This document shows positions 1-64,000 of a stretch of DNA of 64,000 nucleotides, one piece after another. Source of the stretch: Salinispora cortesiana. GTDB taxonomy: Bacteria > Actinomycetota > Actinomycetes > Mycobacteriales > Micromonosporaceae. Position 1 is the first letter of the stretch, and each line of letters starts with the position of its first letter. Location: the NCBI RefSeq assembly GCF_000484695.1, contig NZ_AXVR01000003.1, forward strand, positions 1-64,000. Reading direction: 5' to 3'. The notes beneath the pieces were generated by a model that was given only the letters and a program-made list of their open reading frames with translations, ran no database searches and was not told the origin of the DNA. Position numbers and translations under genes: made by a program.

Positions 1-2
1 AG

Positions 3-310
3 AACGAGGTCGGCCTGGACCAGTACCAGGTCCGTCGTTACGACGCCTGGTACGCCCACATCACCCTGGCCATGGCCGCCGCCGCGTTCCTGGTCGTGAC
101 CCGCGTCGTCGAGTCCGTAAAGGGGGTTCCGGCGCAGACGGCGGTGAGCTGATCCCGCTGACCAGCAACGAAATCCGCCGCCTGTTCGCCAGATTCACCC
201 TGACCGTCACATATACCGCCGCCCACGTATGGCACTGGTCCTACTACCGCCGCCGACGCCAAGAACAAGCCCGAGCCTGTCATTACCGCGAACGACTTGA
301 ACCACCGTAA
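3..310 (+). pseudogene. IS701-family transposase, C-terminal remnant with frameshift
   Basis: Frame 3 from base 3 to the stop at 150-152 encodes a tail typical of IS701-type DDE transposases (GLDQYQVRRYDAWYAH, then a hydrophobic stretch). The family's usual ending, with LIPLT followed by EIRRL and a basic tail rich in Arg and His, continues instead in frame 2 from about base 120 to a stop at 308-310. The switch falls near the run AAAGGGGG at 118-125, so a one-base indel probably broke the gene. The 5' part lies outside the window. It is a dead or silenced insertion element; a sequencing error in the homopolymer is the alternative. Confidence 0.75.
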
Positions 311-332
311 GTCACGACATCGGGTTGCAGTA

Positions 333-920
333 CTAGCCGCGTACCGCGGTGAGTAGGCCGTGGCCGACCGGGAGCAGGGCGGGAATCCAGTACTCGGACT
401 CCCGGATCGCCTTGATCGTCTCCCGGGTGGTCACCGTCTCCACGTCCCGGGCGGCGGGGTCGGCGATCCGGCCGTCGGCCAGGGCACCGTTGAGGGCGAG
501 CACTCCGCCCGGTCGGAGCAACCGGTGGGCGGCCTCCACACAGGCGGCGAAGCCAGTCGCCTCGGTGTCAACGAACACCAGGTCGTACGCACCGTCGGCG
601 AGGCGTGGCAGCACGTCCAGCGCGCGACCGGTAATGATCCGGCTCCGGCCGGAGGTGAAACCGGCCTCGGTGAAGATCCGGCGGGCGATGCGCTGATGCT
701 CGATCTCACCGTCGATCGTGGTCAGCACCCCGTCGGGGCGCATGCCGCGCAGCAGCCAGACACCGCTGACGCCGGTGCCGGTGCCGATCTCCACCACCGC
801 GCGGGCGTTGCCGGCGGCGGCCAGCAGCCGCAGGGCCGCACCCGCACCGGGGGTCACCGGCTCGAGGCCGACCTCGTGGGCGAGCGCGCGGGCGGTGCGC
901 AGTACGAGATCCTCGGTCAC
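333..920 (-). CDS. O-methyltransferase, family 3 (SAM-dependent)
   Basis: A SAM-dependent methyltransferase with a Rossmann fold: motif I EIGTGTGVSG sits near residues 44-53, followed by DGVLTTID and the acidic LVFVD motif near residue 117. The family (Methyltransf_3, like the protein encoded beside sigE in mycobacteria) is usually about 215-220 aa, but the GTG at 918-920 gives only 195 aa and cuts off the first helix. The frame stays open upstream, through residues reading QLAESY, which match the family's N-terminus. The best Shine-Dalgarno (GGAGG, 987-991) lies 6 nt before an ATC at 978-980, not before any ATG or GTG. The substrate is unknown. It is divergent from htrA. Confidence 0.85.
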   Translation of the reverse strand: MTEDLVLRTARALAHEVGLEPVTPGAGAALRLLAAAGNARAVVEIGTGTGVSGVWLLRGMRPDGVLTTIDGEIEHQRIARRIFTEAGFTSGRSRIITGRALDVLPRLADGAYDLVFVDTEATGFAACVEAAHRLLRPGGVLALNGALADGRIADPAARDVETVTTRETIKAIRESEYWIPALLPVGHGLLTAVRG

Positions 921-1251
921 GTACGACTCGGCGAGCTGCAGAGCCTGGGCCGAAGAGCCGGAATTGGCGACCGTGGCGATGGGGCACCTCCGGACGGCGT
1001 CTGGGTCGGAGCGGGCTCCGGGTGCTGCGGCAGCATGATCGGAACACGCCCTTCAGGGGTGAGTGGGGCACTGTGAGCCTAGAGGCGATGTGCACGGGGC
1101 GCAGCCGCGCATCCCGACATCGACGATCACGGTGGGCAACCGTGACTCCACCCGTGGCTTCCGTGCAATCCTGGAAGCGGTGTTCGAACGAGTGCGACCG
1201 GTCGAGTGTGGTTGGCGCGGATGGACCCCGGGACGAGTGGGAGGCAGCGAC

Positions 1252-2535
1252 GTGACCGACGGCTGGGACTGGCGCCAGCCCGGGACGGGCGCCACAGCGG
1301 CGGGCTCGTCGTCGGCCTCTCCTCCGCCGGGCGGCCCAGGTTCGCCTTGGTGGTCTGACGCGTTGGCCGACCCGTGGCGGGATCCGATGGCACCGGCGGC
1401 GGTGGTTGTGCCCGCCGCACCGGTTCCCGGCACCGAGCCGGAACCGGTCACCGACCCGGATTCGTCGGCCCGTCCCACACTGCGACACCTGTTGATCATT
1501 CCGTTGGTCACCGCTCTGCTCGCCGGGGCGCTGGGCGGCGCGCTCGGCTACGCGTTCGCGATCCGGGGCGGTACCACCCCGGTCCTCGGTGGCGCCCCGA
1601 TCCAGCCGCCGGAGCTGGCCCAGCGTAGGCCGGAGTCGCTCGCCGGGGTGGCCGAGCGGGTGCTGCCGAGCGTGGTCACGGTTCGGGTGGCGGGTCCCGA
1701 CGGGATGAGTGAGGGTTCCGGCTTCATCGCCACCACCGACGGCTATGTGATTACCAACGATCATGTGGTGGCGGAGGCGACCGGGCCGGCCACAGTGATC
1801 TTCAATGACGGGAGCTCCGCTCCGGCCACGCTCGTCGGCCAGGATCCGGAGTCCGACATCGCGGTCATCAAGGTTACGAAGGAGGGGCTCCGTCCGGTGG
1901 CGTTCGGTGACTCGGAGTCGCTCGCGGTCGGCGATCCGGTGCTGGCCATCGGGTCGCCGCTCTCCCTGGCCAACACGGTCACCGCCGGCATCATCAGCGC
2001 CCTCGACCGGACGATGCAGGCGGGCGAGCCGGGCGGCCCCACCCGCTACTACGCGGCGATCCAGACCGACGCGGCGGTCAACCACGGCAACTCCGGCGGC
2101 CCCCTGGTGGACGGCGCCGGACGAGTGATCGGGGTCAACTCCACGATCAAGTCGCTGGTCGCCGAGGGGCAGGAGGCCGGCAACATCGGGCTGGCCTTCG
2201 CGATTCCGATCAACCAGGCCAAGCGGATCACCCAGGACATCATCGGCACCGGCAAGGCCCGTCGTACGGTGATCGGCGCCCAGGTGGGCGGCGGGGGTGT
2301 GGGTGTCGGGGCGGGGGTGCGGCTGGTCTCGGTGGAGCCCTCCGGTCCGGCGGCCGGCGCCGGGCTGCGGGCAGATGACGTGATTGTCACGCTCAATGGG
2401 CGGCCGACGAATGAGCCGACCGACCTGATCGCCCTGGTCCGCAAGTTCGCACCCGGGTCCGTGGTGGTGGTGGAGTACCGGCGTGGCACGTCGCGGCGGA
2501 ACGCCTCGGTGACCCTGGCCGCGGATGTGAAGTGA
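1252..2535 (+). CDS. HtrA/DegP-like trypsin-type serine protease with PDZ domain
   Basis: A 427-aa membrane-anchored protease. An N-terminal Pro/Ser/Gly-rich cytoplasmic part (1-78) is followed by one transmembrane helix (about 80-104), a trypsin-like domain (about 130-320) and a C-terminal PDZ domain (about 335-425). The catalytic triad is visible: His171 in TNDHVV, Asp202 in ESDIAV and Ser281 in GNSGGP. The GTG at 1252 is chosen because GGGAGG lies 7 nt upstream; a longer open frame begins at 1063 without such support. HtrA proteins degrade or refold damaged exported proteins. The next gene is tatB, as in other actinobacteria, but no sigE or rseA precedes it here. Confidence 0.93.
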   Translation: MTDGWDWRQPGTGATAAGSSSASPPPGGPGSPWWSDALADPWRDPMAPAAVVVPAAPVPGTEPEPVTDPDSSARPTLRHLLIIPLVTALLAGALGGALGYAFAIRGGTTPVLGGAPIQPPELAQRRPESLAGVAERVLPSVVTVRVAGPDGMSEGSGFIATTDGYVITNDHVVAEATGPATVIFNDGSSAPATLVGQDPESDIAVIKVTKEGLRPVAFGDSESLAVGDPVLAIGSPLSLANTVTAGIISALDRTMQAGEPGGPTRYYAAIQTDAAVNHGNSGGPLVDGAGRVIGVNSTIKSLVAEGQEAGNIGLAFAIPINQAKRITQDIIGTGKARRTVIGAQVGGGGVGVGAGVRLVSVEPSGPAAGAGLRADDVIVTLNGRPTNEPTDLIALVRKFAPGSVVVVEYRRGTSRRNASVTLAADVK

Positions 2536-2608
2536 GCCGCTCGGCCCCCTGCCGAGCTAGCCTGTGACGTGCGTAGGCTTGCGCTGAGGCCGAAGGGAGG
2601 ATCGTGCG

Positions 2609-3037
2609 GTGTTCGACAACCTGAACTGGTGGGAGATCGGTGCGCTGCTGCTCCTGGCGCTGCTGATCTTCGGTGACCGGCTGCCCGCGGTCATCAGCGA
2701 TGGTTTGCGGATGGTGCGTAACCTGCGCCGGATGGCGACCAACGCCACCACTGACCTGAGTCGGGAACTGGGCACCGACATCCAGCTCCAGGACCTGCAT
2801 CCGAAGGCGTTCGTTCGCAAGCACCTGCTCAGCGAGGAGGATGAGGCGGCGATTCGGAAGCCGTTGCAGGGGGTCTACGACAACCTGCGGGCCGACGTCA
2901 CCAGCGTGCACGAGGACCTGAAGGACGTCGCCACCGCCGTTGACCCGGCAAGCCGCCCAGCCAGCCGCCCGACCCCGGCGACCGGCGGTGCCTCGCCCGC
3001 GCCCACTCCTCGGATCAGCTACGACGACGCGACCTGA
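2609..3037 (+). CDS. tatB: Sec-independent (twin-arginine) translocase subunit TatB
   Basis: A 142-aa protein with the TatA/B layout. A short N-terminal helix with WWEIGALLLLALLIFGDRLP spans the membrane, followed by an amphipathic helix rich in Arg and Met (about 25-45), a charged helical region and a Pro/Ala-rich tail. It serves with TatC in export of folded proteins carrying RR signal peptides. A GTG start at 2609 has GGGAGG at 2595-2600. Length and position just after htrA fit actinobacterial TatB rather than the shorter TatA. Confidence 0.9.
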   Translation: MFDNLNWWEIGALLLLALLIFGDRLPAVISDGLRMVRNLRRMATNATTDLSRELGTDIQLQDLHPKAFVRKHLLSEEDEAAIRKPLQGVYDNLRADVTSVHEDLKDVATAVDPASRPASRPTPATGGASPAPTPRISYDDAT

Positions 3038-3139
3038 CCGACAACGCGGCCAGTAGCGGCGGCGCGACCTGGCTGGCGGCGGGACCTGAGGAACCTCTCG
3101 CCGGGGCTTGGTTGCCGGGCCGAACTAGGGTGCCGTGGC

Positions 3140-3901
3140 ATGGCCAGTATCGACTGTGGACCGATGCCGCTCGGCGGTGCCGGCGGCGATGACACGGCGG
3201 TGGCGCGGGGCCGGGAGCTCTCCTGGGACGGATGTGTCAACGTTCGTGATTTGGGCGGGCTCGGGCGGGTGCGACCGGGTGCCGTGGTCCGGATGGAGGA
3301 GCCGAACCGCCTCAGCGCGGCGGGGTGGGCGGCCGCCTGGGCCCATGGCGTTCGTACGGTTGTCGACCTGCGTAACGCCGACGAGTACGGGCAGGACAGC
3401 GCACCCAGACCAGCGGAGATGACGACGGTGCGGGTGCCGCTCGAACCGGTCGGCACACCCTTCTATGCGCACTGGGAGAAGATCGACAACTTGGCCTCAC
3501 CGCTGTACTACCCGGCGATGCTGGCCGAGCAGTCGGAGCGGGTGACCGCCGCGGTCCGGGCGATCAGCACCGCCGCGCCGGGCTGTGTGCTGTTTCACTG
3601 CTCCGGCGGCAAGGACCGGACCGGGCTGCTCGCGCTGGTGTTGCTGACCTTGGCGGAGGCGACGCCGGCGGAGATCGTCGCCGACTACCTGCTCTCCTTC
3701 GAGCGGATGCGGCAGCGCTACGCCGAGCTCGGCGTTCCCGACCAACTCGGAAAGGTGACCGAGTTCCTGGCGACTCGGAACACCACCATCGAGGCATCGC
3801 TGAGCTCGACGGTCGCCACCCTGACGATGCCCGACTACCTCCTCGAGAACGGTCTGACCGCGGCCGAGGTCAGCGACCTGCGGGCCCGTCTGACCACCTG
3901 A
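3140..3901 (+). CDS. Tyrosine/serine protein phosphatase (Y_phosphatase3 family)
   Basis: A 253-aa cytoplasmic phosphatase. The P-loop HCSGGKDRTG supplies the nucleophile Cys154 and phosphate-binding Arg160; VDLRNADEYG near residues 75-84 is the upstream family block. These proteins dephosphorylate phosphotyrosine, and some also phosphoinositides. The ATG at 3140 gives a full-length family member. It is a single gene facing mrp, which ends 97 bp further on. The physiological substrate cannot be told from sequence. Confidence 0.88.
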   Translation: MASIDCGPMPLGGAGGDDTAVARGRELSWDGCVNVRDLGGLGRVRPGAVVRMEEPNRLSAAGWAAAWAHGVRTVVDLRNADEYGQDSAPRPAEMTTVRVPLEPVGTPFYAHWEKIDNLASPLYYPAMLAEQSERVTAAVRAISTAAPGCVLFHCSGGKDRTGLLALVLLTLAEATPAEIVADYLLSFERMRQRYAELGVPDQLGKVTEFLATRNTTIEASLSSTVATLTMPDYLLENGLTAAEVSDLRARLTT

Positions 3902-3997
3902 CCGGCCAGCCGCCCGGCAAGGGACCCGGGGGAGGGTTGCCGAGCGGCGCCCAGCGTGACCTGACCGGTTGGCGAGCTACCGCTCGACCAGGTTGAG

Positions 3998-5146
3998 CTA
4001 GCTGCCGGCCGGCTTGAGGCCCAGCGGTTTGCCGAGCAGCGACTCGCGTCGTACCGCGAGCCGGTCGGCGACCTGTTCCAGCGCCGCGGCGGCGGGGGAG
4101 GTCGGCTCGGCGAGCACGACCGGGTTGCCCTCGTCGCCGGCCTCGCGGACCCGGGTGTCGAGCGGGATCTGACCGAGCAGCGGCACCTGCGCACCAACGG
4201 CCTTCGTCAACGAGTCGGCGACCGTCTGGCCGCCGCCGGCCCCGAAGACCTCCATCCGGGTGCCGTCCGGCAGCTCCAGCCACGACATGTTCTCGATCAC
4301 ACCGACCACCCGCTGGTGGGTCTGCAACGCGATCGCGCCGGCCCGCTCCGCCACCTCGGCGGCGGCGGTCTGCGGCGTGGTGACCACCAGGATCTCGGCA
4401 TTGGGCAGCAGCTGGGCCAGCGAGATCGCCACGTCTCCGGTGCCCGGGGGCAGGTCCAGCAGGAGCACGTCCAGGTCGCCCCAGTACACGTCGGCGAGGA
4501 ACTGCTGTAGGGCCCGGTGCAGCATCGGGCCGCGCCACACCACGGCGGCGTTGCCGGGGGTGAACATCCCGATCGAGATGACCTTCACGCCGTGCGACTC
4601 GGGCGGCATGATCATGTCCTCGATCCGGGTGGGTCGCCCCTCGGCCCCGAGCATCCGTGGCACCGAGTGGCCGTAGATGTCCGCGTCAACCACGCCGACG
4701 GAGAGTCCCCGGGCGGCCAGCGCCGCCGCCAGGTTGACCGTCACGCTGGACTTGCCGACGCCGCCCTTGCCGCTGGCCACCGCGTACACCCGGGTGCGGG
4801 AGCCGGGCTGGGCGAACGGAATCACCGGCTCCTGGTCGGTGCCGCCGCCGCGGAGCTTGGTCTGGAGTTCCTTGCGCTGCTCGGGGCTCATCACACCGAA
4901 CTCGATCTCCACCCCCGTCACCCCCGGCACCGCGCCCACGGCGGCCGTGATGTCCGAGCGCAGCTTCTCCTTCAGCGGGCAGCCGGCGACGGTGAGTAGC
5001 AGCTCAACCTGAACCACGCCGTCGTCGCCGATCGCCGCGGAGCGGACCATGCCCAACTCCGTGATGGGACGGCGGATCTCCGGGTCGTTGACAGTGGCCA
5101 GGGCGGCCTGAATCGCGTCGGAGACGGTATTGGCGGGTGCAGACAT
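3998..5146 (-). CDS. mrp: Mrp/NBP35-family P-loop ATPase (iron-sulfur carrier type)
   Basis: A 382-aa protein with an N-terminal MIP18/DUF59 domain (about 8-85) fused to a ParA/MinD-type ATPase. The deviant Walker A SGKGGVGKSS lies at 125-134, and LLLDLPPGTGD forms Walker B. Members load or carry Fe-S clusters to apoproteins. The C-terminal CxxC pair that binds the cluster in classical Mrp/ApbC is absent: the matching place reads NMSWLELPDG without cysteine, as in several actinobacterial members. Its position downstream of htrA-tatB agrees with the mycobacterial order. Confidence 0.9.
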   Translation of the reverse strand: MSAPANTVSDAIQAALATVNDPEIRRPITELGMVRSAAIGDDGVVQVELLLTVAGCPLKEKLRSDITAAVGAVPGVTGVEIEFGVMSPEQRKELQTKLRGGGTDQEPVIPFAQPGSRTRVYAVASGKGGVGKSSVTVNLAAALAARGLSVGVVDADIYGHSVPRMLGAEGRPTRIEDMIMPPESHGVKVISIGMFTPGNAAVVWRGPMLHRALQQFLADVYWGDLDVLLLDLPPGTGDVAISLAQLLPNAEILVVTTPQTAAAEVAERAGAIALQTHQRVVGVIENMSWLELPDGTRMEVFGAGGGQTVADSLTKAVGAQVPLLGQIPLDTRVREAGDEGNPVVLAEPTSPAAAALEQVADRLAVRRESLLGKPLGLKPAGS

Positions 5147-5203
5147 GACGGCAATGCTACGTCGGCGGCGATGTGACGCCGCCCTGGGTGGCAGCGGCGT
5201 CGG

Positions 5204-5815
5204 TCACCTGTTCCCGGCGCCGGTGCGGCCGTCGCCGGCCGGGTCGGTCTCCACCTCATCTCGGGGTTCGTCGAGGCTGCTCCCGTCAACCGGCCACCCC
5301 GGGGCCCGGTGTTGCCGGCGTAACCGGCGTTGGGCGGCGTCGTCCAGCTCCTCGGCGAGCCAGGCCAGCTCGGAGCGGAGAAAGTCGCGGGTGGCGACCT
5401 CACCCATCGCGTTCCGGAGCGCGGCGATCTCCCGGGCCAGGTACTCGGTGTCGGCCTTCTGGGCGGTCGCCCGACGCCGGTCCTCCTCCAGCGCCAGCCG
5501 GTCCCGGTCCGCCTGGCGGTTCTGGGCGAGCAGGATCAGCGGCGCCGCGTAGCTCGCCTGCAACGACAACATCAGGGTCAGGAACGTGAAGGTGTACGGG
5601 TCGAACCGAAGATGCGCGGGGGCGAGCGTGTTCCAGATGAACCAGGTGGCGATCACCACCGTCATGTAGACGATGAAGTGGGCGGTGCCCATCCTCCGGG
5701 CGATCGCCTCCGACCATCGGCCGAAGGCCTCCGGGTCGAACCGGGGCAGCTGGACGCGCCGGACCTCGCGTGGCTGGTCCAGCCGTTCCGGCCGCCGCCG
5801 CTCAACCATCCGCAC
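5204..5815 (-). CDS. DUF1003 family membrane protein
   Basis: A 203-aa protein with two predicted transmembrane helices (roughly FIVYMTVVIATWFIW and TFLTLMLSLQASYAAPLILL), followed by a long charged, probably coiled-coil segment (ADRDRLALEEDRRR). This is the DUF1003 pattern; its function is unknown. Its ATG overlaps the end of the upstream MgtE_N/CBS gene by 14 bp, so the two are probably translationally coupled. The same pairing occurs beside mrp in other actinobacteria. Confidence 0.82.
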   Translation of the reverse strand: MRMVERRRPERLDQPREVRRVQLPRFDPEAFGRWSEAIARRMGTAHFIVYMTVVIATWFIWNTLAPAHLRFDPYTFTFLTLMLSLQASYAAPLILLAQNRQADRDRLALEEDRRRATAQKADTEYLAREIAALRNAMGEVATRDFLRSELAWLAEELDDAAQRRLRRQHRAPGWPVDGSSLDEPRDEVETDPAGDGRTGAGNR

Positions 5816-7088
5816 CGTCCGACGGCTCGGCGGTGCCGACCGGGGCGGGCGGCCGCGCGTCCCGGTCCCGCCAGTCCCGAGGCAGCAGGTGGTCCAGTAC
5901 GTCGTCCACGGTGACCGCGCCCACCAGGCGGCTGCTGCGGTCGATCACCGGCATGGCGACCAGGTCGTAGGTGGCCATCCGGCGGGTGATCTCAGGTAGC
6001 GGAGTGACCGGCCGCAGCGGGTCGATGTCGTTGACCACCACCCCGCCCAACAGGTCGGCCGGCGGTTCCCGCAGCAGCCGTTGGAAGTGCACGATGCCGA
6101 GGTAGCGGCCGGTCGGTGTGGTCATCGGCGCCCGGGTGACGAAGACCTGGGCCGCCACGGCGGGGGAGAGTTGGGGTTCGCGGATTCGGGCCAGTGCCTC
6201 GGCAACGGTGGCGTCCGGGGGCAGAATCACCGGTTCGGAGGTCATCACCGAGCCGGCCGTGCCCGGCGTGTACTTGAGGAGCTGGCGTACGGGATCGGCC
6301 TCGTCCGGCTCCATCAGGTCGAGCAGGACATCCTGCTCCGGCGGTGGTAGCGCGCCGAGCAGGTCGGCGGCGTCGTCCGGGTCCATCTGCTCGAGCACGT
6401 CCGCGGCGCGCTCTCGGTCCAGTGCGGCCAGGACCTCCACCTGGTCGTGCTCCGGCAACTCGCTGAGTACGTTGGCCAGCCGTTCGTCGTCGAAGGCGGC
6501 GGCGATCTCGTTGCGCCGTTCGTCGGGCAGGTCCTGCAGGGCGTTCGCCAGGTCCGCGGGGCGCATCTCCTCCAGGACCGCCAGCAGGTTGGCGGTCCCC
6601 CGGTTGTCGGCGATCCCGCTCAACCCGCGGACCCGGTCCCACTCGATCTGGCGCAGGTTGCCCCGACGGGTGAGTCGGCCGGTGTGCTCGCGGACGGCGA
6701 CCCGGGTCAACGTCCACTCGTCGCGGGTCGCCTCCATGGCGACATCCACCACGACCCCGGCCAACCCGTCCGGGTGGATCTGCACCCGTCGGTCGAGCAG
6801 CTCCTGGAGGACCAGCAGCTCGTTCGGGCGCTTCTCGAAACGGCGCAGGTTGAGGGTGCCGGTGCCGAGTACCACGGCATCCGAATCGATCGAGGTGATC
6901 CGGTTGATCGAGAGAAAGATCCGCCGCCGCATCGGCATCTCGGCGACCAGGCCGACCACCTCCGGCGGGTGCTTCGTGGCCCGTAGCCGAGCTACCGCGT
7001 CGCGGACCCGGCCCACCTGGTCACCGTTGGGGTCGTAGACGGCGACGCCGGCGAGCCGGGCGATGTAGACCCGGGTCGGCGTACTCAC
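5802..7088 (-). CDS. PRC-barrel, MgtE_N and CBS-domain protein without transporter part
   Basis: A 428-aa soluble protein. An N-terminal PRC-barrel-like part (about 8-80) is followed by an MgtE intracellular N domain with helical repeats (about 165-280; DLPDERRNEIAAAF, LPEHDQVEVLAAL, MDPDDAADLLGAL) and two CBS motifs (about 285-405; SVMTSEPVILPPDATV and YDLVAMPVID). In true MgtE this regulatory part precedes five membrane helices, which are missing, so it is not itself a Mg2+ channel. A role in Mg2+ or nucleotide sensing with the DUF1003 partner is inference. Confidence 0.85.
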   Translation of the reverse strand: MSTPTRVYIARLAGVAVYDPNGDQVGRVRDAVARLRATKHPPEVVGLVAEMPMRRRIFLSINRITSIDSDAVVLGTGTLNLRRFEKRPNELLVLQELLDRRVQIHPDGLAGVVVDVAMEATRDEWTLTRVAVREHTGRLTRRGNLRQIEWDRVRGLSGIADNRGTANLLAVLEEMRPADLANALQDLPDERRNEIAAAFDDERLANVLSELPEHDQVEVLAALDRERAADVLEQMDPDDAADLLGALPPPEQDVLLDLMEPDEADPVRQLLKYTPGTAGSVMTSEPVILPPDATVAEALARIREPQLSPAVAAQVFVTRAPMTTPTGRYLGIVHFQRLLREPPADLLGGVVVNDIDPLRPVTPLPEITRRMATYDLVAMPVIDRSSRLVGAVTVDDVLDHLLPRDWRDRDARPPAPVGTAEPSDGADG

Positions 7089-7121
7089 GCAGACCAGCCT
7101 AAGCGCCTACTGTCTATCAAC

Positions 7122-7991
7122 ATGTCGACCCTGGATTACGAGATCGTGGACGTCTTCACCGATCGCCCCTTCGCCGGTAATCCGCTGGCGGTGGTCTTCG
7201 GTGCCCACGGGTTGGCTACGGAGCAGATGCAGGCGCTCGCGGTGGAGTTCAACCTCTCCGAGACGGTGTTCGTGCTCCCACCAACCCGGGCCGACGCCAC
7301 CTATCGGGCGCGGATCTTCACCCCGGTTGACGAGTTGCCCTTCGCCGGTCATCCGAGTGTCGGCGCGGCGGTCGCCGCCAGCCGGCGTGGTCTCTTCGCC
7401 GCCGGCTCGGTGCGGCAGGAGTGCGGCGCGGGTGTGCTGCCGATCGAGGTGACCGCGACCGGCGCGACGCTGACCGGAGGTACGCCGACGCTCGGCCCCG
7501 AACTGGATCCGGGGCCGCTGCTGGAGCTGGTCGGCCTCACCGGCTTTGACCAGGCCGGGCCGGCGCCCCGGGTGGCCGGCTGCGGGCTGGAGTTTCCGTA
7601 CCTGCCGGTGCATCCGCACGCGGTGCCTCGCGCCCAGCTGAATCCGGGGGCAGCGCAGCGGTACGGAGTGGAGCACGTCGCGGTCTTCTCCTGGGATGCC
7701 GAGTCGCGGACCGCACACATCCGGGTCTTCGTCCCCGGGCTGGGTGTGCCGGAGGATCCGGCGACTGGGTCGGCCGCCCTGGGGCTGGGGGTGTGGTTGG
7801 TGGCCAGTGGATTGCTACCTGGCGCGGGCCGAAGCAGCTACGCCGTTCGCCAGGGCAGTGAGATCAACCGACCATCCGCGCTGGCCTGCACGGTAACCGC
7901 GGCCGACGGGGCTGCCCTCGGCGCTACCGTCGCCGGCCGGGTGGCACCGGTGGCCCGGGGCGAGATTGTGGTCCCGCCGTTCGTTGGCTGA
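7122..7991 (+). CDS. PhzF family isomerase/epimerase-like protein
   Basis: A 289-aa protein with the PhzF signature at the N-terminus (VDVFTDRPFAGNPLAVV), the acidic EFNLSETVFVLPP block and a mirrored second half (PEDPATGSAALGLGVWL). The glutamate in NLSET corresponds to the catalytic residue of PhzF. Family members isomerise dienes or small metabolites; most, including this one outside any phenazine cluster, have no assigned substrate. Divergent from the CBS protein with 33 bp between. Confidence 0.87.
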   Translation: MSTLDYEIVDVFTDRPFAGNPLAVVFGAHGLATEQMQALAVEFNLSETVFVLPPTRADATYRARIFTPVDELPFAGHPSVGAAVAASRRGLFAAGSVRQECGAGVLPIEVTATGATLTGGTPTLGPELDPGPLLELVGLTGFDQAGPAPRVAGCGLEFPYLPVHPHAVPRAQLNPGAAQRYGVEHVAVFSWDAESRTAHIRVFVPGLGVPEDPATGSAALGLGVWLVASGLLPGAGRSSYAVRQGSEINRPSALACTVTAADGAALGATVAGRVAPVARGEIVVPPFVG

Positions 7992-8089
7992 GGGGCGCGG
8001 ACGTGTTTCGCTGCCGCGGCGGCGAACCGGAGCCGCGTCAACCCCCGACCGTGGGTGCGGACCGGCGATGGGTGCGGGAGGATGCGGGG

Positions 8090-8599
8090 GTGAGTGACGC
8101 GGTACGACGCAGCAACCTTCTGGTTGACGAGGCGCTGAAGAAGGCGGCCATCGCCTGGGTCGGCGTCGCCGACGGCCCGGCGTCCGCGCTCTGGTGTGTG
8201 CCCCTGGCGGGTGCGCTCCTCGTGGTCAGCGGCCCGGAGGAGCAGTCCGCTCCCGGGCTCGCCGATGCGCGGCGGGCGGAGGTCACGCTGCGGGGCGATC
8301 ACGGCGGCCGGATCGTCACCTGGCCGGCGGAGGTGACCCGGTTGCTGCCCGGCACCGAAGACTGGGAGACCAGCGCGCCGTTGGTTGCGGCGAAGCGGTT
8401 GAACGCACCAGGTTCGGCTGCCGACCTGGTGGCCCGCTGGGCGACGGCCGGTTGCGCGCTCAACCGCCTCGTTCCCGCCGGTGATCCGCTGGCTGGCTCG
8501 GCACTTCCCACCGCTTCGCTGGCCCAGCCACCCCGCCCGGCGGCGGTGGTTCGGGCCGCTCGTAAGCCGTTCCGGCTGCACCGCGTCCGACGGCGCTGA
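8090..8599 (+). CDS. Conserved hypothetical protein
   Basis: A 169-aa soluble protein that I do not assign to a named family. The GTG at 8090 is preferred because GGGAGGATG lies just before it; a longer frame begins at 8003. The sequence has an alpha/beta feel (ALWCVPLAGALLVVSGPEEQ; ARRAEVTLRGDHGGRIVTWP) reminiscent of flavin-reductase-like split barrels, and ends in a basic tail. It is convergent with the HAD gene, with stops 2 bp apart. Coding bias agrees with a real gene. Confidence 0.7.
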   Translation: MSDAVRRSNLLVDEALKKAAIAWVGVADGPASALWCVPLAGALLVVSGPEEQSAPGLADARRAEVTLRGDHGGRIVTWPAEVTRLLPGTEDWETSAPLVAAKRLNAPGSAADLVARWATAGCALNRLVPAGDPLAGSALPTASLAQPPRPAAVVRAARKPFRLHRVRRR

Positions 8600-8601
8600 C
8601 C

Positions 8602-9354
8602 TCAGCCGACGCTGACCTCCGCCGGCTGGTGGTGTGCAGCGGGGCCGGTAGCCCCCGGCGACCAGGCGTCGGCCCGGTCGATCAGGTCAACCACGTCGGC
8701 CAGGGAGGCCAACTCCGGCCCGGTCCAGCCGGTGTCCGGGTTGAAGGTCAGGTGACCGGCGAGGTCCGGGGCCGCCAGGCGTACCGCGCGCAGCCCGGCC
8801 CGCTCCGCCCCGGTCAGTTCCTGACTACCCCCGTCCCCCACGTACAGGCAGGTGGCGGGCGCCAGGCCCAGACGCCGGCAGGCGGCCCGGTACAGCTCCG
8901 GGTCCGGCTTGCAGCGCCCGAACTGGACCGAGAGGACGCGGACGTCGAGGAGCGGGTTGATCGGCAACTGCGGCAGGAGTGCGGGCAGTTCATGGGTGCA
9001 GTCACTGACCAACCCGATCCGGAGCCCACGCTGGCGCAGCGCGGCGAGGGTTGGTACCGCCTCGGCGCGAAGGCGGGTGTCCGCGCGGATGGCACGGAAC
9101 CGGGCGATCACCGCCGACCGGAGCGCCTCCGCCGAGGGTCGAACGCCGGCCTGCGCACAGACCCAGCGCAGGGTGGCCTCGGCGGTGCCCAGCGCGCCGG
9201 TGGCGCGCTGGTAGTACGTGCGGTTGAGGACGTTGACGAACACCTCCGGCGGGCAGCCGAGCAGCTCAGCCGTCGTACCGTGGGCGCTGCCGCGCTGTAC
9301 GGCGCAGGTCAGCGTGCCGTAGAAGTCGAAGAGCACCGCCTGGAACCTGGGCAT
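8602..9354 (-). CDS. HAD superfamily hydrolase
   Basis: A 250-aa HAD phosphatase. Motif I is FDFYGTLT near the N-terminus (nucleophile and acid/base Asp replaced by the FDFYG form: first Asp present, then Tyr at the usual DxD second position). Motif II is VSDCTHE, the Lys is in RCKPDPELY, and motif IV is YVGDGG. The ATG at 9352-9354 starts the usual MPRFQAVLFD beginning. Substitution of the second motif-I Asp by Tyr is typical of haloacid-dehalogenase-type members, so the reaction may be dehalogenation or phosphate hydrolysis. Confidence 0.83.
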   Translation of the reverse strand: MPRFQAVLFDFYGTLTCAVQRGSAHGTTAELLGCPPEVFVNVLNRTYYQRATGALGTAEATLRWVCAQAGVRPSAEALRSAVIARFRAIRADTRLRAEAVPTLAALRQRGLRIGLVSDCTHELPALLPQLPINPLLDVRVLSVQFGRCKPDPELYRAACRRLGLAPATCLYVGDGGSQELTGAERAGLRAVRLAAPDLAGHLTFNPDTGWTGPELASLADVVDLIDRADAWSPGATGPAAHHQPAEVSVG

Positions 9355-9443
9355 GGGGGCCTTTCGGCGGTGAGGGGTTGGCGGTGAGTCGCGGACGATC
9401 GTAATCGAAGGCTGATCGAGCCGGCTTCGGATCCGTGTGACTA

Positions 9444-10364
9444 TTGCTCTTCGTGCCCGCCCTGCCGTCCCGGCTGCCACCGGAGCCGCTCACCGTCGGT
9501 GCGCTCGCCCTCGCCGTGCTCGCCGTATCGTCCTCCGCGCCGTTGGTGGCCTTCGCCGCCGCACCGGCCCTGGCGATGGCGTTCTGGCGCAACCTGCTCT
9601 CGACCGCGGTGCTCGGTCCGGCCACCCTGCTCCTTCGGCGGGAAGAGCTGCGGGCGTTGGCCGCTCCGGCCGGACGACGCGCGGGCCGGTACTGCGTCTT
9701 CTCCGGTGTCGCGCTCGCCGCCCACTTCGCCACCTGGATGCCGAGCGCCAAGCTCACCACGGTGGCGGCGGCCACCGCCCTGGTCGCCACCCAACCCGTC
9801 TGGCAGGGGCTGATCGCGCAGGCCCAGGGTCGGCGACTGTCGAGGGCGGTGTGGGCCGGCGTCGGCGTGGCGGTCGCCGGCGCGGCACTGGCCACCGGTG
9901 CCGACTTCGCGCTCTCCGGGCCGGCGTTCCTCGGCGACCTGCTCGCGATTCTCGGCGGAATGTTCGCCGCGGTCTACACGGCCCTGGGTGAGCAGGCTCG
10001 CCGAACGGTCAGCACCACCACGTACACCACCGTCTGCTACGGCGTCTGCGCTCTGGTCCTGTTCCTGGTCTGCTGGGTCGGTGGGGTGCAGCTGTCCGGC
10101 TTCGACACCCGTACCTGGCTCGCGGTGCTGGCCCTGGTGGCCGGTGCCCAGCTGCTTGGTCATTCGATGTTCACCTACGCGCTGCGTCGGGTCTCGGCCA
10201 CCACGGTCAGTATGCTGATCTTGTTGGAGGCGCCGGGTGCGGCGCTGATTGGCTGGGTCTGGCTGGGCCAGCTGCCGCAGCCGTCAGCGTTGCCGGGCCT
10301 GGCGTTGCTGCTGGTGGGCGTCGCGGTGGTGATCCGCGGCAGCGCGCGGAGCCATCACGCGTGA
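9444..10364 (+). CDS. EamA (DMT) family transporter
   Basis: About 306 aa, nearly all hydrophobic, with about ten predicted membrane helices in two EamA repeats. The first contains FWRNLLSTAVLGPATLLLRR and the second FTYALRRVSATTVSMLILLE, which match the conserved helix 3-4 and 8-9 blocks. Such carriers export amino acids, purines or other metabolites; the substrate is unknown. The start is uncertain: TTG 9444 or GTG 9453, neither with a clear ribosome site. It ends 10 bp inside the convergent SDR gene. Confidence 0.85.
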   Translation: MLFVPALPSRLPPEPLTVGALALAVLAVSSSAPLVAFAAAPALAMAFWRNLLSTAVLGPATLLLRREELRALAAPAGRRAGRYCVFSGVALAAHFATWMPSAKLTTVAAATALVATQPVWQGLIAQAQGRRLSRAVWAGVGVAVAGAALATGADFALSGPAFLGDLLAILGGMFAAVYTALGEQARRTVSTTTYTTVCYGVCALVLFLVCWVGGVQLSGFDTRTWLAVLALVAGAQLLGHSMFTYALRRVSATTVSMLILLEAPGAALIGWVWLGQLPQPSALPGLALLLVGVAVVIRGSARSHHA

Positions 10365-11227
10365 CCCGTCCCGGATCCCGGGTTCCCGTCGATGCCGACC
10401 GCCTTCGCGCTGGCTTCCCAGAGCTGAGCAGCCAACTGCGGATCAGTTGCCTTCTGGGCTGGTTGGCGGAGCCGGAGATCCTGGTAGTACCCGCCGCTGT
10501 GCAGCCGTTCCGGGGCCTGGCTGGCGAGCCAGACCAGGGTCTCGGCCCCCTTTTCCGCGCTGCGGGCCGGCAACAGGCGCATGGCGAAAGTGATCAACCG
10601 GCTGTCACCACCGAACCGGGTCCGCACCACGCCCGGGTGGAAGCAGTACGTCGGAAGGTCCCGCCAGCGTCGGGCTGCCTCCGTGGTGAACAGGATGTTC
10701 GCTTGTTTGCTGGTGCCGTAGACGCTCATCGCGCGGTACCGGTGCAGCGGCTGGTTGAGGTCGTTCGGGTTCAGCGACCCACTGCGGTGGGCGGTGGACG
10801 CGGTCACCACGACCCGGCCGAGTCGATCCCGCAGGAGGTTGGTCAACAGGAACGGCGCGAGATGGTTGGTCTGAATCGACAGCTCGTAGCCGTCAACGGT
10901 GGTGGTCGGCTCGAGCACGATCGCCCCAGCGTTGTTGGCCAGCACGTCGATCCGGTCGTATGCGGCGCGCAGCCGCTCCGCCAGGGCGCGGACATCGTCG
11001 AGGACGGCGAAGTCCGCGCGGAACACCTCCGGCAGCTCGCCGGCGGCCTCCCGGACCTGCTCGGCGGCGGCGTGGAGGCGGGCCGAGTCACGCCCGACGA
11101 GTACCACCTGGTCGCCGCGGCAGGCCAGCTCGATTGCGGCGGCGAGGCCGATGCCGGAGGTAGCTCCGGTCAGCACCGTCAGCCGACGCCCAGTGAGATC
11201 TTCCACAGGTCCGTTCACCCCAGTCAC
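10355..11227 (-). CDS. SDR family oxidoreductase (retinol-dehydrogenase-like)
   Basis: A 290-aa NAD(P)-dependent short-chain dehydrogenase. TGATSGIG is the cofactor loop (about 20-27), LANNAGA the NNAG motif, and VYGTSKQANI the catalytic YxxxK. The long C-terminal part resembles the retinol dehydrogenase/WW-oxidoreductase branch used on lipophilic carbonyls. Substrate unknown. It is divergent from the CoA-lyase gene. Confidence 0.88.
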   Translation of the reverse strand: MTGVNGPVEDLTGRRLTVLTGATSGIGLAAAIELACRGDQVVLVGRDSARLHAAAEQVREAAGELPEVFRADFAVLDDVRALAERLRAAYDRIDVLANNAGAIVLEPTTTVDGYELSIQTNHLAPFLLTNLLRDRLGRVVVTASTAHRSGSLNPNDLNQPLHRYRAMSVYGTSKQANILFTTEAARRWRDLPTYCFHPGVVRTRFGGDSRLITFAMRLLPARSAEKGAETLVWLASQAPERLHSGGYYQDLRLRQPAQKATDPQLAAQLWEASAKAVGIDGNPGSGTGHA

Positions 11228-11359
11228 GGCACGAGGTTACCGTGACGTCCCCACGTACTTTGGGAACGTTAGGCCGCCTGTTTGGATCGCCAGGTCCACA
11301 TACGTCTGCATGTTCGAGGTGGCGCCGGCCTGTCGCCGGACGCTGGAAGGAGCGCATTC

Positions 11360-12316
11360 ATGACCGCAGTCGGTCGCCCCCGTCGGTCCTGCCTCGCGGT
11401 ACCGGGTTCCAGCGTCAAAATGTTGGGTAAGGCGCAGGGCCTCCCCGCCGACCAGGTCTTCCTCGATCTTGAGGACGCGGTCGCCCCGCTCGCGAAGCCG
11501 GACGCGCGGAAGAACATCATCGCCGCCCTCAACGAGGGTGACTGGACCGGCAAGACCCGGGTGGTCCGGGTGAACGACCTGACCACCCCATGGACCTACC
11601 GGGACGTTATCGATGTTGTCGAGGGCGCCGGCGCCAACCTCGACTGCATCATGCTGCCGAAGGTGCAGGACGCCGGCCAGGTGCAGTGGTTGGATCTCAC
11701 TCTCACCCAGGTGGAGAAGACACTCGGTCTCCAGGTTGGGCGGATCGGCATCGAGGCGCAGATCGAGAACGCGGCCGGCCTGGTGAACGTGGACGCGATC
11801 GCCGCGGCGTCGTCCCGGGTGGAGACCATCATCTTCGGCCCCGCCGACTTCATGGCATCGATCAACATGAGGTCGCTGACGGTCGGGGCGCTGATTCCGG
11901 ACTACCCGGGCGATCCCTACCACTACATTCTGATGCGCATCCTGATGGCCGCCCGGATGCATGACAAGCAGGCGATCGACGGCCCGTTTCTGCAGATCCG
12001 GGATGTTGACGGGTTCCGCGACGTGGCCAAGCGGTCCGCCGCGCTCGGCTTCGACGGGAAGTGGGTGCTGCACCCAGGTCAGCTGGAGGCCGCGAACGAG
12101 GTCTACTCGCCGGCCCAGGACGACTACGACCACGCCGAGTTGATCCTCGACGCCTACCAGCACTACACCTCGGAGGCCGGCGGGAAGCTCGGCGCCGTGA
12201 TGCTCGGTGACGAGATGATTGACGAGGCGTCGCGCAAGATGGCGTTGGTGATCGCAGCGAAGGGCCGAGCGGCCGGGATGGTTCGTACCTCTTCCTTCAC
12301 CCCGCCGGCGCAGTAG
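11360..12316 (+). CDS. HpcH/HpaI (CitE-like) CoA-ester lyase, probable malyl/methylmalyl-CoA lyase
   Basis: A 318-aa TIM-barrel lyase. SCLAVPGSS begins the family block, DLEDAV carries the metal-binding acidic residues, MLPKVQDA follows, and GIEAQIENAAG holds the second metal Glu. FGPADFMASI and WVLHPGQLEAANEVY are the CoA-contacting blocks of the CitE/malyl-CoA lyase branch. ATG 11360 has AAGGAG at 11347-11352. With the nearby acyl-CoA dehydrogenase (14.6 kb) and MaoC hydratase (18.4 kb) it fits the last steps of the ethylmalonyl-CoA pathway, in which methylmalyl-CoA is cleaved to glyoxylate and propionyl-CoA. That role is inferred. Confidence 0.85.
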   Translation: MTAVGRPRRSCLAVPGSSVKMLGKAQGLPADQVFLDLEDAVAPLAKPDARKNIIAALNEGDWTGKTRVVRVNDLTTPWTYRDVIDVVEGAGANLDCIMLPKVQDAGQVQWLDLTLTQVEKTLGLQVGRIGIEAQIENAAGLVNVDAIAAASSRVETIIFGPADFMASINMRSLTVGALIPDYPGDPYHYILMRILMAARMHDKQAIDGPFLQIRDVDGFRDVAKRSAALGFDGKWVLHPGQLEAANEVYSPAQDDYDHAELILDAYQHYTSEAGGKLGAVMLGDEMIDEASRKMALVIAAKGRAAGMVRTSSFTPPAQ

Positions 12317-12838
12317 TCAGACGGTGCTCGTGGTTTCGGCAGCGGCGACAAGGACGAACACCGTCACGACGAACACCACCACGTAGAAGACGGCGACGAG
12401 TGCCGCCAGGCCGGTCAGGATCCAGCCGCTGATGATCGCGGCCTTCGCCACACCGTCGCCGCCCTCGCCGGTTTCCCGGATCTGCTTCTGGGCGACGTGG
12501 CCGAGGATCGCCCCAGCCGGCGCGGTGAGGAAGAACACGATACCGACCAGTGACAACACCAGGGCGACGGTGGCCAGACCGTTCGTCTTCGGCTGCGGGT
12601 AGCCGTAGCCCGGGTACGTCGGCTGCGGGTAGCCGCCCGCCGGGTAGGCGCCCGGGTACGGGCCGGTCGGGGGGTAGGGAACGCCCTCGGTGGGCTGGCC
12701 GGGCCCGGGTTGGCTGCTCGTCGGGGCGGAAGGAATGGGTTGCTGCCCCGGATTGGCGTGCTGTTGACTGTCGTCCGGCACTCCGGTAAGCGGTCGAGCC
12801 GGGTCCTGCCAGTCGCCGGCGGAGGGGGGATAGGTCAT
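12317..12838 (-). CDS. DUF4190-domain membrane protein
   Basis: A 173-aa protein. The N-terminal half is Pro/Gly/Tyr/Gln-rich and disordered (YPPTGPYPGAYPAGGYPQ). The C-terminal half has the DUF4190 pattern of two membrane helices around a GAILGHVAQKQIRETGE loop, followed by a second hydrophobic segment and a Val/Ala-rich end. Function unknown. The ATG at 12836-12838 is chosen over the upstream frame because the typical MTYPP start and a GGGAGAG site are there. A second DUF4190 gene lies 1.1 kb away. Confidence 0.8.
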   Translation of the reverse strand: MTYPPSAGDWQDPARPLTGVPDDSQQHANPGQQPIPSAPTSSQPGPGQPTEGVPYPPTGPYPGAYPAGGYPQPTYPGYGYPQPKTNGLATVALVLSLVGIVFFLTAPAGAILGHVAQKQIRETGEGGDGVAKAAIISGWILTGLAALVAVFYVVVFVVTVFVLVAAAETTSTV

Positions 12839-13104
12839 GGCCTTGGTCTGCTCTCCCACAGGGTGATGGTGGGTTGTCAGGGTAGTCAGCCAAAGGAAAT
12901 TCGGGGAAACCGCCACCGCGCCGCGTTGATCGACCCGGGGCAAACGGGCAGGATTCTGGCATGGCGATTGACGCGAGAGCCGGTAGCCGACCGAGACGAG
13001 ACGCGAGTCGCCGCGGCGCGGCCCGCCGTAGCCGAGCGACGGGCGGTGACCCGGTTGGGCAGAGCGGGCAGGACGAGCACGTGCCCCTGCCGGAGCCGGT
13101 CACC

Positions 13105-13860
13105 ATGCGGCTCGACGGAAGGGTGGCGTTGGTGACCGGAGCCGGCAGCCCGGACGGTATCGGGTACGCGACCGCGCGTCGCCTCGCCGATCTGGGCGCG
13201 CGGGTCGCCATCGTCTCCACCACTCGCCGCATCCACGAGCGCGCCGCCGAGCTGGGGGTCACCGGATTCGTGGCTGACCTGACCGACGAGTCGGAGGTCG
13301 GTGCGTTGGCAGATGCGGTCACCGAGCAACTCGGTGACGTGGAGGTGTTGGTCAACAACGCCGGCTTGGCGAGTCGGGCGAGTCCGGAGGTACTGCGGCC
13401 GGTCGCCCAGCTCAGCTATGAGGAGTGGCGCGGTGAGATCGATCGCAACCTCACCACCGCCTTCCTGTGCAGCCGCGCGTTTATCGGCGGGATGGCCGAA
13501 CGGGGTTGGGGCCGGATCGTGAGCTTGGCGGCGACCGCCGGCCCGGTCAACGCGTTGCCGACCGAGGCCGCCTACGCGGCGGCCAAGGCTGGCGTTGTCG
13601 GGCTGACCCGGGCGTTGGCGATGGAGATGATCGCGGACGGGGTGACCGTCAACGCGGTGGCCCCGGGGACCATCCACACCGCCGCGTCAACGATGGCCGA
13701 GCTCAAACAAGGGCTGGGCACCCCGGTCGGGCGGCCGGGTACGCCGGACGAGGTGGCGGCGTCCGTCGCATTCCTCTGCTCGCCGGCTGCCTCCTACATC
13801 ACCGGCCAAATGCTGGTGGTGGACGGCGGCAACAGCGTGCGCGAAGCGCAGTTCCGCTGA
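13105..13860 (+). CDS. SDR family oxidoreductase (FabG-like)
   Basis: About 251 aa from the ATG at 13105 (GTG 13081 is possible). [12 protein letters not shown] forms the nucleotide loop, with an insertion relative to TGxxxGIG. VNNAGLA, the Ser in VSLAATAG and the YAAAKAG catalytic YxxxK follow. The ending [13 protein letters not shown] is the classic FabG-type C-terminus. It probably reduces or oxidises a hydroxyacyl or similar substrate with NAD(P)H. It has no pathway partners beside it, so the substrate is open. Confidence 0.86.
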
Positions 13861-13954
13861 CCCGTTGCGCTCGGGCGGGCGTGGGCGGGGCTGCATGTCG
13901 GCACCAAGGCGTGGCGCCGCGCACGCCCCCCGGGGACCCGTGGGGCACCCCGCC

Positions 13955-14482
13955 TCAGTAACTGTTGGGGCTGCCGGGGATGGGGGCGCTGGCCGCAAAC
14001 ACGATTCCGCAGCAGGCCAGCAGGCCGAGCACGGTGAAGATGTAGCTCAGGATCAGGCCCACGGTGGCGAGTTGGCCACCGGACTCGCCACTGGTGCGTA
14101 GCTGCCGGCGGGCCAGGTGGCCGAGGACGATGCCAGCAGGTGCGAACACGAAGGCGAAGACCAGGGAGAGGACGGCCAGGACGTTCGTTGCGGGGCTTTT
14201 GGAGGCGCCGTAGAGCTGGTGCTGCTGCCCCCACTGCGGCTGTTGCTGCCCCCATTGCTGCTGTTGCTGTTCCCACTGCGGTGGTTGCTGTTGCTCCCAC
14301 TGTTGTTGCTGTTCCCACTGCTGCTGCCCCCACTGGGGCTGGCCGCCCTGCGCCGCACCGTGCTCCGGCGGCTGGTCCGGGTCGGCTCGGTGCGAGGGGG
14401 GCGGCTCCGGGCCGGCGGCGGGCTGTTCCCACGGGGACACGGGCCGGTCGGGATCCGGTGGACCGGACGGTGGCTGGCTCAC
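13955..14482 (-). CDS. DUF4190 protein with Gln/Trp-rich repeats
   Basis: A 175-aa protein. A Pro-rich start (SQPPSGPPDPDRPVSPWEQP) is followed by a low-complexity region (about 45-95) made of QWGQQ/QWEQQ units, then the DUF4190 helix pair with GIVLGHLARRQL between. The GTG at 14480-14482 has an AGGAGG site at 14490-14495, so the much longer upstream frame is rejected. Function unknown; the repeat could mediate assembly at the membrane. Divergent from the acyl-CoA dehydrogenase gene. Confidence 0.78.
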   Translation of the reverse strand: MSQPPSGPPDPDRPVSPWEQPAAGPEPPPSHRADPDQPPEHGAAQGGQPQWGQQQWEQQQQWEQQQPPQWEQQQQQWGQQQPQWGQQHQLYGASKSPATNVLAVLSLVFAFVFAPAGIVLGHLARRQLRTSGESGGQLATVGLILSYIFTVLGLLACCGIVFAASAPIPGSPNSY

Positions 14483-14531
14483 GACTTTCTCCTCCTGCCG
14501 AGCTCCCTGTGGCCGGACGCTACCCCGGCTG

Positions 14532-14545
14532 GTGAAACTTTTCAC
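14532..14545. promoter_or_regulatory. Palindromic operator candidate in divergent promoter region
   Basis: GTGAAA-CT-TTTCAC is a perfect 6+2+6 inverted repeat halfway between the divergent DUF4190 and acyl-CoA dehydrogenase genes. It is too short and too AT-rich to be a terminator, and it sits about 100 bp before the dehydrogenase start, where a repressor could act. The binding protein is unknown. Confidence 0.45.
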
Positions 14546-14645
14546 AGCGGTTCGGGGACTGGTCACCTTGGCGGCAACGCTCGCGCCGCTGATACTAGCC
14601 GGGCACTTGGTTACCCCCGAGTAGCACCACGACCCGGAGGCGGAT

Positions 14646-15842
14646 ATGGCTCGACTCGCCCAGACACCCGGCCTGACCGACGTGCAACAGTCGATTCTGG
14701 AAACCGTCCGGGAGTTCGCGAACAAGGAGATCATCCCGCACGCCCAGCGGTTGGAGCACGCCGACGAGTACCCGGCCGACATCCTAGACGGGATGCGCGA
14801 GATGGGACTCTTCGGCCTGACCATCGGTGAGGAGTACGGCGGTCTTGGGGAGTCTCTGCTGACCTACGCGTTGGTGGTCGAGGAGTTGTCCCGGGGCTGG
14901 ATGTCGATCTCCGGCATCGTCAACACCCACTTCATCGTGGCGTACCTGATCTCTCAGCACGGCTCGGCCGACCAACGGGCTCGGTTGCTGCCGAAGATGG
15001 CGACCGGCGAGGTGCGCGGGGCCTTCTCGATGTCCGAGCCGGAGTGCGGCTCCGACGTCTCGGCGATCACCTCACGGGCGGTCCGGGACGGTGCGAATTA
15101 CGTCCTCAACGGCCAGAAGATGTGGCTGACCAACGGGGCGTACGCATCGGTGGTCGCCACCCTGGTCAAGACCGACACCGGCGCCGACTCGGTGTACGGG
15201 AACATGAGCACCTTCCTGCTGGAGAAGGAGCCGGGCTTTGGTGAGACCGCTCCGGGCCTCACCATCCCAGGAAAGATCGACAAGATGGGCTACAAGGGGG
15301 TCGAGACCACCGAGATGGTTCTCGACGGCGTGACCGTCCCCGAGTCCGCGGTGCTCGGCGGAGCCGAACAGGTCGGTCGTGGCTTCTACCAGATGATGGA
15401 CGGGATCGAGGTGGGTCGGGTGAACGTGGCGGCCCGTGCCTGCGGCATCTCGATTCGTGCCTTCGAGCTGGCCGCCGCGTACGCGCAGCAGCGCCGCACC
15501 TTTGGCCAGCCGCTCGCCAAGCACCAGGCCATCGCGTTCAAGCTGGCCGAGATGGGAACGAAGATCGAGGCTGCGCACGCGTTGATGGTCAACGCCGCCC
15601 GGCTGAAGGACGCCGGTCAACGAAACGATGTCGAGGCCGGCATGGCCAAGCTACTCGCCTCCGAGTACTGCGCCGAGGTGGTCCAGGAGGCGTTCCGTAT
15701 CCACGGTGGCTATGGCTACTCCAAGGAGTACGAGATCGAGCGCCTGATGCGGGAGGCCCCGTTCCTGCTCATCGGTGAGGGCACCTCGGAGATCCAGAAG
15801 ACCATCATCTCCCGTGGTCTGCTCCGGGAGTACCGGCTCTGA
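14646..15842 (+). CDS. Acyl-CoA dehydrogenase
   Basis: A 398-aa flavoprotein with the complete ACAD fold. It shows the FAD-contacting block AFSMSEPECGSDV, the KMWLTNGAYA beta-domain, the QRRTFGQPLAKHQAI helix, the IHGGYGYSKEYEIERLMRE block and the C-terminal LIGEGTSEIQ containing the expected catalytic Glu. Given the nearby CitE-type lyase and MaoC hydratase, methylsuccinyl-CoA dehydrogenase of the ethylmalonyl-CoA pathway is a fair guess; a general short- or branched-chain dehydrogenase is the alternative. A purine-rich GGAGGCGGAT precedes the ATG. Confidence 0.9.
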   Translation: MARLAQTPGLTDVQQSILETVREFANKEIIPHAQRLEHADEYPADILDGMREMGLFGLTIGEEYGGLGESLLTYALVVEELSRGWMSISGIVNTHFIVAYLISQHGSADQRARLLPKMATGEVRGAFSMSEPECGSDVSAITSRAVRDGANYVLNGQKMWLTNGAYASVVATLVKTDTGADSVYGNMSTFLLEKEPGFGETAPGLTIPGKIDKMGYKGVETTEMVLDGVTVPESAVLGGAEQVGRGFYQMMDGIEVGRVNVAARACGISIRAFELAAAYAQQRRTFGQPLAKHQAIAFKLAEMGTKIEAAHALMVNAARLKDAGQRNDVEAGMAKLLASEYCAEVVQEAFRIHGGYGYSKEYEIERLMREAPFLLIGEGTSEIQKTIISRGLLREYRL

Positions 15843-15849
15843 CGCCCCG

Positions 15850-16257
15850 TCAGCCTCGGCGGCTCAGGCCGGCGGCGGCGCGTTCGACGGCGAGGCAACG
15901 GTCCTCGACGTAGTCGATGCCAGCGTCGGTGGCGATCCGCCGGGCCGTCGGGGAGACGATGCCGAGTTGCAGCCAGACCGCCGGTGCGCCGATCGCGACG
16001 GCCGAGCGGACGACCTCCACCGCATCGTCGGCCGGGCGGAACACGTCCACCAGGTCGACCGGGTGCGGCAGGTCGGCGAGGGACGGGTAGGCGCGCTCGC
16101 CGAACAGCTCGTCCACGGCCGGGTTGACCGGGATGATTCGCCAGCCGTGCTGTTGCAGTTGCAGCGGCACGGTGTGCGCGGGCTTTCGCCGATCACGGGA
16201 TGCGCCGACAACGGCGATGACGGCGGCGTCGGCGAGGATCTGCTGGGGCGTGCGCAT
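15850..16257 (-). CDS. CoA-binding domain protein (YccU type)
   Basis: A 135-aa Rossmann-like protein. VIAVVGASRDRRKPAHTV is the CoA-binding loop, then IIPVNPAVDELFG, VDVFRPADD and WLQLGIVSP, all in the order seen in YccU-like CoA_binding_2 proteins. The biochemical role of this small family is not settled. Convergent with the acyl-CoA dehydrogenase, with 7 bp between. Confidence 0.85.
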   Translation of the reverse strand: MRTPQQILADAAVIAVVGASRDRRKPAHTVPLQLQQHGWRIIPVNPAVDELFGERAYPSLADLPHPVDLVDVFRPADDAVEVVRSAVAIGAPAVWLQLGIVSPTARRIATDAGIDYVEDRCLAVERAAAGLSRRG

Positions 16258-16405
16258 TCATCGACTCTAACGCCGCTGGTCGTGGCGGGCTGGCCGAGCG
16301 CAGGGGTGCGCCGATGCGGTACCACCGGCAGTGCCGGGCCGAGGGGGCCGGTAGCGTCGGGCAGAGGGGCCGGCAGGGTGGGGCCGAGGGATCCGGTGCG
16401 GGCGG

Positions 16406-17443
16406 CTAGAGCAGACTGAGCTGCTCGGCGTGCGGCCGGTCGGGGGGTCGCGGGGCGTCCCGGGGAGCGCCGGGATGTAGGCCGTGCCGGCGGGCCGCGA
16501 TCCGGACCCGGGCGGTCAGCTCCCGCTGGTACGACTGCGGGGAGTAGGCGCCGCCCCCGTATAGCTCACGGTAGCGGGGGACCAGGTGCGGAAAGGCGCG
16601 ACCGAGCCAGCGGGCATACCAGTCCCGGGCGCCGGCGCGCAGGTGTAGTGCGATCGGGGTCACGCCGGTCGCCCCGGCGGCGGCGATCGCCGCCACGGTC
16701 GCCTCGATGGAGGCGTCGTCGTCGCTGAGGCCGGGCAGGATCGGTGCCATCAGCACCTCGACGGCGAAGCCGGCCTCGGTGAGTTGGCGGACCACGTGTA
16801 GCCGTCGACCCGGGCTCGGTGTGCCCGGCTCGACCGCTCGCCAGAGCCGCTCGTCCACGAAGCCCAGTGAGCAGGCCAGGCTGACCCGGGTCACCTGGGC
16901 GGCCTGGCGGAGCAGGGGAAGGTCGCGCAGGATGAGGGTGCCCTTGGTGAGGATCGAGAAGGGGTTGGCGAAGTCCCGTAGCGCGCTGATGATCTCCGGT
17001 AGGAGTCGGTAGCGCCCCTCGGCTCGCTGGTAGCAGTCCACGTTGGTGCCCATCGCGATCGGCGCTCCCCGCCAGCTGGATGCTGCCAGTTCTCGGCGGA
17101 GCAACTCGCCGGCGTTGGTTTTGACGATCACTCGTCGATCGAAGTCGGCACCGGCGTCGAGGCCGAGGTAGGTGTGCGTGTTGCGGGCGAAGCAGTACAC
17201 GCAGGCGTGGCTGCAACCCCGATATGGGTTGACGGTCCACTCGAAGGGGACCCGGGAGGTGCCCGGAACTCGGTTGATGATCGACTTCGCCTGGATTTCA
17301 TAGAAGGTCATTCCGGCGAAGTCGGGCGTGGGGAAGCTGCGGGCGGTGGCGCCGGTCAGCGCCAGCGGCAGGGGTGGCGTCGCTGGCGCTGACCCGTCGA
17401 GGCCGATCGTGCTCGGATCGGCGGCGAGGTTGTCCCAGCGCAT
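16406..17443 (-). CDS. Radical SAM protein, Rv2578c family
   Basis: A 345-aa radical SAM protein. The cluster motif CxxxCxxC appears as CSHACVYC after VNPYRG, followed by KTNAGELLRREL, MGTNVDCYQRAEGRYRL and NPFSILTKGTLILRDL. These are the hallmark blocks of the actinobacterial Rv2578c family, related to the SplB/DUF1848-like branch. The ATG at 17443 gives the usual MRWDNL start. The substrate is not known. No partner gene lies in the same transcript. Confidence 0.88.
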   Translation of the reverse strand: MRWDNLAADPSTIGLDGSAPATPPLPLALTGATARSFPTPDFAGMTFYEIQAKSIINRVPGTSRVPFEWTVNPYRGCSHACVYCFARNTHTYLGLDAGADFDRRVIVKTNAGELLRRELAASSWRGAPIAMGTNVDCYQRAEGRYRLLPEIISALRDFANPFSILTKGTLILRDLPLLRQAAQVTRVSLACSLGFVDERLWRAVEPGTPSPGRRLHVVRQLTEAGFAVEVLMAPILPGLSDDDASIEATVAAIAAAGATGVTPIALHLRAGARDWYARWLGRAFPHLVPRYRELYGGGAYSPQSYQRELTARVRIAARRHGLHPGAPRDAPRPPDRPHAEQLSLL

Positions 17444-17507
17444 GGCTGGTATTCGAACACATGTACGAAATGATGGCAAGCGCTGCGGGTGCGCCGGCCC
17501 GGGTGGG

Positions 17508-17870
17508 TCAGTGGGGGTGTTCGGCGAGCTTCTTGCGGACGTCGTCCATGTCCAGCGCCTCGACCTGCTCGATCAGGTTCTCGAGGGCTGACTCGGGTAG
17601 CGCGCCGGGCTGGGCGAAGACGATGACCCCGTCGCGGATCGCCATGATCGTTGGGATGGAGCGGATGTCGAACTTCGCGCCCAGCTCCTGCTGTGCCTCG
17701 GTGTCGACCTTGCCGAAGACGATGTCTGGGTGCTTCTCCGAGGAGCGCTCGTACACCGGGGCGAACCGCTTGCAGGGGCCGCACCAATCGGCCCAGAAGT
17801 CGACGAGCACGATTCCGTCACCGCCGGTCAGCTCGTCGAAGTTCGCCGTGGTCAGCTCAACGGTTGCCAT
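17508..17870 (-). CDS. Thioredoxin
   Basis: A 120-aa thioredoxin. FWADWCGPCKRFAPVYE has the CGPC active site near residue 34, followed by FGKVDTEAQQELGAKFDIRSIPTI with the cis-Pro in place. The last helix is slightly extended. It reduces protein disulfides in the cytoplasm with thioredoxin reductase. ATG 17870 is preceded by GAGATTGAG; the upstream in-frame ATG lacks a site. It reads away from the operator-rich gap at 17.9-18.4 kb. Confidence 0.9.
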   Translation of the reverse strand: MATVELTTANFDELTGGDGIVLVDFWADWCGPCKRFAPVYERSSEKHPDIVFGKVDTEAQQELGAKFDIRSIPTIMAIRDGVIVFAQPGALPESALENLIEQVEALDMDDVRKKLAEHPH

Positions 17871-18030
17871 CTCAATCTCTCCGATCGCGTGGAACAACTA
17901 CCTCTGGTCGAACCAGGGCGCGCCGCGTGGAATTCCCGGGTCCCGATGGCCGAAACGCCGCCGTTGCTGGTTCGGTTACGGCGGGGTTTGAGCCCATCGA
18001 TGTCCATCGGTTACGGGTGGGTGCTGCAAT

Positions 18031-18055
18031 ACGCAAGTGCATGTCGCATTTGCGT
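18031..18055. promoter_or_regulatory. Inverted repeat, operator or hairpin candidate
   Basis: ACGCAAGTGC and GCATTTGCGT flank a 5-nt spacer (ATGTC) and pair at 9 of 10 positions. It lies in the gap between divergent genes and has no T-run, so an operator is likelier than a terminator. The cognate regulator is unknown. Confidence 0.45.
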
Positions 18056-18067
18056 TACCAGGGGTAG

Positions 18068-18081
18068 TGGGAGCGCTCTCA
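18068..18081. promoter_or_regulatory. CebR/LacI-type operator candidate
   Basis: TGGGAGCGCTCTCA differs at one position from the palindrome TGGGAGCGCTCCCA, known as the operator of the actinobacterial cellobiose repressor CebR. No sugar gene lies nearby, so the match may be accidental, or a remnant of a lost sugar-responsive unit. Confidence 0.4.
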
Positions 18082-18425
18082 GGGGATCTGGACAGCATTC
18101 CGCCTACGGGTCGGTAACTTGAGTCTTGACATGGAGCTATCGGATTTACGGTGATCACTTGCAGAGTGGTTCTGGGTTACGCTGAGTAATGTAACAAAAA
18201 GAAAACTGTGATCCCCGTCTCTGTTGGACTGGGTCGTGGTCGGGCAGAATCTGTCGCATCAGAGCGTGGGCGGCGGGTGCCGGGGAGGGCCCCGCCGCTC
18301 ATTGCGTCCGGCCTCCGGTGGCGCTGGTGTGACTTTTCCCGACCGCCATCGTCCCCTGGTTCGCCTTTACCATCGGTAAGGCATGCTGTGCCGAACTCAT
18401 CACCGCCCGTCGAAGGGGGATCAGG

Positions 18426-18941
18426 ATGCAGTTCGGCCGCTACTACGAGGATTTCGAGGTTGACGCGGTCTACCGGCACTGGCCGGGCAAGACGGTCACG
18501 GAGTACGACGACCATCTCTTCTGCCTGCTCACGATGAACCACCACCCGCTCCACCTGGACGCGCGCTACGCCGAGACCGCAAGTCAGTTCAAGCGCAACG
18601 TCGTGGTCGGCAACTACGTCTACTCGCTGCTGCTCGGCATGTCGGTGCCCGATGTCAGCGGCAAGGCGATCGCCAACCTGGAGATCGAATCCCTGCGCCA
18701 CGTCGCCCCGACGTTCCACGGCGACACGATCTATGGCGAGACCACGGTCCTGGACAAGCGGGAGTCCTCCTCGAAGCCGGACCGCGGTGTGGTCGCCGTC
18801 GAGACCCGTGGTTACAACCAGGACGGCACCCTGGTGTGCGTGTTCCGGCGAAAGGTCATGGTGCCGAAGAAGGCGTACGCCGAGGCCGCGGCCGCCGACG
18901 GGGTGGATCTGGAGCGGCCGAGTTTCCCCACGCCGCGCTGA
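18426..18941 (+). CDS. MaoC-like acyl-CoA hydratase, probable mesaconyl-CoA hydratase type
   Basis: A 171-aa hotdog-fold protein. DDHLFCLLTMNHHPLHLDARYA carries the hydratase-2 like Asp/His region (in split form), VVVGNYVYSLLLGMSV follows, and the FHGDTIYGETTVLDKRESSS strand is typical of the MaoC branch encoded with ethylmalonyl-CoA pathway genes. It would interconvert mesaconyl-CoA and methylmalyl-CoA, which the CitE-like lyase upstream could cleave. Start ATG 18426 follows AGGGGGATCAGG. Confidence 0.8.
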   Translation: MQFGRYYEDFEVDAVYRHWPGKTVTEYDDHLFCLLTMNHHPLHLDARYAETASQFKRNVVVGNYVYSLLLGMSVPDVSGKAIANLEIESLRHVAPTFHGDTIYGETTVLDKRESSSKPDRGVVAVETRGYNQDGTLVCVFRRKVMVPKKAYAEAAAADGVDLERPSFPTPR

Positions 18942-19078
18942 CAGCGTCGCCGCGCCGGAGGTTTCGGAAGACTTCCGGCGTGGCCTCACCCTTCGCGCTG
19001 TTGCGGATTTATCCGGCACTCCCCGTTTTGTTGGTCTTTTCTCGGTAATCGGGGCTTATGCTGGCGCCGGAGGTTCCC

Positions 19079-19573
19079 ATGAGCCACTCCCTCGCCGGCG
19101 AGCCGCCCGTCGCCGGCCGCCGTGCCGTACCGCTGGCCGATCTTCCCTACTCCGCCGCGGAGTGGGACCTGCTCGCCAACCTGCCCAACTGGACCGTCGT
19201 CGCTACCGTCACCCAGGCGCCGGTGCGGGGGGTCGCCGCCGGGCTGGCCGGCCTCGACGCCGTCGCCGCCGGCCGGTCCTTCGACAGTGACCTGGTTCGC
19301 GCGGTGGTGGCCACGATCTACGCCCGGCACGACGGTTCGGCGAGCGCGCCGGGTGGGCCACTCGCCGACACCGCCGAACTGCTCGCCGTCGCCCGTACGG
19401 CGGCCCGGCTACTCGAGCGGCGAGCGGATCCGGCCGACTCGGCAGCGTACCGACAGTGGGTGCAGTCGGTCGCCGCCCGGGTCTGCCGAGCCGGGGCGAA
19501 CCCGGGCGGGCCGGTCGCCCGCAGCGACCGCCGGTTCCTCGATCGGCTCGGGGACGCCCTGGGGCTGGGCTGA
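19079..19573 (+). CDS. Conserved hypothetical protein
   Basis: A 164-aa all-helical-looking protein of unknown function with a conserved-looking core (LPYSAAEWDLLANLPNWTVV). The ATG at 19079 has CCGGAGG at 19067-19073. It ends 36 bp before the methyltransferase gene and may be transcribed with it. No motif allows a role to be proposed. Confidence 0.72.
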   Translation: MSHSLAGEPPVAGRRAVPLADLPYSAAEWDLLANLPNWTVVATVTQAPVRGVAAGLAGLDAVAAGRSFDSDLVRAVVATIYARHDGSASAPGGPLADTAELLAVARTAARLLERRADPADSAAYRQWVQSVAARVCRAGANPGGPVARSDRRFLDRLGDALGLG

Positions 19574-19608
19574 GTGGCGCGCCCGGCTGGCCGTACCCTC
19601 TAGGACCC

Positions 19609-20232
19609 GTGACCGGTGAGCAGTTTGAGGTCGGGGTGGGTCCGTGGCAGGGCACCCCGCCGGACGACCCGCGCTACGACCCTGACCTGCTGGCGCACGG
19701 TGATCGACGCAACGTCGTCGACCGGTACCGCTACTGGCGGCAGGAGGCCGTCGTCGCCGACCTGGACCAGCGGCGGCACGACTATCACGTGGCGATCGAG
19801 AACTGGCAGCACGATCTGAACATCGGCACCGTGGTCCGCAACGCCAACGCGTTCCTCGCCGCCGAGGTCCACATTGTCGGCCGTCGCCGGTGGAATCGAC
19901 GCGGCGCGATGGTGACCGACCGGTACCAACATGTGCGGCACCACGAGACGATCGAGGGCTTCGTCGCCTGGGCGGCGGGTGCCGGGCTGTCGGTGGTTGG
20001 CATCGACAATCTGCCGGGTTGTCAACCGCTGGAGACGGCCACGCTGCCCCGGCGGTGCGCGCTGCTCTTTGGCCAGGAGGGCCCGGGTCTGTCCGAACCT
20101 GCTCGGGCCGCCTGCGACCAGCTCTTCTCGATTGCCCAGTACGGCTCGACCCGTTCGATCAACGCTGGCGTGGCCAGCGGCATCGCCATGCACGCCTGGA
20201 TTCGTTCCTACGGCGGGCCAACGCCGGCCTGA
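19609..20232 (+). CDS. TrmH/SpoU family RNA 2'-O-methyltransferase
   Basis: A 207-aa protein with the SPOUT knot motifs in order: IENWQHDLNIGTVVRNANAF (motif 1), LLFGQEGPGLSEPA (motif 2) and IAQYGSTRSINAGVASGIAMHAW (motif 3), which form the SAM pocket in the trefoil knot. It methylates ribose in tRNA or rRNA; the exact nucleotide is not predictable. The GTG at 19609 gives the usual domain start. Confidence 0.88.
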   Translation: MTGEQFEVGVGPWQGTPPDDPRYDPDLLAHGDRRNVVDRYRYWRQEAVVADLDQRRHDYHVAIENWQHDLNIGTVVRNANAFLAAEVHIVGRRRWNRRGAMVTDRYQHVRHHETIEGFVAWAAGAGLSVVGIDNLPGCQPLETATLPRRCALLFGQEGPGLSEPARAACDQLFSIAQYGSTRSINAGVASGIAMHAWIRSYGGPTPA

Positions 20233-20559
20233 GCTGGGGCCGCGCCTCCACTGTGTGGTGTGAGATCACCGATGGATCGAAGCGCGTCGGCCGGTGAAGC
20301 TCGGGGATTGTGCCCGCATGCGATAGCCTGGCCGGCGAGTGCGGGGTTGGTGCTCGGTGGGTTGTTCAGCGCGACCTCTCGAAGTGGACGCCCTGGGCTC
20401 AGGCACGGCGTACCAGCTCCGGTACCGGCCGGAGGGCTTGACAAGTCCCCCGGAATGTCGGAGAACGGACACAGTGAAATAACTGTACGGCATCACGCTG
20501 ATACTCTGAGTGTCGCTGCGGTAATCGGACCCGGCGCCCGCGCGAGAGGATGGCCCGTC
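20233..20559. other. Intergenic region (327 bp)
   Basis: No gene is supported here. A TTGACA at 20,438-20,443 and a TGATACTCT near 20,509-20,517 could belong to promoters of the small membrane-protein gene downstream, but they are not spaced as one canonical promoter. Confidence 0.45.
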
Positions 20560-20718
20560 ATGGTCAAGAAGGTCCTCACCTGGGCCGGTATCGCATTCCT
20601 GATCTTTTTCGTGGCCTACCGGCCGAACTCCGCGGCGGACGTCTTCAAGTCGCTCGGTGGCGGCCTCGTGGACATCGCCCAGGGGTTCGGCGAGTTCGTC
20701 ACCAACATCGTCGCCTAG
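20560..20718 (+). CDS. Small membrane protein (52 aa)
   Basis: A short gene starting MVKKVLTWAGIAFLIFFVAY, one transmembrane helix, followed by an amphipathic part with DVFKSLGGGLVDIAQGFGEF. GAGAGGA lies 9 nt upstream of ATG 20560. This pattern recurs upstream of PH-domain genes in actinobacteria. The gene ends 6 bp before the PH-domain protein, so the two are probably in one operon. Function unknown. Confidence 0.75.
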   Translation: MVKKVLTWAGIAFLIFFVAYRPNSAADVFKSLGGGLVDIAQGFGEFVTNIVA

Positions 20719-20724
20719 CCGACG

Positions 20725-21600
20725 ATGGGCAGCCCCTCCGGTCCCCCCTTCGACCCCGACGACCCCGACCGGGAGCGCCGGGAGCGCGACACGGAGTCGA
20801 TTCCCCGCATCGACCCAGAGGACGGATCCGGCTACGGATCCGGTCCACCCCCATACCAGGGTCCCGGCCCGTTCGACGAGGCGAGGCTGGGCGAGGGGCC
20901 CGGGTTCGCCGACGACAGCCGGTCGGGGCGGACCTGGATTCCAGACCCCGAGGCCGAATACCAGCCGCCGCAGATCTCCGAGGACGAGCTCGCCGGCCTA
21001 CGGGCGGACGCGGCCGGCATGGCGCCGCGCCGGGTCCTGCCGCTGGAGGATGAGCCCAGTTCCCTCGTCGCCCGTTACCTCTTCCCCACCGAGCGGTACC
21101 GGGGTGAGTGGAAGCGACACTGGATCCACCTCGCCACCCCACTGCTCATCGGCGTCGTCGCCACCTTCGTGCTGGGATACCTCTCCGGCTTCCTCGCCGG
21201 GCGGGATGTCGGTGGCCTGACCACCGCCGCGGTGCTGGCCTGGTTCGCCGTGATGGGTTGGGTGGCGTGGCGGGTCGGCGACTGGTGGTACGACCGGTTC
21301 ATCCTGACCAACAAGCGGGTGATGGTGGTCAACGGCATCATCACCCGCCGAGTGGCGATGATGCCGTTGGTCCGCGTCACCGACATGAAGTACGAGCAGA
21401 CACCGGCCGGGCGAGCGCTCAACTACGGCACGTTCGTCCTCGAGTCCGCCGGTCAGGAACAGGCGTTGCGTGAGATCAAGAACCTGCCCAACCCGAACGA
21501 GCTCTACCTACGTGTCGTCGAGGAGATGTACGAGCCGCAGGCGGTCGAGGCGCGGCTGGGCAAGGAAGCCGACGAGGCGAAGGCCGACGACGGCGCCTGA
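20725..21600 (+). CDS. PH domain (bPH_2) membrane protein
   Basis: A 291-aa protein. The first 115 residues are acidic, Pro/Gly-rich and disordered. Two membrane helices follow (about 128-152 and 160-178), then a bacterial PH-like domain (about 185-255) with RFILTNKRVMVVNGIITRRV and MMPLVRVTDMKYEQTPAGR, and a charged tail. Function unknown; related proteins sit at the membrane. Operon with the 52-aa protein upstream and probably the PHP gene downstream. Confidence 0.82.
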   Translation: MGSPSGPPFDPDDPDRERRERDTESIPRIDPEDGSGYGSGPPPYQGPGPFDEARLGEGPGFADDSRSGRTWIPDPEAEYQPPQISEDELAGLRADAAGMAPRRVLPLEDEPSSLVARYLFPTERYRGEWKRHWIHLATPLLIGVVATFVLGYLSGFLAGRDVGGLTTAAVLAWFAVMGWVAWRVGDWWYDRFILTNKRVMVVNGIITRRVAMMPLVRVTDMKYEQTPAGRALNYGTFVLESAGQEQALREIKNLPNPNELYLRVVEEMYEPQAVEARLGKEADEAKADDGA

Positions 21601-21612
21601 GGCGGCAGCGGA

Positions 21613-22467
21613 GTGAACACTCGGATCGACCTGCACGCCCACTCCACCGCCAGCGACGGCACCCTCACCCCCGGCGAGTTGGTCCATGCGGCGGCAGCCG
21701 CCGGTCTCGACGTCGTCGCGATCACCGACCACGACACCACGGCCGGCTGGGAGCCGGCGGTCCGGGCGCTCCCTGCCGGGCTGCGGCTGATCCGTGGTGC
21801 GGAGCTGTCCTGCCGGTGGGAGGGGGAGGATCCCGCCGTGCCGCTGCACCTGCTCGCGTACCTCTTCGACCCGGACGACCCGGACCTCACCGCGGCGCTG
21901 AGCCGGGTCCGGCGCGCCCGGGTCGAACGGGGTGAGCGGATCGTCCGGCTGCTCCAGGCCGACGGTCTGGAGGTGAGCTGGTCGGAGATCCTGGCCACCG
22001 CGCGGGGCGGGACGGTCGGCCGGCCGCACATCGCCCAAGCCCTCATCCGGGCCGGCCTGGTCGCGACGACGAGTGAGGCGTTCGGTCCGGACTGGCTGGG
22101 CGAGCGGTACCGCCTGCCCAAGGACGACATCGAGGTCTTCGAGGCAGTCCGGCTGGTCCGGGCGGCCGGGGGCGTCCCGGTGTTCGCCCACCCCCGGGCC
22201 ACCCGGCGTGGTCGAGTGGTTCCCGACGAACTCGTCGCGGACCTCGCCGCCGCCGGACTGGCCGGGTTGGAGGCGGACCACGAGGACCACACCCCCGCCG
22301 AGCGGGCGCACGTACGGGCGCTCGCCGCCGACCTGGGGCTACTGGTGACCGGCGCATCAGATTTCCACGGCACCCACAAGACGGTCCGGCTGGGCGCCTT
22401 CACCACCGACGTGCAGAACTACGAGCGGATCGTCGCCGCCGGCGTGACCAGCGTCGCTTCCGGGTGA
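21613..22467 (+). CDS. PHP domain metal-dependent phosphoesterase
   Basis: A 284-aa PHP protein. Metal ligands are visible in DLHAHSTASDGT (motif I), AITDHDT (motif II), GAELSC, the GRPHIA block, PVFAHPRA and TGASDFHG near the end. Close relatives hydrolyse 3',5'-nucleoside bisphosphates or act on short oligonucleotides. The GTG start at 21613 is 12 bp after the PH gene, suggesting cotranscription. Confidence 0.87.
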   Translation: MNTRIDLHAHSTASDGTLTPGELVHAAAAAGLDVVAITDHDTTAGWEPAVRALPAGLRLIRGAELSCRWEGEDPAVPLHLLAYLFDPDDPDLTAALSRVRRARVERGERIVRLLQADGLEVSWSEILATARGGTVGRPHIAQALIRAGLVATTSEAFGPDWLGERYRLPKDDIEVFEAVRLVRAAGGVPVFAHPRATRRGRVVPDELVADLAAAGLAGLEADHEDHTPAERAHVRALAADLGLLVTGASDFHGTHKTVRLGAFTTDVQNYERIVAAGVTSVASG

Positions 22468-22507
22468 GGCGGCGTGCCGTCCAGTTCGGCGCCGTTAGGT
22501 TGATCCG

Positions 22508-23122
22508 GTGGATATCAAGCTCTTCGGCGAGGTTTTCGTAACCCTGCTCGTGATCGTTGACCCGCCGGGCATGATGCCCATCTTCCTGGCGCTGACCGGA
22601 CCGTTGTCGGCCCGGGACCGGCACCGGGCGGCCTGGCAGGCGGTGGCGCTGGCGCTCGGGGTGATCGCGATCTTCGCGGTGGCGGGCTCGACCCTGCTCG
22701 CCTACCTGCACGTGGACCTGCCCGCCCTGCAGGCCGCCGGTGGCCTGCTGCTCGTGCTGGTCGCCCTGGAACTGTTGACCGGCAAAGCGGACGACCCCAG
22801 CCAGCAGGCCACCTCGAACATCGCGCTGGTGCCGCTGGGCACCCCGCTGCTCGCCGGCCCCGGCGCGATCGTGGCCACGATGCTCTTCATGCAGCAGGCC
22901 GACGGCGCGGCCGACATCACCGCGATCGCCGCCGCGATCGTCGCCGTGCTACTCGCCGTCTGGGTGGTGCTCCGCTTCTCCGGCGGGATCGTCAAAATCC
23001 TGCGACCGGGTGGGATCGAGGTGCTGACCCGGATCGCCGGACTGCTGCTGGCGGCGATCGCGGTCCAGCTGATCGCCGACGCGGTGGCCGCCTTCGTCAC
23101 CCAGTACATGACCGCGGGCTGA
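22508..23122 (+). CDS. MarC family integral membrane protein
   Basis: A 204-aa protein with six predicted membrane helices. The signature FVTLLVIVDPPGMMPIFLAL opens it, and NIALVPLGTPLLAGPGAI is the second conserved MarC block. The family's function is unresolved (it was once linked to multiple antibiotic resistance, later refuted). GTG start at 22508. Confidence 0.87.
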   Translation: MDIKLFGEVFVTLLVIVDPPGMMPIFLALTGPLSARDRHRAAWQAVALALGVIAIFAVAGSTLLAYLHVDLPALQAAGGLLLVLVALELLTGKADDPSQQATSNIALVPLGTPLLAGPGAIVATMLFMQQADGAADITAIAAAIVAVLLAVWVVLRFSGGIVKILRPGGIEVLTRIAGLLLAAIAVQLIADAVAAFVTQYMTAG

Positions 23123-23153
23123 CTCCGTCGGGGGCGGATGGCAGGATCGCGGT

Positions 23154-24062
23154 GTGCGACGATCCCGCCGACCCTCCACCACCCCGCCGCGACCCCGCGC
23201 CGCCGAGCCCGAACAGCTTGGCTTCGAGGGCATGCCGGAGCGGCTCTTCGTCTGCACCCCCAGCAAACTCGGCGCATACGCGGACTGCCCACGGCGCTAC
23301 CGCTACGCCTACCTGGACCGCCCCGCCCCGCCGAAGGGGCCGCCCTGGGCGCACAACTCGCTCGGTGCCAGTCTGCACACCGCGCTGAAAAACTGGCATG
23401 GGCTCCCCGCTGACCGGCGGCGGTCGGCGGCGCTGGCGACGCTGCTCAAGGGCACCTGGGTCCGCGACGGCTACCGGGATCACGAGCAGGAGCGGGCCGC
23501 GTTCCGAACGGCGCTGGGCTGGCTGGAGGCGTACGTGGCGACGCTCGACCCGGAGACCGAGCCGCTGGGGGTGGAGCGGGTGGTCGCGGTGAAGACCGGG
23601 GTGCTGGCGTTCAACGGCCGCGCCGACCGGATCGACTCCCGGGTCGGGCCGGCGGGGACGGAGCTCGCCATCGTGGACTACAAGACCGGCCGGGCTGGGC
23701 TGGACACCGACGATGCCCGCGGCTCGCAGGCGCTGGCGCTCTACGCGTACGCGGCGGAGCGGGTCTTCCGTAAACCGTGTCGCCGGGTGGAGCTACACCA
23801 CCTGCCGACCGGGACGATCGCCGCGCACGAGCACAGCCCGGAGTCGCTGGCGCGGCAGGTGTCCCGGGCTGAGGAGACCGCCCGGGACATCATTGCCGGT
23901 GAGCGATCGGTCGCCGCCGGAAATGATCCGGATCATGCCTTCCCCACCGCGCCAGGACCGCACTGCGGCTGGTGTGACTACCGGCGGCACTGTCCGGCCG
24001 GCGCGCAGACGCCGGGGAAGGAACAGTGGGCAGCCGTGGAGCGGGTGACCGACGGCGGGTGA
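23154..24062 (+). CDS. PD-(D/E)XK nuclease, RecB/AddB C-terminal type with Fe-S cysteines
   Basis: A 302-aa exonuclease-like protein. CPRRYRYAY and LGASLHTALKNWH open the domain; LAFNGRADRID and LAIVDYKTGRAG supply the D-x(n)-DxK catalytic residues; GSQALALYAYA is the QxxxY helix. One Cys in ADCPRR and three near the C-terminus (HCGWCDYRRHC) form the 1+3 pattern that binds a 4Fe-4S cluster in AddB/RecB-type nucleases. It probably acts in DNA repair. GTG start at 23154. Confidence 0.88.
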   Translation: MRRSRRPSTTPPRPRAAEPEQLGFEGMPERLFVCTPSKLGAYADCPRRYRYAYLDRPAPPKGPPWAHNSLGASLHTALKNWHGLPADRRRSAALATLLKGTWVRDGYRDHEQERAAFRTALGWLEAYVATLDPETEPLGVERVVAVKTGVLAFNGRADRIDSRVGPAGTELAIVDYKTGRAGLDTDDARGSQALALYAYAAERVFRKPCRRVELHHLPTGTIAAHEHSPESLARQVSRAEETARDIIAGERSVAAGNDPDHAFPTAPGPHCGWCDYRRHCPAGAQTPGKEQWAAVERVTDGG

Positions 24063-24093
24063 CGCCGGCGGGCTGGCGCGCGCCGGTTCGCCG

Positions 24094-24522
24094 TCAGTCC
24101 TCGGCGCGGCGGCGGGCCTGGCAGCGGGGGCAGAGACCCCAGAAGGTCACGTCGGCCTCGTCCACCTGGAAACCGTGGGCGGTGTTCGGGTCGAGGCAGG
24201 GGGCGTCGCCGACGGCGCAGTCCACGTCGGCGATGTCGCCGCAGCCCCGACAGACCACGTGGTGGTGATTGTCGCCGACGCGGGCCTCGTAGCGGGCGGG
24301 GCTGCCGGCCGGTTCGATCCGGCGGGACAGCCCGGCCCGCGACAGCGCGCCGAGCACGTCGTAGACCGCCTGCGTGGAGACCGAGTTGAGGCGCTTCCGG
24401 ACCCGGCGGGCGATCTCGTCCACCTCCAGGTGGCCGCCGGCGGCGAGCACGTCGAGGACCGCGAGGCGGGGGCGGGTTACCCGCAGGCCCTTCGACCGAA
24501 GCAGCTCCTCACCACTGGACAT
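24094..24522 (-). CDS. Fur family metalloregulator
   Basis: A 142-aa Fur-type repressor. A winged-helix part (1-80; SKGLRVTRPRLAVLDVL, then STQAVYDVLGALSRAGL as recognition region) is followed by a dimerisation/metal domain with DNHHHVVCRGCGDIADVDC and a C-terminal CPRC pair for structural zinc. Two CxxC pairs and the HHH stretch resemble the actinobacterial FurA/CatR branch, which senses iron or peroxide, but no catalase gene lies beside it. The ATG at 24522 is preferred to the longer frame. Confidence 0.86.
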   Translation of the reverse strand: MSSGEELLRSKGLRVTRPRLAVLDVLAAGGHLEVDEIARRVRKRLNSVSTQAVYDVLGALSRAGLSRRIEPAGSPARYEARVGDNHHHVVCRGCGDIADVDCAVGDAPCLDPNTAHGFQVDEADVTFWGLCPRCQARRRAED

Positions 24523-24685
24523 GCGCCAATGACAGCACGCGACAAGCGAGGGCGACAACTGAGCGGCCGAACGGCGGGGGACCCGGACTGATCACGACTG
24601 CGTGTAGCTCGGGTGCGGAACCTAGGCGGGTGGGCCGGGCGACCGTAGGCTGGCCGTCCCGTGCCGGCAATCACCGGAGGTACGC

Positions 24686-25168
24686 ATGTTCAAGGAGTTC
24701 ATGGGGCTACCCGCCCACGTTCTTGTGGTGCACGCGGTGGTCGTCTTCGTGCCGCTGCTCGCGCTGGTGTCGATCGCCTATGTCGCGTTGCCTCGGTTCC
24801 GGTCCCGCATCGACTGGGCGCTCGTCCTGCTGGCGGTGACGGCACCGGCTACCGCATGGGTTGCGGTGCAATCCGGCGCGGAGCTGACCGATGTCTTCAC
24901 CGCCCGCGGACTACAGGGGCCGATCGTCGACCAGATCGCTGAGCACTCTCGCTACGGCGACCTGACCTTCTGGTACGCACTGGCGTTGGCCGTCACCGCC
25001 GTCGTGCTGCTCGTGGTGACCAGCGCCCGCCCGCGGGTGCCGAAGCCACCGCGTTGGGTGACCCACGTGCTGTCGGTGGCGGTGATCGCGCTCGCCGTGG
25101 TCAGTCTCGTCTACGTCGCTCTCACCGGGCACAGCGGCGCCGAGGCGGTCTGGGGGAACACCCTCTGA
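24686..25168 (+). CDS. DUF2231 family membrane protein
   Basis: A 160-aa protein with four predicted transmembrane helices and the family's N-terminal block GLPAHVLVVHAVVVFVPLLAL, in which two His face the membrane. HSRYGDLTFWYALAL and YVALTGHSGAEAVW are the other conserved blocks. Haem or metal binding by the histidines has been suggested for the family; the function is unknown. GGAGG lies just before the ATG. Confidence 0.85.
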   Translation: MFKEFMGLPAHVLVVHAVVVFVPLLALVSIAYVALPRFRSRIDWALVLLAVTAPATAWVAVQSGAELTDVFTARGLQGPIVDQIAEHSRYGDLTFWYALALAVTAVVLLVVTSARPRVPKPPRWVTHVLSVAVIALAVVSLVYVALTGHSGAEAVWGNTL

Positions 25169-25171
25169 CGG

Positions 25172-25564
25172 TCAGCGCACCAGCCGGAGGCAGAACGTGC
25201 AGCTGAGCGCCAGCAGAATCACGGCGGCGACCACTCCGACGGTCCAGGTGAGGTGCTGCGCCCGCTGCTCGGCCAGATCCAGGGCCGTCAGGTCCTGTCC
25301 GGGGAGCTGTCGTGGTGGCGGCGGCTGGAGGTGCAGCGGCGGCTGCCAGTCGGCCGGTGGCGGGGTGGTCGGCGGCGGGCCGGTGTATTCGTCCGCGGGA
25401 GTCGGCGGCGCTGGGCCGGGCGGAGCAACGGTTGGGTTGGGCGCGCTGGCGGGGTTGGGAGTGCCGGCTGGGTCAGGCGCGTCGGTCGGTTCGGGCGCGT
25501 TGGCTGGAGCGCCGGCACCGGGGGGTCGCCAGTAGTCGTCCGCGGAGCTGCCGGGAGTCGTCAC
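25172..25564 (-). CDS. Proline-rich protein with C-terminal membrane helix
   Basis: A 130-aa protein. Residues 1-85 are dominated by Pro and Ala with repeats such as ANAPEPTDAPDPAGTPNPAS. A single membrane helix near the C-terminus (WTVGVVAAVILLALSCTFCL) ends the chain, giving a tail-anchored layout. The GTG at 25,562-25,564 is preferred to a longer frame. Function unknown, probably cell-envelope associated. Confidence 0.65.
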   Translation of the reverse strand: MTTPGSSADDYWRPPGAGAPANAPEPTDAPDPAGTPNPASAPNPTVAPPGPAPPTPADEYTGPPPTTPPPADWQPPLHLQPPPPRQLPGQDLTALDLAEQRAQHLTWTVGVVAAVILLALSCTFCLRLVR

Positions 25565-25658
25565 GCCCGCTGACGCTACCAAGGGGCAGCAGGCGGTGCC
25601 GTCTGGTCGCCGACGCGCCGGGCCGGGGTCGGCACGCGCTGGGCTAGGGTTGGTGTTC

Positions 25659-25841
25659 GTGACCCACCAGGAGCCGGGAAGACCCGTCGTGCGTGCCGAG
25701 GACCGGCCGAGCAAGCTGCGCGATGACGGCGGCTCGATGCTGCCGGAACGGGCTGCCGACGACACCGATCAGGGTTGGGGTGAACCGGCCGGCGGAAACG
25801 ACGCCTGGCTGCTCGAGCAGCGTCCGCCGCACTGGGAATGA
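25659..25841 (+). CDS. Small conserved acidic protein (60 aa)
   Basis: A short gene from GTG 25659. The C-terminal part contains ADDTDQGWGEPAGGNDAWLL and ends in RPPHWE. This pattern (DDTDxGWGE ... RPPHW) is recurrent in small uncharacterised actinobacterial proteins. It is divergent from the proline-rich gene. Function unknown; its recurrence is my recollection of the family and was not searched. Confidence 0.6.
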   Translation: MTHQEPGRPVVRAEDRPSKLRDDGGSMLPERAADDTDQGWGEPAGGNDAWLLEQRPPHWE

Positions 25842-26307
25842 TCATTTGGGCCTGAGTCAGCTGACGTAACCCCTTGCGTCGCAGGAGTGGCCCACTTCCG
25901 AAGTGCCCCACCGGGTTTCCTGCTGGCCGCTACCGGTGCCACGGCAGGTGGCGACGCCGAACATGCGGTTCTGCACCACGCACATCACGCCCTCGAATGC
26001 GCCTATCGACGGTAAGGGCATTAATGAGCAGCAAATCGCCTCGCCGGGTCGCACACCGCTGACTCGCTCTCCATCTCCACCGCGTGTGCCGGCTACTGCT
26101 TCGACGATCGGATCGTGGTCGGCGCCGACACGGTCGACGCGAACCTCTGACCCGGTCGGTCAGCCTGCCAGATCGACCGAGCTGAACCAAAAGCGTTACG
26201 GGCGCAGCTCCTACGTGCTGGCGACTCCGACGAAGGACCCGTTTCACGGCAGGGTGCTGCCCTTGATCGACGTGCAGGAAGCCGGGGTGGGGCCGCCCGC
26301 CCCGCGC
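25842..26307. other. Intergenic region without a supported gene (466 bp)
   Basis: Lower in GC than its flanks and without clear codon bias. A Cys-containing minus-strand frame at 25,857-26,054 (MCVVQNRMFGVATC and a second Cys pair) is the best candidate, but it lacks a convincing ribosome site. In related genomes genes such as mscL often follow the FmdB gene here, so this may be a degenerate segment. Confidence 0.4.
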
Positions 26308-26703
26308 TCAGCTGGTGCCGCTGGCCGCGGGGGTCTTCGTGCCGCCTGACGCGGAGGAGGTGCCGGTGCTCTTCGAGGGTGCGCCGCCCGCGGCGGAACC
26401 GTTCGACGTCGATCCGCTCGAGGCTGACCCGCTTGCGGACGAGTCGCTCGAGGTCGATCCGCTCGACGAGCCGGACTCGTTGCTCGCGGCGGCGGGCTTG
26501 CTGGCCGTGCTACCCGAGCCGGAGTCGGTGCGGGAGTCGGTGCGGTAGAAGCCCGACCCCTTGAACACGATGCCGACGGAGTTGAACAGCTTCCGCAACC
26601 GCCCCGCACAGGTCGGGCACTCGGTCAGCGGCTCGTCGGTGAAGGACTGCACCGCCTCGAGCTGGTGGCCGCACGCGGTGCAGGTGTACTGGTACGTGGG
26701 CAC
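26308..26703 (-). CDS. FmdB family zinc-ribbon protein
   Basis: A 131-aa protein. The N-terminal zinc ribbon VPTYQYTCTACGHQLE ... ECPTCAG has two CxxC pairs, followed by LRKLFNSVGIVFKGSGFYRTD, the complete FmdB core (about 1-57). The rest is a Ser/Gly/Thr/Ala low-complexity tail. GTG 26703 is preceded by GGAGGAGAAC. The family is called a putative regulator, but its function is unclear. Confidence 0.88.
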   Translation of the reverse strand: MPTYQYTCTACGHQLEAVQSFTDEPLTECPTCAGRLRKLFNSVGIVFKGSGFYRTDSRTDSGSGSTASKPAAASNESGSSSGSTSSDSSASGSASSGSTSNGSAAGGAPSKSTGTSSASGGTKTPAASGTS

Positions 26704-26817
26704 GTTCTCCTCCGGAACTGACACTGTCGGTTGGCACTCGGCATATTCGAGTGCCAATGGTGCGTCATCACCCCCGGGTTCGTCCAGCGGACGTGTGGGG
26801 CGCGACACCGCGCGGGT

Positions 26818-27447
26818 TCAGCGCGGTGCGGCACCATCCAGCGTACGCAGGCCGTCGGTCGGGGTGACCACAGCGTGGACCGGACGGTCGTGCGACTCCG
26901 CCGGCAGCGCGTTGACCAGCTCACCATCGTGTAGCGGCACCACGGTCAGGGTGGTCGCCGGGACCCGGGCGAGCGCCCGGTCGTAGGAGCCGCCGCCGCG
27001 CCCCAGGCGCACCCCCCGCCAGTCCACCGCCAGCGCCGGCAGCACCACCAGGTCGGCCGTCGCGAGCGCGGCCCGGCCGAGCGGGGGCGCGGTCGGCTCC
27101 CGCATCCCCCGCCCGGCCGCGGCCAGATCGTCGGGCCCGGTCCACGGCGCCCAGTCCAGGTCGAGGTCGGCCCGGAGCACCGGCAGCAGCAGCTCGGCCC
27201 CCTCCGGCAGCGCGGCGTGCAGCACCGTCGGCAGGTCCGCGCCGCCCGGTTCGGTGGCGACCGGTTGGTACGCCGTCATCCGGCGCGGGCGCAGTCGGCG
27301 GACCAGGGCGACCAGGCTGGCCTGGACCTGCCGGGCGGCGGCGGCCCGCTCGGCGTCGCTGAGCCGCTGGCGGTGGGCGAGCAGTCTGGTCCGCGTCGCA
27401 AACTTCGCATCGCGGGTCACTGCCGCTCGATCAGAAAAATCTGGCAC
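26818..27447 (-). CDS. 5-formyltetrahydrofolate cyclo-ligase
   Basis: A 209-aa enzyme that converts 5-formyl-THF to 5,10-methenyl-THF with ATP. KFATRTRLLAHRQRL opens the domain, PVLRADLDLDWAPW and PALAVDWRGVRLGRGGGSYDRAL follow; the last is the GxGxGxYD nucleotide-binding signature. HDRPVHAVVTPTD is the usual C-terminal block. The FmdB and galU genes flank it as in other actinobacteria. The start is a GTG with weak upstream support. Confidence 0.88.
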   Translation of the reverse strand: MPDFSDRAAVTRDAKFATRTRLLAHRQRLSDAERAAAARQVQASLVALVRRLRPRRMTAYQPVATEPGGADLPTVLHAALPEGAELLLPVLRADLDLDWAPWTGPDDLAAAGRGMREPTAPPLGRAALATADLVVLPALAVDWRGVRLGRGGGSYDRALARVPATTLTVVPLHDGELVNALPAESHDRPVHAVVTPTDGLRTLDGAAPR

Positions 27448-27532
27448 GCAACACTCCTGACGCAGGACTCATCCGGGAGTGACTCTGTGTCAGCATCGCA
27501 AGCATCGGCCGGCGAAGTCCCGGGGGGACCGA

Positions 27533-29785
27533 GTGACACTACGGGCACGCTTAACCGCAGCCTTCCTCACGGTGGTGGCCGGCCCGGTGCTGGTCGGGGC
27601 GTACTTCGTGGGGTCCGCCGTGACCAGTATCGATCGAAATCGGTCCGCCGAGCGGCTCGAGGTTGCCGCGACCACCGTCCGAACCGCGGTTGACGCGCTC
27701 TGCCAGCAGCTGCGGGCCGCCGCGGAGGTGGTGGCTCTCGCCGCCGACCAGGCGGTCGCCGCGGGGCAGGTGGTCGATCGGGGTCTCGCCGCCGCCGTGC
27801 GGGTTACCGACATTGACGGCCAGGTGCTCCACGCCACCACACCGCTGCCCGCCGCGCCCTGGCGGGACTGCGCGGCCCGTACCCCGGCCGACGCTCCGCC
27901 CGGCGCGTTGGCCGCCCGGGTGGACCTGCGGGATGCCACCGGGGTCGCGCAGGGCGCGGTCACCGCCGCGCAGCCGGTCGACCCCGCGTTCGTGGCGCGG
28001 CTGGCGGTGCTCACCGGGGCGGCGGTCACCCTGCTCGACGGCCCGGAGCCGGCCAATCGGCTCCGGCACACCACCGAGTCGGCGGGAGTACGCGAGGCGG
28101 TACTCGGGGCTGTCGGTGGACTGGACGGTGAGCAGGTGGTGGGCACCGACGACGGTCGGTATCTGCGGCGGGTTGACCCGTCCGACCGGCAGCCGCTGTC
28201 GCTGGTGCTCTCCGTTCCGAGCGACCGGCCCCCCAGCCTGTACGCCGCTCTGGTCGCCGCCGTGCTGCTGGCCGTGCTGTTGGCGGTCGTCGTCGCCGGA
28301 CGCCTGGCCCGGACCACCAGCCGGCCCCTGGTCGAACTGGCGGGGGCGGTGGACCGGGTGGCCCGGGGTGACCTGACCGCTCGGGTTCCGGTGCGCGGCC
28401 GGGACGAGATCGGGCGGCTGGCCGGAGCGTTCAACCGGATGACCCGGGAGACCGGCACCTACGTCGCCGCCCTGACCAGCAGCCGGGACCAGCTGCGCGG
28501 GCACCTGGAGGTGCTGGGGGACACCCTGGCCAGCACCCATGACCTGCAGCGCATCCTGCGGGTCATCCTGCACAGCGCAATCGCGGCGACCGGCGCCCGA
28601 GCGGGGGCGGTACTCCTCGTCGATCCGGGCGGGCTACTGGTCGCGCAGGCCACCGAAGGGCTCGAGGCGCCGGCCGGTGAGCCGGGGCCGATCCGGGTGC
28701 CGCTGGGCGACCTGGTAGGCGCGGTAACGGTCAGCGGAGAGGCGCGTCGCGGCCGGGTGGAGCCAACCGCAGCGCCGCCGGGGGAGCCCCCCTGCCGGAC
28801 GTACATCGCGGTGCCCTTCGCGGCTCCGCGGGACGGCGGCCCCGCACGGGACGGCGGTGCCTCGCGGGCTGACAGTCCGTCCCCCCGCGCGGGTGGCCCG
28901 CCGGACGGTGCGGCACCGGCGCCGGCGACGTTCGGCGTGCTCGCCCTCTACGACCGGCTCGGTGGGGAGGAGTTCGACGACGATGACCTGGTCACGCTGC
29001 GGACCTTCGCCGGGCACGCCGCGGTGGCGGTGGACAACGTCCGAGTGCACGAGGAGACCCAGCGGCTGTCGCTGACCGATCCGCTCACCGGCCTCTGGAA
29101 CTACCGTTACCTGCACCAGTCGCTTCGCCGCGAGGTGGAACGGGCCACCCGGTTCGGCCGAATGCTCAGCGTTCTCGCCCTCGACCTGGACCGCTTCAAA
29201 CACGTCAACGACACCCACGGGCACGCCGCCGGGGACCGGGTGCTGATCGAGTTCGCCCGGCGGATCCGGGGCGAGATCCGTGAGGTCGACCTCGCGTTCC
29301 GGTTGGGGGGAGAGGAGTTCGTGGTGCTGTTGCCGGAGACCGACGCCGTGGGTGCATTCACCGTCGCGGAGCGGCTCGGTGCGGCGGTACGCGACACCCC
29401 GATCGCCGTCGGCGGGTTGGCCGCCCCGGTCCTGGTGCCGGTGACCGTCTCTATTGGTGTCGCTGTCCACCCCGACCACGGCGGCACCGGACAGGAGGTG
29501 CTCAATGCCGCTGATAAAGCCCTGTACGCGGCGAAAGCCAGCGGCCGAGACACCTGCCGGGTCGCCGGGGCGGCGAAGGCACCCGCGCCCGTATCCGGGC
29601 TACCGGCGCCGTCCGGCTCGGACGAGGGGCCGCCCCGAGCCGGCGCGCGGCGCGAGCCGTCGGCCCAGCCCGGTGCCGCTGGCGGGAACGGGTCGGAGAC
29701 CGAGGTGGCGCCGGGGTCGGGGGCGGTGGCTCCCCGCGGCGCGACTTCCGGTCCTCACCCGCCACGGCAGAGCCGTGGCCGATAG
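27533..29785 (+). CDS. Diguanylate cyclase with HAMP, GAF and GGDEF domains
   Basis: A 750-aa membrane receptor. An N-terminal helix (about 5-25), an extracytoplasmic sensor part (about 30-235), a second helix (about 240-262), a HAMP domain (about 263-315), a GAF-like part (about 330-500, interrupted by a Pro/Gly-rich insert) and a GGDEF domain (about 515-680). The active site reads GGEEF near residue 593. REVD lies five residues before it, forming the RxxD inhibitory site, so c-di-GMP synthesis with product inhibition is predicted. The tail is disordered. GTG 27533 follows a GGGGGG run. Confidence 0.9.
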   Translation: MTLRARLTAAFLTVVAGPVLVGAYFVGSAVTSIDRNRSAERLEVAATTVRTAVDALCQQLRAAAEVVALAADQAVAAGQVVDRGLAAAVRVTDIDGQVLHATTPLPAAPWRDCAARTPADAPPGALAARVDLRDATGVAQGAVTAAQPVDPAFVARLAVLTGAAVTLLDGPEPANRLRHTTESAGVREAVLGAVGGLDGEQVVGTDDGRYLRRVDPSDRQPLSLVLSVPSDRPPSLYAALVAAVLLAVLLAVVVAGRLARTTSRPLVELAGAVDRVARGDLTARVPVRGRDEIGRLAGAFNRMTRETGTYVAALTSSRDQLRGHLEVLGDTLASTHDLQRILRVILHSAIAATGARAGAVLLVDPGGLLVAQATEGLEAPAGEPGPIRVPLGDLVGAVTVSGEARRGRVEPTAAPPGEPPCRTYIAVPFAAPRDGGPARDGGASRADSPSPRAGGPPDGAAPAPATFGVLALYDRLGGEEFDDDDLVTLRTFAGHAAVAVDNVRVHEETQRLSLTDPLTGLWNYRYLHQSLRREVERATRFGRMLSVLALDLDRFKHVNDTHGHAAGDRVLIEFARRIRGEIREVDLAFRLGGEEFVVLLPETDAVGAFTVAERLGAAVRDTPIAVGGLAAPVLVPVTVSIGVAVHPDHGGTGQEVLNAADKALYAAKASGRDTCRVAGAAKAPAPVSGLPAPSGSDEGPPRAGARREPSAQPGAAGGNGSETEVAPGSGAVAPRGATSGPHPPRQSRGR

Positions 29786-29794
29786 TCTCGCGGC

Positions 29795-30751
29795 ATGTCG
29801 GAGCACTCAGCGAATCCTCCATCGGCGGCCACCGCGACCGGCGGTCCGCGCGCGGTCAAGGCGGTCATTCCGGCTGCCGGGCTCGCCACCCGCTTCCTGC
29901 CCGCCACCAAAGCGGTGCCCAAGGAGCTGCTCCCCGTGGTTGACCGGCCGGTGTTGCAGTACATCGTCGAGGAGGCCACCCAGGCCGGGATCACCGACGT
30001 CCTGCTGATCACCGGGCGCGGCAAGACTTCCATGGTTGATCACTTCGACCGCCGTCCCGACCTGGAGGAACGGCTCGCGAAGAAGCCGGAGCTGCTGGCC
30101 GCGGTCAAGCGGACCGAGGACCTGGCCGCCATCTACACCTGCCGGCAGCCGGATCAGCTCGGGCTCGGCCACGCCGTCGGCTATGCCGAGTCCCACGTCG
30201 GGGACCAGCCCTTCGCGGTGCTGCTCGGGGACGAGTTCGTGAAGCCGACCGAGCCGCTGCTGCCGGCCATGTTGGAGCTGCAGGCCCGTACGGGCGGGAT
30301 CGTGCTGGCCTTCTTCGAGGTCGAACCCGACCAGACTACCCGCTACGGCATCGCCTCGGTGGCTTCGGCCGAGGCGGAGCTCGCCGACATCGGCGACGTG
30401 GTCCGGGTGACCGGCATGGTGGAGAAGCCGGAGCCGGAGGAGGCTCCCAGTAATCTCGCCGTATTGGGCCGATACGTCCTTCCTGGCCGGATCTTCGACG
30501 CGATCCGCCGGACCGATCCGGGCAGTGGCGGCGAGATCCAACTGACCGATGCGATGGAGATCCTGCGCACCGAGGGGGTGCCGGTGCACGCCATCGTCTA
30601 TCGGGGAACCCGGTACGACACGGGCATGCCGTTGGGCTATCTCCAGACCGTCGTGCAGATCGCCGCGGAACGCGACGACCTTGGCGCCGAGTTCCGTAAG
30701 TGGCTCGCCGACTTTGTCAACGCGGGCTCCTCGGGTGGTCCACGTACATGA
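29795..30751 (+). CDS. galU: UTP-glucose-1-phosphate uridylyltransferase
   Basis: A 318-aa nucleotidyltransferase that makes UDP-glucose. VIPAAGLATRFLPATKAVPKE is the signature nucleotide-binding loop; LPVVDRPVLQYIVEEA, GLGHAVGYAE, FAVLLGDEFV and EIQLTDAM follow in GalU order. It feeds UDP-glucose into polysaccharide and glycolipid synthesis. Its stop overlaps the start of moeA (ATGA), so the two are coupled. Confidence 0.95.
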   Translation: MSEHSANPPSAATATGGPRAVKAVIPAAGLATRFLPATKAVPKELLPVVDRPVLQYIVEEATQAGITDVLLITGRGKTSMVDHFDRRPDLEERLAKKPELLAAVKRTEDLAAIYTCRQPDQLGLGHAVGYAESHVGDQPFAVLLGDEFVKPTEPLLPAMLELQARTGGIVLAFFEVEPDQTTRYGIASVASAEAELADIGDVVRVTGMVEKPEPEEAPSNLAVLGRYVLPGRIFDAIRRTDPGSGGEIQLTDAMEILRTEGVPVHAIVYRGTRYDTGMPLGYLQTVVQIAAERDDLGAEFRKWLADFVNAGSSGGPRT

Positions 30752-32061
30752 CCGCGACGGCCGACGCCGAGGCGGCCGTGAACGAGTTGACGCCGCTCGC
30801 CGACTACCTGGGCAGTGTGCTGCGCAGGTTACGCGCACTGCCGCCACTCGACCTCGACCTCACCCAGGCGTACGGCAACGTCCTCGCTGAGGATGTCGTC
30901 GCGACGCACTCCGTTCCCGCCTTCGACCAGGCGGCCGTGGACGGGTACGCGGCGTGCTGGGAGGACATTGCCGCCGGCGGCCGCGGCGTCGGGTACCTGC
31001 CGGCCCAGGCCGGCTCGCCGGGCGGGCGGGTCGTGCAGCTCAACGTCGTCGGTGACCTGGGTGCCGCTAGCTGGCGTCCGGTCCGACTTACCCCGGGGGC
31101 CTGTTTCTCGGTGGCCGCCGGGGCGCCGCTGCCGATCGGCGCGGACGTGGTGGTTCCAGTCGAGTGGACCGACCAGGGCATGGCCTCGGTGGAGATCCAC
31201 CGAGTACCGAAGCGGGGGTACAGCGTCCGCAAGGCCGGCGAGGAGATCCCGGCCGGCACGTTGCTCGCCCGGGCCGGTACCTACGTCTCGCCGGCGCTGG
31301 TCGCCGTGCTAGCCGCCACCGGAATCGGCCATGTGGTGGTCCGGCCGAGCCCACGCGTGGTGGTCGTGGCGACCGGTGACGAACTCGTCGAGGTGGGGCG
31401 GGGCAGTCAACCCGGCCAGGTGGTGGACGTGAACTCGCACGCGTTGACCGCGGCGGCGGCCGAGGCCGGCGCTCTCGCGTACCGGGTGGGCATCTGCGAC
31501 GACGACCCGGAGGGGCTACGTGGCCTGCTGGAGGACCAGACCCTGCGGGCCGATCTGATCATCACTACCGGTGGCACCGGCACCGGGCCGGGCGACATGG
31601 TCCGGCGGATTCTCTCCCGTCGGGAGGGGAACCGGACCGGACCGGTGGCCTTCACCGAGGTGGCGCTCTACCCCGGCACCGCGCTCGGGTTCGGCACGGT
31701 CGGCCCGGAGGAGGTACCGGTGGTCTGCCTGCCCGGTGATCCGGGGGCGGCACTGATCGGTTTCGAGGTACTGGCCAGGCCGGTGATCAATATGTTGGCT
31801 GGGGCGGAGCCGGTCTTTCGCCCCGGCGTTCGGGGACATCTACTGGAGACGACTTCTTCGCCGGCGGGGTTGCGTGAGTTTCGGCCGGCGCAGGTCGCGG
31901 AACGGCGCGGCGGCGGCTACACCGTCCAGCCGCTGCGTGGCGGGCCGCTGGCCCTGTCCGGGTTGGCCGAGGCGAACGGGCTGTTGGTGCTCGGTGAGCG
32001 GGTGACCACCGCGGCGGCGGGCTCCACCGTGGATGTGTTGCTGCTGGACCGACGTCGGTGA
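30748..32061 (+). CDS. moeA: MoeA family protein (molybdopterin molybdenumtransferase or gephyrin-like Glp)
   Basis: A 437-aa MoeA/gephyrin-type protein. FDQAAVDGYA near residue 55 is the conserved substrate block, GAPLPIGADVVVPVEWTD follows, and the MoCF domain is shown by VVVVATGDELVEVG and ITTGGTGTGPGD. The start ATG overlaps the galU stop. In Corynebacterium the gene in this galU-moeA-rimJ-glpR order encodes Glp, a MoeA paralogue that works with its receptor in the divisome. Because sepX follows here, a division role is possible besides, or instead of, molybdenum insertion. Confidence 0.9.
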   Translation: MTATADAEAAVNELTPLADYLGSVLRRLRALPPLDLDLTQAYGNVLAEDVVATHSVPAFDQAAVDGYAACWEDIAAGGRGVGYLPAQAGSPGGRVVQLNVVGDLGAASWRPVRLTPGACFSVAAGAPLPIGADVVVPVEWTDQGMASVEIHRVPKRGYSVRKAGEEIPAGTLLARAGTYVSPALVAVLAATGIGHVVVRPSPRVVVVATGDELVEVGRGSQPGQVVDVNSHALTAAAAEAGALAYRVGICDDDPEGLRGLLEDQTLRADLIITTGGTGTGPGDMVRRILSRREGNRTGPVAFTEVALYPGTALGFGTVGPEEVPVVCLPGDPGAALIGFEVLARPVINMLAGAEPVFRPGVRGHLLETTSSPAGLREFRPAQVAERRGGGYTVQPLRGGPLALSGLAEANGLLVLGERVTTAAAGSTVDVLLLDRRR

Positions 32062-32103
32062 GGTGCTTGCCCCGGCCGGTGCCGGGGGCGGAGGATCACC
32101 CGG

Positions 32104-32751
32104 GTGAGCCTTCTGGGACGCCGCACGCCGGGATGGCCCGCCGTGTTGGCGGACGGTCCGGTGTTGTTGCGGCCCTACCGGCGTTCGGACGCCGTGGCCT
32201 GGTCTGAGGTGCGCCGCGCCAACGAGGCGTGGCTCGCCCCCTGGGAGGCCTCGCTCCCGGGCGCCTGGGCGGACCTGAACTCACTCGACGCCTTTCGCTG
32301 GGTGTATCGGGAGCAGCGCCGCGCGGCCCGGACCGGCGAGAGCATGCCGTTTGTGGTCTGTCTCCGCGAGGGGGGACGGGAGCGCCTGGTTGGGCATCTG
32401 AATGTCGGCAGCATCGTGCGCCAGGCGTTCTGCTCGGGCTGCGTCGGCTACTGGGTGGATTCCCGGGTGGCGGGGCGAGGCATTATCCCTACCGCGCTTG
32501 CCCTGGCCGTGGACCACGCCTTCGGGCCGGGCGGGCTGCACCGGGTCGAGATCAGCATCCGCCCGGAGAACCAGCCGTCGCGTCGGGTGATGGAGAAGCT
32601 GGGCTTTCGCGAGGAGGCGTACCACGTGCGATACATGCACATCGACGGCGCCTGGCGTGACCACATCGGGTACGCCCTGACCAGCGAGGACGTGGCGGCC
32701 GAGGGGGGCCTGCTGGCCCGTTGGTACCGGCTGCGGGCAGCGACCGGCTGA
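32104..32751 (+). CDS. GNAT N-acetyltransferase, RimJ/RimL type
   Basis: A 215-aa GNAT enzyme. VLLRPYRRSDAVAWSEVR begins the fold, the acetyl-CoA loop is in SRVAGRGIIPTALAL (RxxGxG/A form), and RPENQPSRRVMEKLGF is the closing RimJ/RimL motif. Such enzymes acetylate N-terminal residues of proteins, for instance ribosomal ones. GTG 32104 follows GGAGGATCACC. It lies between moeA and sepX, as in many actinobacteria. Confidence 0.9.
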   Translation: MSLLGRRTPGWPAVLADGPVLLRPYRRSDAVAWSEVRRANEAWLAPWEASLPGAWADLNSLDAFRWVYREQRRAARTGESMPFVVCLREGGRERLVGHLNVGSIVRQAFCSGCVGYWVDSRVAGRGIIPTALALAVDHAFGPGGLHRVEISIRPENQPSRRVMEKLGFREEAYHVRYMHIDGAWRDHIGYALTSEDVAAEGGLLARWYRLRAATG

Positions 32752-32934
32752 ACGGTCCCGACTGGGAGGTCCGGCGCGGCGCGTCACCATCCGGTGTTTT
32801 CGCCCGTAACCTCAGGTAACTGCAAGCTACGGCATTTGCAGTCCACCCGTAGGATCTTCGGCTTCAGGCCGAAACATAAAAGATCATTCGGCTGGCCTGT
32901 GCTTGTCTGAAATTCGGTGACGGGAGGGGTGAGG

Positions 32935-33756
32935 GTGCCGACCTCGGTGCTCCTCGCCGTCCTCGCCGCTGCCGGCCTGCTCGCCCTGGCGCCGGCCCTG
33001 GTCCGCCGGTACGACGCGACCGAGCGGCTGGCGGCGGAGCGGGCGAAGTCGACGGCGCGGGTGCTCCAGCGCCGTCGACGACGCCGCACTGTCCCCGGTC
33101 GTCGGCCAATAAATCCGCCGCGTTCACTTTCGGTTACGTTGAGTGAAAAATGGGGGTCCGGTGCTGCCGTGGCCTCCGTTGCCGAACCGGAATCAGGGTC
33201 CCGTCGATCGGACCAGCTGCGCGCAGTTCCAGCGAAGCCTAACCGCCAGCGTCGCCTCAGCGGGCGCTCGGCTGCCGGCCCCCGCCGGCCTCCGCCGCGT
33301 CGCCGCCAGCACCCCCCCGCCATCTACCGGCGGCGGCGGGTGCTCGCCGCGCTGTTCCTGCTCAACGCCGTCGAGTTGGTCGGTGTGCTCCTCGTCAGCC
33401 CCGGGTTCTGGATTGGCTTCGTCGTCACCGGCACCCTGCTCCTGGCCTACGTCGCCCACCTGCGCTCTCGCGCCCTCGCCGACCAGCGCCGCCGACGCGC
33501 CCAGGCCCGCGAGGCGGCCTGGCTGGCCGCCCGCCAGGCCGAGGTGCGGCGCGAGCAGGCGCGCCGGGCCGCGGCCCGGCGGGAAGCGCAGCGCCGCCTG
33601 GCGGCCCAACGGGAGTCGGTGCGCCGTACCGCGATGGGCCTGGACCGGCCGGCGGACCTGCCGGCGGCGGCGAACGGTGGGACCGTCTCCTACCGGCGCG
33701 CCGGCGGCCTCCGCGGGCGCCCATATCAGTCCGGACGCGGTGCCCACCCGGCCTGA
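32935..33756 (+). CDS. sepX: Divisome membrane protein SepX/GlpR
   Basis: A 273-aa protein. A first membrane helix lies at the N-terminus (PTSVLLAVLAAAGLLALAP, then ALVRRYDATERL, the family's signature opening). A long basic linker follows (about 45-135), then a helix pair (about 143-180; LAALFLLNAVELVGVLLV) and an Arg/Ala/Glu-rich coiled coil (about 185-235). SepX in Streptomyces and GlpR in corynebacteria have this layout, help early cell-division complexes, and GlpR binds the MoeA-like Glp. GTG 32935 is chosen because GGGAGGGG lies just before it. Confidence 0.85.
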   Translation: MPTSVLLAVLAAAGLLALAPALVRRYDATERLAAERAKSTARVLQRRRRRRTVPGRRPINPPRSLSVTLSEKWGSGAAVASVAEPESGSRRSDQLRAVPAKPNRQRRLSGRSAAGPRRPPPRRRQHPPAIYRRRRVLAALFLLNAVELVGVLLVSPGFWIGFVVTGTLLLAYVAHLRSRALADQRRRRAQAREAAWLAARQAEVRREQARRAAARREAQRRLAAQRESVRRTAMGLDRPADLPAAANGGTVSYRRAGGLRGRPYQSGRGAHPA

Positions 33757-33926
33757 CCTCGGAGATCGCCCGCCTGGCCGGAACCGGTGCGCCCCACCCG
33801 CTCGGGTCGCGTCGCAACCCCCTCGCCACGTCGGGGGCAATTCGCCGGACGGCCAGGGACCTGTTAGCCTTATCGCCGGCCCGCTCGGTGAATGCCGAGT
33901 GGGACCTATGCCGGTACGCCGGCGGA

Positions 33927-34000
33927 GGGGCTGTGGCGCAGACCGGTAGCGCACCTCGTTCGCATCGAGGGGGTCAGGGGTTCAAATCCCCTCAGCTCCA
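33927..34000 (+). tRNA. tRNA-Ala (anticodon CGC)
   Basis: A complete cloverleaf. Acceptor GGGGCTG pairs with CAGCTCC and includes the G3-U70 wobble that identifies alanine tRNAs. The anticodon stem CCTCG/CGAGG closes the loop TTCGCAT, giving anticodon CGC (codon GCG). The T arm is AGGGG-TTCAAAT-CCCCT, and the discriminator is A (34,000). CCA is not encoded. Everything downstream changes from core genes to mobile debris and a biosynthetic cluster, so its 3' end is a likely integration site. Confidence 0.95.
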
Positions 34001-34005
34001 CACAA

Positions 34006-34041
34006 AAGGCCCTGACCAGCAAGAATGCCGGTCAGGGCCTT
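34006..34041 (+). terminator. Hairpin terminator after tRNA-Ala
   Basis: AAGGCCCTGACC (34,006-34,017) and GGTCAGGGCCTT (34,030-34,041) are perfect 12-bp complements around a 12-nt loop, starting 6 bp after the tRNA. The flanks are A-rich on the left and T-rich on the right, so it can work in both directions. Confidence 0.8.
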
Positions 34042-34149
34042 AACTCTTGTCTATGCGATTTTGAATCACCCCCCGGAAACCCCTCCCAAACGCGTGGGCG
34101 CGACCGGGTTCCCGGTGACGGCGGGTCTGCCCGGTTCGCGGGCCGTCAG

Positions 34150-34526
34150 GCGTTCGCCCGCGTGTGTCTAGGTTGCCGGGGACGGCCTATCGCCTGCGCG
34201 CTCGGGACCAGTTGTCGGGCTGGTTCCGAGCTGTTCGAGGATGTGCGAGCCTCGGACGCCGCTCGGTCGAAGTTTGTCTTGCCACCGAGGGCTAACCTGA
34301 CCTCGCTTGCGTAGTATGCGGCCTTGCCGAGATTGAAGTGGAACACCCCTCCTGGCCCGTCCCCATCTGGACCTACATGTGACCGAGCCGCCTGGGCCGT
34401 CGCCAGGGCACGATCGGCCTCCCGGTGATCGGCGGCTACCGCGTACGCCCGCGCTTCCTGACTCGCGAGCCTTAGCTCTGCCGTAGTCGCCGTTCCAGTA
34501 GGCGACGTTTGATTGCACCCAACCAC
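34150..34526 (-). pseudogene. Remnant of an XRE-type regulator, TPR-like C-terminal part
   Basis: The minus-strand frame reads ASQEARAYAVAADHREADRAL ... GVFHFNLGKAAYYASEVRLALGG. This matches the C-terminal helical repeats found in large actinomycete helix-turn-helix regulators (QEARAYAxxGD ... GGxFxFxxxKxxYYAxEVRLALG). The N-terminal DNA-binding part is missing and the end runs into unrelated sequence. I take it as debris at the island edge. Confidence 0.5.
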
Positions 34527-34528
34527 AC

Positions 34529-34717
34529 GTGATACGCCGTGCGCTGGAGGACCTACTGCCGGGGCGAGTTGTAGTCACTGGCACGATCGAGCGCCGGCTC
34601 CTGCTCATCGAACACGGGCACGGGGAGCGATGGATGGCTGTGGACCTGTCTGGCGAGGCGCACGCCACTCGGGGTTGGCCCGGTTGGGCAGCATTGTCGG
34701 CTCCGCCGGAAAACTGA
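34529..34717 (+). CDS. Small hypothetical protein (62 aa)
   Basis: An open frame from GTG 34529 with a plausible beta-rich content (GRVVVTGTIERRLLLIEHG) and fair codon bias. No family is recognised and there is no good ribosome site. It lies among pseudogenes and may be a fragment itself. Confidence 0.3.
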   Translation: MIRRALEDLLPGRVVVTGTIERRLLLIEHGHGERWMAVDLSGEAHATRGWPGWAALSAPPEN

Positions 34718-34764
34718 CCACGTGGTTCCGGCTGAATCGGGACCACCTCCTGAAGCATCGGGAG

Positions 34765-34977
34765 GTGCTGAGCGTGGAGGACTGGGCAGAGATCCGGCGG
34801 CTGCGGCGGTCGGAGGGTATGGCGATTCAGGCCATCGCACGGCGGTTGAGGATGTCTCGCAACACCGTGAAGAGGGCCTGGCTAGTGATCCCGCCGTACC
34901 AGAAGCATGTCGCCGGCTGGGACTTCCACCTGTCGCGGCTGGTGCCGTATATCGCGGCCCTGCAGGTGCGGCGGTGA
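34765..34977 (+). pseudogene. IS21-family IstA transposase fragment with foreign tail
   Basis: From GTG 34765 the frame reads LSVEDWAEIRRLRRSEGMAI then AIARRLRMSRNTVKRA, the N-terminal helix-turn-helix of IstA transposases. After about 37 residues homology stops, and the frame continues with AGWDFHLSRLVPYIAAL, which looks like the C-terminal helix of an SRPBCC/AHSA1 protein. It therefore seems to be a junction of two truncated genes. Confidence 0.6.
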
Positions 34978-35255
34978 GCACCACGATGGTCGAGAAAGTC
35001 GACGATTACCTATGGTCCGCGATTGGGGACCCGACGCGCCGCCGGATGTTCGATCTGCTGCTCGTCGAGGGCGACGGCACCGCGACCACGCTGAGTCAGC
35101 AGTTGCCGGTGACTCGCCAGGCGGTGGCCAAGCACCTTGGGGTCCTCGACCGGGCCGGCCTGGTCCGGGCGACACCGGTCGGCCGGGAGAGGCGGTACCG
35201 GGTGGATGACGCCCAGCGGATCGCCGAGGCAATCCAGCGCACCCGACACGACTGA
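34974..35255 (+). CDS. ArsR family helix-turn-helix regulator
   Basis: A 93-aa winged-helix protein: YLWSAIGDPTRRRMFDLLL, LSQQLPVTRQAVAKHLGVLDRAGLV as recognition helix, and VGRERRYRVDD as wing. It has no metal-binding cysteines, so it belongs to the ArsR branch typically paired with SRPBCC (AHSA1-like) genes, and such a gene follows 33 bp later. GTG 34974 or ATG 34986 may be the start. Confidence 0.8.
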   Translation: MSTTMVEKVDDYLWSAIGDPTRRRMFDLLLVEGDGTATTLSQQLPVTRQAVAKHLGVLDRAGLVRATPVGRERRYRVDDAQRIAEAIQRTRHD

Positions 35256-35287
35256 CGTCGAAGCTGACACGATTGAGGAGAGCCACC

Positions 35288-35732
35288 ATGGTGGACATTC
35301 TGCACAGGGTTGGCGTCAAGACACCGACGCCGGAGAAGGTATACCACGCGCTGACATTCGTCGAGGGACTCGCTGGCTGGTGGACCGACGACACGAAGGG
35401 TAGTGGCGACGTCGGCGGTGTCCTCGAGTTTCGATTCCCATCGGGTGGCGTCGACATGGAGGTTATCGAGCTGCGACCGTCCGAACGGGTGAGGTGGCGG
35501 GTGGTCGATGGACCTGAGGAATGGATCGGGACTACGATCGACTGGGGCCTCCGCCAGAACGGCGACTACACGATCGTGCTGTTCAAACACCAGGGCTGGC
35601 AGGAACCGGTGGGAGTTCATGCACCACTGCAGCACCAGGTGGGGCTCGTATCTGATGAGCCTGAAGTCACTGGTGGAGACCGGCGAGGGCGCGCCGGCAC
35701 CCCGGGAGGTGGAAATCAGCGATTGGCAGTGA
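35288..35732 (+). pseudogene. SRPBCC (AHSA1-like) domain gene with frameshift
   Basis: The first frame gives a normal START/AHSA1 beginning (VDILHRVGVKTPTPEKVYHAL ... GLAGWWTDDTKG ... RVRWRVVDG) up to about base 35,605. The family's C-terminal helix (MHHCSTRWGSYLMSLKSLVE) is found in the next frame, ending at 35,730-35,732. A one-base change near ACCGGTGGGAG (about 35,603-35,613) breaks the gene. A sequencing error cannot be excluded. It would pair with the ArsR regulator. Confidence 0.7.
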
Positions 35733-35787
35733 GCCGGGTCGCACCAGCGACTTCAGGCATTCCACAGGAACGCGTGGACGCCCATCG

Positions 35788-36576
35788 TCACCAGCCAGGG
35801 TGGGGCTGGTCACCACCACGAGCAGGCGGTGATGTTCGACGCGTATGGTCGGCCCAGTCTGCTTGAGCTCCGATTGGCTCATCCTCGGTAATGCCAACGA
35901 ATCTGCCCATTGTGGTCGCCGCGTGCTCGAAGAAGGCATCCGGGGCAGCGAACTCGTTAGCGTGTCCGTAGACGGTGTAGCTGATCATGCCTAGTAGTTG
36001 TGTCCACGTGACCAGCAGTCGGGCGATCAGGTCGTCCGCCAGACCTGCCAGCATGCCGTTCGCAAGGTTGCGCACGTTGCATCGCATGCCGGGAGAGAGC
36101 GGCAGGTCGGCGGGCCCGGGCGCGGCGATCCGCCTGGCCTCCGTCGCCCGCCGGAGAATGTCGACCAGTATGACGGCCGCGCGGGCACCCACGATGACTG
36201 TTTCTGGTGGCGCGCAGTAACCAGGTCGCGGCGGCCCCCATATGAGCGTGTACTCCGCTGGATTCGCCTGGGCCCATGATCGCATGCCGTCACATGCTGA
36301 GATCCATTGAGCCAGCAACCCGAGTCCCTTCTCCCTGGCGTCAGTAGCCCCCTTTTCTGCACTTGCGCCCATGGCCTCGTAGGCCTGCAGCACGAGTGCG
36401 GTCAGCAGCGAGTTGGAGTTTGGGAACTGGTTGAGAAGGTCTTCCCGGGGAAGCCCCAGAGTTTCGGCGAGCGAGGGCGTGACGAGGACCTCGGGTCCGC
36501 TGAGTGCCAACCGGCCGTAGGCCTCGCGCTTGATGTCCTCGGGAACGTGCTGGATGCGGCTTTTCCCGCTGCCCAT
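35788..36576 (-). CDS. TetR-like transcriptional regulator with WHG-type C-terminal domain
   Basis: A 262-aa protein. The N-terminal helix-turn-helix is weak but placed as in TetR proteins (EAYGRLALSGPEVLVTPSLAETLGLPREDLLNQFPN-like pattern, where the FPN takes the place of FxN/YYHF). The ligand-binding part contains ANPAEYTLIWGPPRPGY, typical of the WHG domain. ATG 36576 is preceded by GAGAGGAG. It probably forms an operon with the membrane-protein gene just upstream. Ligand unknown. Confidence 0.65.
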   Translation of the reverse strand: MGSGKSRIQHVPEDIKREAYGRLALSGPEVLVTPSLAETLGLPREDLLNQFPNSNSLLTALVLQAYEAMGASAEKGATDAREKGLGLLAQWISACDGMRSWAQANPAEYTLIWGPPRPGYCAPPETVIVGARAAVILVDILRRATEARRIAAPGPADLPLSPGMRCNVRNLANGMLAGLADDLIARLLVTWTQLLGMISYTVYGHANEFAAPDAFFEHAATTMGRFVGITEDEPIGAQADWADHTRRTSPPARGGDQPHPGW

Positions 36577-36588
36577 ACCATGCTCCTC

Positions 36589-37095
36589 TCAGTCGGCCGT
36601 TCGGTGTCGTGGACGTAGCTGGACGCGCGGGCATCTGATCAACCTGAACACGGTCACCCCGACCATTCCTACGAGGAACGTGTCGAGGGCCTGGCTGTGG
36701 GGCCGGACCGAGGGGTCCGGTGCCGGGCGGACGCGCTGAGCGATGCGATCGAGGCCGTTGGTATCAGCCACGTCCACGGCGACCAACCCTGCTCGTCCCA
36801 CGATCGCCGGTAGGACCAGCGCCACCAGTCCCGCGGCGATGATGTCCAGTGAGGTCCGCGTCTCCGTTCGGGACTCTGGCGCGTACCGGACCGTGAACGT
36901 GAGGGCGACCGGGCTGGCGTTGAGCCTCCGTCGCGTCGAGGATCTGGCGACATTCATGCTGGAGAAGGTGAGCGGCGTCATGAGGATTGCGGCGAGGAAC
37001 ACCGGTATCACGATCCACTGGGCCCGACCGTTCGGACGGCCTGCGGATGGTGAGGCACCTGACCCGATCGGGGTCAGATGCGCGCTTCTCGACAC
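36589..37095 (-). CDS. Hypothetical membrane protein
   Basis: About 168 aa from GTG 37095. Three hydrophobic stretches (WIVIPVFLAAILMTPLTF; IIAAGLVALVLPAIVG; FLVGMVGVTVFRLI) suggest a small membrane protein. It ends 12 bp before the TetR-like gene, whose ribosome site lies near its end, which favours this strand over the overlapping plus-strand frame. No family recognised. Confidence 0.45.
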   Translation of the reverse strand: MSRSAHLTPIGSGASPSAGRPNGRAQWIVIPVFLAAILMTPLTFSSMNVARSSTRRRLNASPVALTFTVRYAPESRTETRTSLDIIAAGLVALVLPAIVGRAGLVAVDVADTNGLDRIAQRVRPAPDPSVRPHSQALDTFLVGMVGVTVFRLIRCPRVQLRPRHRTAD

Positions 37096-37339
37096 GATGA
37101 AAGTTTCCCTGTGGTTGGCGGGACCGTGGGCATTCGCACCACCGATGCGGGTGTCGGCGCAATGGGGTGCGGCCATCCCGCTATGGATTCCGCGTGGATG
37201 TCCGGCGTCACCCAATCCCCGAGCCCTGGGTCAGTGCGGTAGGGCGCATATACGTGACTTGTCCCACCATCCTGCAAGGTATTCCACGTGATGTCTATTA
37301 CGTCGAAAGTAAGGGCCGGTCGGGGTGATCGGCCAGGGT

Positions 37340-37625
37340 CATTGCGTAGTGGGGTAGCTGCTGGTCGCGGTGGTGATGAGGTCGTGGGGCGGCGGTTGGC
37401 GCGGCGTGTTGCTCGGGCGATGTTGGTCTTGCCGTTGCCGCGGTGGAATCCGATGGCGGTGTTGCGTAGGACGGCAGCGACGGCGGGTCCGGTGCCGGTC
37501 CGTGTCCGGTGGGCGTCCTCGCCGGAGGTCACGTCGCGGACCCAGTGCAACCGGTTCTCGATGTGCCATTCCAGGCGGGCCCATTGCTGCAGGTCAGCAG
37601 GCTGGGCGTAGTGAGGTGCACCATG
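37340..37625 (-). mobile_element. ISAs1-family transposase remnant
   Basis: The minus strand reads ADLQQWARLEWHIENRLHW, VRDVTSGEDAHRTRTGTGP, AVLRNTAIGFHR and TNIARATRRANRRP, which is the C-terminal third of ISAs1 (H-repeat) transposases including the conserved W-x-IENxLHWVRD motif. The catalytic N-terminal two thirds are missing and the C-terminus runs into other sequence, so it is inactive. Confidence 0.75.
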
Positions 37626-38088
37626 GTAGTTATCACCGCAAAACGGTTATATGGTCACAGGTAATTGATCTAAAGTATTTGATCAATTACTCTAAGTAAC
37701 TATTGAATGAACTGCTGTTGCTGGCCCGTAGGTGCCGTAAGGCCTGTGTCCTGCGAGGTTGCTGCTGCTCGGTGGTGGCCGCGTAACGCGTCAATTCGAG
37801 GACGTGGCACTACTTGTTACGTTGACTGTGGGTGATATCGCAATCTGCATAAGCAGTCATGATCTCCGATGAATTATCGTTGACGTATGGAAGTTTCCCT
37901 CGGTACTCTCGCCGCGTGGGGTGTGTTGAGTAAGGAGGCGAGTGGGTTTTGACGAGCTCCTCGTCGAACGGTGCGCATGTCGCTACCTGACGTATCTGCA
38001 TGTCAATTACTCTAATGTCTTCACGTTAGTCAAGTGCGGACATCATTAGTTTGCACTTCGGATGAACTCTGGCCAACTGGGGTGAGCC
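37626..38088. other. AT-rich intergenic region before the SARP gene
   Basis: No gene is supported in these 463 bp. Several stretches are clearly AT-rich against the rest of the window (37,650-37,700 and 37,990-38,030), in keeping with foreign DNA or a strong promoter region for the regulator gene downstream. I found no 11-bp spaced heptamer repeats here. Confidence 0.5.
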
Positions 38089-38883
38089 GTGAACTTTTGG
38101 ATTCTGGGTCGAGTGGCGGCTGGTTCCGCGGAGCGGATGCGCTACTTCCGCAGCGGTCTACAGTGCTCACTGCTGGCAGCACTGCTCTCAGCCGAGGGGC
38201 AGACACTCTCGACCGGGGCTTTGGTGACGGAGCTGTGGGGTGACGCCCCGCCCGACCTGGTGGAAAACGCGCTGCAAGCACACATCAGCAGGCTTCGTCG
38301 GAAGCTGCACGGCATTGCATCAGGTTGTGCCGAGATGCAGCTCGTGGCCCAGGCCGGCGGCTACCGACTGACGGTCGACCGGGCGAGGATCGATGCCTTG
38401 GCATTCACCAAGGCGCTGGCTCAGGCGCGGTTGGTGGCCGAAACCGACCCAACCGAGGTATCCTACCGCCTCCGAGAAGCGTTAGCACTCTGGCAGGGGC
38501 CGGTTTTCGGCGGCGCTGCGGTCGGGCTCGCCGCGCAAGCTGCCGCCGTCCGGCTCGAGGAGTGTCGCCTAGCCGCCCTGCAACTGCTCTTCGACAGTGA
38601 GTTGAGAGTGGGCCTTCACACCGCCATCGTTCCCGAGCTGACCGAGCTGGTGCGGGCCGAATCACCGAACGAGCTGCTCTGCGAGCAGCTCATGGTCGCG
38701 CTGTACCGATGTGGACGGCAGACCGACGCGCTCGGCGTCTATCGCTGGATACGCAACCGGATGTTGGACGAACTGGGCGTCGAGCCGTCACCGGTGCTGC
38801 GCAACCACGAGCGAGCCATTCTGGCTCACCATCCTGATCTGCAGGCGCGGCAAGACCACGTGGCTCTCCGCAACAGCAGGTGA
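38089..38883 (+). CDS. SARP family pathway regulator (wHTH plus BTAD)
   Basis: A 264-aa Streptomyces-antibiotic-regulatory-protein type activator. The OmpR-like winged helix occupies about 3-95 (TLSTGALVTELWGDAPPDLVENALQAHISRLRRKL), and the BTAD domain about 100-245 (REALALWQGPVF, LVRAESPNELLCEQLMVALYRCGRQTDALGVYRWIRN, DELGVEPSP). SARPs bind direct heptamer repeats spaced 11 bp; three such sites are present in this cluster. Valanimycin's VlmI is also a SARP. A TTA leucine codon (38,482-38,484) makes it a candidate for tRNA-Leu(UUA) control. GTG start after GGGGTGA. Confidence 0.92.
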   Translation: MNFWILGRVAAGSAERMRYFRSGLQCSLLAALLSAEGQTLSTGALVTELWGDAPPDLVENALQAHISRLRRKLHGIASGCAEMQLVAQAGGYRLTVDRARIDALAFTKALAQARLVAETDPTEVSYRLREALALWQGPVFGGAAVGLAAQAAAVRLEECRLAALQLLFDSELRVGLHTAIVPELTELVRAESPNELLCEQLMVALYRCGRQTDALGVYRWIRNRMLDELGVEPSPVLRNHERAILAHHPDLQARQDHVALRNSR

Positions 38884-39017
38884 TCGCGGGGGTGTCACAT
38901 GACTGAGTTGGCGGACAGGCGAGCGATCGGACTAACCAACCCGCGGCATCTCACATCGGACAGGCCAGGGGCTGGGGCCAGGGGGTGGCTCCCAGCGCCT
39001 GGCCTATCGGATGCTCG

Positions 39018-39176
39018 TCACCGTCGGCTGCCTTCGAGCAGGCGGTTAAGATCCGCAAGGGCGGCGTCGGCTTCATTTGCCACCTGCTGGTCGTCGGGCG
39101 CGGCGCAGATCGCGGAGAAGAGCTCCACGACTCGGTTTAGTGCGAGGCCTAGTCGGGTTTCGTGATCTTCCGTCAT
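39018..39176 (-). CDS. Small hypothetical protein (52 aa)
   Basis: ATG 39176 has GAGGAG at the right distance. The product (start MTEDHETRLGLALNRVVELF, acidic and helical) has no membrane segment and no family I recognise. It follows the DUF2156 gene on the same strand after a 52-bp gap and is probably cotranscribed, so a supporting role in aminoacyl transfer is possible but unproven. A weaker plus-strand frame overlaps it. Confidence 0.55.
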   Translation of the reverse strand: MTEDHETRLGLALNRVVELFSAICAAPDDQQVANEADAALADLNRLLEGSRR

Positions 39177-39228
39177 GTCGCACTCCTCATGGTCGTCGCG
39201 GTGCCGTGGTCGGTAGCCACCTGGACGG

Positions 39229-40227
39229 TCAGAACGCGTTCGAGGCGCGGAAGATGTGGGCGAAGCCAGCCACGCTCGCGCCGCCGTCAAAGGCGACGTA
39301 CTCCGGCAGTAGGAGGTCAGGAGCCCACTTCTGCTTGTACGCCAGCTGGGACTGGGCCGGGTAGACCGCCTCGCCATGGGCCCACAGCAGGTCCATGAAA
39401 TGACGGAAGCCAGCGTCATAACCAGGCATTTCATGGTCATCATGCAGACCGGAGAACGGGGTAAAGCCGAAGTGCAGCCAGGCTACGTCCTCAGTCCGGA
39501 AGGTCTCGATCGCGGTGACGTTGATCGCCTCCATGATCCCGGGAAGTCTGCTGGGTACCCGCCGGCTAAGATCATGCATCCATCCTGGACGACGGCCGAA
39601 TACCGGAGAGTACGAGATGTAACCGACCGGGTCGCCGTCGATCAACCCGACGAACATGCGGCGGTGCGGTTGCATCCGGTCGCCGTACTGTCCTACCAGG
39701 TACTCCAGCTGTCGGGTGCCCTCGCCCTTGTCGTGTAGCCAGACACGGTCGATCTCGCGCAACCGGGGAAACACCATATCGTCATGGACCTCCACGACTT
39801 CGAGGCCGGCCCGTTGGGCTCGGGAGATCTTGTTACGCAGCTGCATGAACCGGGTGCCGGCCAGTGAGAAGGTAGGGAGGCTACGAGCCCACGACGCGCC
39901 GATCTGGTTGACCGTGAATCCTTCGTCGGCGTACACCATGGCGTCGAAACGCTGCAGCTGAACGCTGACCAGCGTCAGTTGCTGCTCGCGGGCCATCGAT
40001 CGAAACGCGTCCAGTAGTTCCCGGTAGGACTCCGCCGGGGCGAACGGCCCGCCGAACTGCACCAGGAAGCGACCCGTACGCCGATAAACGATCAGCCCCG
40101 GACGGCTCGGCAGATGGAAGTAGGAGTTGCCTTCACTCACCGCGAGGAAGGAGCTCGGGTTGTCGGCTGTCGAATAGTCGCCGATGGCGGCCAGCGCGGG
40201 ATGGTTGGCGGTCAGTGACGTGGTCAC
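39229..40227 (-). CDS. DUF2156/LPG-synthase-C aminoacyl-tRNA-dependent transferase (VlmA-like role)
   Basis: A 332-aa protein with the double-GNAT fold of the C-terminal domain of phosphatidylglycerol lysyltransferases (PF09924/DUF2156). RPGLIVYRRTGRFLVQFGGP, FMQLRNKISRAQRAGLEVVEV, RMFVGLIDGDPVGYISYSP and the acidic YDAGFRHFMDLLW block are in family order. Members take the amino acid from an aminoacyl-tRNA. In valanimycin synthesis VlmA transfers serine from seryl-tRNA to a hydroxylamine, and this protein is best placed for the same reaction. It is divergent from the serine-type tRNA gene 186 bp away, which supports a link. Confidence 0.82.
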   Translation of the reverse strand: MTTSLTANHPALAAIGDYSTADNPSSFLAVSEGNSYFHLPSRPGLIVYRRTGRFLVQFGGPFAPAESYRELLDAFRSMAREQQLTLVSVQLQRFDAMVYADEGFTVNQIGASWARSLPTFSLAGTRFMQLRNKISRAQRAGLEVVEVHDDMVFPRLREIDRVWLHDKGEGTRQLEYLVGQYGDRMQPHRRMFVGLIDGDPVGYISYSPVFGRRPGWMHDLSRRVPSRLPGIMEAINVTAIETFRTEDVAWLHFGFTPFSGLHDDHEMPGYDAGFRHFMDLLWAHGEAVYPAQSQLAYKQKWAPDLLLPEYVAFDGGASVAGFAHIFRASNAF

Positions 40228-40319
40228 ATCGGTTCTCCTTGTCCCGTCAAGCTATCAGAAATTTCCCTGCGACCAATCATAGGGACGGAGAATCTGCTTG
40301 AGAAGGGATGCAAGGATCG

Positions 40320-40348
40320 GTCAGTGGGTTGTCAGGGGATGGTCAGTC
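40320..40348 (+). promoter_or_regulatory. SARP operator 1 (tRNA-kinase-PrpD unit)
   Basis: Three heptamers, GTCAGTG, GTCAGGG and GTCAGTC, begin at 40,320, 40,331 and 40,342, exact 11-bp steps with 4-bp spacers. Eight bases after the last one comes GACAGT (40,357-40,362), which fits a weak -10. This is the known SARP promoter layout. Predicted transcription would start near 40,369, 44 bp before the serine-type tRNA. Confidence 0.8.
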
Positions 40349-40412
40349 CGACCGTGGACAGTGTGTTTGTCGGAAGCAGCGACCGATCCGGATCGGGCGA
40401 TGTGAACGGCGA

Positions 40413-40499
40413 GGAGAGGTACCCGAAGTGGCCTATTGGGGACCGGGTCTAACCCGGTCGGGCTTTTGCCCACGCAGCGTTCGAATCCTGCCCTCTCCG
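40413..40499 (+). tRNA. Serine-type tRNA with amber anticodon CUA
   Basis: An 87-nt class II tRNA. Acceptor GGAGAGG/CCTCTCC pairs perfectly (413-419 with 492-498), U8 and A9 follow, and the D stem is the 3-bp CCC/GGG typical of serine, with GG in the D loop. The anticodon stem ACCGG/CCGGT closes GTCTAAC: U33, anticodon CTA, A37. The long variable arm is GGGC-TTTT-GCCC. The T loop is canonical (TTCGAAT), but the T stem GCAG-G/C-CTGC has one extra base, C478, as a bulge. Discriminator is G, as in serine tRNAs. SerRS reads the variable arm and discriminator rather than the anticodon, so serine charging is expected. Confidence 0.85.
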
Positions 40500-40529
40500 C
40501 AATGGGATTGATCCGACGAGAGAGATGCC

Positions 40530-41501
40530 ATGTCGCTGAAAAAAATGCGGGAATCCCCTGGTCTGATCATCGCAAATCCGACCGCTGGTACCGTGGGACC
40601 CGATCTTGTGGCAGATCTCGTCGCACAGTGCCGGCGGTTTCTGCCGGATGTGGAGGTGCACTGGACGACGGGCCGTGGGGACGCCACCAAGGCAGCCCGC
40701 GAAGCGGCTGAACGGACAGCGACGCGTCTGGGAGTCGTCTTCGCCGTCGGCGGCGACGGTACCGTGCGTGAGGTTGTCGAAGGGTTCACCGCTGCGAGGC
40801 CACAGCATCGCGACGGGCCGGCCCTCATGGTCGTCCCGGCGGGGACTGGAAACTCGAACTACCTCGCGCACTGGAGCGATTGCGCCTGGCCGGTCGCGGT
40901 GACGGCAGCCCTGTCCGGGCAGCGGTCCGAGTCAGTCGGAGCAGAGGTTCGCATGCTCGACCTCTGTCGACTGACCCAAACCCGGGAGATCGTCCTCCTG
41001 GGAGCGTGCTCCGGCCTGATCGCCGAAGCGTTGGTCTATGCCCGCGACGTCCCGCTGTCGGGCCGGCCCCGGTATCGGGAAGCCTTGGCGCGTGCCGCTG
41101 AGGCGAACCGACCCTACCCGGGCCGGGTCGAGGTCGACGGGGTGCTGATCCATGAGGGCCCGACCGTGCTCGCCAACGTCGGTGGTGGCCGCTACCGCGG
41201 AGGCCAGTACAAGATCCTCCCACGGTCAATCCTCGACGACGGTCTCCTCGACGTTTGCGTGATCGGCGCCGAGACACGCGCCGCTGATGTGCCGGAACTG
41301 ACCCGTCACGGAGCGCACCTCGGGCGGTCCGGCGTCGTCTATGCCAGCGGCCGGCGGATCACCATTAGTCGTCAGGACGGTGAGCCGCTCTGGTTCGAAC
41401 ACGACGGAGAGCTCCTGCCGCGTGAACATGCAGCGGTCACGCTGGAGGTGCTGCCCGGCCGGCTGCCGGCCGTCTGCCGGTCCGGGCGGGCGCTTGGTTA
41501 A
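40530..41501 (+). CDS. Diacylglycerol/lipid kinase family protein (VlmJ-like role)
   Basis: A 323-aa protein of the DAGK catalytic family. The nucleotide motif GGDGTVREV is at 74-82, PAGTGNSNYLA follows, and the C-terminal beta-sandwich contains HEGPTVLANVGGGRYRGGQ and DDGLLDVCVI. In valanimycin biosynthesis the DAGK homologue VlmJ phosphorylates the serine-derived hydroxyl before elimination. Here the gene starts 30 bp after the tRNA and is followed by a PrpD-type gene, the same pair as vlmJ-vlmK. Lipid phosphorylation is the alternative. Confidence 0.88.
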   Translation: MSLKKMRESPGLIIANPTAGTVGPDLVADLVAQCRRFLPDVEVHWTTGRGDATKAAREAAERTATRLGVVFAVGGDGTVREVVEGFTAARPQHRDGPALMVVPAGTGNSNYLAHWSDCAWPVAVTAALSGQRSESVGAEVRMLDLCRLTQTREIVLLGACSGLIAEALVYARDVPLSGRPRYREALARAAEANRPYPGRVEVDGVLIHEGPTVLANVGGGRYRGGQYKILPRSILDDGLLDVCVIGAETRAADVPELTRHGAHLGRSGVVYASGRRITISRQDGEPLWFEHDGELLPREHAAVTLEVLPGRLPAVCRSGRALG

Positions 41502-41524
41502 CAGCGGCGCCGCGGAGGAAGCCC

Positions 41525-43030
41525 ATGACGTCCGACCTGCCAGAACTCTCGTGCCGTCCCCTGCTGCCGCAGTTGGCCGCGTGGGCGGCCGAACTACGGG
41601 TCACGGACGTGCCCGAGCGAGTGCGTGCCCTGGCCACGAGCCAGATCATCGCCCAGATCGCGGCGATGCGCGCCGGCCTGAGGCATTCGAAGAGTGCCGT
41701 GCTGCTACGGGCATACGGGCCACTGCGGCAGGCTGACCCGCGCCGCGCCTCGGTCGTACTGGGCGCGCTGGGTTCCTGGCTGAATCTGGACGACACCGCG
41801 TACGCCGGCCACCTGGCGCCTTCGACCGTCGCCGTGCCTTTGGCCTGGGCGCTCGCCGGACACAGCGACGGGCGGACACTCTTGACCGCAGTCGTGGCCG
41901 CCAACGAGTGCGCTGCCCGAATTACGGCTGCCGCCACGCTCGGCCCTCTGCGTGGGCAGAGCGCGCTGCACACCCATCTGGCCGGCGCGGTGGCCGGCCG
42001 CCTGGCGAGCGAAGGGGCGCCGACCCGGCGTTGGGTGGACGCGATGAGTTTGGCGTTCGCCGCTCCCCCCTGGCCCACCATGCACGCCTTCCTGGGAGGT
42101 GACGCCAAGCTGATCCACGTCGTCGCTCCGGTCCGCGCCGCGATGGACGCGTGCGACGCCGCCACGGCCGGCCTGACCGGGCCACCCGACGTGCTCGAAC
42201 ACCCTCGGGGGTTCTTGGCGCGGTTCGCGGCGGTGCCCCTGCCCGAGCTCGTGACCGAGGATTTAGGACACCGCTGGCACACCGACACGCTGTCCTTCAA
42301 GCTCCGTCCGGGCGGCCCTGGCATCGACGCGGCCGTGGACTGCGCGGTGGAGCTGCACCAGATGGTGCGGGGAGCACGAGTGACCGGCGTCGAGATCGCG
42401 GCCTCCGCTTACACACTCTTTGCCGGCCGTCAGTCAGAGAGTTATCAGGCCGGTCCGGATACCCCGCTCAGTGCCCTACTGCTCTGCACCGGCTACCCGG
42501 TGGCGACCGCTCTGCTGACCGGAGACCTGCGGGTGGAGGACTTCGATCAGCCGGAGTTGCGTGACCAGGCCCGCTGGACGTTGGCCCGAAGCGTGCAGCT
42601 GGTGCACGACCCGGAGATGACCCGGCAGCTCTTCGCCTCGGTGGCGCCGTTCGGCGCTGCGTTGCGCCGCGCTGGTGAACGAGCGCGGCCCTGGCTGTCG
42701 CAGTTCGTCGGGGAGGAGTTGGCGGAACTGGCCTTGGCGACCGCTGCCGAGAAGGCCGGCGCCGACGATTCGTTCCGTGAAGCGACCAAGGCGACGCCGG
42801 CGCGGGTGACGGTACGGCTGGCTGACGGCCGTTCGATCACGCGAGCGCGAACGGTCCCACTGGGAGCGGCCGGACCGGATACCCGCCGTCGACACGGTGA
42901 ACTGGCCCGGCGCAAGTTCCTCGCCCAAGGGGGCAGCGAGGCAGTCGCCAACGCCCTCAGCGGAGATCTCACGAGTTGCTCCGCCAGCGAACTGTCCAGG
43001 TTGCTGCACGCAGCCCTGAGTGACGAATGA
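41525..43030 (+). CDS. MmgE/PrpD family protein (VlmK-like dehydratase role)
   Basis: A 501-aa MmgE/PrpD protein: helical N-terminal domain (SWLNLDDTAYAGHLAPSTVAVP; AANECAARITAAA; HTHLAGAVAGRL), a mid-domain with the WHTDTLSFKLRPGGPGIDAAVD block, and a C-terminal small domain (VTVRLADGRS). In valanimycin synthesis VlmK, also of this family, eliminates phosphate made by VlmJ to give the dehydroalanine-type alkene. It lies 23 bp after the kinase gene. One TTA codon at 42,263. The product may therefore carry an unsaturated azoxy head group (inference). Confidence 0.86.
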   Translation: MTSDLPELSCRPLLPQLAAWAAELRVTDVPERVRALATSQIIAQIAAMRAGLRHSKSAVLLRAYGPLRQADPRRASVVLGALGSWLNLDDTAYAGHLAPSTVAVPLAWALAGHSDGRTLLTAVVAANECAARITAAATLGPLRGQSALHTHLAGAVAGRLASEGAPTRRWVDAMSLAFAAPPWPTMHAFLGGDAKLIHVVAPVRAAMDACDAATAGLTGPPDVLEHPRGFLARFAAVPLPELVTEDLGHRWHTDTLSFKLRPGGPGIDAAVDCAVELHQMVRGARVTGVEIAASAYTLFAGRQSESYQAGPDTPLSALLLCTGYPVATALLTGDLRVEDFDQPELRDQARWTLARSVQLVHDPEMTRQLFASVAPFGAALRRAGERARPWLSQFVGEELAELALATAAEKAGADDSFREATKATPARVTVRLADGRSITRARTVPLGAAGPDTRRRHGELARRKFLAQGGSEAVANALSGDLTSCSASELSRLLHAALSDE

Positions 43031-43206
43031 GCCTTCGAGCTGCAAGAGAGATGAGCTTTTCTCGGTGAGGATGATCCGAACCGAGTCGACGGTCAGTTCG
43101 CGATCGCTGCTGCCCGGTGCGCTTCGTTTCGTTTCCTCGTGAGGTGTGGGGGCGCCAGTCAGGTGGACAATAGTTTCTTGACGACCCCACGGCAAAACTA
43201 CGAATG

Positions 43207-43235
43207 GTCAGACGGGTGTCAGGTCCGTGTCAGGG
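43207..43235 (+). promoter_or_regulatory. SARP operator 2 (11-gene biosynthetic operon)
   Basis: GTCAGAC, GTCAGGT and GTCAGGG begin at 43,207, 43,218 and 43,229, again exact 11-bp steps. Eight bases later GAGACT (43,244-43,249) is the -10 candidate. The aldehyde dehydrogenase gene starts at 43,310. Same core GTCAG as the other two sites. Confidence 0.82.
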
Positions 43236-43309
43236 ACGACTGCGAGACTTTTCGTGCGTGTTTAGGCGAGGGCGTTTCTGCTCCACATTGGTGATGGGAG
43301 ATCGCGCAC

Positions 43310-44974
43310 GTGTCTATTGCGTCTGGAGTCGGTGTGGCGCCGTCCGTTGATTCGCCACTCACTGGTCGACAGCAGTCTGTCGTCGAGCAAGTGCGTAGCT
43401 ACGAGTCATATATTGGCGGTCGGGACGTTGCGGGGGAGGGGTGGGTGTACACACTCACCGCTCGTTCGCTGCTCGAGGATGTTTTTACAAGCGTCAATGT
43501 CAAAAGGACACTGGAGCGGAATCCGGAGTCGCCGGCCGCCCTTCATCCGTACGTCGTGGGGCGGTGCGGGGTGGCGACCGTGGCAGACATCGACGCTGCG
43601 GTGGACGCGGCCGTATCCGCGGCACCGGAGTGGGCGGCCACACCGCTGTCCACCCGGATGCGGCTAGGCCCGATGTTTCGTGCCAAGCTCCAGGAGCGGC
43701 GGGAGGAATTCCTGTCGATGTTGATGGCCGAGGCGCATCCGCGGATGCTCGCGGAGTGGGAGCTGTCCTGCTTGGAACAGGTCTACAGCGACGAAAGCTG
43801 CGACTGGTACCGCCAGCAGATGTCAACGGAGTTTGACCACGGGCCCCGCCGGCTGATCGTGCGGCGCTGCCCCGACGGGGTGGTCTGCATCAACCCTCCG
43901 CAGAACGCACCGGCCCCCAGTGCGGCACTGGCGGTCCTCGTCCTGATGGCAGGGAACACCGTCGTGGTGCGCGCCCCCCGCAGCATAGCTCTGAGCACCA
44001 TGTACGTCCTTCGAGAGCTGGTCGCGCCGCTCCTTCGGGAGCTCGGCGCCCCGCCCGGCGCGCTCAATGTCGTCTGCGGTAAACCGCAGCAAACGCTGGA
44101 GCGGTGGCTGGGGCACCCGGGTGTCAACGACATCCTGTATTTCGGTGGGAGCGAGGAGGGGCTGCGCTTCGAGCGGGAATGCGTGGCTCGGGGCAAAAAG
44201 CCCATTCTCGAGCTCGCCGGCAACGACGGGCTCGTGGTCTGGCGAGACGCCGATCTCCGGCTCGCCGCCGAGGCGATCGCCGAGTGCTTCTACGGGTCCG
44301 GCCAGATCTGCATGGTTCCCAACTATGTGCTCGCCCACCCGGCGATCGCCGACGAGTTGCTTGCTCTCGTCCGCGCGGAGGTAGGTAACGTCCGGCCGGG
44401 CTACCCGGAGGACTACGGGGTCTTGCTGTCGCCGGTGCGCCGCAGCGAGAAGTTCTTCCGGCTGCTCAACCAGGCGTTGCAGGAGGGCGCCGAACTGGTC
44501 TGCGGCGGCCGGCGGATTGAGCTAGACGGCACACCCTCCGAAACCGGCGTGTTCCTCGAACCCACCGTGGTGCGGGTCAACGGGCTGCGTGAGGCCCGAT
44601 GCCTGGACGTCGTGCAGCACGAGACGTTCTTTCCGCTTATCCCGTTCGTCGTCGCGGAGCCCGCCAGCGACGAGCTCCTGCTGGAGCGGACCATCGGCTT
44701 TCTCAACGACAACATCTACGGGCTACGCAACTCACTGTGGACCACATCGGCGGACGTGACTGACCGGTTCGTCACCCGGGTGCACAACGGCGGGCTGCTC
44801 AAGGTCAATGACTCTCACATCGGCTTCCTGCCCTACCTGCCCAGTCACGGGGGGACCGGACTCACCGGCGGTGCGTTCGGCGAGGCGAACTACCCCATCC
44901 TTAAGACCTCCCACCTTCAGGGAGTCAGCATCTCTCGTGGTGTCCGTCCGCGCACCGCGGTGTTCGGCGATTAA
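43310..44974 (+). CDS. Aldehyde dehydrogenase superfamily protein (possible acyl reductase)
   Basis: A 554-aa ALDH-fold enzyme, longer than the usual 480-500 by an N-terminal extension of about 80 residues. The general base Glu301 is in ELAGND, the nucleophile Cys334 in GSGQICM, and LNDNIYGLRNSLWT and the C-terminal dimer strand follow. It could oxidise an aldehyde, or work in reverse as an acyl-CoA/ACP reductase giving the aldehyde that the aminotransferase downstream would aminate. The second fits the pathway better but is inference. First gene of the SARP-2 operon; GTG start after GGGAG. Confidence 0.8.
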   Translation: MSIASGVGVAPSVDSPLTGRQQSVVEQVRSYESYIGGRDVAGEGWVYTLTARSLLEDVFTSVNVKRTLERNPESPAALHPYVVGRCGVATVADIDAAVDAAVSAAPEWAATPLSTRMRLGPMFRAKLQERREEFLSMLMAEAHPRMLAEWELSCLEQVYSDESCDWYRQQMSTEFDHGPRRLIVRRCPDGVVCINPPQNAPAPSAALAVLVLMAGNTVVVRAPRSIALSTMYVLRELVAPLLRELGAPPGALNVVCGKPQQTLERWLGHPGVNDILYFGGSEEGLRFERECVARGKKPILELAGNDGLVVWRDADLRLAAEAIAECFYGSGQICMVPNYVLAHPAIADELLALVRAEVGNVRPGYPEDYGVLLSPVRRSEKFFRLLNQALQEGAELVCGGRRIELDGTPSETGVFLEPTVVRVNGLREARCLDVVQHETFFPLIPFVVAEPASDELLLERTIGFLNDNIYGLRNSLWTTSADVTDRFVTRVHNGGLLKVNDSHIGFLPYLPSHGGTGLTGGAFGEANYPILKTSHLQGVSISRGVRPRTAVFGD

Positions 44975-45043
44975 CGGCATCGCCCGGTCCCTTCCCTGCC
45001 GCCGCTCAGTCCCTGCTGCCGCATCATCCGGAGGTAACCGACC

Positions 45044-46186
45044 ATGCGCTCCCTTGACGTCGCCCGCGCAACCTGCGAGACACATCATCCCGGCCTTTGC
45101 GCGTCGCTGGCCGCCACACCGCTGGCCGAGCACGAGTCCCCGCAGAGCAGCTCAATCAAGACGTTCCGCGCACACGGCGGCGCCGGGCTGCTTGTGCCGG
45201 CGGAGGCCGGCGGCGTCGGTGCGAATGCTCTGGACGCGGTACGGGTCGCCCGGGCCGTCTCCTCGTACGCGCCGTCCCTCGGCGCGGCAGTAACCATGCA
45301 CCACTTCACCGCGGCCATGCTGTTCACCCTGGCCGAAACCGCCGGGCGGCTGACCCCGCAGCAGGTCGCATTGCTGCATCGGGTGGCTCCGGAGGGGCTG
45401 CTGATGGCTTCGGGCTGGGCCGAGGGCAAGCCGAACGCGAACATACTCACGCCGAGTGTGACGGCACGTCCGGCACCGGACGGCGGCTATCTGATCAGTG
45501 GCAGCAAGAAACCGTGCAGCCTGTCAGCCTCGATGGATCTGCTGACCGCCAGTGTCGCCCTTCCTGAGGCCGACGGTGGATCGACGTTGGCGGTTCTGCT
45601 TATTCCCGCCGACACCCCTGGCATCTCGGTGAGCCCCTTCTGGGGAACGTCCGTGCTGCCCGCCGCCGAGAGCGACGAGGTCCGGCTTGATGACGTTCAC
45701 GTGCCGGACGAATTGGTTATTCGGACCGTGCCGGATGACCCGCAGCGACTCGACGACCTGCAGAGCTCGGGCTTCGTGTGGTTCGAGATGATGATCACCT
45801 CAGTCTATCTCGGCGTGGTGAGTGCGTTGGTGGAGCAGGTCCTGGCCAGCGGTAAGGGCGCAGTGATGGAGCGGGCGGCGGTTGTCATCGGCCTGGAAGC
45901 GGCGATTGCCGGAGTGGAGGGTGTGGCCCGAGCGGTACTCGACGGGATCAATGGCGACGAGGCGGTCGCCGCCGTGCTGGTCGCCCGCTATGCCGCGCAG
46001 GAGGCGATCGGGCGGGCGGTGGACCTTGCGGTCGAGATGCTCGGTGGCCTGGCCTTTATCCGCTCCAGCGACATCGCCTACTTGGCATCCGCCGCCCGCC
46101 CGCTCGTCTTCCACCCGCCGTCGCGTACGAGTGCGGCCGAAGCGTTGCTCGACTACTTCGCCGGTCGACCGCTGGTGCTGTCCTGA
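45044..46186 (+). CDS. Acyl-CoA dehydrogenase-fold flavoprotein, probable amine N-hydroxylase (VlmH-like)
   Basis: A 380-aa ACAD-superfamily protein that diverges from true dehydrogenases. The N-terminal helices are short, the middle domain reads GWAEGKPNANILTPSVTA and GGYLISGSKKPCSLS, and the C-terminus lacks the EGTSEIQ block with the catalytic Glu. Two-component monooxygenases such as isobutylamine N-hydroxylase (VlmH) and DszC-like enzymes share this form and use FMNH2 from a reductase, and such a reductase is encoded four genes downstream. Predicted to turn the chain-derived amine into a hydroxylamine. Confidence 0.75.
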   Translation: MRSLDVARATCETHHPGLCASLAATPLAEHESPQSSSIKTFRAHGGAGLLVPAEAGGVGANALDAVRVARAVSSYAPSLGAAVTMHHFTAAMLFTLAETAGRLTPQQVALLHRVAPEGLLMASGWAEGKPNANILTPSVTARPAPDGGYLISGSKKPCSLSASMDLLTASVALPEADGGSTLAVLLIPADTPGISVSPFWGTSVLPAAESDEVRLDDVHVPDELVIRTVPDDPQRLDDLQSSGFVWFEMMITSVYLGVVSALVEQVLASGKGAVMERAAVVIGLEAAIAGVEGVARAVLDGINGDEAVAAVLVARYAAQEAIGRAVDLAVEMLGGLAFIRSSDIAYLASAARPLVFHPPSRTSAAEALLDYFAGRPLVLS

Positions 46187-46211
46187 CCACGAGTACGAGA
46201 GGGACACAGCA

Positions 46212-47519
46212 ATGACGATCACGACCAAGGTGCCGGCCCACAGCGCACCCGGCGAATCCAGCGCGGAGGAGCGCACCCTGCGGCTCTACCGGTCGCACCT
46301 GAGCAAGGGCCGAGCGACCCTGGCCGAACTGTTCGGCAGCCACATGGAGGTGGCATCGTCCGGCGCGTGGCTGACGACCAGCGACGGTGAGCGGTTCCTG
46401 AACTGCGGTGGGTACGGGGTGTTCATTATGGGGGCCCGGCACCCCATCGTGATGGAGGCCGTGCTCGACCAACTCCACCGGCATCCGATCGCAACGCGGA
46501 TCCTGCTGGAGCCGACAGTTGCCACCGCGGCCGAGGCGATCGTCTCGGTGACACCGGAGGGCATGGACCGCGTGCACTTCGCGGTGTCGGGTGCCGAAGC
46601 GGTGGAGACCGGGCTCAAGTTGGCCCGCGCACACGGCAAGCGGCACATCGTTGCTGCTGACCGGGGCTATCACGGCAAGTCGCTCGGTGCCCTGTCCGCC
46701 AGTGGCAAGGAGGTCTACCGGAGGCCGTTCGAGCCGCTGCTGCCCCAGGTGTCTCGCGTGCCGTACGGCGATGTCGAGGCGCTGGAGCGGGAGTTGGCTC
46801 TCCGGCCGGGCGAAGCGTGCTTCATTGTTGAGCCGGTGCAGGGCGAGGGCGGAGTCGTCATTCCGCCCCCGGATTACCTGCGTCGTGCCGCGGGGCTGTG
46901 CCGAGACTACGACGCTTTTCTGATCTTCGATGAAGTGCAGACCGGCATGGGTCGGCTCGGGCATTGGTGGGGCGCCGATCTCGCCGGAGTGGAGCCGGAT
47001 GTGCTGCTGGTCGGCAAGGCGCTCGGTGGGGGTGTCCTGCCCGTCTCCGCTGCCGTGGCCAGCCGCCGGGTGTTCGCACCCTTTGACAAGGATCCCTACC
47101 TGCACACCGGGACCTTCTCCGGCGCGCCGGTGCTGATGGCGGCGGTTCAGGGAGCGGTGCAGGCGATCAAGGAGGAGCGCCTGGTCACTCGAGCCATGGA
47201 CTTAGGGCGCAGGCTCCTGCCCGAGATCGAACGGGTCGTTCTGCGGAACTGCGCCGACCTGGTTGTCGAGGTCCGGGGCGAGGGCCTGCTCATCGGGATC
47301 GAACTCATCGAGGGCGGCATCGCCGGTGAACTGCTCATCGAGTTGTTCAACCACGGCATTGTGGCCAACCACTCCATGAACGGCAGCGCCGTCGTCCGCT
47401 TCACCCCGCCGGCGATCCTGACCGACTCCGACGTGAACTTCCTCCTCGAATCGATCGACGGTGCCACCCGCGACCTCGTGGACAAGCGCGCCCGCATGCC
47501 GGAAGGCAGTCTGACATGA
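46212..47519 (+). CDS. Class III PLP-dependent aminotransferase
   Basis: A 435-aa aminotransferase. GVFIMGARHPIVMEAVLDQL, VHFAVSGAEAVETGLKLARA and GYHGKSLGAL are the N-terminal family blocks; IFDEVQTGMGRLG holds the PLP-contacting Asp240, and VLLVGKALGGGVLP the Schiff-base Lys269. It would aminate an aldehyde from the preceding ALDH-like enzyme, giving the amine needed for N-hydroxylation; in valanimycin this amine comes from valine decarboxylation instead. ATG 46212 follows GAGAGGG; the stop overlaps the next ATG. One TTA codon at 47,202. Confidence 0.9.
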   Translation: MTITTKVPAHSAPGESSAEERTLRLYRSHLSKGRATLAELFGSHMEVASSGAWLTTSDGERFLNCGGYGVFIMGARHPIVMEAVLDQLHRHPIATRILLEPTVATAAEAIVSVTPEGMDRVHFAVSGAEAVETGLKLARAHGKRHIVAADRGYHGKSLGALSASGKEVYRRPFEPLLPQVSRVPYGDVEALERELALRPGEACFIVEPVQGEGGVVIPPPDYLRRAAGLCRDYDAFLIFDEVQTGMGRLGHWWGADLAGVEPDVLLVGKALGGGVLPVSAAVASRRVFAPFDKDPYLHTGTFSGAPVLMAAVQGAVQAIKEERLVTRAMDLGRRLLPEIERVVLRNCADLVVEVRGEGLLIGIELIEGGIAGELLIELFNHGIVANHSMNGSAVVRFTPPAILTDSDVNFLLESIDGATRDLVDKRARMPEGSLT

Positions 47520-48013
47520 GAACCGTAAAGCTCGACGCCGGGATACCGGCGACCGCACCACACACGGTCTTCGACCAGATCCTGCGCTTCGAGCGCTACC
47601 CCGAGCTGGCGCCGCATGTCCAGTCGGCGACGGTCCATCAGACCGTACCCGAGCGGACCGGCCGATCAAGTTGGGAGCTGCACTTCCGCAGCGGGTTGCT
47701 GCGGTGGGAGGAGGAAGAACGGTTTCTGCGTGACGAGCTGCTCATTGAGTTCGCACAAACTGACGGGGATTTCGACAGGTTCAGCGGGAGCTGGCAGTTC
47801 AGCAGTCACCTGGACGGCACCGAACTGCAGTTCCGGGCCGAGTTCGACTTCGGCATTCCGAGCCTGGAGGGAATTTTGGACCCGATTGCCGAGCGGGTGA
47901 TCCGCGAGACCGTCGCCTGGGTCGTGGTCGGTCTGTTCGACGGGGTTCGTATCTCGGACGGTGCCCTCAACGACATCGCCGCAGCGACATCCACTCGTGC
48001 TGACTGGAGGTAG
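47516..48013 (+). CDS. SRPBCC (polyketide cyclase/dehydrase-like) protein
   Basis: A 165-aa START-like protein: ATAPHTVFDQILRFERYPELAPHVQS, SSWELHFRSGLLRWEEEE, FSGSWQFSSHLDGTELQF and a long C-terminal helix. The fold binds hydrophobic ligands in a cavity; in this operon it may hold the lipophilic intermediate or help the membrane enzyme that follows. No catalytic residue can be named. ATG overlaps the aminotransferase stop. It ends TAG TGA, two stops in a row. Confidence 0.8.
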   Translation: MRTVKLDAGIPATAPHTVFDQILRFERYPELAPHVQSATVHQTVPERTGRSSWELHFRSGLLRWEEEERFLRDELLIEFAQTDGDFDRFSGSWQFSSHLDGTELQFRAEFDFGIPSLEGILDPIAERVIRETVAWVVVGLFDGVRISDGALNDIAAATSTRADWR

Positions 48014-48017
48014 TGAC

Positions 48018-48515
48018 ATGGATCAGAAGAATCCCTTCGAGACGCCCACCACTTTCCGGCTGCACCGCGCTGAATACGGCGTCGGTTTAGCGGTCAGCAG
48101 CGTACTGCTCGTCATGCACTGGGACGAGGTGCGCTGGCTGCCTGCCATCGCCCTGTTCCTCTACATCGACCTGATCGGCTACATCCCTGGTGCCATTGCC
48201 TTTCACCGGAGCAAGACCAAGCAGATATCCAAGGTCTACTACGTCCTGTACAACATCATGCATAGCATGATCACACAGGCCGCGGTGGTCGGTCTGTGGA
48301 TGTACTTCATCGGACCGGAGTGGGCACTTCTGGTGATCCCCTTCCATCTCTTCGGAGATCGCGCGTTGTTCGGCAACTTCCTCAAGCCATTCGGCCTGCC
48401 GTTCGAGCCGGTCCCGCACCCCATGTACGGCAAAATGATCGAGTCGATCGTGGGGCAAGACACCGGAAGTCGGGCACCCGAAATGAACCCGGTGCCCGCC
48501 GGGTCGAGGCAGTGA
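48018..48515 (+). CDS. Small polytopic His-rich membrane protein, hydrazine synthase candidate (VlmO-like role)
   Basis: A 165-aa membrane protein with about four hydrophobic helices (about 20-34, 40-62, 76-98, 100-112). Histidines 16, 34, 63, 82, 110 and 134 and acidic residues 36, 37, 51 and 114 lie near helix ends, a pattern compatible with a metal site (IAFHRSKTK; IMHS; PFHLFGDR). In the valanimycin pathway a membrane-bound metalloenzyme makes the N-N bond. This is the only membrane protein among the azoxy-type genes and directly precedes the reductase and diiron genes. The role is inferred from context. GGAGG precedes the ATG; TTA codon at 48,087. Confidence 0.65.
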   Translation: MDQKNPFETPTTFRLHRAEYGVGLAVSSVLLVMHWDEVRWLPAIALFLYIDLIGYIPGAIAFHRSKTKQISKVYYVLYNIMHSMITQAAVVGLWMYFIGPEWALLVIPFHLFGDRALFGNFLKPFGLPFEPVPHPMYGKMIESIVGQDTGSRAPEMNPVPAGSRQ

Positions 48516-49183
48516 ATACCGTCGGGTTGGCTGCTCGCCGGTCGGCCGCGTCGGAGGATTCCGGCACGGGTGATCTTGCAGAAGTAGGTCGGTCGTCGGG
48601 AGGGGAACGGACGGCCACGCACCGCAGTGCTGTGCGCCGGATAGCGTCCGCTGTCGCCGTGTTGACCACCAGGACCAACCGGGGACCGCACGGTGTGACG
48701 GTCAGCTCGCTGAGCGCCCTCTCCCGAGAACCTCTGTTGGTCGGGATCTGCCTTCAGCGCCAGTCAGCGTCACTCGCCCTACTCAAGGAGAGCCGGACGT
48801 TTGCGGTCAGCGTGCTGACCGCGTCGCAGGCGGAGCCGGCCCGACGTTTCGCCGATCCCCAACGCCCCCGCGGCCGGGCGCAGTTCGACCTGGTCGATTG
48901 GGAGCCTGATCCCTACAGCGGTGCTCCGCTGATCGCCGACGCGCTGTCCTGGCTGAGCTGCCGGCTCGTGACCACCGCAGCAGCCGGGGACCATGAGCTG
49001 CTGCTGGCTGAGGTGGTCGAGGGTGTGGCCCGGGACGGCCATCCGCTGTTGAACTTTGGCGGCGCCATGGCTGCGGTGACAACCCTGGAGGCAGCGGCGC
49101 CTCCTGCGCATCGCGCTACCCCTGACTTGTCGACGGTAGCGGTTGACACACCACTCACGCGTTGTGAAGGAGAGTCCGGATGA
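48512..49183 (+). CDS. Flavin reductase-like (DIM6/NTAB) protein (VlmR-like role)
   Basis: A 223-aa protein with a variable N-terminus and a flavin-reductase split barrel: SAVRRIASAVAVLTTRT, GVTVSSLSALSREPLLVGICLQ and FAVSVLTASQAEPARRFA, then HELLLAEVVEGVA. It would supply reduced flavin to the ACAD-fold monooxygenase in the same operon, as VlmR does for VlmH. GTG start overlaps the previous stop (GTGA), so translation is coupled. Confidence 0.88.
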   Translation: MNTVGLAARRSAASEDSGTGDLAEVGRSSGGERTATHRSAVRRIASAVAVLTTRTNRGPHGVTVSSLSALSREPLLVGICLQRQSASLALLKESRTFAVSVLTASQAEPARRFADPQRPRGRAQFDLVDWEPDPYSGAPLIADALSWLSCRLVTTAAAGDHELLLAEVVEGVARDGHPLLNFGGAMAAVTTLEAAAPPAHRATPDLSTVAVDTPLTRCEGESG

Positions 49184-50157
49184 CCCGCACCGTCCCGCCG
49201 GAGGCGGACTGGAACGATGCTCCCACACTGCTCGACGGGGCCATGAATCTCGATCTCACCGAGGACCAGTGCGATCTCGCCTACTGGTTGAGCGCCGTCG
49301 CCCAGGGAACGTTGAAGGACCGTGCCGAGAAGGGCTACGCCCCAGCAGCTGAGACCCCCGCGCACATGCGAGAGCCAGGGCCCCTACGTGACGCGCTGAT
49401 CATGGAACTCGGCTACCGATCCGTCGCGGAGGAGAAGGCGACGCGCATCCTGGCGCACTACGTCGCGCAGGCGCCGGGCTTGCCGGAGTTGGAGTTCTAC
49501 ACGACCCAACTGGTGGACGAGGCACGCCACTCGATGGTGTTCCGCAAGCACCTGACCGATCTCGGCATGGCGACGGACGGCCTCGCCCGGGCGGTGGCGG
49601 AGATGTCGGCCGACTACACCAAGGAGATTCTTGAACCGGTCGAGGAATTCGCCGTGCGTACCGTCCGGGACGAAGGCGACTTCATCGGTGGGGTGGCGAT
49701 TTTCACGATCGTCATCGAGGGTGTGCTGGCGCCCGCGGCTGAGTTGAGTGAGCGAAAGTGGCATCGACTGGACCCAGCCGCCAGTGAGATCGCACGCGGC
49801 GCATCCATCGACGAGATACGACACCTCACCGTCGGTAGCTCAATCCTGCGCCGTCACCTCGTCGCGCACCCCGACTACCGGCCTCGGCTGCTCGACATCC
49901 TGCGCCGGGGGCGCCAGCTTTGGGACGACCTCCCGGAAGAGGCGTACGTGATGCGCCGGGAACACCTGTTCCAGGAGGGGATGGGGCAGCACCGTGACCT
50001 GCTCGACGACTACGAGGTCTGGCCGGGCCGGCGACTTCTCGACACGACCCCGGCCGAGCGTTACGCCACCGCCGAGCGGTGGACGGACGAGATGGCGGTG
50101 GTGCGCCTGAACTACATGGGCGTGCCGGAAGCGCTGCCGGTGCTGGGGCTCGCGTGA
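49180..50157 (+). CDS. Ferritin-like diiron oxygenase, azoxy synthase candidate (VlmB-like role)
   Basis: A 325-aa four-helix-bundle protein with a carboxylate-bridged diiron pattern: Glu84/85 in SVAEEKAT, Glu114 and His117 in VDEARH, Glu180 in IVIEG, and Glu212 and His215 in SIDEIRH. This resembles AurF-type N-oxygenases. In valanimycin synthesis a non-haem diiron enzyme oxidises the hydrazine intermediate to the azoxy group, and the same role is proposed here. Start overlaps the reductase stop (ATGA). Confidence 0.85.
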   Translation: MTRTVPPEADWNDAPTLLDGAMNLDLTEDQCDLAYWLSAVAQGTLKDRAEKGYAPAAETPAHMREPGPLRDALIMELGYRSVAEEKATRILAHYVAQAPGLPELEFYTTQLVDEARHSMVFRKHLTDLGMATDGLARAVAEMSADYTKEILEPVEEFAVRTVRDEGDFIGGVAIFTIVIEGVLAPAAELSERKWHRLDPAASEIARGASIDEIRHLTVGSSILRRHLVAHPDYRPRLLDILRRGRQLWDDLPEEAYVMRREHLFQEGMGQHRDLLDDYEVWPGRRLLDTTPAERYATAERWTDEMAVVRLNYMGVPEALPVLGLA

Positions 50158-51212
50158 ACGGCGCAACCGGGCGGGCCGCGGTGATGGCTGGTGTTGGTGC
50201 CTGGCTGCCGCCACGGGTCGTCACCAACGACGACCTGGCCCGTCATCTCGACACCTCCGACGAGTGGATTCGCAGCCGCACCGGGATCGCTCGGCGGCAC
50301 CTGGTCGATCCGGGCACCGCCACCGCCATCCTCGCCACAGAGGCCGGTGTGATGGCACTCAAGTCCGCCGGTTGCGGCGACGTCGATTCCGTGATCGTCG
50401 CCACCACCACGCCGGAACGCCTCTGCCCGGCGACCGCCCCGCAGGTGGCTGCCCGACTCGGACTCGCCGGGATCGCCGCTCACGACGTGTCAGCGGTGTG
50501 CACCGGCTTTCTCTACGGGCTAGCCACCGCGGCGGGGCAGATCGCCACAGGTGTCGCTGAGCGCGTGCTGCTGATCGGGGCTGAAGCCTTTTCGACAATC
50601 ATCAATCCAGCTGACAGAGAGACGGCCGTCATCTTCGGCGACGGTGCCGGTGCGGTGGTGCTGCGGGCCGGTGCTGCCGACGAACCCGGTGCTGTCGGTC
50701 CATGTGTCCTCGGTAGCGACGGGGACCTCAGCGACCTCATCATGGTTCCGGCGGGCGGCTCCGGCCAGCGAGCCAGTGGCCTGGCGGCCCACCCTGACGA
50801 CTACTACTTCCAGATGCGTGGCCGCGACGTCTATCGGCACGCGGTCGAGCGGACCACGGAGGCCGCTGGTGCGGCCCTGGAGCGCGCCGGGTGGCGAGCC
50901 GAGGACGTCGACCGGCTTGTGCCCCACCAGGCGAACGCCCGAATCTGTGCAGCCATCGCGGAACGACTCGGCATTCCACCGGAACGGCAGGCATCCAACA
51001 TCGAGCGGGTGGGTAACACCGCTGCCGCGTCAATCCCGCTACTGCTGACCGAGGACAGCGCCAGAGGGCGGCTCGTACGCGGCGACCGCGTGCTGCTGGC
51101 CGCGTTCGGCGGCGGACTGACCTGGGGAGCCGCCACGCTCACCTGGCCCGAGCTCGGAACCGTCGCCAGCAACATGCCCGGACTGGGCGACCAACCCGTA
51201 GGTGTCGGCTGA
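50154..51212 (+). CDS. Beta-ketoacyl-ACP synthase III (KAS III/FabH-like)
   Basis: A 352-aa KAS III. Catalytic Cys116 in VSAVCTGF, His258 in VPHQAN and Asn288 in GNTAAAS are present; DDLARHLDTSDEWIRSRTGI is the usual opening. It condenses an acyl-CoA starter with malonyl-ACP, probably on the ACP encoded next. Start overlaps the diiron gene stop (GTGA). Confidence 0.92.
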   Translation: MNGATGRAAVMAGVGAWLPPRVVTNDDLARHLDTSDEWIRSRTGIARRHLVDPGTATAILATEAGVMALKSAGCGDVDSVIVATTTPERLCPATAPQVAARLGLAGIAAHDVSAVCTGFLYGLATAAGQIATGVAERVLLIGAEAFSTIINPADRETAVIFGDGAGAVVLRAGAADEPGAVGPCVLGSDGDLSDLIMVPAGGSGQRASGLAAHPDDYYFQMRGRDVYRHAVERTTEAAGAALERAGWRAEDVDRLVPHQANARICAAIAERLGIPPERQASNIERVGNTAAASIPLLLTEDSARGRLVRGDRVLLAAFGGGLTWGAATLTWPELGTVASNMPGLGDQPVGVG

Positions 51213-51238
51213 CCGTCGACTCACGTGAGGAGAAACCA

Positions 51239-51469
51239 ATGTTCGACCGACTGCGCGACGTCATGGTCCGGAAGTTCCAGCTCGAGGCGCCTGAGGTGGT
51301 GCTCGACGCGACACTCAAGGACCTCGAGTTGGACTCGCTGGACGTCGTCGAGCTGAGCCTTGCGATCGAGAAGGAACTCGGCGTGTCTGTCTCCGACGAC
51401 GAACTGTTGCAGGCGGCCGACATTCGGTCGGTCGTCGCGCTGCTCGAGAACCGAACCGCGAGGGTTTGA
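51239..51469 (+). CDS. Acyl carrier protein
   Basis: A 76-aa type II ACP with Ser33 in LELDSLDVVEL as phosphopantetheine site and the family's acidic helix II. Encoded between KAS III and KAS II genes, so it probably carries the chain made by this pair, separate from the ACP domains of the type I PKS. AGGAGAAACC precedes the ATG. Confidence 0.93.
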   Translation: MFDRLRDVMVRKFQLEAPEVVLDATLKDLELDSLDVVELSLAIEKELGVSVSDDELLQAADIRSVVALLENRTARV

Positions 51470-52689
51470 TGCGATCAGGAGATGTGGCGGTCACCGGCCT
51501 GGGCATGGTCACCCCGGCCGGTATCGGTACCGATGACACTTGGGCGCGAGTCTGCGCGGGAGAATCGACCACACGGCACGATCCGGTGCTCGCGGGACTG
51601 GCGGTGGACATCTCGTGTCGTGTTCCGGACTCGCGAGAGGCGCCGTTGCTGCCACCGCGTCGGGCCCGACGAATGGATCGCTTCGTTCAATTCGCGGTGG
51701 TAGCCGCCAGGGAGGCGGTTAGCGATGCGAGGTTGGACCCGTCGACGTGGGACGGAACGCGGGTCGGCGTGGTCCTCGGGTGCGCCGACGGCGGCCCGGC
51801 GACGGTGGAGCAGGAGCACCAGGTGCTCATCAGGGAGGGGCCTGGTCAGGTCTCGTCGCTTCTGCTGCCTATGCAACTGCCCAACATGGTGGCGGGTCAG
51901 GTCTCCATCGACCTGGGGGCGACCGGGCCGAGCCTGGCGGTCGCCACCGCGTGCGCCTCCGGGACGTCGGCGATTGCCTTGGCACGTGATCTGCTGTTGC
52001 TCGGCCGGTGTGATGTGGTGGTTACCGGGGGAGCGGAGGCGATGGTGACGCCGCTGGTGATGGCCGGATTCGCGCAGATGGGAGTGCTGTCCCGGCGCTG
52101 CACCGAACCGGCCGCTGCCTGCCGTCCCTTCGACACCACCCGCGACGGCTTTGTGGCTGGTGAGGGCGCTGGCATCCTGATCCTCGAGCGAGCGGAAGAC
52201 GCTGTGGCTCGGGGGGTGCGGGGGCGGGCTCGGATCGCGGGCACGGGCGCGAGTGCCGACGCCCACCATGTGACGGCACCCGACGTTGCGGGACGGGGCG
52301 CCGAAGCCGCCCTGCGATCCGCCCTTACCGAGGCCGGAGTGGGCGCTGATGAGATCGATCACGTCAACGCCCACGGCACTGCCACTCCAATGAACGATCT
52401 GGTGGAGTCACGGATGCTGCGGCGGGTCCTGGGACCCGACCCGCTGGTGACTTCCACGAAGGGCGTGACCGGGCATCTGTTCGGAGCCGCCGGGGCGATC
52501 GAAGCGGCCTTCGCCGTGCTCGCCATCGAGCATGGCCTCGTGCCACCGACTGCCAATCTCGACGATCTCGATCCGGAGGTGGAAATCGACGTTGCCAGGA
52601 AGGCGACACCACGCCGGGTCGACCTCGCGGTCAGCATGTCGCTGGGCTTCGGCGGGCAGAACGCCGCGGTGCTGGTGAGTCGATCATGA
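51469..52689 (+). CDS. Beta-ketoacyl-ACP synthase II (KAS II/FabF-like)
   Basis: A 406-aa elongating ketosynthase. Cys162 in TACASGTS, HGTATPMND and KGVTGHLFGAAGAIEA give the Cys-His-His triad, and RPFDTTRDGFVAGEGAG is the family block. It would extend the KAS III product on the free ACP. TGATG overlap with the ACP gene shows coupling; an in-frame TTG at 51,466 is less likely. Confidence 0.9.
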   Translation: MRSGDVAVTGLGMVTPAGIGTDDTWARVCAGESTTRHDPVLAGLAVDISCRVPDSREAPLLPPRRARRMDRFVQFAVVAAREAVSDARLDPSTWDGTRVGVVLGCADGGPATVEQEHQVLIREGPGQVSSLLLPMQLPNMVAGQVSIDLGATGPSLAVATACASGTSAIALARDLLLLGRCDVVVTGGAEAMVTPLVMAGFAQMGVLSRRCTEPAAACRPFDTTRDGFVAGEGAGILILERAEDAVARGVRGRARIAGTGASADAHHVTAPDVAGRGAEAALRSALTEAGVGADEIDHVNAHGTATPMNDLVESRMLRRVLGPDPLVTSTKGVTGHLFGAAGAIEAAFAVLAIEHGLVPPTANLDDLDPEVEIDVARKATPRRVDLAVSMSLGFGGQNAAVLVSRS

Positions 52690-54179
52690 CGATCTCGACG
52701 ACCGCACGCACCGAACAGCCGATGGCTTCCCCCGCGGCGCTGTCGGTGCCCGGAGAGACCGGGGGGCCGGCCCGGCGCCGGTTGGATCTGCTGGCCGACC
52801 GAGGATCGTTGGTAGAGCTCGGCAGCGGTGCCCGACATCGGGTGAGTGCCTTCAATATGCAGTCCCGCCGCCCCGCCGGTGACGGTGTGGTCACCGCTCT
52901 GGCCCGGGTCGACCAACGCCCGGTAGCGCTGTTCGCCCAGGATTCCACTGTCCTCGGCGGATCTCTCGGCGAGACGCACGCAGCCAAGATTGTGCGGATC
53001 ATGGAGTGGGCGGGCCGGTCGCGAATGCCTGTGGTCGGGCTGGTCGACTCGGGTGGTGCGCGGATCCAGGAGGGCGTCGGCGCGCTCGACGGGTACGGCG
53101 CCATTTTTCGGGCCAACGTGCGCCACTCCGGACGGGTGCCACAGATCAGCGTGATCCTCGGTCCGTGCGCGGGAGGCGCGGCCTATTCTCCCGCGTTGAC
53201 CGACATCGTTATCATGAGGCGCGACAACGCGCACATGTTTCTCACCGGTCCGGCGGTCGTCAAGGCCGTGACGCGCGAGGACGTGTCGGCCGCGGAACTC
53301 GGTGGGAGTGCCGTGCACTCACGCCGGTCCGGAACCGTGCACCTCGTGGCGGACGACGACGTCGAAGCGCTAAGCATGGTCGCCCAGGTGCTGTCGTATC
53401 TGCCGAGCTCGTGTTGGGACGACCTGCCGCTGGCCGTGCCCGCGCTTCCGCAGGATATGCCCGAGATCCCGAGCAACCATCGGGTGGCCTACGACGTGCG
53501 CCGGGTGGTCCGTGGGATTGTTGACCGGGACAGCTTCCTGGAACTCCAGTCCGCCTTCGCCCGGAACCTGGTCACCGGGTTCGCCCGCCTGAACGGCTGT
53601 CCGGTGGGCGTCGTCGCTAACCAACCGTCGGTGTTGGCGGGAACTCTGGACCTGCGCAGCTCTGAGAAGGGCGCCCGCTTCGTGCGGCTCTGTGATGCTT
53701 TCGGGCTGCCACTCATCACATTCGTGGACACCCCCGGCTTCCTGCCCGGCACCGCGCAGGAGGAGGGCGGGGCCATCCGCAGGGGCGCCAAGCTGTTGTA
53801 CGCCTTCGCGGAGGCGACCGTGCCTCGGCTGACGGTGGTGCTGCGCAAGGCATTCGGCGGGGCGTACATCGTGATGAACTCCAGGTCCCTCGGCGCGGAC
53901 GCAGTTCTCGCCTGGCCGGGCGCGGAACTCGCGGTGATGGGTGCGGAGGGAGCCGTAGACATCATCCATCGTCGCGACCTGGCCCAGGAGCCGCATCGCC
54001 GCGACGAACTCATCGATGGGTATCGGGCGCAGGCGATGTCGGCCGAGCTATCGGCCGAGCGGATGTCCGTAGACGAGATCGTCCGGCCCGAGCAGACCCG
54101 GTCGTTGCTCGTCGGCGCTCTGGACGCGCTCAGGGGCGCTCGGCGGCCGACGTTCCGACACGACAACCTGCCGCAGTAG
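52686..54179 (+). CDS. Acyl-CoA carboxylase carboxyltransferase (beta) subunit
   Basis: A 497-aa AccD/PccB-type carboxyltransferase. GLVDSGGARIQEGVGAL and GPCAGGAAYSPALTD form the first oxyanion hole; FVDTPGFLPGTAQEEGG and RKAFGGAYIVMNS the second. With a biotinylated alpha subunit encoded elsewhere it makes malonyl- or methylmalonyl-CoA for the synthases here. It ends in TAG; reading through would add 43 codons to a TGA at 54,309. Last gene of the SARP-2 operon. Confidence 0.9.
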   Translation: MTISTTARTEQPMASPAALSVPGETGGPARRRLDLLADRGSLVELGSGARHRVSAFNMQSRRPAGDGVVTALARVDQRPVALFAQDSTVLGGSLGETHAAKIVRIMEWAGRSRMPVVGLVDSGGARIQEGVGALDGYGAIFRANVRHSGRVPQISVILGPCAGGAAYSPALTDIVIMRRDNAHMFLTGPAVVKAVTREDVSAAELGGSAVHSRRSGTVHLVADDDVEALSMVAQVLSYLPSSCWDDLPLAVPALPQDMPEIPSNHRVAYDVRRVVRGIVDRDSFLELQSAFARNLVTGFARLNGCPVGVVANQPSVLAGTLDLRSSEKGARFVRLCDAFGLPLITFVDTPGFLPGTAQEEGGAIRRGAKLLYAFAEATVPRLTVVLRKAFGGAYIVMNSRSLGADAVLAWPGAELAVMGAEGAVDIIHRRDLAQEPHRRDELIDGYRAQAMSAELSAERMSVDEIVRPEQTRSLLVGALDALRGARRPTFRHDNLPQ

Positions 54180-54197
54180 CCCGGCAACCGGCCATCT

Positions 54198-54226
54198 GTC
54201 AGGCGCTGGTCAGGCACCAATCAGCG
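54198..54226 (+). promoter_or_regulatory. SARP operator 3 (desaturase-ACP-PKS-ligase operon)
   Basis: GTCAGGC, GTCAGGC and ATCAGCG start at 54,198, 54,209 and 54,220, exact 11-bp steps. Eight bases later CACGCT (54,235-54,240) is the -10 candidate. The desaturase ATG is at 54,275. The third heptamer deviates in its first base. Confidence 0.78.
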
Positions 54227-54274
54227 GCGCGGCGCACGCTCCGAGCAGCACGCGTCCATGAAGGAGGTTGAGCT

Positions 54275-55381
54275 ATGCAGGCGAGACAATCGCTGTCCGA
54301 AGGCCCGGTGACGCCGCGCAGTGGCCTCGTCGGCATCGACCCGGCCCGAGCATCGGCCGGAGACGTGGGTCACCACTTCGCCGAGCTGGCCAAAGAGGTC
54401 CGGGCGGCGGGCCTGTTGGACCTGGCACCCAGGCGCTACTACTTGCGGTTGGCCCTTAACGCCGGCTTGTTCGCTGCCGGACTGGCAGCCTTCTTTCTCG
54501 TCGGCGACAGCTGGTGGCAACTGGCAGTAGCCGCCTGGTTGGGCTTGAGTTGCGCGCAGAGCGCGTTCATGTGGCACGACGCAGGGCACAAGGCCATGTT
54601 CCGGGGAACATGGGCGACGGCGATGGGGCTCATCCACGCTAACCTGTTAAACGGGGTCAGCTATGGGTGGTGGGTCAACCACCATAACCGTCACCACAGT
54701 TTTCCCAACAACATCGACCTCGATCCGGACATCGGTCGGCGGACGGCGATCTTCACCATGTCGCAGTACGCAAGGCGCACCCGGTGGCAACGCTTCGTCG
54801 TCCGCCACCAGCATGTGCTCTTCTTCGTGCTGCTCGTGCTCGAAGGTTACAAGATGCGTCGGACCTCGCTGATTGCACTGTTTCGCAGCCAGCTTCGTCG
54901 CCCGGTCGTGGAGGGGCTGCTCATCCTCGCCAACATGACGATCTACCTCGGCGCCGTCTTCCTGGTCCTGAGCCCAGTAAGAGCCATCGCCTTCCTGATA
55001 GTCCAACATATGGTGCTGGGTGTCTATTTTGGGCTCATCTTCGCACCTAACCACAAGGGTATGGAGGTCCGCGACGGAGCCGAGTCCCTAGACTGGCTGG
55101 AGCGTCAGGTTCTCACCTCGCGCAACATCCGACCCTCGCCTCTGGTCGACTTTCTGTACGGCGGGCTTAACTACCAGGTGGAACACCATCTGTTCCCGAC
55201 TATGCCGCGCATGAATCTCCCACACTGCCGACCTATCGTGCAGGAATTTTGCACCCGCCGAGGGATCCCGTACCGGGAGGTCGGATTGATCGAGTCCTAC
55301 CAGGAGGTTGCCTCCTTCCTGCACGAGGTCAGCGAACCCGCGCGCCGGGGCATGACGACCGTCACCACGCCGACCGTCTGA
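54275..55381 (+). CDS. Membrane fatty-acid desaturase
   Basis: A 368-aa integral membrane diiron desaturase. The three histidine boxes are HDAGH (101-105), HNRHH (137-141) and QVEHH near residue 295, with hydrophobic segments between. It would insert a double bond in an acyl chain on lipid, CoA or ACP; the ACP encoded next suggests a carrier-bound substrate. AAGGAGG precedes the ATG. TTA codon at 54,647. Confidence 0.9.
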   Translation: MQARQSLSEGPVTPRSGLVGIDPARASAGDVGHHFAELAKEVRAAGLLDLAPRRYYLRLALNAGLFAAGLAAFFLVGDSWWQLAVAAWLGLSCAQSAFMWHDAGHKAMFRGTWATAMGLIHANLLNGVSYGWWVNHHNRHHSFPNNIDLDPDIGRRTAIFTMSQYARRTRWQRFVVRHQHVLFFVLLVLEGYKMRRTSLIALFRSQLRRPVVEGLLILANMTIYLGAVFLVLSPVRAIAFLIVQHMVLGVYFGLIFAPNHKGMEVRDGAESLDWLERQVLTSRNIRPSPLVDFLYGGLNYQVEHHLFPTMPRMNLPHCRPIVQEFCTRRGIPYREVGLIESYQEVASFLHEVSEPARRGMTTVTTPTV

Positions 55382-55502
55382 TTCCAGCCCCGCGGTTGAG
55401 GGCGGATTTTCGCCGTCGAATCGCGCGGTCTGATCCATCAGCGTGTCACCGCGAGGAATATATCGGTGGCCAGCGGCGCCGAACGACGAAGAGGTGAGTC
55501 AG

Positions 55503-55841
55503 ATGACCGAAGCACTGCCCCTCGCCGGACAGTTGCCATCCATGCCGTTGTCCGAGCGCCGAGACGTGATCGAGGACCTGGTGCTCAGCGAGTTCAAAGC
55601 CTCCCTGCTAATGGGTGAGGACGAGGACCTCCCACTCGAGAGCGGCTTTTTCGACCTCGGGCTGACGTCGTTGCGGCTGATCGAGTTGCGCCGACGGATA
55701 GAGGAGCGAATCGGACTGGAGATCGACACCACCGTGTTGTTCAGTCAGCCCTCCATTGAACAACTGGTGAACCACTTGGTCCGGTCGGCACACGATGGAC
55801 GCGGCGACGCTGTGGCCGAAGCGGAAGAGGACGTCCAATGA
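55503..55841 (+). CDS. Acyl carrier protein, PKS type
   Basis: A 112-aa carrier protein. Ser56 in FDLGLTSLRLIEL is the phosphopantetheine site, and the GLTSL form is typical of PKS-associated rather than FAS ACPs. It has an N-terminal extension of about 20 residues. Its stop overlaps the PKS start (ATGA). It may load or receive chains between the desaturase and the type I PKS. The 120 bp upstream hold no clear regulatory site. Confidence 0.88.
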   Translation: MTEALPLAGQLPSMPLSERRDVIEDLVLSEFKASLLMGEDEDLPLESGFFDLGLTSLRLIELRRRIEERIGLEIDTTVLFSQPSIEQLVNHLVRSAHDGRGDAVAEAEEDVQ

Positions 55842-58800
55842 CGGACCTGGTGGACCAGCCGGTCGACAGCCTCGATCAGCTGTTGGCGGAGAAGTACGAG
55901 CCAATCGCCGTCGTCGGTGTCGGTCTCCGATTTCCGGGCGGATGTGAGTCGTTCGACGACTTTGACACGTTCCTGCGGGAGGGGCGTTCCGGTATCTCGC
56001 CGATGCCCGCCGACCGCTGGGATGTCGCTGCGTTTACCCCTAGCGCGCCGGGTGAGCGCGGCAAGATCCATGCTACCGGGGGTGGCTTCCTGGACAACGT
56101 CGACCGATTCGACGCGGGCTTTTTCAACATTTCACCCAAGGAAGCGCAGTACATCGATCCCCAGCAGCGGATGGTGCTGGAAACGGCATGGCAGGCGTTG
56201 GAACACGCGAACGTGGATCCAGCGCCGCTGCGGCGCGGCAACGGCGGCGTCTATATCGGGGCCAGCTCAATCGACTACGCCCTCGAGATCAGCGAGCTTC
56301 CCTACACCGAGCTAGACGGACACCTCGCCGCTGGGATCACCATGTTTCCGTTGTCCGGACGACTCTCGTACTTCCTGGGGTGGCGCGGGCCAAGTATCAG
56401 CGTTGACACCGCCTGCTCCTCCTCACTGGCAGCCCTGCACCTCGCCGCCGAAGGACTCCGCCGCAGGGAATGCGACATCGCTTTGTGCGGCGGGGTCAAC
56501 GCACTGCATCACCCTCGGATCCCCGTCATCTTCTCGCACGGGCAGATGCTCGCGCCGGACGGACAATGCAAGACTTTCGACGACTCCGCCGACGGCTACG
56601 TCCGCGCCGAGGGCTGTGGTGTGGTGGTCCTCAAGCGCCTCTCCACCGCGAAGGCCGACGGCGACCGGATCCTTTCTGTCATTCGGGGCAGTGCGGTCGG
56701 CCAGGATGGGGACAGCGCGGGTCTCACCGTGCCGAACGGCGCCGCGCAGGAGCTGGTCATCCGCAACGCGCTCGCGGCCGCCCGGCTCTCGCCAGGAGAC
56801 ATCCAGTACGTCGAAGCGCACGGCACCGGCACGCCGCTCGGCGATCCGATCGAGCTCGGCGCCATCAGCAACGTGTTCTCACAATCGCATACCCACGACA
56901 CGCCTCTACTGGTCGGCTCCGTCAAGACCAACCTCGGTCACATGGAGCCGGCGTCCGGGATCGTTGGCTTGATCAAGGTTATCCTCCAACTCCGCTCCGG
57001 CGTTATCTACCCGCACCTCAATCTGCGGTCGCGCTCCCGGCGCATCCCGTGGGACACCTACGCGATCGACGTTCCCGTCGAATGCCGGCCCTGGGAAGCT
57101 CCAGTACGCCGTGGGGTGGTTAACAGCATCGGTCTCGCCGGCACGATCGCCGCCGTGGTACTGGAACAGGCACCAGCCGACCTGGCCCCACCCGACGCGC
57201 CGGGCGATCCGGACACCGAGCGCGGACACCTGTTTACCCTTTCCGCGAAGGGTGCGGTCGCGCTACGCGGGCAGGCCGAGGCGTATCAACGCTTCCTCGC
57301 CGACAGCCCCGGCGTGGATGTGGGATCGCTCTGCTACACCACCAATGTCGGGCGCAGTCACCACAGCCACCGGCTGGCTGCCGTCGTGCGCGACCACTCC
57401 GACCTGGCCGGGCTACTCAGCACCGCCACCGCCACCGACTCCGAAGCGTCGGCGCCGACGCCGATTCGCAAGGTAGCCTTCCTGTTCAGCGGGCAGGGCT
57501 CGCAGTATGCCGGTATGGGTGCCGGCCTCTACCGGCGATTCCCGCTGTTTCGGCAGTGCGTGGACGAATGCGACGGGCTTTTCGCCGCCACTCTCGGTCG
57601 CTCGGTGCGGTCGCTGTTGCTTGAGGACCCGGCTGCACCATCCGATATCGACCAAACCTGGCTGACCCAGCCCGCACTGTTCACCCTAGAGCTAGCTCTA
57701 GCCCGGTTGTGGATGTCGTGGGGGATACGGCCGAATGTGGTCATCGGCCATAGCATCGGCGAGGTGGTAGCCGCCGCCCTCGCAGGGGTGTTCTCGCTGG
57801 CCGACGCGGTGACGCTGGTCAGCGCCCGAGGCCGGTTGATGCAGTCAGTTACCGAGCCCGGGGCCATGGTGGCTGTGCACGCCGCGGCCGACGTTGTGCG
57901 ACCGATGCTCGCCGATCGGCCGGCGTTGGCGCTGGCCGCGGTGAACGCACCCGGGCAATGCGTCGTCTCCGGCGCCGCCGAGGAACTGGACGATGTCGTC
58001 ACAATCCTCGGCGGGCAGGGCATTCGCGTGGACCGCCTCGCCGTCTCCCACGCCTTCCACTCCCCGCTCATGCGCGAGGTGTACGACGACTTTCGGTCCG
58101 TGCTAGCTTCTATCACGTTCCGCGACCCCACCATCACGCTCGTGTCGAACGTCAGTGGCGCGGTGGCCAGACCGGCGGAGGTTTCCACTCCCGAATACTG
58201 GGTCCGGCATATCGGAGAGCCGGTGTCCTTCCTTGACGGCATGCAGGCCGTCGCCCGGCGTGGCCGACATGCCATGCTCGAAATCGGGCCGTCCGGGACG
58301 CTGACGGCGCTCGCGCGCCAGTGTGTGGCGGCCGACGACCACCGGTGGTTCGTGAGCCTGCGCCGGCGCGACCGCAGCTCCGAGGTGACGATGTCGACGC
58401 TGGCCGCGCTCTACGTCGCTGGGCTTTCCGTGTCCTGGTCGGGCTACCACTCAGGTCGGTCTCGGCAGACCGTGGCGTTGCCCACCTACCGGTTCCAGCG
58501 GAAGCGGTACTGGCTGCCGAGGGGTGCCTCATCAGAGGCCCGGTCGAACGCGTCGACCGCCGAGCACCACCCCCTGCTGGGCCGGGAGGTGTCGACCCCC
58601 CACGGTCGGGAGTTCGTGGCCGAGTACAGCATCGCCGGTCCGGCACCCCTCGGTGACCACGTCGTCGACAACGCCGCGGTGGTGCCGGCCGCCGCCGTCG
58701 TCGAGCTGCTGCTGGCCGTTCAGGACGAGGTGTTCGGCCATACCGGAGGTGTTGTCCGCGATCTGCGGATCGACACCCCACCCGTTCTCACCGACGAACC

Positions 58801-61612
58801 GACCCTGCTGCGAACCCACCTGGAGCCGGTATCGGCCGGCACAGTGCGGGTGCGGGTGACCGGTGGCACTGCAGAGGACGCGGTGACCTGTGCGACAGCG
58901 GTCCTGGTCGAGACCCCGGAGGGTGCGGAGGGGGCGCTGCCGGGCAGCGTGGCGATGGCCGCCGCGCTGGCCCTGGCTGCCCCAGAGGGAGTGGCGGACG
59001 ACGACCGCGACCACGACGCCGTCTATCTCGACCTGGCTTCGGTAGGTTGCTCCCCAGGCCCACGCCTACGGCTGCTGCAGCGGGCGGCCCGATACGGCAA
59101 CACGGTCGTCGCCGAGGTGGCCAACCGCAGGGCGTTGCTCGGCGAACACCTCCCTGTCGACGTGCTGGAATGTGCCATGCAGGCGGTCGCGGTGATCCAC
59201 CCGGCCGGTCCGGGGCTCACCCCAGTGTCGGTCGGCAGCGTCCGCTTGATTCGCCGGCCGCGCGGTGAACGAGTCCGAGTGCGGGCGTTACTGTGTCCGC
59301 CGGCTGACGCCCGCGACATCGGGCAGGTGGACCTGCTGCTGTTCGACGGCGACAAGCCGGTGGCCGAGCTACTGGCGGTCCGGCTGGCCCGGCCGGATCG
59401 CCCACGGCCCTTCGTCCACCGCGTCGAGTGGCTCCGCGAGACGGGCGACAGCGCCGATCGCGCCAGCGCCCGACACGTTCTGGTCGTGCAGGCGGACGCC
59501 GCCACGGGTGGCGATCTGGTGAGATCGGCGCCCGACGGCCTGGCCGTGAGTCTGGTGCCCGATCAGGGGGAACTGCCCGACAAACTGGCTGATTCGTCGG
59601 TGACCGACATCGCCTGGTTCTGGCGCGGAAGAGGGGACGGCTCGCCCCAGCAGCGGCTCGCCGCCGAGTCCGAGGACAACTACTGGAGTCTGTTGACGCT
59701 CGTGCAGACGCTGCAGGCATATGCCGGCCAGCCCGCGCCGCGGCTCTGGCTGATCACCTCGGGTGCCCAACAGGTTCCCGGAGATGTGCCGGATGGTACG
59801 GACGCCCTCACCGGAGCCACGATGTGGGGATTTGGCCCAGTGCTGTTGGCCGAGTACCCCCAGTACCGGCCAACGCTGGTCGACATAGCCGGACCGGCCG
59901 ACCTCGCTGCGCTTGCTCGGGAATGGGCGAGCGCCCGACCCGACGAGTTCCACATCGCCTTCCGGCACGGTCGGCGGCACGTACGGCGAATGCTGCCCGG
60001 CGAGGGCACCGCACCGTCGCCGGAGAACTACGAGGTACAGCGCCACGGACGGGCCGTGGATCTGGTGCCTGTCACCGATCCCCGCCCGGAGCCAGCGGAG
60101 ATCCAGGTGCGGGTCGCGGCGGTGGGACCGGTACGCGGTGACGGCACGGGCAGCGCTTGCGCGGGCGTGGTCGTGGCCAGTGGCTCCGACGCGGGTTTCA
60201 CCACCGGAGACGCGGTCGTCGTCGCGTACCCCGGTCAGCCGCGGCGAATCATCACCACGCCGGCAGCATCGGCGGTCGGGGTGCCGGGGACCGCCCATCT
60301 GGCCGGCGCGGCCGCCGCGGTCGCTTCCGCCCTGGCTGCCGGCACAGACGCGCGGCAGGCCGTGGCTGGGCTCACCGACAACACCGACGTCACCGGGTAC
60401 GGTCTCGCCGAAGCCGCCGAGGCGTTGACAGAGCTGGATCGGGGCGCCGCTGCAGGCACCGTGCTGATCCATCTCGACGACAGCGTCCCGCCGGGTCCGG
60501 CCGGTTCCGCCGTCACGCGCGCCGCGCCGCGACGACTTCGGCCGGACCACTGCTACGTGGTGACCGGTGGCCTGGGCGGCCTGGGCCTGGTGACCGCGCG
60601 CAAGCTGGTCGACCACGGCGCACGCCATCTGGTGCTGGTCAGTCGATCCGGCCGGGCGGTCCCCGAGGCCCAGGCCGTTCTCGACCAGCTGCGCGGGCGC
60701 GCCGAGGTGGAGCTGTTCGCCGCCGACGTCGCCCAGCCAGCCGACATCGCCAGGCTCGTCGATCACCTGCGTGTCGGAGGTCGACCAGTCGGCGGCTTCA
60801 TTCATGCCGCCGGGGCGATTAGCAAGGAGCTGGTCGCGAGACTCGACTGGGCGGCGATCGACGAGCAGTTCGGCCCCAACGTGTATGGCGCCCGGCTGCT
60901 GCACGAGGCGAGCCTGGCCTTCCCCGAGCACCACATCTTCGTGCTGTACTCCTCGATCGCCGCAGTGGTCGGCGGCGCGACCCAGGCCCACTACGCCGCA
61001 GCGAACGCGTACCTCGACGCCCTCGCCCGGTGGCGCGTCGGGCTGGGGCTGCCGGGCCTGAGCATCAATTGGGGTGTCTGGGCCCAGGTCGGCATGTCCG
61101 CCCGGCTTGACGAGCAGCTCAAGCGAAAGATTGACGGTCGCGGGATCCACTTCTTCTCACCGTCGCGGGCACTGGCCACGCTGGCCGACCTGTGGGCCCA
61201 GCCGGTCGCCCACCGGGTGGTGGGTAGTTTCGACTGGGATCGGATCGCGTCCGCTCACCCGGCCGGGAACGCTCTCTACGACCGCCTCGTCACCGCCCGT
61301 GCTGATAATTCGGCGACCTCGGCCCTGCACCAGCGCCTGGTCGAACTAAACACGGACCGGCCCGCCCTGATCCGTACAGCGGTTCGGGAGCGGGTCGCCC
61401 GGGCGCTGCACCTGGAGTCGCCGGACGAGCTTGACCCGAACACCGAGTTCATCTCCCTCGGTCTCAACTCACTGATGGCAGTCGAGCTCAAGAGCGGACT
61501 GGAGGCCGACCTACGGATCGCGCTACCGGCTTCTCTCACCTTCGACCACCCCTCACCCGAGCAACTCGCCGAATTCCTCATTCGTCGGTTCGTTGCCGAA
61601 CATGCCCACTGA
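55838..61612 (+). CDS. Type I polyketide synthase, KS-AT-DH(degenerate)-ER relic-KR-ACP
   Basis: A 1924-aa single-module PKS. KS about 20-445 with Cys193 (DTACSSS), His329 (HGTGTP) and His368 (KTNLGH). AT about 545-860 with GHSIG Ser639 and HAFHS, the malonyl-CoA signature. DH about 905-1200: His941 is kept (DHVVDN), but the HxxxGxxxxP Gly is Asn945, and the second-motif Asp is replaced (VLECAMQ), so activity is doubtful. An ER-like N-terminal part near 1415-1470 (AEIQVRVAAVGP; TTGDAVVVAY) lacks the NADPH domain. KR about 1570-1780 with GGLGGLG and YAAANAY. ACP with Ser1878 (GLNSL). No thioesterase. One TTA codon at 59,288. It may act once or iteratively. Confidence 0.93.
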   Translation: MTDLVDQPVDSLDQLLAEKYEPIAVVGVGLRFPGGCESFDDFDTFLREGRSGISPMPADRWDVAAFTPSAPGERGKIHATGGGFLDNVDRFDAGFFNISPKEAQYIDPQQRMVLETAWQALEHANVDPAPLRRGNGGVYIGASSIDYALEISELPYTELDGHLAAGITMFPLSGRLSYFLGWRGPSISVDTACSSSLAALHLAAEGLRRRECDIALCGGVNALHHPRIPVIFSHGQMLAPDGQCKTFDDSADGYVRAEGCGVVVLKRLSTAKADGDRILSVIRGSAVGQDGDSAGLTVPNGAAQELVIRNALAAARLSPGDIQYVEAHGTGTPLGDPIELGAISNVFSQSHTHDTPLLVGSVKTNLGHMEPASGIVGLIKVILQLRSGVIYPHLNLRSRSRRIPWDTYAIDVPVECRPWEAPVRRGVVNSIGLAGTIAAVVLEQAPADLAPPDAPGDPDTERGHLFTLSAKGAVALRGQAEAYQRFLADSPGVDVGSLCYTTNVGRSHHSHRLAAVVRDHSDLAGLLSTATATDSEASAPTPIRKVAFLFSGQGSQYAGMGAGLYRRFPLFRQCVDECDGLFAATLGRSVRSLLLEDPAAPSDIDQTWLTQPALFTLELALARLWMSWGIRPNVVIGHSIGEVVAAALAGVFSLADAVTLVSARGRLMQSVTEPGAMVAVHAAADVVRPMLADRPALALAAVNAPGQCVVSGAAEELDDVVTILGGQGIRVDRLAVSHAFHSPLMREVYDDFRSVLASITFRDPTITLVSNVSGAVARPAEVSTPEYWVRHIGEPVSFLDGMQAVARRGRHAMLEIGPSGTLTALARQCVAADDHRWFVSLRRRDRSSEVTMSTLAALYVAGLSVSWSGYHSGRSRQTVALPTYRFQRKRYWLPRGASSEARSNASTAEHHPLLGREVSTPHGREFVAEYSIAGPAPLGDHVVDNAAVVPAAAVVELLLAVQDEVFGHTGGVVRDLRIDTPPVLTDEPTLLRTHLEPVSAGTVRVRVTGGTAEDAVTCATAVLVETPEGAEGALPGSVAMAAALALAAPEGVADDDRDHDAVYLDLASVGCSPGPRLRLLQRAARYGNTVVAEVANRRALLGEHLPVDVLECAMQAVAVIHPAGPGLTPVSVGSVRLIRRPRGERVRVRALLCPPADARDIGQVDLLLFDGDKPVAELLAVRLARPDRPRPFVHRVEWLRETGDSADRASARHVLVVQADAATGGDLVRSAPDGLAVSLVPDQGELPDKLADSSVTDIAWFWRGRGDGSPQQRLAAESEDNYWSLLTLVQTLQAYAGQPAPRLWLITSGAQQVPGDVPDGTDALTGATMWGFGPVLLAEYPQYRPTLVDIAGPADLAALAREWASARPDEFHIAFRHGRRHVRRMLPGEGTAPSPENYEVQRHGRAVDLVPVTDPRPEPAEIQVRVAAVGPVRGDGTGSACAGVVVASGSDAGFTTGDAVVVAYPGQPRRIITTPAASAVGVPGTAHLAGAAAAVASALAAGTDARQAVAGLTDNTDVTGYGLAEAAEALTELDRGAAAGTVLIHLDDSVPPGPAGSAVTRAAPRRLRPDHCYVVTGGLGGLGLVTARKLVDHGARHLVLVSRSGRAVPEAQAVLDQLRGRAEVELFAADVAQPADIARLVDHLRVGGRPVGGFIHAAGAISKELVARLDWAAIDEQFGPNVYGARLLHEASLAFPEHHIFVLYSSIAAVVGGATQAHYAAANAYLDALARWRVGLGLPGLSINWGVWAQVGMSARLDEQLKRKIDGRGIHFFSPSRALATLADLWAQPVAHRVVGSFDWDRIASAHPAGNALYDRLVTARADNSATSALHQRLVELNTDRPALIRTAVRERVARALHLESPDELDPNTEFISLGLNSLMAVELKSGLEADLRIALPASLTFDHPSPEQLAEFLIRRFVAEHAH

Positions 61613-61637
61613 CCCACATACCATCCCGGGAGGACCA

Positions 61638-63236
61638 GTGACACTGCCTGAGGACTGGACATTGGCCGCCCAGGCGGCGGCACACGCCGTGCGACGCGGT
61701 GACCACATCGCCGTGCACTGCCAGGAGCGCAGCCTTACCTACGCCGAATTACATCGGTGCAGCAACCGCACGGCCCAGGCGTTGCGCTCAGCGGGCGTCG
61801 GCTCCGGCACCCGCGTCGCCTACCTGGCGCGGGAGTCCGAGTACTACTACTCGACCTTCCTGGCCTGCGCGAAGATCGGTGCCGTCCTGGTGCCGGTGAA
61901 CTGGCGCCTGACCAGTAGAGAGGTGGACCACATTCTGCGGGACTCGGGCGCTGAGCTGGTCTTCGTCGAGCGTGAGTTCCACCCGGTGCTCGACCGGGTC
62001 CGGACCGCACTGCCGGCCCTGCGGCACATCGTGATGATGGATGACGGGAACTCCGATGACCCCGGTGCCGGACTGCGCGCCTGGCGGTCCCAGGCGAGCG
62101 AGGCCACACCCGAGCACCGGTGCGGACCGCACGACGCCGTCTTGCAGATCTACACCAGCGGTACGACCGGTAATCCCAAGGGCGTAGTGCTGGCGCACCG
62201 CAGCTTTTTCACTCTGCCGGCCGCCATGCGCGACGCCGGGGTCGACTGGCTCGACTGGCGACCGGAGGACGTCAATTTGATCTCATTACCAGGGCTGGTA
62301 ATCGCGGGTATGGGCTGGTTCATGCACGGCTTCAACGCCGGCGCGACGAACGTCGTGATGCGAATGTACCTGCCGCAGGACGCCGTACGGCTCATCGTTC
62401 GGCACCGGGTCACGACGACCTTTGCCGCGCCGGCGATGCTGGCGATGATGCTTGATGAGCGGGGCGTCGGCCCGCACACGTTCACGTCGATGCGCAAGGT
62501 GGCCTACGGAGCGGCGCCCATCTCCACCGGACTGTTGCAGCGCTGCCTGGAGATCTTCGACTGCGAATTCGCGCAAATCTACGCCAGCACCGAGACGGGC
62601 AGTGTCGCGGTCTGCCTGCCGCCGTCGGACCATGTTCCGGGCAGCCCGCTACTGAAGGCCGCTGGACGGGCCTGCCCCGGCACCGAGGTGAAGATCGTCG
62701 ATCGAGCGGGAAGTAGGGTCCCGCCGGGGCAGATCGGCGAGGTCTGCGTCCTTACCCCAGCGCGGATGCTGGGCTACTGGAACATGCCGGACGCCACCGC
62801 GCGCACGCTGGTGGGCGATTGGTTGCACATGGGTGATGCCGGTTACCTCGACGAGAACGGCTACCTGTTCCTCGGCGATCGGATCAACGACACCATCATC
62901 GTGGCAGGGCAGAACATCTATCCGGCCGAGATCGAGAAGGAACTCGGCGACCACCCCGCTGTGGTCGACGTGGCGGTGGTGGGGGCGGCGCATTCCCGAT
63001 GGGGCGAGGCCGTTCACGCCTGTCTTGTGCTCCGGCCGGGCACCTGCGTCACGCCGCGGCAGTTGGCGGTCTTCCTGCAAGGGCGAATCGCCGACTACAA
63101 GATTCCTGTCGAGTACCACTTCGTGACCAAGCTTCCCCGTAATCCGTCCGGCAAACTTCTCCGTCGAGTCGTCCGGGAGCGACTAGCGGAGCAGATCCGT
63201 CCGGCGGCGGCGGCTGCGGCGGCGAAGGGAGAATAA
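61638..63236 (+). CDS. Acyl-CoA/acyl-AMP ligase (ANL superfamily)
   Basis: A 532-aa adenylating enzyme from GTG 61638 (GGGAGG four bases before); ATG 61602 is an alternative without a site. YTSGTTGNPKGVVL is the P-loop, YASTETGSVA the A5 motif, WLHMGDAGYLDENGYLFLGD A7, and PRNPSGKLLRR with the catalytic Lys A10. It may activate a fatty acid for the ACP or the PKS. Two TTA codons (61,749 and 62,286). It follows the PKS in the same operon. Confidence 0.9.
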   Translation: MTLPEDWTLAAQAAAHAVRRGDHIAVHCQERSLTYAELHRCSNRTAQALRSAGVGSGTRVAYLARESEYYYSTFLACAKIGAVLVPVNWRLTSREVDHILRDSGAELVFVEREFHPVLDRVRTALPALRHIVMMDDGNSDDPGAGLRAWRSQASEATPEHRCGPHDAVLQIYTSGTTGNPKGVVLAHRSFFTLPAAMRDAGVDWLDWRPEDVNLISLPGLVIAGMGWFMHGFNAGATNVVMRMYLPQDAVRLIVRHRVTTTFAAPAMLAMMLDERGVGPHTFTSMRKVAYGAAPISTGLLQRCLEIFDCEFAQIYASTETGSVAVCLPPSDHVPGSPLLKAAGRACPGTEVKIVDRAGSRVPPGQIGEVCVLTPARMLGYWNMPDATARTLVGDWLHMGDAGYLDENGYLFLGDRINDTIIVAGQNIYPAEIEKELGDHPAVVDVAVVGAAHSRWGEAVHACLVLRPGTCVTPRQLAVFLQGRIADYKIPVEYHFVTKLPRNPSGKLLRRVVRERLAEQIRPAAAAAAAKGE

Positions 63237-63237
63237 C

Positions 63238-64000
63238 GTGTCCATCGATCCCACCTTCGGTGTCCTGCTCCCAAGCCGGGAACAGGTGATCCTCGGGAAA
63301 CTATCCATGCCCGAGCTCGTCGACCTCGCCCGTCGGGCCGAGGAACTCGGCTTCGACTCAGTCTGGGTCGGCGACTCGTTGGTCGCCCGACCCCGATTGG
63401 ATCCGTTGATAGTGCTGGCCGCGGCCAGTACGGCGACCAGCCGGGTCACCCTCGGCACGGCTGCGTTGACGCCCGCCCTGCGGCATCCGGTCATCGGCGC
63501 AAGCATGATCAGCAGCCTCGACCACGCCTGTGGCGGCCGACTCACCCTCGGCCTTGGTTCGGGCTTTCCCATTCCCGAGACGGAGGACGAGTTCGGCCTG
63601 GTCGGTGCGGGGTTCGCCGGACGGGCGGGACGGCTGGACGACATCACCGACCTGTGGCGAACCGCGTGGCATAGCGGATCGGATGGCGCGCCAGCCGACT
63701 TCGCCGGCAGATACTGGCAGGCCACCGGGCTGAACCGCCTGCCCTCGCCGCACCGGCCCGGTGGCCCGCCGCTATGGTTGGCCAGCAGTGACACTCCCAA
63801 GGTCCTGCGCAGGGTCGCCCGCCGCTACGACGGCTGGTTGCCGTTTCTGCCGACAGCCGACAGCTACGCGGCGGCCTGGCAATCGATCGTCGGGCTCTGC
63901 GCCGAGGCCGGTCGCCCTGCCGACGCGGTCGCCCCCGGGTTGTACGCGACGCTCACCGTGAACGACGACCCGGAAGCGGCGCGGACGGAGCTCGAGGACT
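63238..64000 (+). CDS. LLM-class (F420-dependent type) oxidoreductase, partial
   Basis: Starts at GTG 63238 (AAGGGAG before it, 2 bp after the ligase stop) and runs off the right edge. The 254 visible residues have the luciferase-like barrel: FGVLLPSREQV, ARRAEELGFDSVWVGDS, TSRVTLGTAAL, GGRLTLGLGSGFPIPE and GRAGRLDDITDLWR. Such enzymes use F420 or FMN. It could reduce or oxidise the chain or head group; the exact step is open. Confidence 0.88.
   Translation, partial: MSIDPTFGVLLPSREQVILGKLSMPELVDLARRAEELGFDSVWVGDSLVARPRLDPLIVLAAASTATSRVTLGTAALTPALRHPVIGASMISSLDHACGGRLTLGLGSGFPIPETEDEFGLVGAGFAGRAGRLDDITDLWRTAWHSGSDGAPADFAGRYWQATGLNRLPSPHRPGGPPLWLASSDTPKVLRRVARRYDGWLPFLPTADSYAAAWQSIVGLCAEAGRPADAVAPGLYATLTVNDDPEAARTELED

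What the first reader, a model, noticed from the sequence alone, without database searches (positions are those of the whole stretch)
40413..40499. Cluster-embedded serine tRNA with amber anticodon and bulged T-stem: a dedicated seryl donor?
A full class II tRNA with serine features (3-bp D stem, long variable arm, G discriminator) carries anticodon CUA, one base away from the serine CGA anticodon. It lies between a divergent DUF2156 aminoacyl-tRNA-dependent transferase (VlmA role) and the VlmJ/VlmK-like genes. Valanimycin synthesis needs seryl-tRNA. SerRS ignores the anticodon, so this tRNA should be charged with Ser but could read no sense codon. The extra C at 40,478 bulges the T stem, the EF-Tu contact, which could keep it from the ribosome, as with tRNAs used in cell-wall synthesis. 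I know of no azoxy pathway described with its own tRNA gene.
Basis: partly seen in the sequence, partly recalled or inferred. Interest (0 to 1): 0.95.

Follow-up and report, generated by a model that had tools for sequence, protein, structure and literature searches.

The report
Serine tRNA dedicated to antibiotic making
Beside a gene for an enzyme that takes serine from transfer RNA to build azoxy antibiotics sits a serine-type transfer RNA whose code-reading arm has degenerated, one of a large unrecognised family in actinomycetes that probably carries serine to this enzyme instead of to the ribosome.

Summary
The RNA at 40413-40499 is real. It belongs to a large conserved family ('tRL') that I found in no paper I could search. 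Acceptor stem, T stem and G73 are nearly invariant and the variable arm is long (serine-type), but the anticodon arm is a covarying hairpin of any sequence, mostly 8-9 bp with a 4-5 nt loop. Only 3 of 112 distinct copies can form an ordinary 7-nt anticodon loop, none with a serine anticodon. The CUA is therefore coincidental, and the extra T-stem base is in three genomes only. tRL genes track vlmA, the aminoacyl-tRNA-dependent transferase of azoxy pathways. Of the 80 best-matching vlmA genomes, 77 carry one; all 51 tRL genomes in a 392-genome Streptomyces sample have a vlmA homologue, although 31 of 80 vlmA genomes there, mostly other VlmA clades, lack tRL. A SARP-type triple GTCAG repeat lies 36-142 nt upstream in 60 of 63 loci, and before most copies examined on contigs other than vlmA's. 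A51-U63 matches one change linked to weak EF-Tu binding in staphylococcal cell-wall tRNAs. Best reading: a SARP-induced, non-decoding tRNA-Ser, charged by SerRS and used by VlmA. Charging, use by VlmA and EF-Tu evasion are inferred.

The parts
40413..40499 (+). tRL: non-decoding tRNA-Ser-like RNA gene (acceptor 40413-40419/40492-40498, D arm about 40422-40440, anticodon-arm hairpin 40441-40459, variable arm 40460-40471, T arm 40474-40491, G73 at 40499)
40449..40451 (+). CUA triplet, 3-nt loop of an 8-bp hairpin in the minimum-energy fold; not conserved
   Evidence: L037 lacks it
40478..40478 (+). extra C in the T stem; also an extra base in L036 (T, two copies) and L037 (C) only
40320..40346 (+). 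perfect triple GTCAG direct repeat with 11-nt period, SARP-type box 67 nt upstream of the tRL
38089..38883 (+). SARP-family regulator (BTAD + Trans_reg_C), candidate activator of the tRL
39229..40227 (-). VlmA-type aminoacyl-tRNA-dependent transferase (LPG_synthase_C, PF09924), divergent from the tRL
40530..41501 (+). VlmJ-like kinase (DAGK_cat/YegS_C), directly downstream of the tRL
41525..43030 (+). VlmK-like MmgE/PrpD protein
43207..43233 (+). second perfect SARP-type box, upstream of the aldehyde dehydrogenase gene
43310..44974 (+). aldehyde dehydrogenase family protein
45044..46186 (+). acyl-CoA-dehydrogenase-like flavin N-hydroxylase (VlmH role)
   Evidence: the role is inferred from the cluster
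46182..47519 (+). class III aminotransferase
47961..48515 (+). small protein without a Pfam match, conserved in azoxy loci (VlmO position; role inferred)
48296..49183 (+). putative flavin reductase (VlmR role inferred from position and conservation; not in the Pfam scan; true start uncertain)
49180..50157 (+). AurF/R2-like diiron protein (VlmB role); the Pfam AurF match is below its curated cut-off
54198..54224 (+). third SARP-type box (1 mismatch), upstream of the ORF at 54275 that I read as a desaturase (name recalled, no family search)

Best explanation
The gene encodes a tRNA-Ser derivative dedicated to azoxy-antibiotic biosynthesis. The cluster's SARP regulator switches it on. It is charged with serine by SerRS (the housekeeping enzyme in this genome; apparently a cluster-encoded SerRS in many relatives), which does not read the anticodon. 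Because its anticodon arm is no decoding loop and its T stem carries a weak EF-Tu pair, the seryl-tRNA stays out of translation. VlmA reads the conserved acceptor/T-arm and moves serine onto the alkylhydroxylamine. Shown by sequence: the family, its structure and covariation, loss of a decoding loop, genome-level linkage to vlmA and the conserved SARP-type box. Inferred: regulation by the SARP, charging, EF-Tu evasion and use by VlmA.
For: Structure: 26 pairs on 42 sequences, 96.0% of cells paired; acceptor (7/7) and D stem (3/3) never vary, while 6 of 7 anticodon-arm pairs show changes on both sides; 0 of 500 shuffles reach the observed covariation. Non-decoding: 3 of 112 distinct copies can form a 5-bp/7-nt loop with U33 (CUA, UCG, GUG), against 4 of 4 ordinary tRNA-Ser genes of this genome. 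Serine identity: long variable arm, G73, G1-C72 and G2-C71, and anticodon-independent serylation (PMC9976931, passages). Linkage: of the best 80 of 215 vlmA matches, 59 have it within about 10 kb, 17 of the other 21 genomes have it elsewhere, and one more has a copy cut by a contig end. Class sample of 394: 5 tRL genomes, all among 9 with VlmA at 345 bits or more, a cut chosen afterwards (Fisher p = 1.6e-9). Streptomyces sample of 392: 51 tRL genomes, 49 with VlmA at E <= 1e-60, the other 2 with a 36-38% VlmA homologue about 2.3 kb away. Promoter: SARP-type box upstream in 60 of 63 loci, 64 sites against 1.0 expected; within 1 mismatch before 16 of 22 copies on contigs other than vlmA's. EF-Tu: A51-U63 in 112 of 112, G51-C63 in the genome's four tRNA-Ser (read). 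Chemistry: 48 of 64 local tRL loci have SerRS or VlmJ in the stretch held; of 22 vlmA loci inspected from Streptomyces genomes without tRL, 1 has VlmJ/VlmK and none SerRS.
Against: No expression, charging or transfer data. Published VlmA chemistry names seryl-tRNA without such an RNA (PMC4052509 and PMC11705231, passages). Of the 80 Streptomyces genomes with VlmA at E <= 1e-60, 31 have no tRL, as have 4 of the 9 in the class sample; most belong to other VlmA clades, but L190 (G588) has VlmJ and VlmK and no tRL. Three of the 80 vlmA genomes show no copy (G107, G114, G117; in G107 vlmA lies 195 bases from a contig end). Sixteen of 64 local tRL loci have neither SerRS nor VlmJ in the stretch held. 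G18G19 is kept and 49-65 is G-C, unlike the staphylococcal non-proteinogenic tRNA-Gly; only A51-U63 agrees. One of four ordinary tRNA-Ser also folds with a 3-nt anticodon loop. Genomes are related and the samples overlap, so p-values overstate independence. My motif scans were built around acceptor and T arm, so part of their invariance is selected for; the covariance searches, which tolerate change there, left a clear gap (60.1 to 80.9 bits, 58.2 to 75.2), but scored only 10 and 150 candidates per genome. Odds lowered from 0.82 in my draft because of the tRNA-Ser fold control, the 49-65 pair and L190.
Confidence: 0.78

Rival explanations
1. An amber suppressor tRNA-Ser that decodes UAG in the cluster or in stressed cells.
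For: CUA lies in a formal 7-nt loop in the window copy; SerRS ignores the anticodon.
Against: CUA is in none of the other 111 distinct copies as a canonical loop. The most similar copy, L037, has a different hairpin.
Confidence: 0.02
2. A decaying tRNA pseudogene or an integration scar.
For: The anticodon arm is degenerate, and default ARAGORN and Rfam miss the window copy. One partly deleted copy was seen beside an intact one in L064.
Against: Acceptor, D and T arms are almost invariant across several actinomycete genera, the hairpins covary, tandem copies are kept (21 of 64 local loci have 2-4) and the promoter box is conserved.
Confidence: 0.02
3. A regulatory RNA: a tRNA-mimic leader or sponge that senses seryl-tRNA or controls the vlmJ or vlmA mRNA, without donating serine.
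For: It lies between the SARP-type box and vlmJ in the window, and within 400 bp upstream of vlmA on the opposite strand in 52 of 64 loci.
Against: Some genomes have copies on contigs other than vlmA's, most with their own SARP-type box; positions vary (beside SerRS, VlmH or VlmJ); tandem arrays suggest dosage; full serine identity elements are kept.
Confidence: 0.08
4. It is charged and used by VlmA, but only as an extra supply; ordinary tRNA-Ser serves equally well and the degenerate anticodon merely spares translation. (Overlaps with the best explanation, so the odds do not add to one.)
For: VlmA clades without tRL exist, one of the inspected loci without tRL has VlmJ/VlmK (L190), and published work describes transfer from seryl-tRNA without this RNA (PMC4052509, passage).
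Against: Close linkage in the main clade: 39 of 42 Streptomyces genomes with VlmA >= 485 bits have tRL (counted by hand).
Confidence: 0.2

Closest known systems
Non-proteinogenic tRNA-Gly isoacceptors of Staphylococcus aureus (cell-wall bridge synthesis)
   Same: Proposed to keep an aminoacyl-tRNA out of translation for a ribosome-independent transferase; the T-stem change G51-C63 to A51-U63 is the same (PMC4052509, passage).
   Different: They are tRNA-Gly isoacceptors with A49-U65 and replaced G18G19 (same passage). tRL is serine-type, has G49-C65 in nearly all copies and keeps G18G19, has lost a decoding loop, is tied to an antibiotic pathway and carries a SARP-type promoter box.
Canonical actinobacterial tRNA-Ser
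   Same: Class II cloverleaf, long variable arm, G73, G1-C72 and G2-C71.
   Different: Different, nearly invariant acceptor/T-arm sequence; no serine anticodon in a 7-nt loop; 76-84% identity among relatives, where the ordinary tRNA-Ser(UGA) is 93-100% identical in all 37 genomes of the genus searched.
tRNA-Sec (RF01852)
   Same: Serylated by SerRS and kept from EF-Tu (PMC9976931, passage); best permissive Rfam match.
   Different: 25.7 bits against a gathering score of 47; no UCA anticodon; 7-bp acceptor stem.
Valanimycin pathway (VlmA, VlmL, VlmJ, VlmK, VlmI)
   Same: Homologues of VlmA/H/J/K/B and a SARP in the window; SerRS (VlmL role) in many relatives; three-heptamer VlmI sites upstream of vlmJ and vlmA-vlmH are reported (PMC10972967, passage), where tRL genes sit in relatives.
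   Different: No tRNA gene is mentioned for it in the passages I could read; the Streptomyces viridifaciens cluster sequence and the original papers were not available here.

Membership tests
Canonical decoding tRNA-Ser | Class II cloverleaf with long variable arm and G73 | tested here: met
Canonical decoding tRNA-Ser | 7-nt anticodon loop with U33 and a serine anticodon | tested here: not met
   window: CUA only; 0 of 112 copies have a serine anticodon in a canonical loop
Canonical decoding tRNA-Ser | Detected by standard tRNA models | tested here: not met
   window missed; in 20 related loci ARAGORN finds nothing in 6 and gives arbitrary or unknown anticodons in 14
Amber suppressor tRNA | CUA conserved in a 7-nt loop | tested here: not met
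   1 of 112
tRNA-Sec | RF01852 gathering score, UCA anticodon | tested here: not met
   25.7 of 47 bits
Non-proteinogenic tRNA (S. aureus tRNA-Gly type) | Weak EF-Tu T-stem pair A51-U63 | tested here: met
Non-proteinogenic tRNA (S. aureus tRNA-Gly type) | A49-U65 | tested here: not met
   G49-C65 in 110 of 112, G49-U65 in 2
Non-proteinogenic tRNA (S. aureus tRNA-Gly type) | Replacement of G18G19 | tested here: not met
   G18 and G19 invariant in the 42 sequences of A3
Non-proteinogenic tRNA (S. aureus tRNA-Gly type) | Charged, and used by a ribosome-independent transferase | not testable with these tools
   needs biochemistry
Aliphatic azoxy (valanimycin-type) gene cluster | VlmA/VlmH pair with VlmB/O/R homologues (PMC9379638, section 8 read) | tested here: met
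   the VlmO and VlmR roles rest on position and conservation
SARP regulon | Three heptamer-type direct repeats with 11-nt period upstream of the target | tested here: met
   protein binding not tested

The most novel reading that the evidence does not exclude
Actinomycetes have evolved a pathway-specific amino-acid carrier RNA: a tRNA-Ser freed from the genetic code, in many genomes with a matching cluster SerRS, and used by a dedicated transferase. In some genomes it is amplified into a dispersed regulon (eleven copies in one), most copies examined with a SARP-type box, so that switching on one antibiotic also switches on its own private aminoacyl-tRNA pool.
Probability: 0.7. Interest if true: 0.97.

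Novelty: new variant of a known kind. Interest (0 to 1): 0.94.

Why it matters
How aminoacyl-tRNA is diverted from translation into antibiotic pathways is stated as unknown for valanimycin (PMC4052509, passage: mechanism of diversion and VlmA/VlmL identity elements 'still unknown'; the identity elements are again called unknown in PMC9976931, passage). A dedicated, non-decoding tRNA under the pathway's own regulator would answer this for one large pathway family and give an immediate test by deletion. It would also supply a natural carrier that should not misread codons, a genome-mining marker for serine-using azoxy pathways, and a warning that a standard tRNA finder misses these genes or gives them nonsense anticodons.

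Tried and rejected
Amber suppression, pseudogene decay and tRNA-Sec were considered and rejected (see rivals). A script scan for the family in the 80 vlmA loci first returned 0 of 80; I did not find the fault and replaced it with a rewritten scan and then a covariance model. The SerRS column is invalid because the query was an antisense frame; it was redone. Whole-genome matches of 50-60 bits might have been weak members; 12 of 12 that I checked with ARAGORN are ordinary tRNA-Ser; the rest were not checked. A weak Rfam match to Streptomyces RNA Scr5676 (21.3 bits of 56) was not followed. ARAGORN with a relaxed threshold gave 53 calls in a 3-kb control stretch and was useless. The VlmA tree labelled L052 as lacking the RNA and left out L078; later showed a copy cut by a contig end in the L052 genome, so its 5 changes are an upper figure. 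I considered a valanimycin-like label for the L099 group, but the Pfam scan did not settle it. Structure prediction of VlmA was not run, because sequence profiles already match solved MprF-type transferases.

Full report
WHAT IS THERE. The window is contig 3 of a 5.18-Mb draft genome whose genus includes Micromonospora mirobrigensis (the G035 contig has the same length as the contig of L045; inference). At 40413-40499 (+) a class II cloverleaf is present as described, between a divergent VlmA-type transferase gene (39229-40227, PF09924 at 199 bits) and vlmJ/vlmK-like genes, in an azoxy cluster with VlmH-, aminotransferase- and AurF/VlmB-like genes and a SARP regulator. The genome has ordinary tRNA-Ser genes for CGA, GCU, UGA and GGA and one SerRS over the family cut-off, outside the window.

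A FAMILY, NOT A CURIOSITY. blastn over 101 genomes, own included, found full-length homologues in five others; each lies within 10 kb of a vlmA homologue. A scan of genome contigs with six VlmA proteins gave 215 relatives, of which the best 80 were kept. In 85 non-duplicate sources (window, four relatives, 80 loci) 64 hold the RNA locally, 95 copies in all: 43 loci with one, 12 with two, 8 with three, 1 with four. One of the 64, L083, is counted from the covariance search at a contig edge. A covariance model from 42 sequences gives family members in the same loci 76 bits or more and other tRNAs 33 bits or less; a fragment cut by a contig edge scored 37 and a partly deleted copy 21.

ANATOMY. 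Acceptor and D-stem pairs never vary in 42 sequences and four of five T-stem pairs never vary, while six of seven anticodon-arm pairs show double changes; no shuffle out of 500 reaches the observed covariation. In 112 distinct copies from the loci fetched up, the acceptor is GGAGAGG with CCTCTCC (104) or CTTCTCC (8), and G73 is constant. The scans were built around these arms, so some of this constancy is selected for. The anticodon arm is a hairpin: in the 107 copies with two clear middle hairpins its loop is 3 nt in 12, 4 in 62, 5 in 25, 6 in 4, 8 in 3 and 10 in 1, and its stem is 8-9 bp in 66. Only 3 of 112 can form a 5-bp stem with a 7-nt loop and U33; the triplets are CUA (window), UCG and GUG. 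Four of four ordinary tRNA-Ser genes of this genome pass the same test, although by minimum energy one of them (GGA) also closes to a 3-nt loop; the argument therefore rests on the family's variation and not on the fold of the window copy. Run over 20 related loci, ARAGORN finds nothing in 6 and elsewhere calls the copies Glu, Leu, Ile, Val, Cys, Arg, Asp or unknown. CCA is encoded after G73 in 18 copies; the window copy has CAA.

CUA is not conserved: the most similar copy by eye, Salinispora mooreana L037, has a different hairpin. The extra T-stem base occurs in the window, L037 and the two copies of L036 only.

LINKAGE WITH VLMA. Of the 80 vlmA loci, 59 have the RNA within the stretch held. 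Of the other 21 genomes, 17 have copies of 75 bits or more elsewhere, and an eighteenth, G102, has a copy cut by a contig end, identified by eye. So 77 of 80 carry it; G107, G114 and G117 show none, and in G107 vlmA lies near a contig end. In a class-wide sample of 394 genomes, 5 have the RNA and 9 have VlmA at 345 bits or more; the 5 are among the 9 (Fisher p = 1.6e-9). The 345-bit cut was chosen after seeing the list; in all 35 genomes match the VlmA profile at E <= 1e-10. Twelve of twelve lower-scoring RNA matches that I checked there are ordinary tRNA-Ser. In 392 Streptomyces genomes, 51 have the RNA and 80 have VlmA at E <= 1e-60; 49 of the 51 overlap, and 31 of the 80 have no RNA. The two exceptions have a 36-38% VlmA homologue and VlmJ beside the RNA. 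Of the 42 genomes with VlmA at 485 bits or more, 39 have the RNA (counted by hand). These samples overlap with each other and with the 80 loci and the genomes are related, so the p-value is only a guide.

On a tree of 106 VlmA sequences, presence in the genome changes 5 times against a mean of 21.1 and a minimum of 15 in 1000 shuffles. By contrast 48 of 64 loci with the RNA have SerRS (27) or VlmJ (22). That these SerRS are cluster enzymes and not the housekeeping ones is inferred from their place and their 36-42% identity to the SerRS of this genome. This fits serine chemistry: published work assigns VlmL to seryl-tRNA formation and VlmJ/VlmK to dehydration of the serine part (PMC9379638 and PMC4052509, passages), and suggests alanyl-tRNA for azodyrecin (PMC9379638, passage).

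POSITION AND PROMOTER. The nearest copy is at most 400 bp upstream of vlmA on the opposite strand in 52 of 64 loci. Elsewhere it lies near vlmJ, vlmH or a SerRS gene. A box of three GTCAG units with an 11-nt period, at most one mismatch in 15, lies 36-142 nt upstream on the same strand in 60 of 63 loci (L083 left out); 64 sites were seen against 1.0 expected from background density. In the window it is perfect at 40320-40346, and two further boxes precede the aldehyde dehydrogenase gene and the ORF at 54275; 0 of 100 shuffles gave three boxes. The form agrees with SARP sites: heptameric direct repeats, classical 11-bp units, and three-heptamer VlmI sites upstream of vlmJ and vlmA-vlmH (PMC10972967, passages). 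Some genomes carry copies away from vlmA (11 of 90 bits or more in G101), where tblastn with 17 cluster proteins finds no vlmA, vlmH or vlmJ. This argues for a trans-acting RNA made under the pathway regulator.

MECHANISM. Serine identity rests on the variable arm, acceptor pairs and G73 and does not depend on the anticodon (PMC9976931, passages), so charging by SerRS is expected. An arm without an anticodon loop should not decode. The T stem has A51-U63 in 112 of 112 copies; the four ordinary tRNA-Ser have G51-C63 (read from the alignment). G51-C63 to A51-U63 is one of the changes linked to weak EF-Tu binding in staphylococcal non-proteinogenic tRNA-Gly (PMC4052509, passage). Two others named there, A49-U65 and the loss of G18G19, are not found here. 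VlmA belongs with MprF-type transferases of solved structure. I therefore infer that VlmA takes serine from this RNA. None of charging, transfer or EF-Tu affinity has been shown.

NOVELTY. Searches of open-access full text returned no paper that, in listings or passages, describes a tRNA gene dedicated to an azoxy pathway. A January 2026 review of aminoacyl-tRNA-dependent enzymes in natural product biosynthesis does not hold the terms 'tRNA gene', 'anticodon' or 'dedicated' (PMC12945691, term search). Subscription papers, supplements and the original valanimycin papers could not be read, so an unseen report is possible. Two reviews call the diversion of Ser-tRNA or the identity elements unknown (PMC4052509 passage; PMC9976931 passage). 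Tandem copies, degenerate anticodon arms, linkage to one enzyme and a pathway-type promoter set this family apart from known dedicated tRNAs, though the idea of a tRNA reserved for a non-ribosomal enzyme is known.

Noticed in passing
window 43207-43233 and 54198-54224: Two more SARP-type triple repeats before the aldehyde dehydrogenase gene and the ORF at 54275; they outline a possible regulon of the cluster.
   Followed up: partly
G101 (L168-L177), G104 (L178-L181), G105 (L182-L184), G113 (L186), G116 (L187): Copies of the RNA on contigs other than vlmA's, most with their own SARP-type box. How they spread is unknown.
   Followed up: partly
L226, L228, L232, L193: In some genomes the RNA lies within about 1 kb of a SerRS gene instead of next to vlmA.
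   Followed up: partly
L188 and L189: Two genomes have a distant VlmA (36-38%) with the RNA and a triple CTCAG repeat, with 11-nt period, in place of GTCAG.
   Followed up: no
L234-L250: A group of 17 vlmA loci without the RNA, SerRS or VlmJ/K, and also without an AurF/VlmB homologue at E <= 1e-8; possibly another amino acid or chemistry.
   Followed up: no
L069 2704-2894, L092 9560-9746: Assembly gaps (runs of N) inside tandem copies, so copy numbers in drafts can be underestimates.
   Followed up: yes
window 33927-34001: An ordinary tRNA-Ala (CGC) about 6.4 kb upstream, the only tRNA ARAGORN reports in the window.
   Followed up: no
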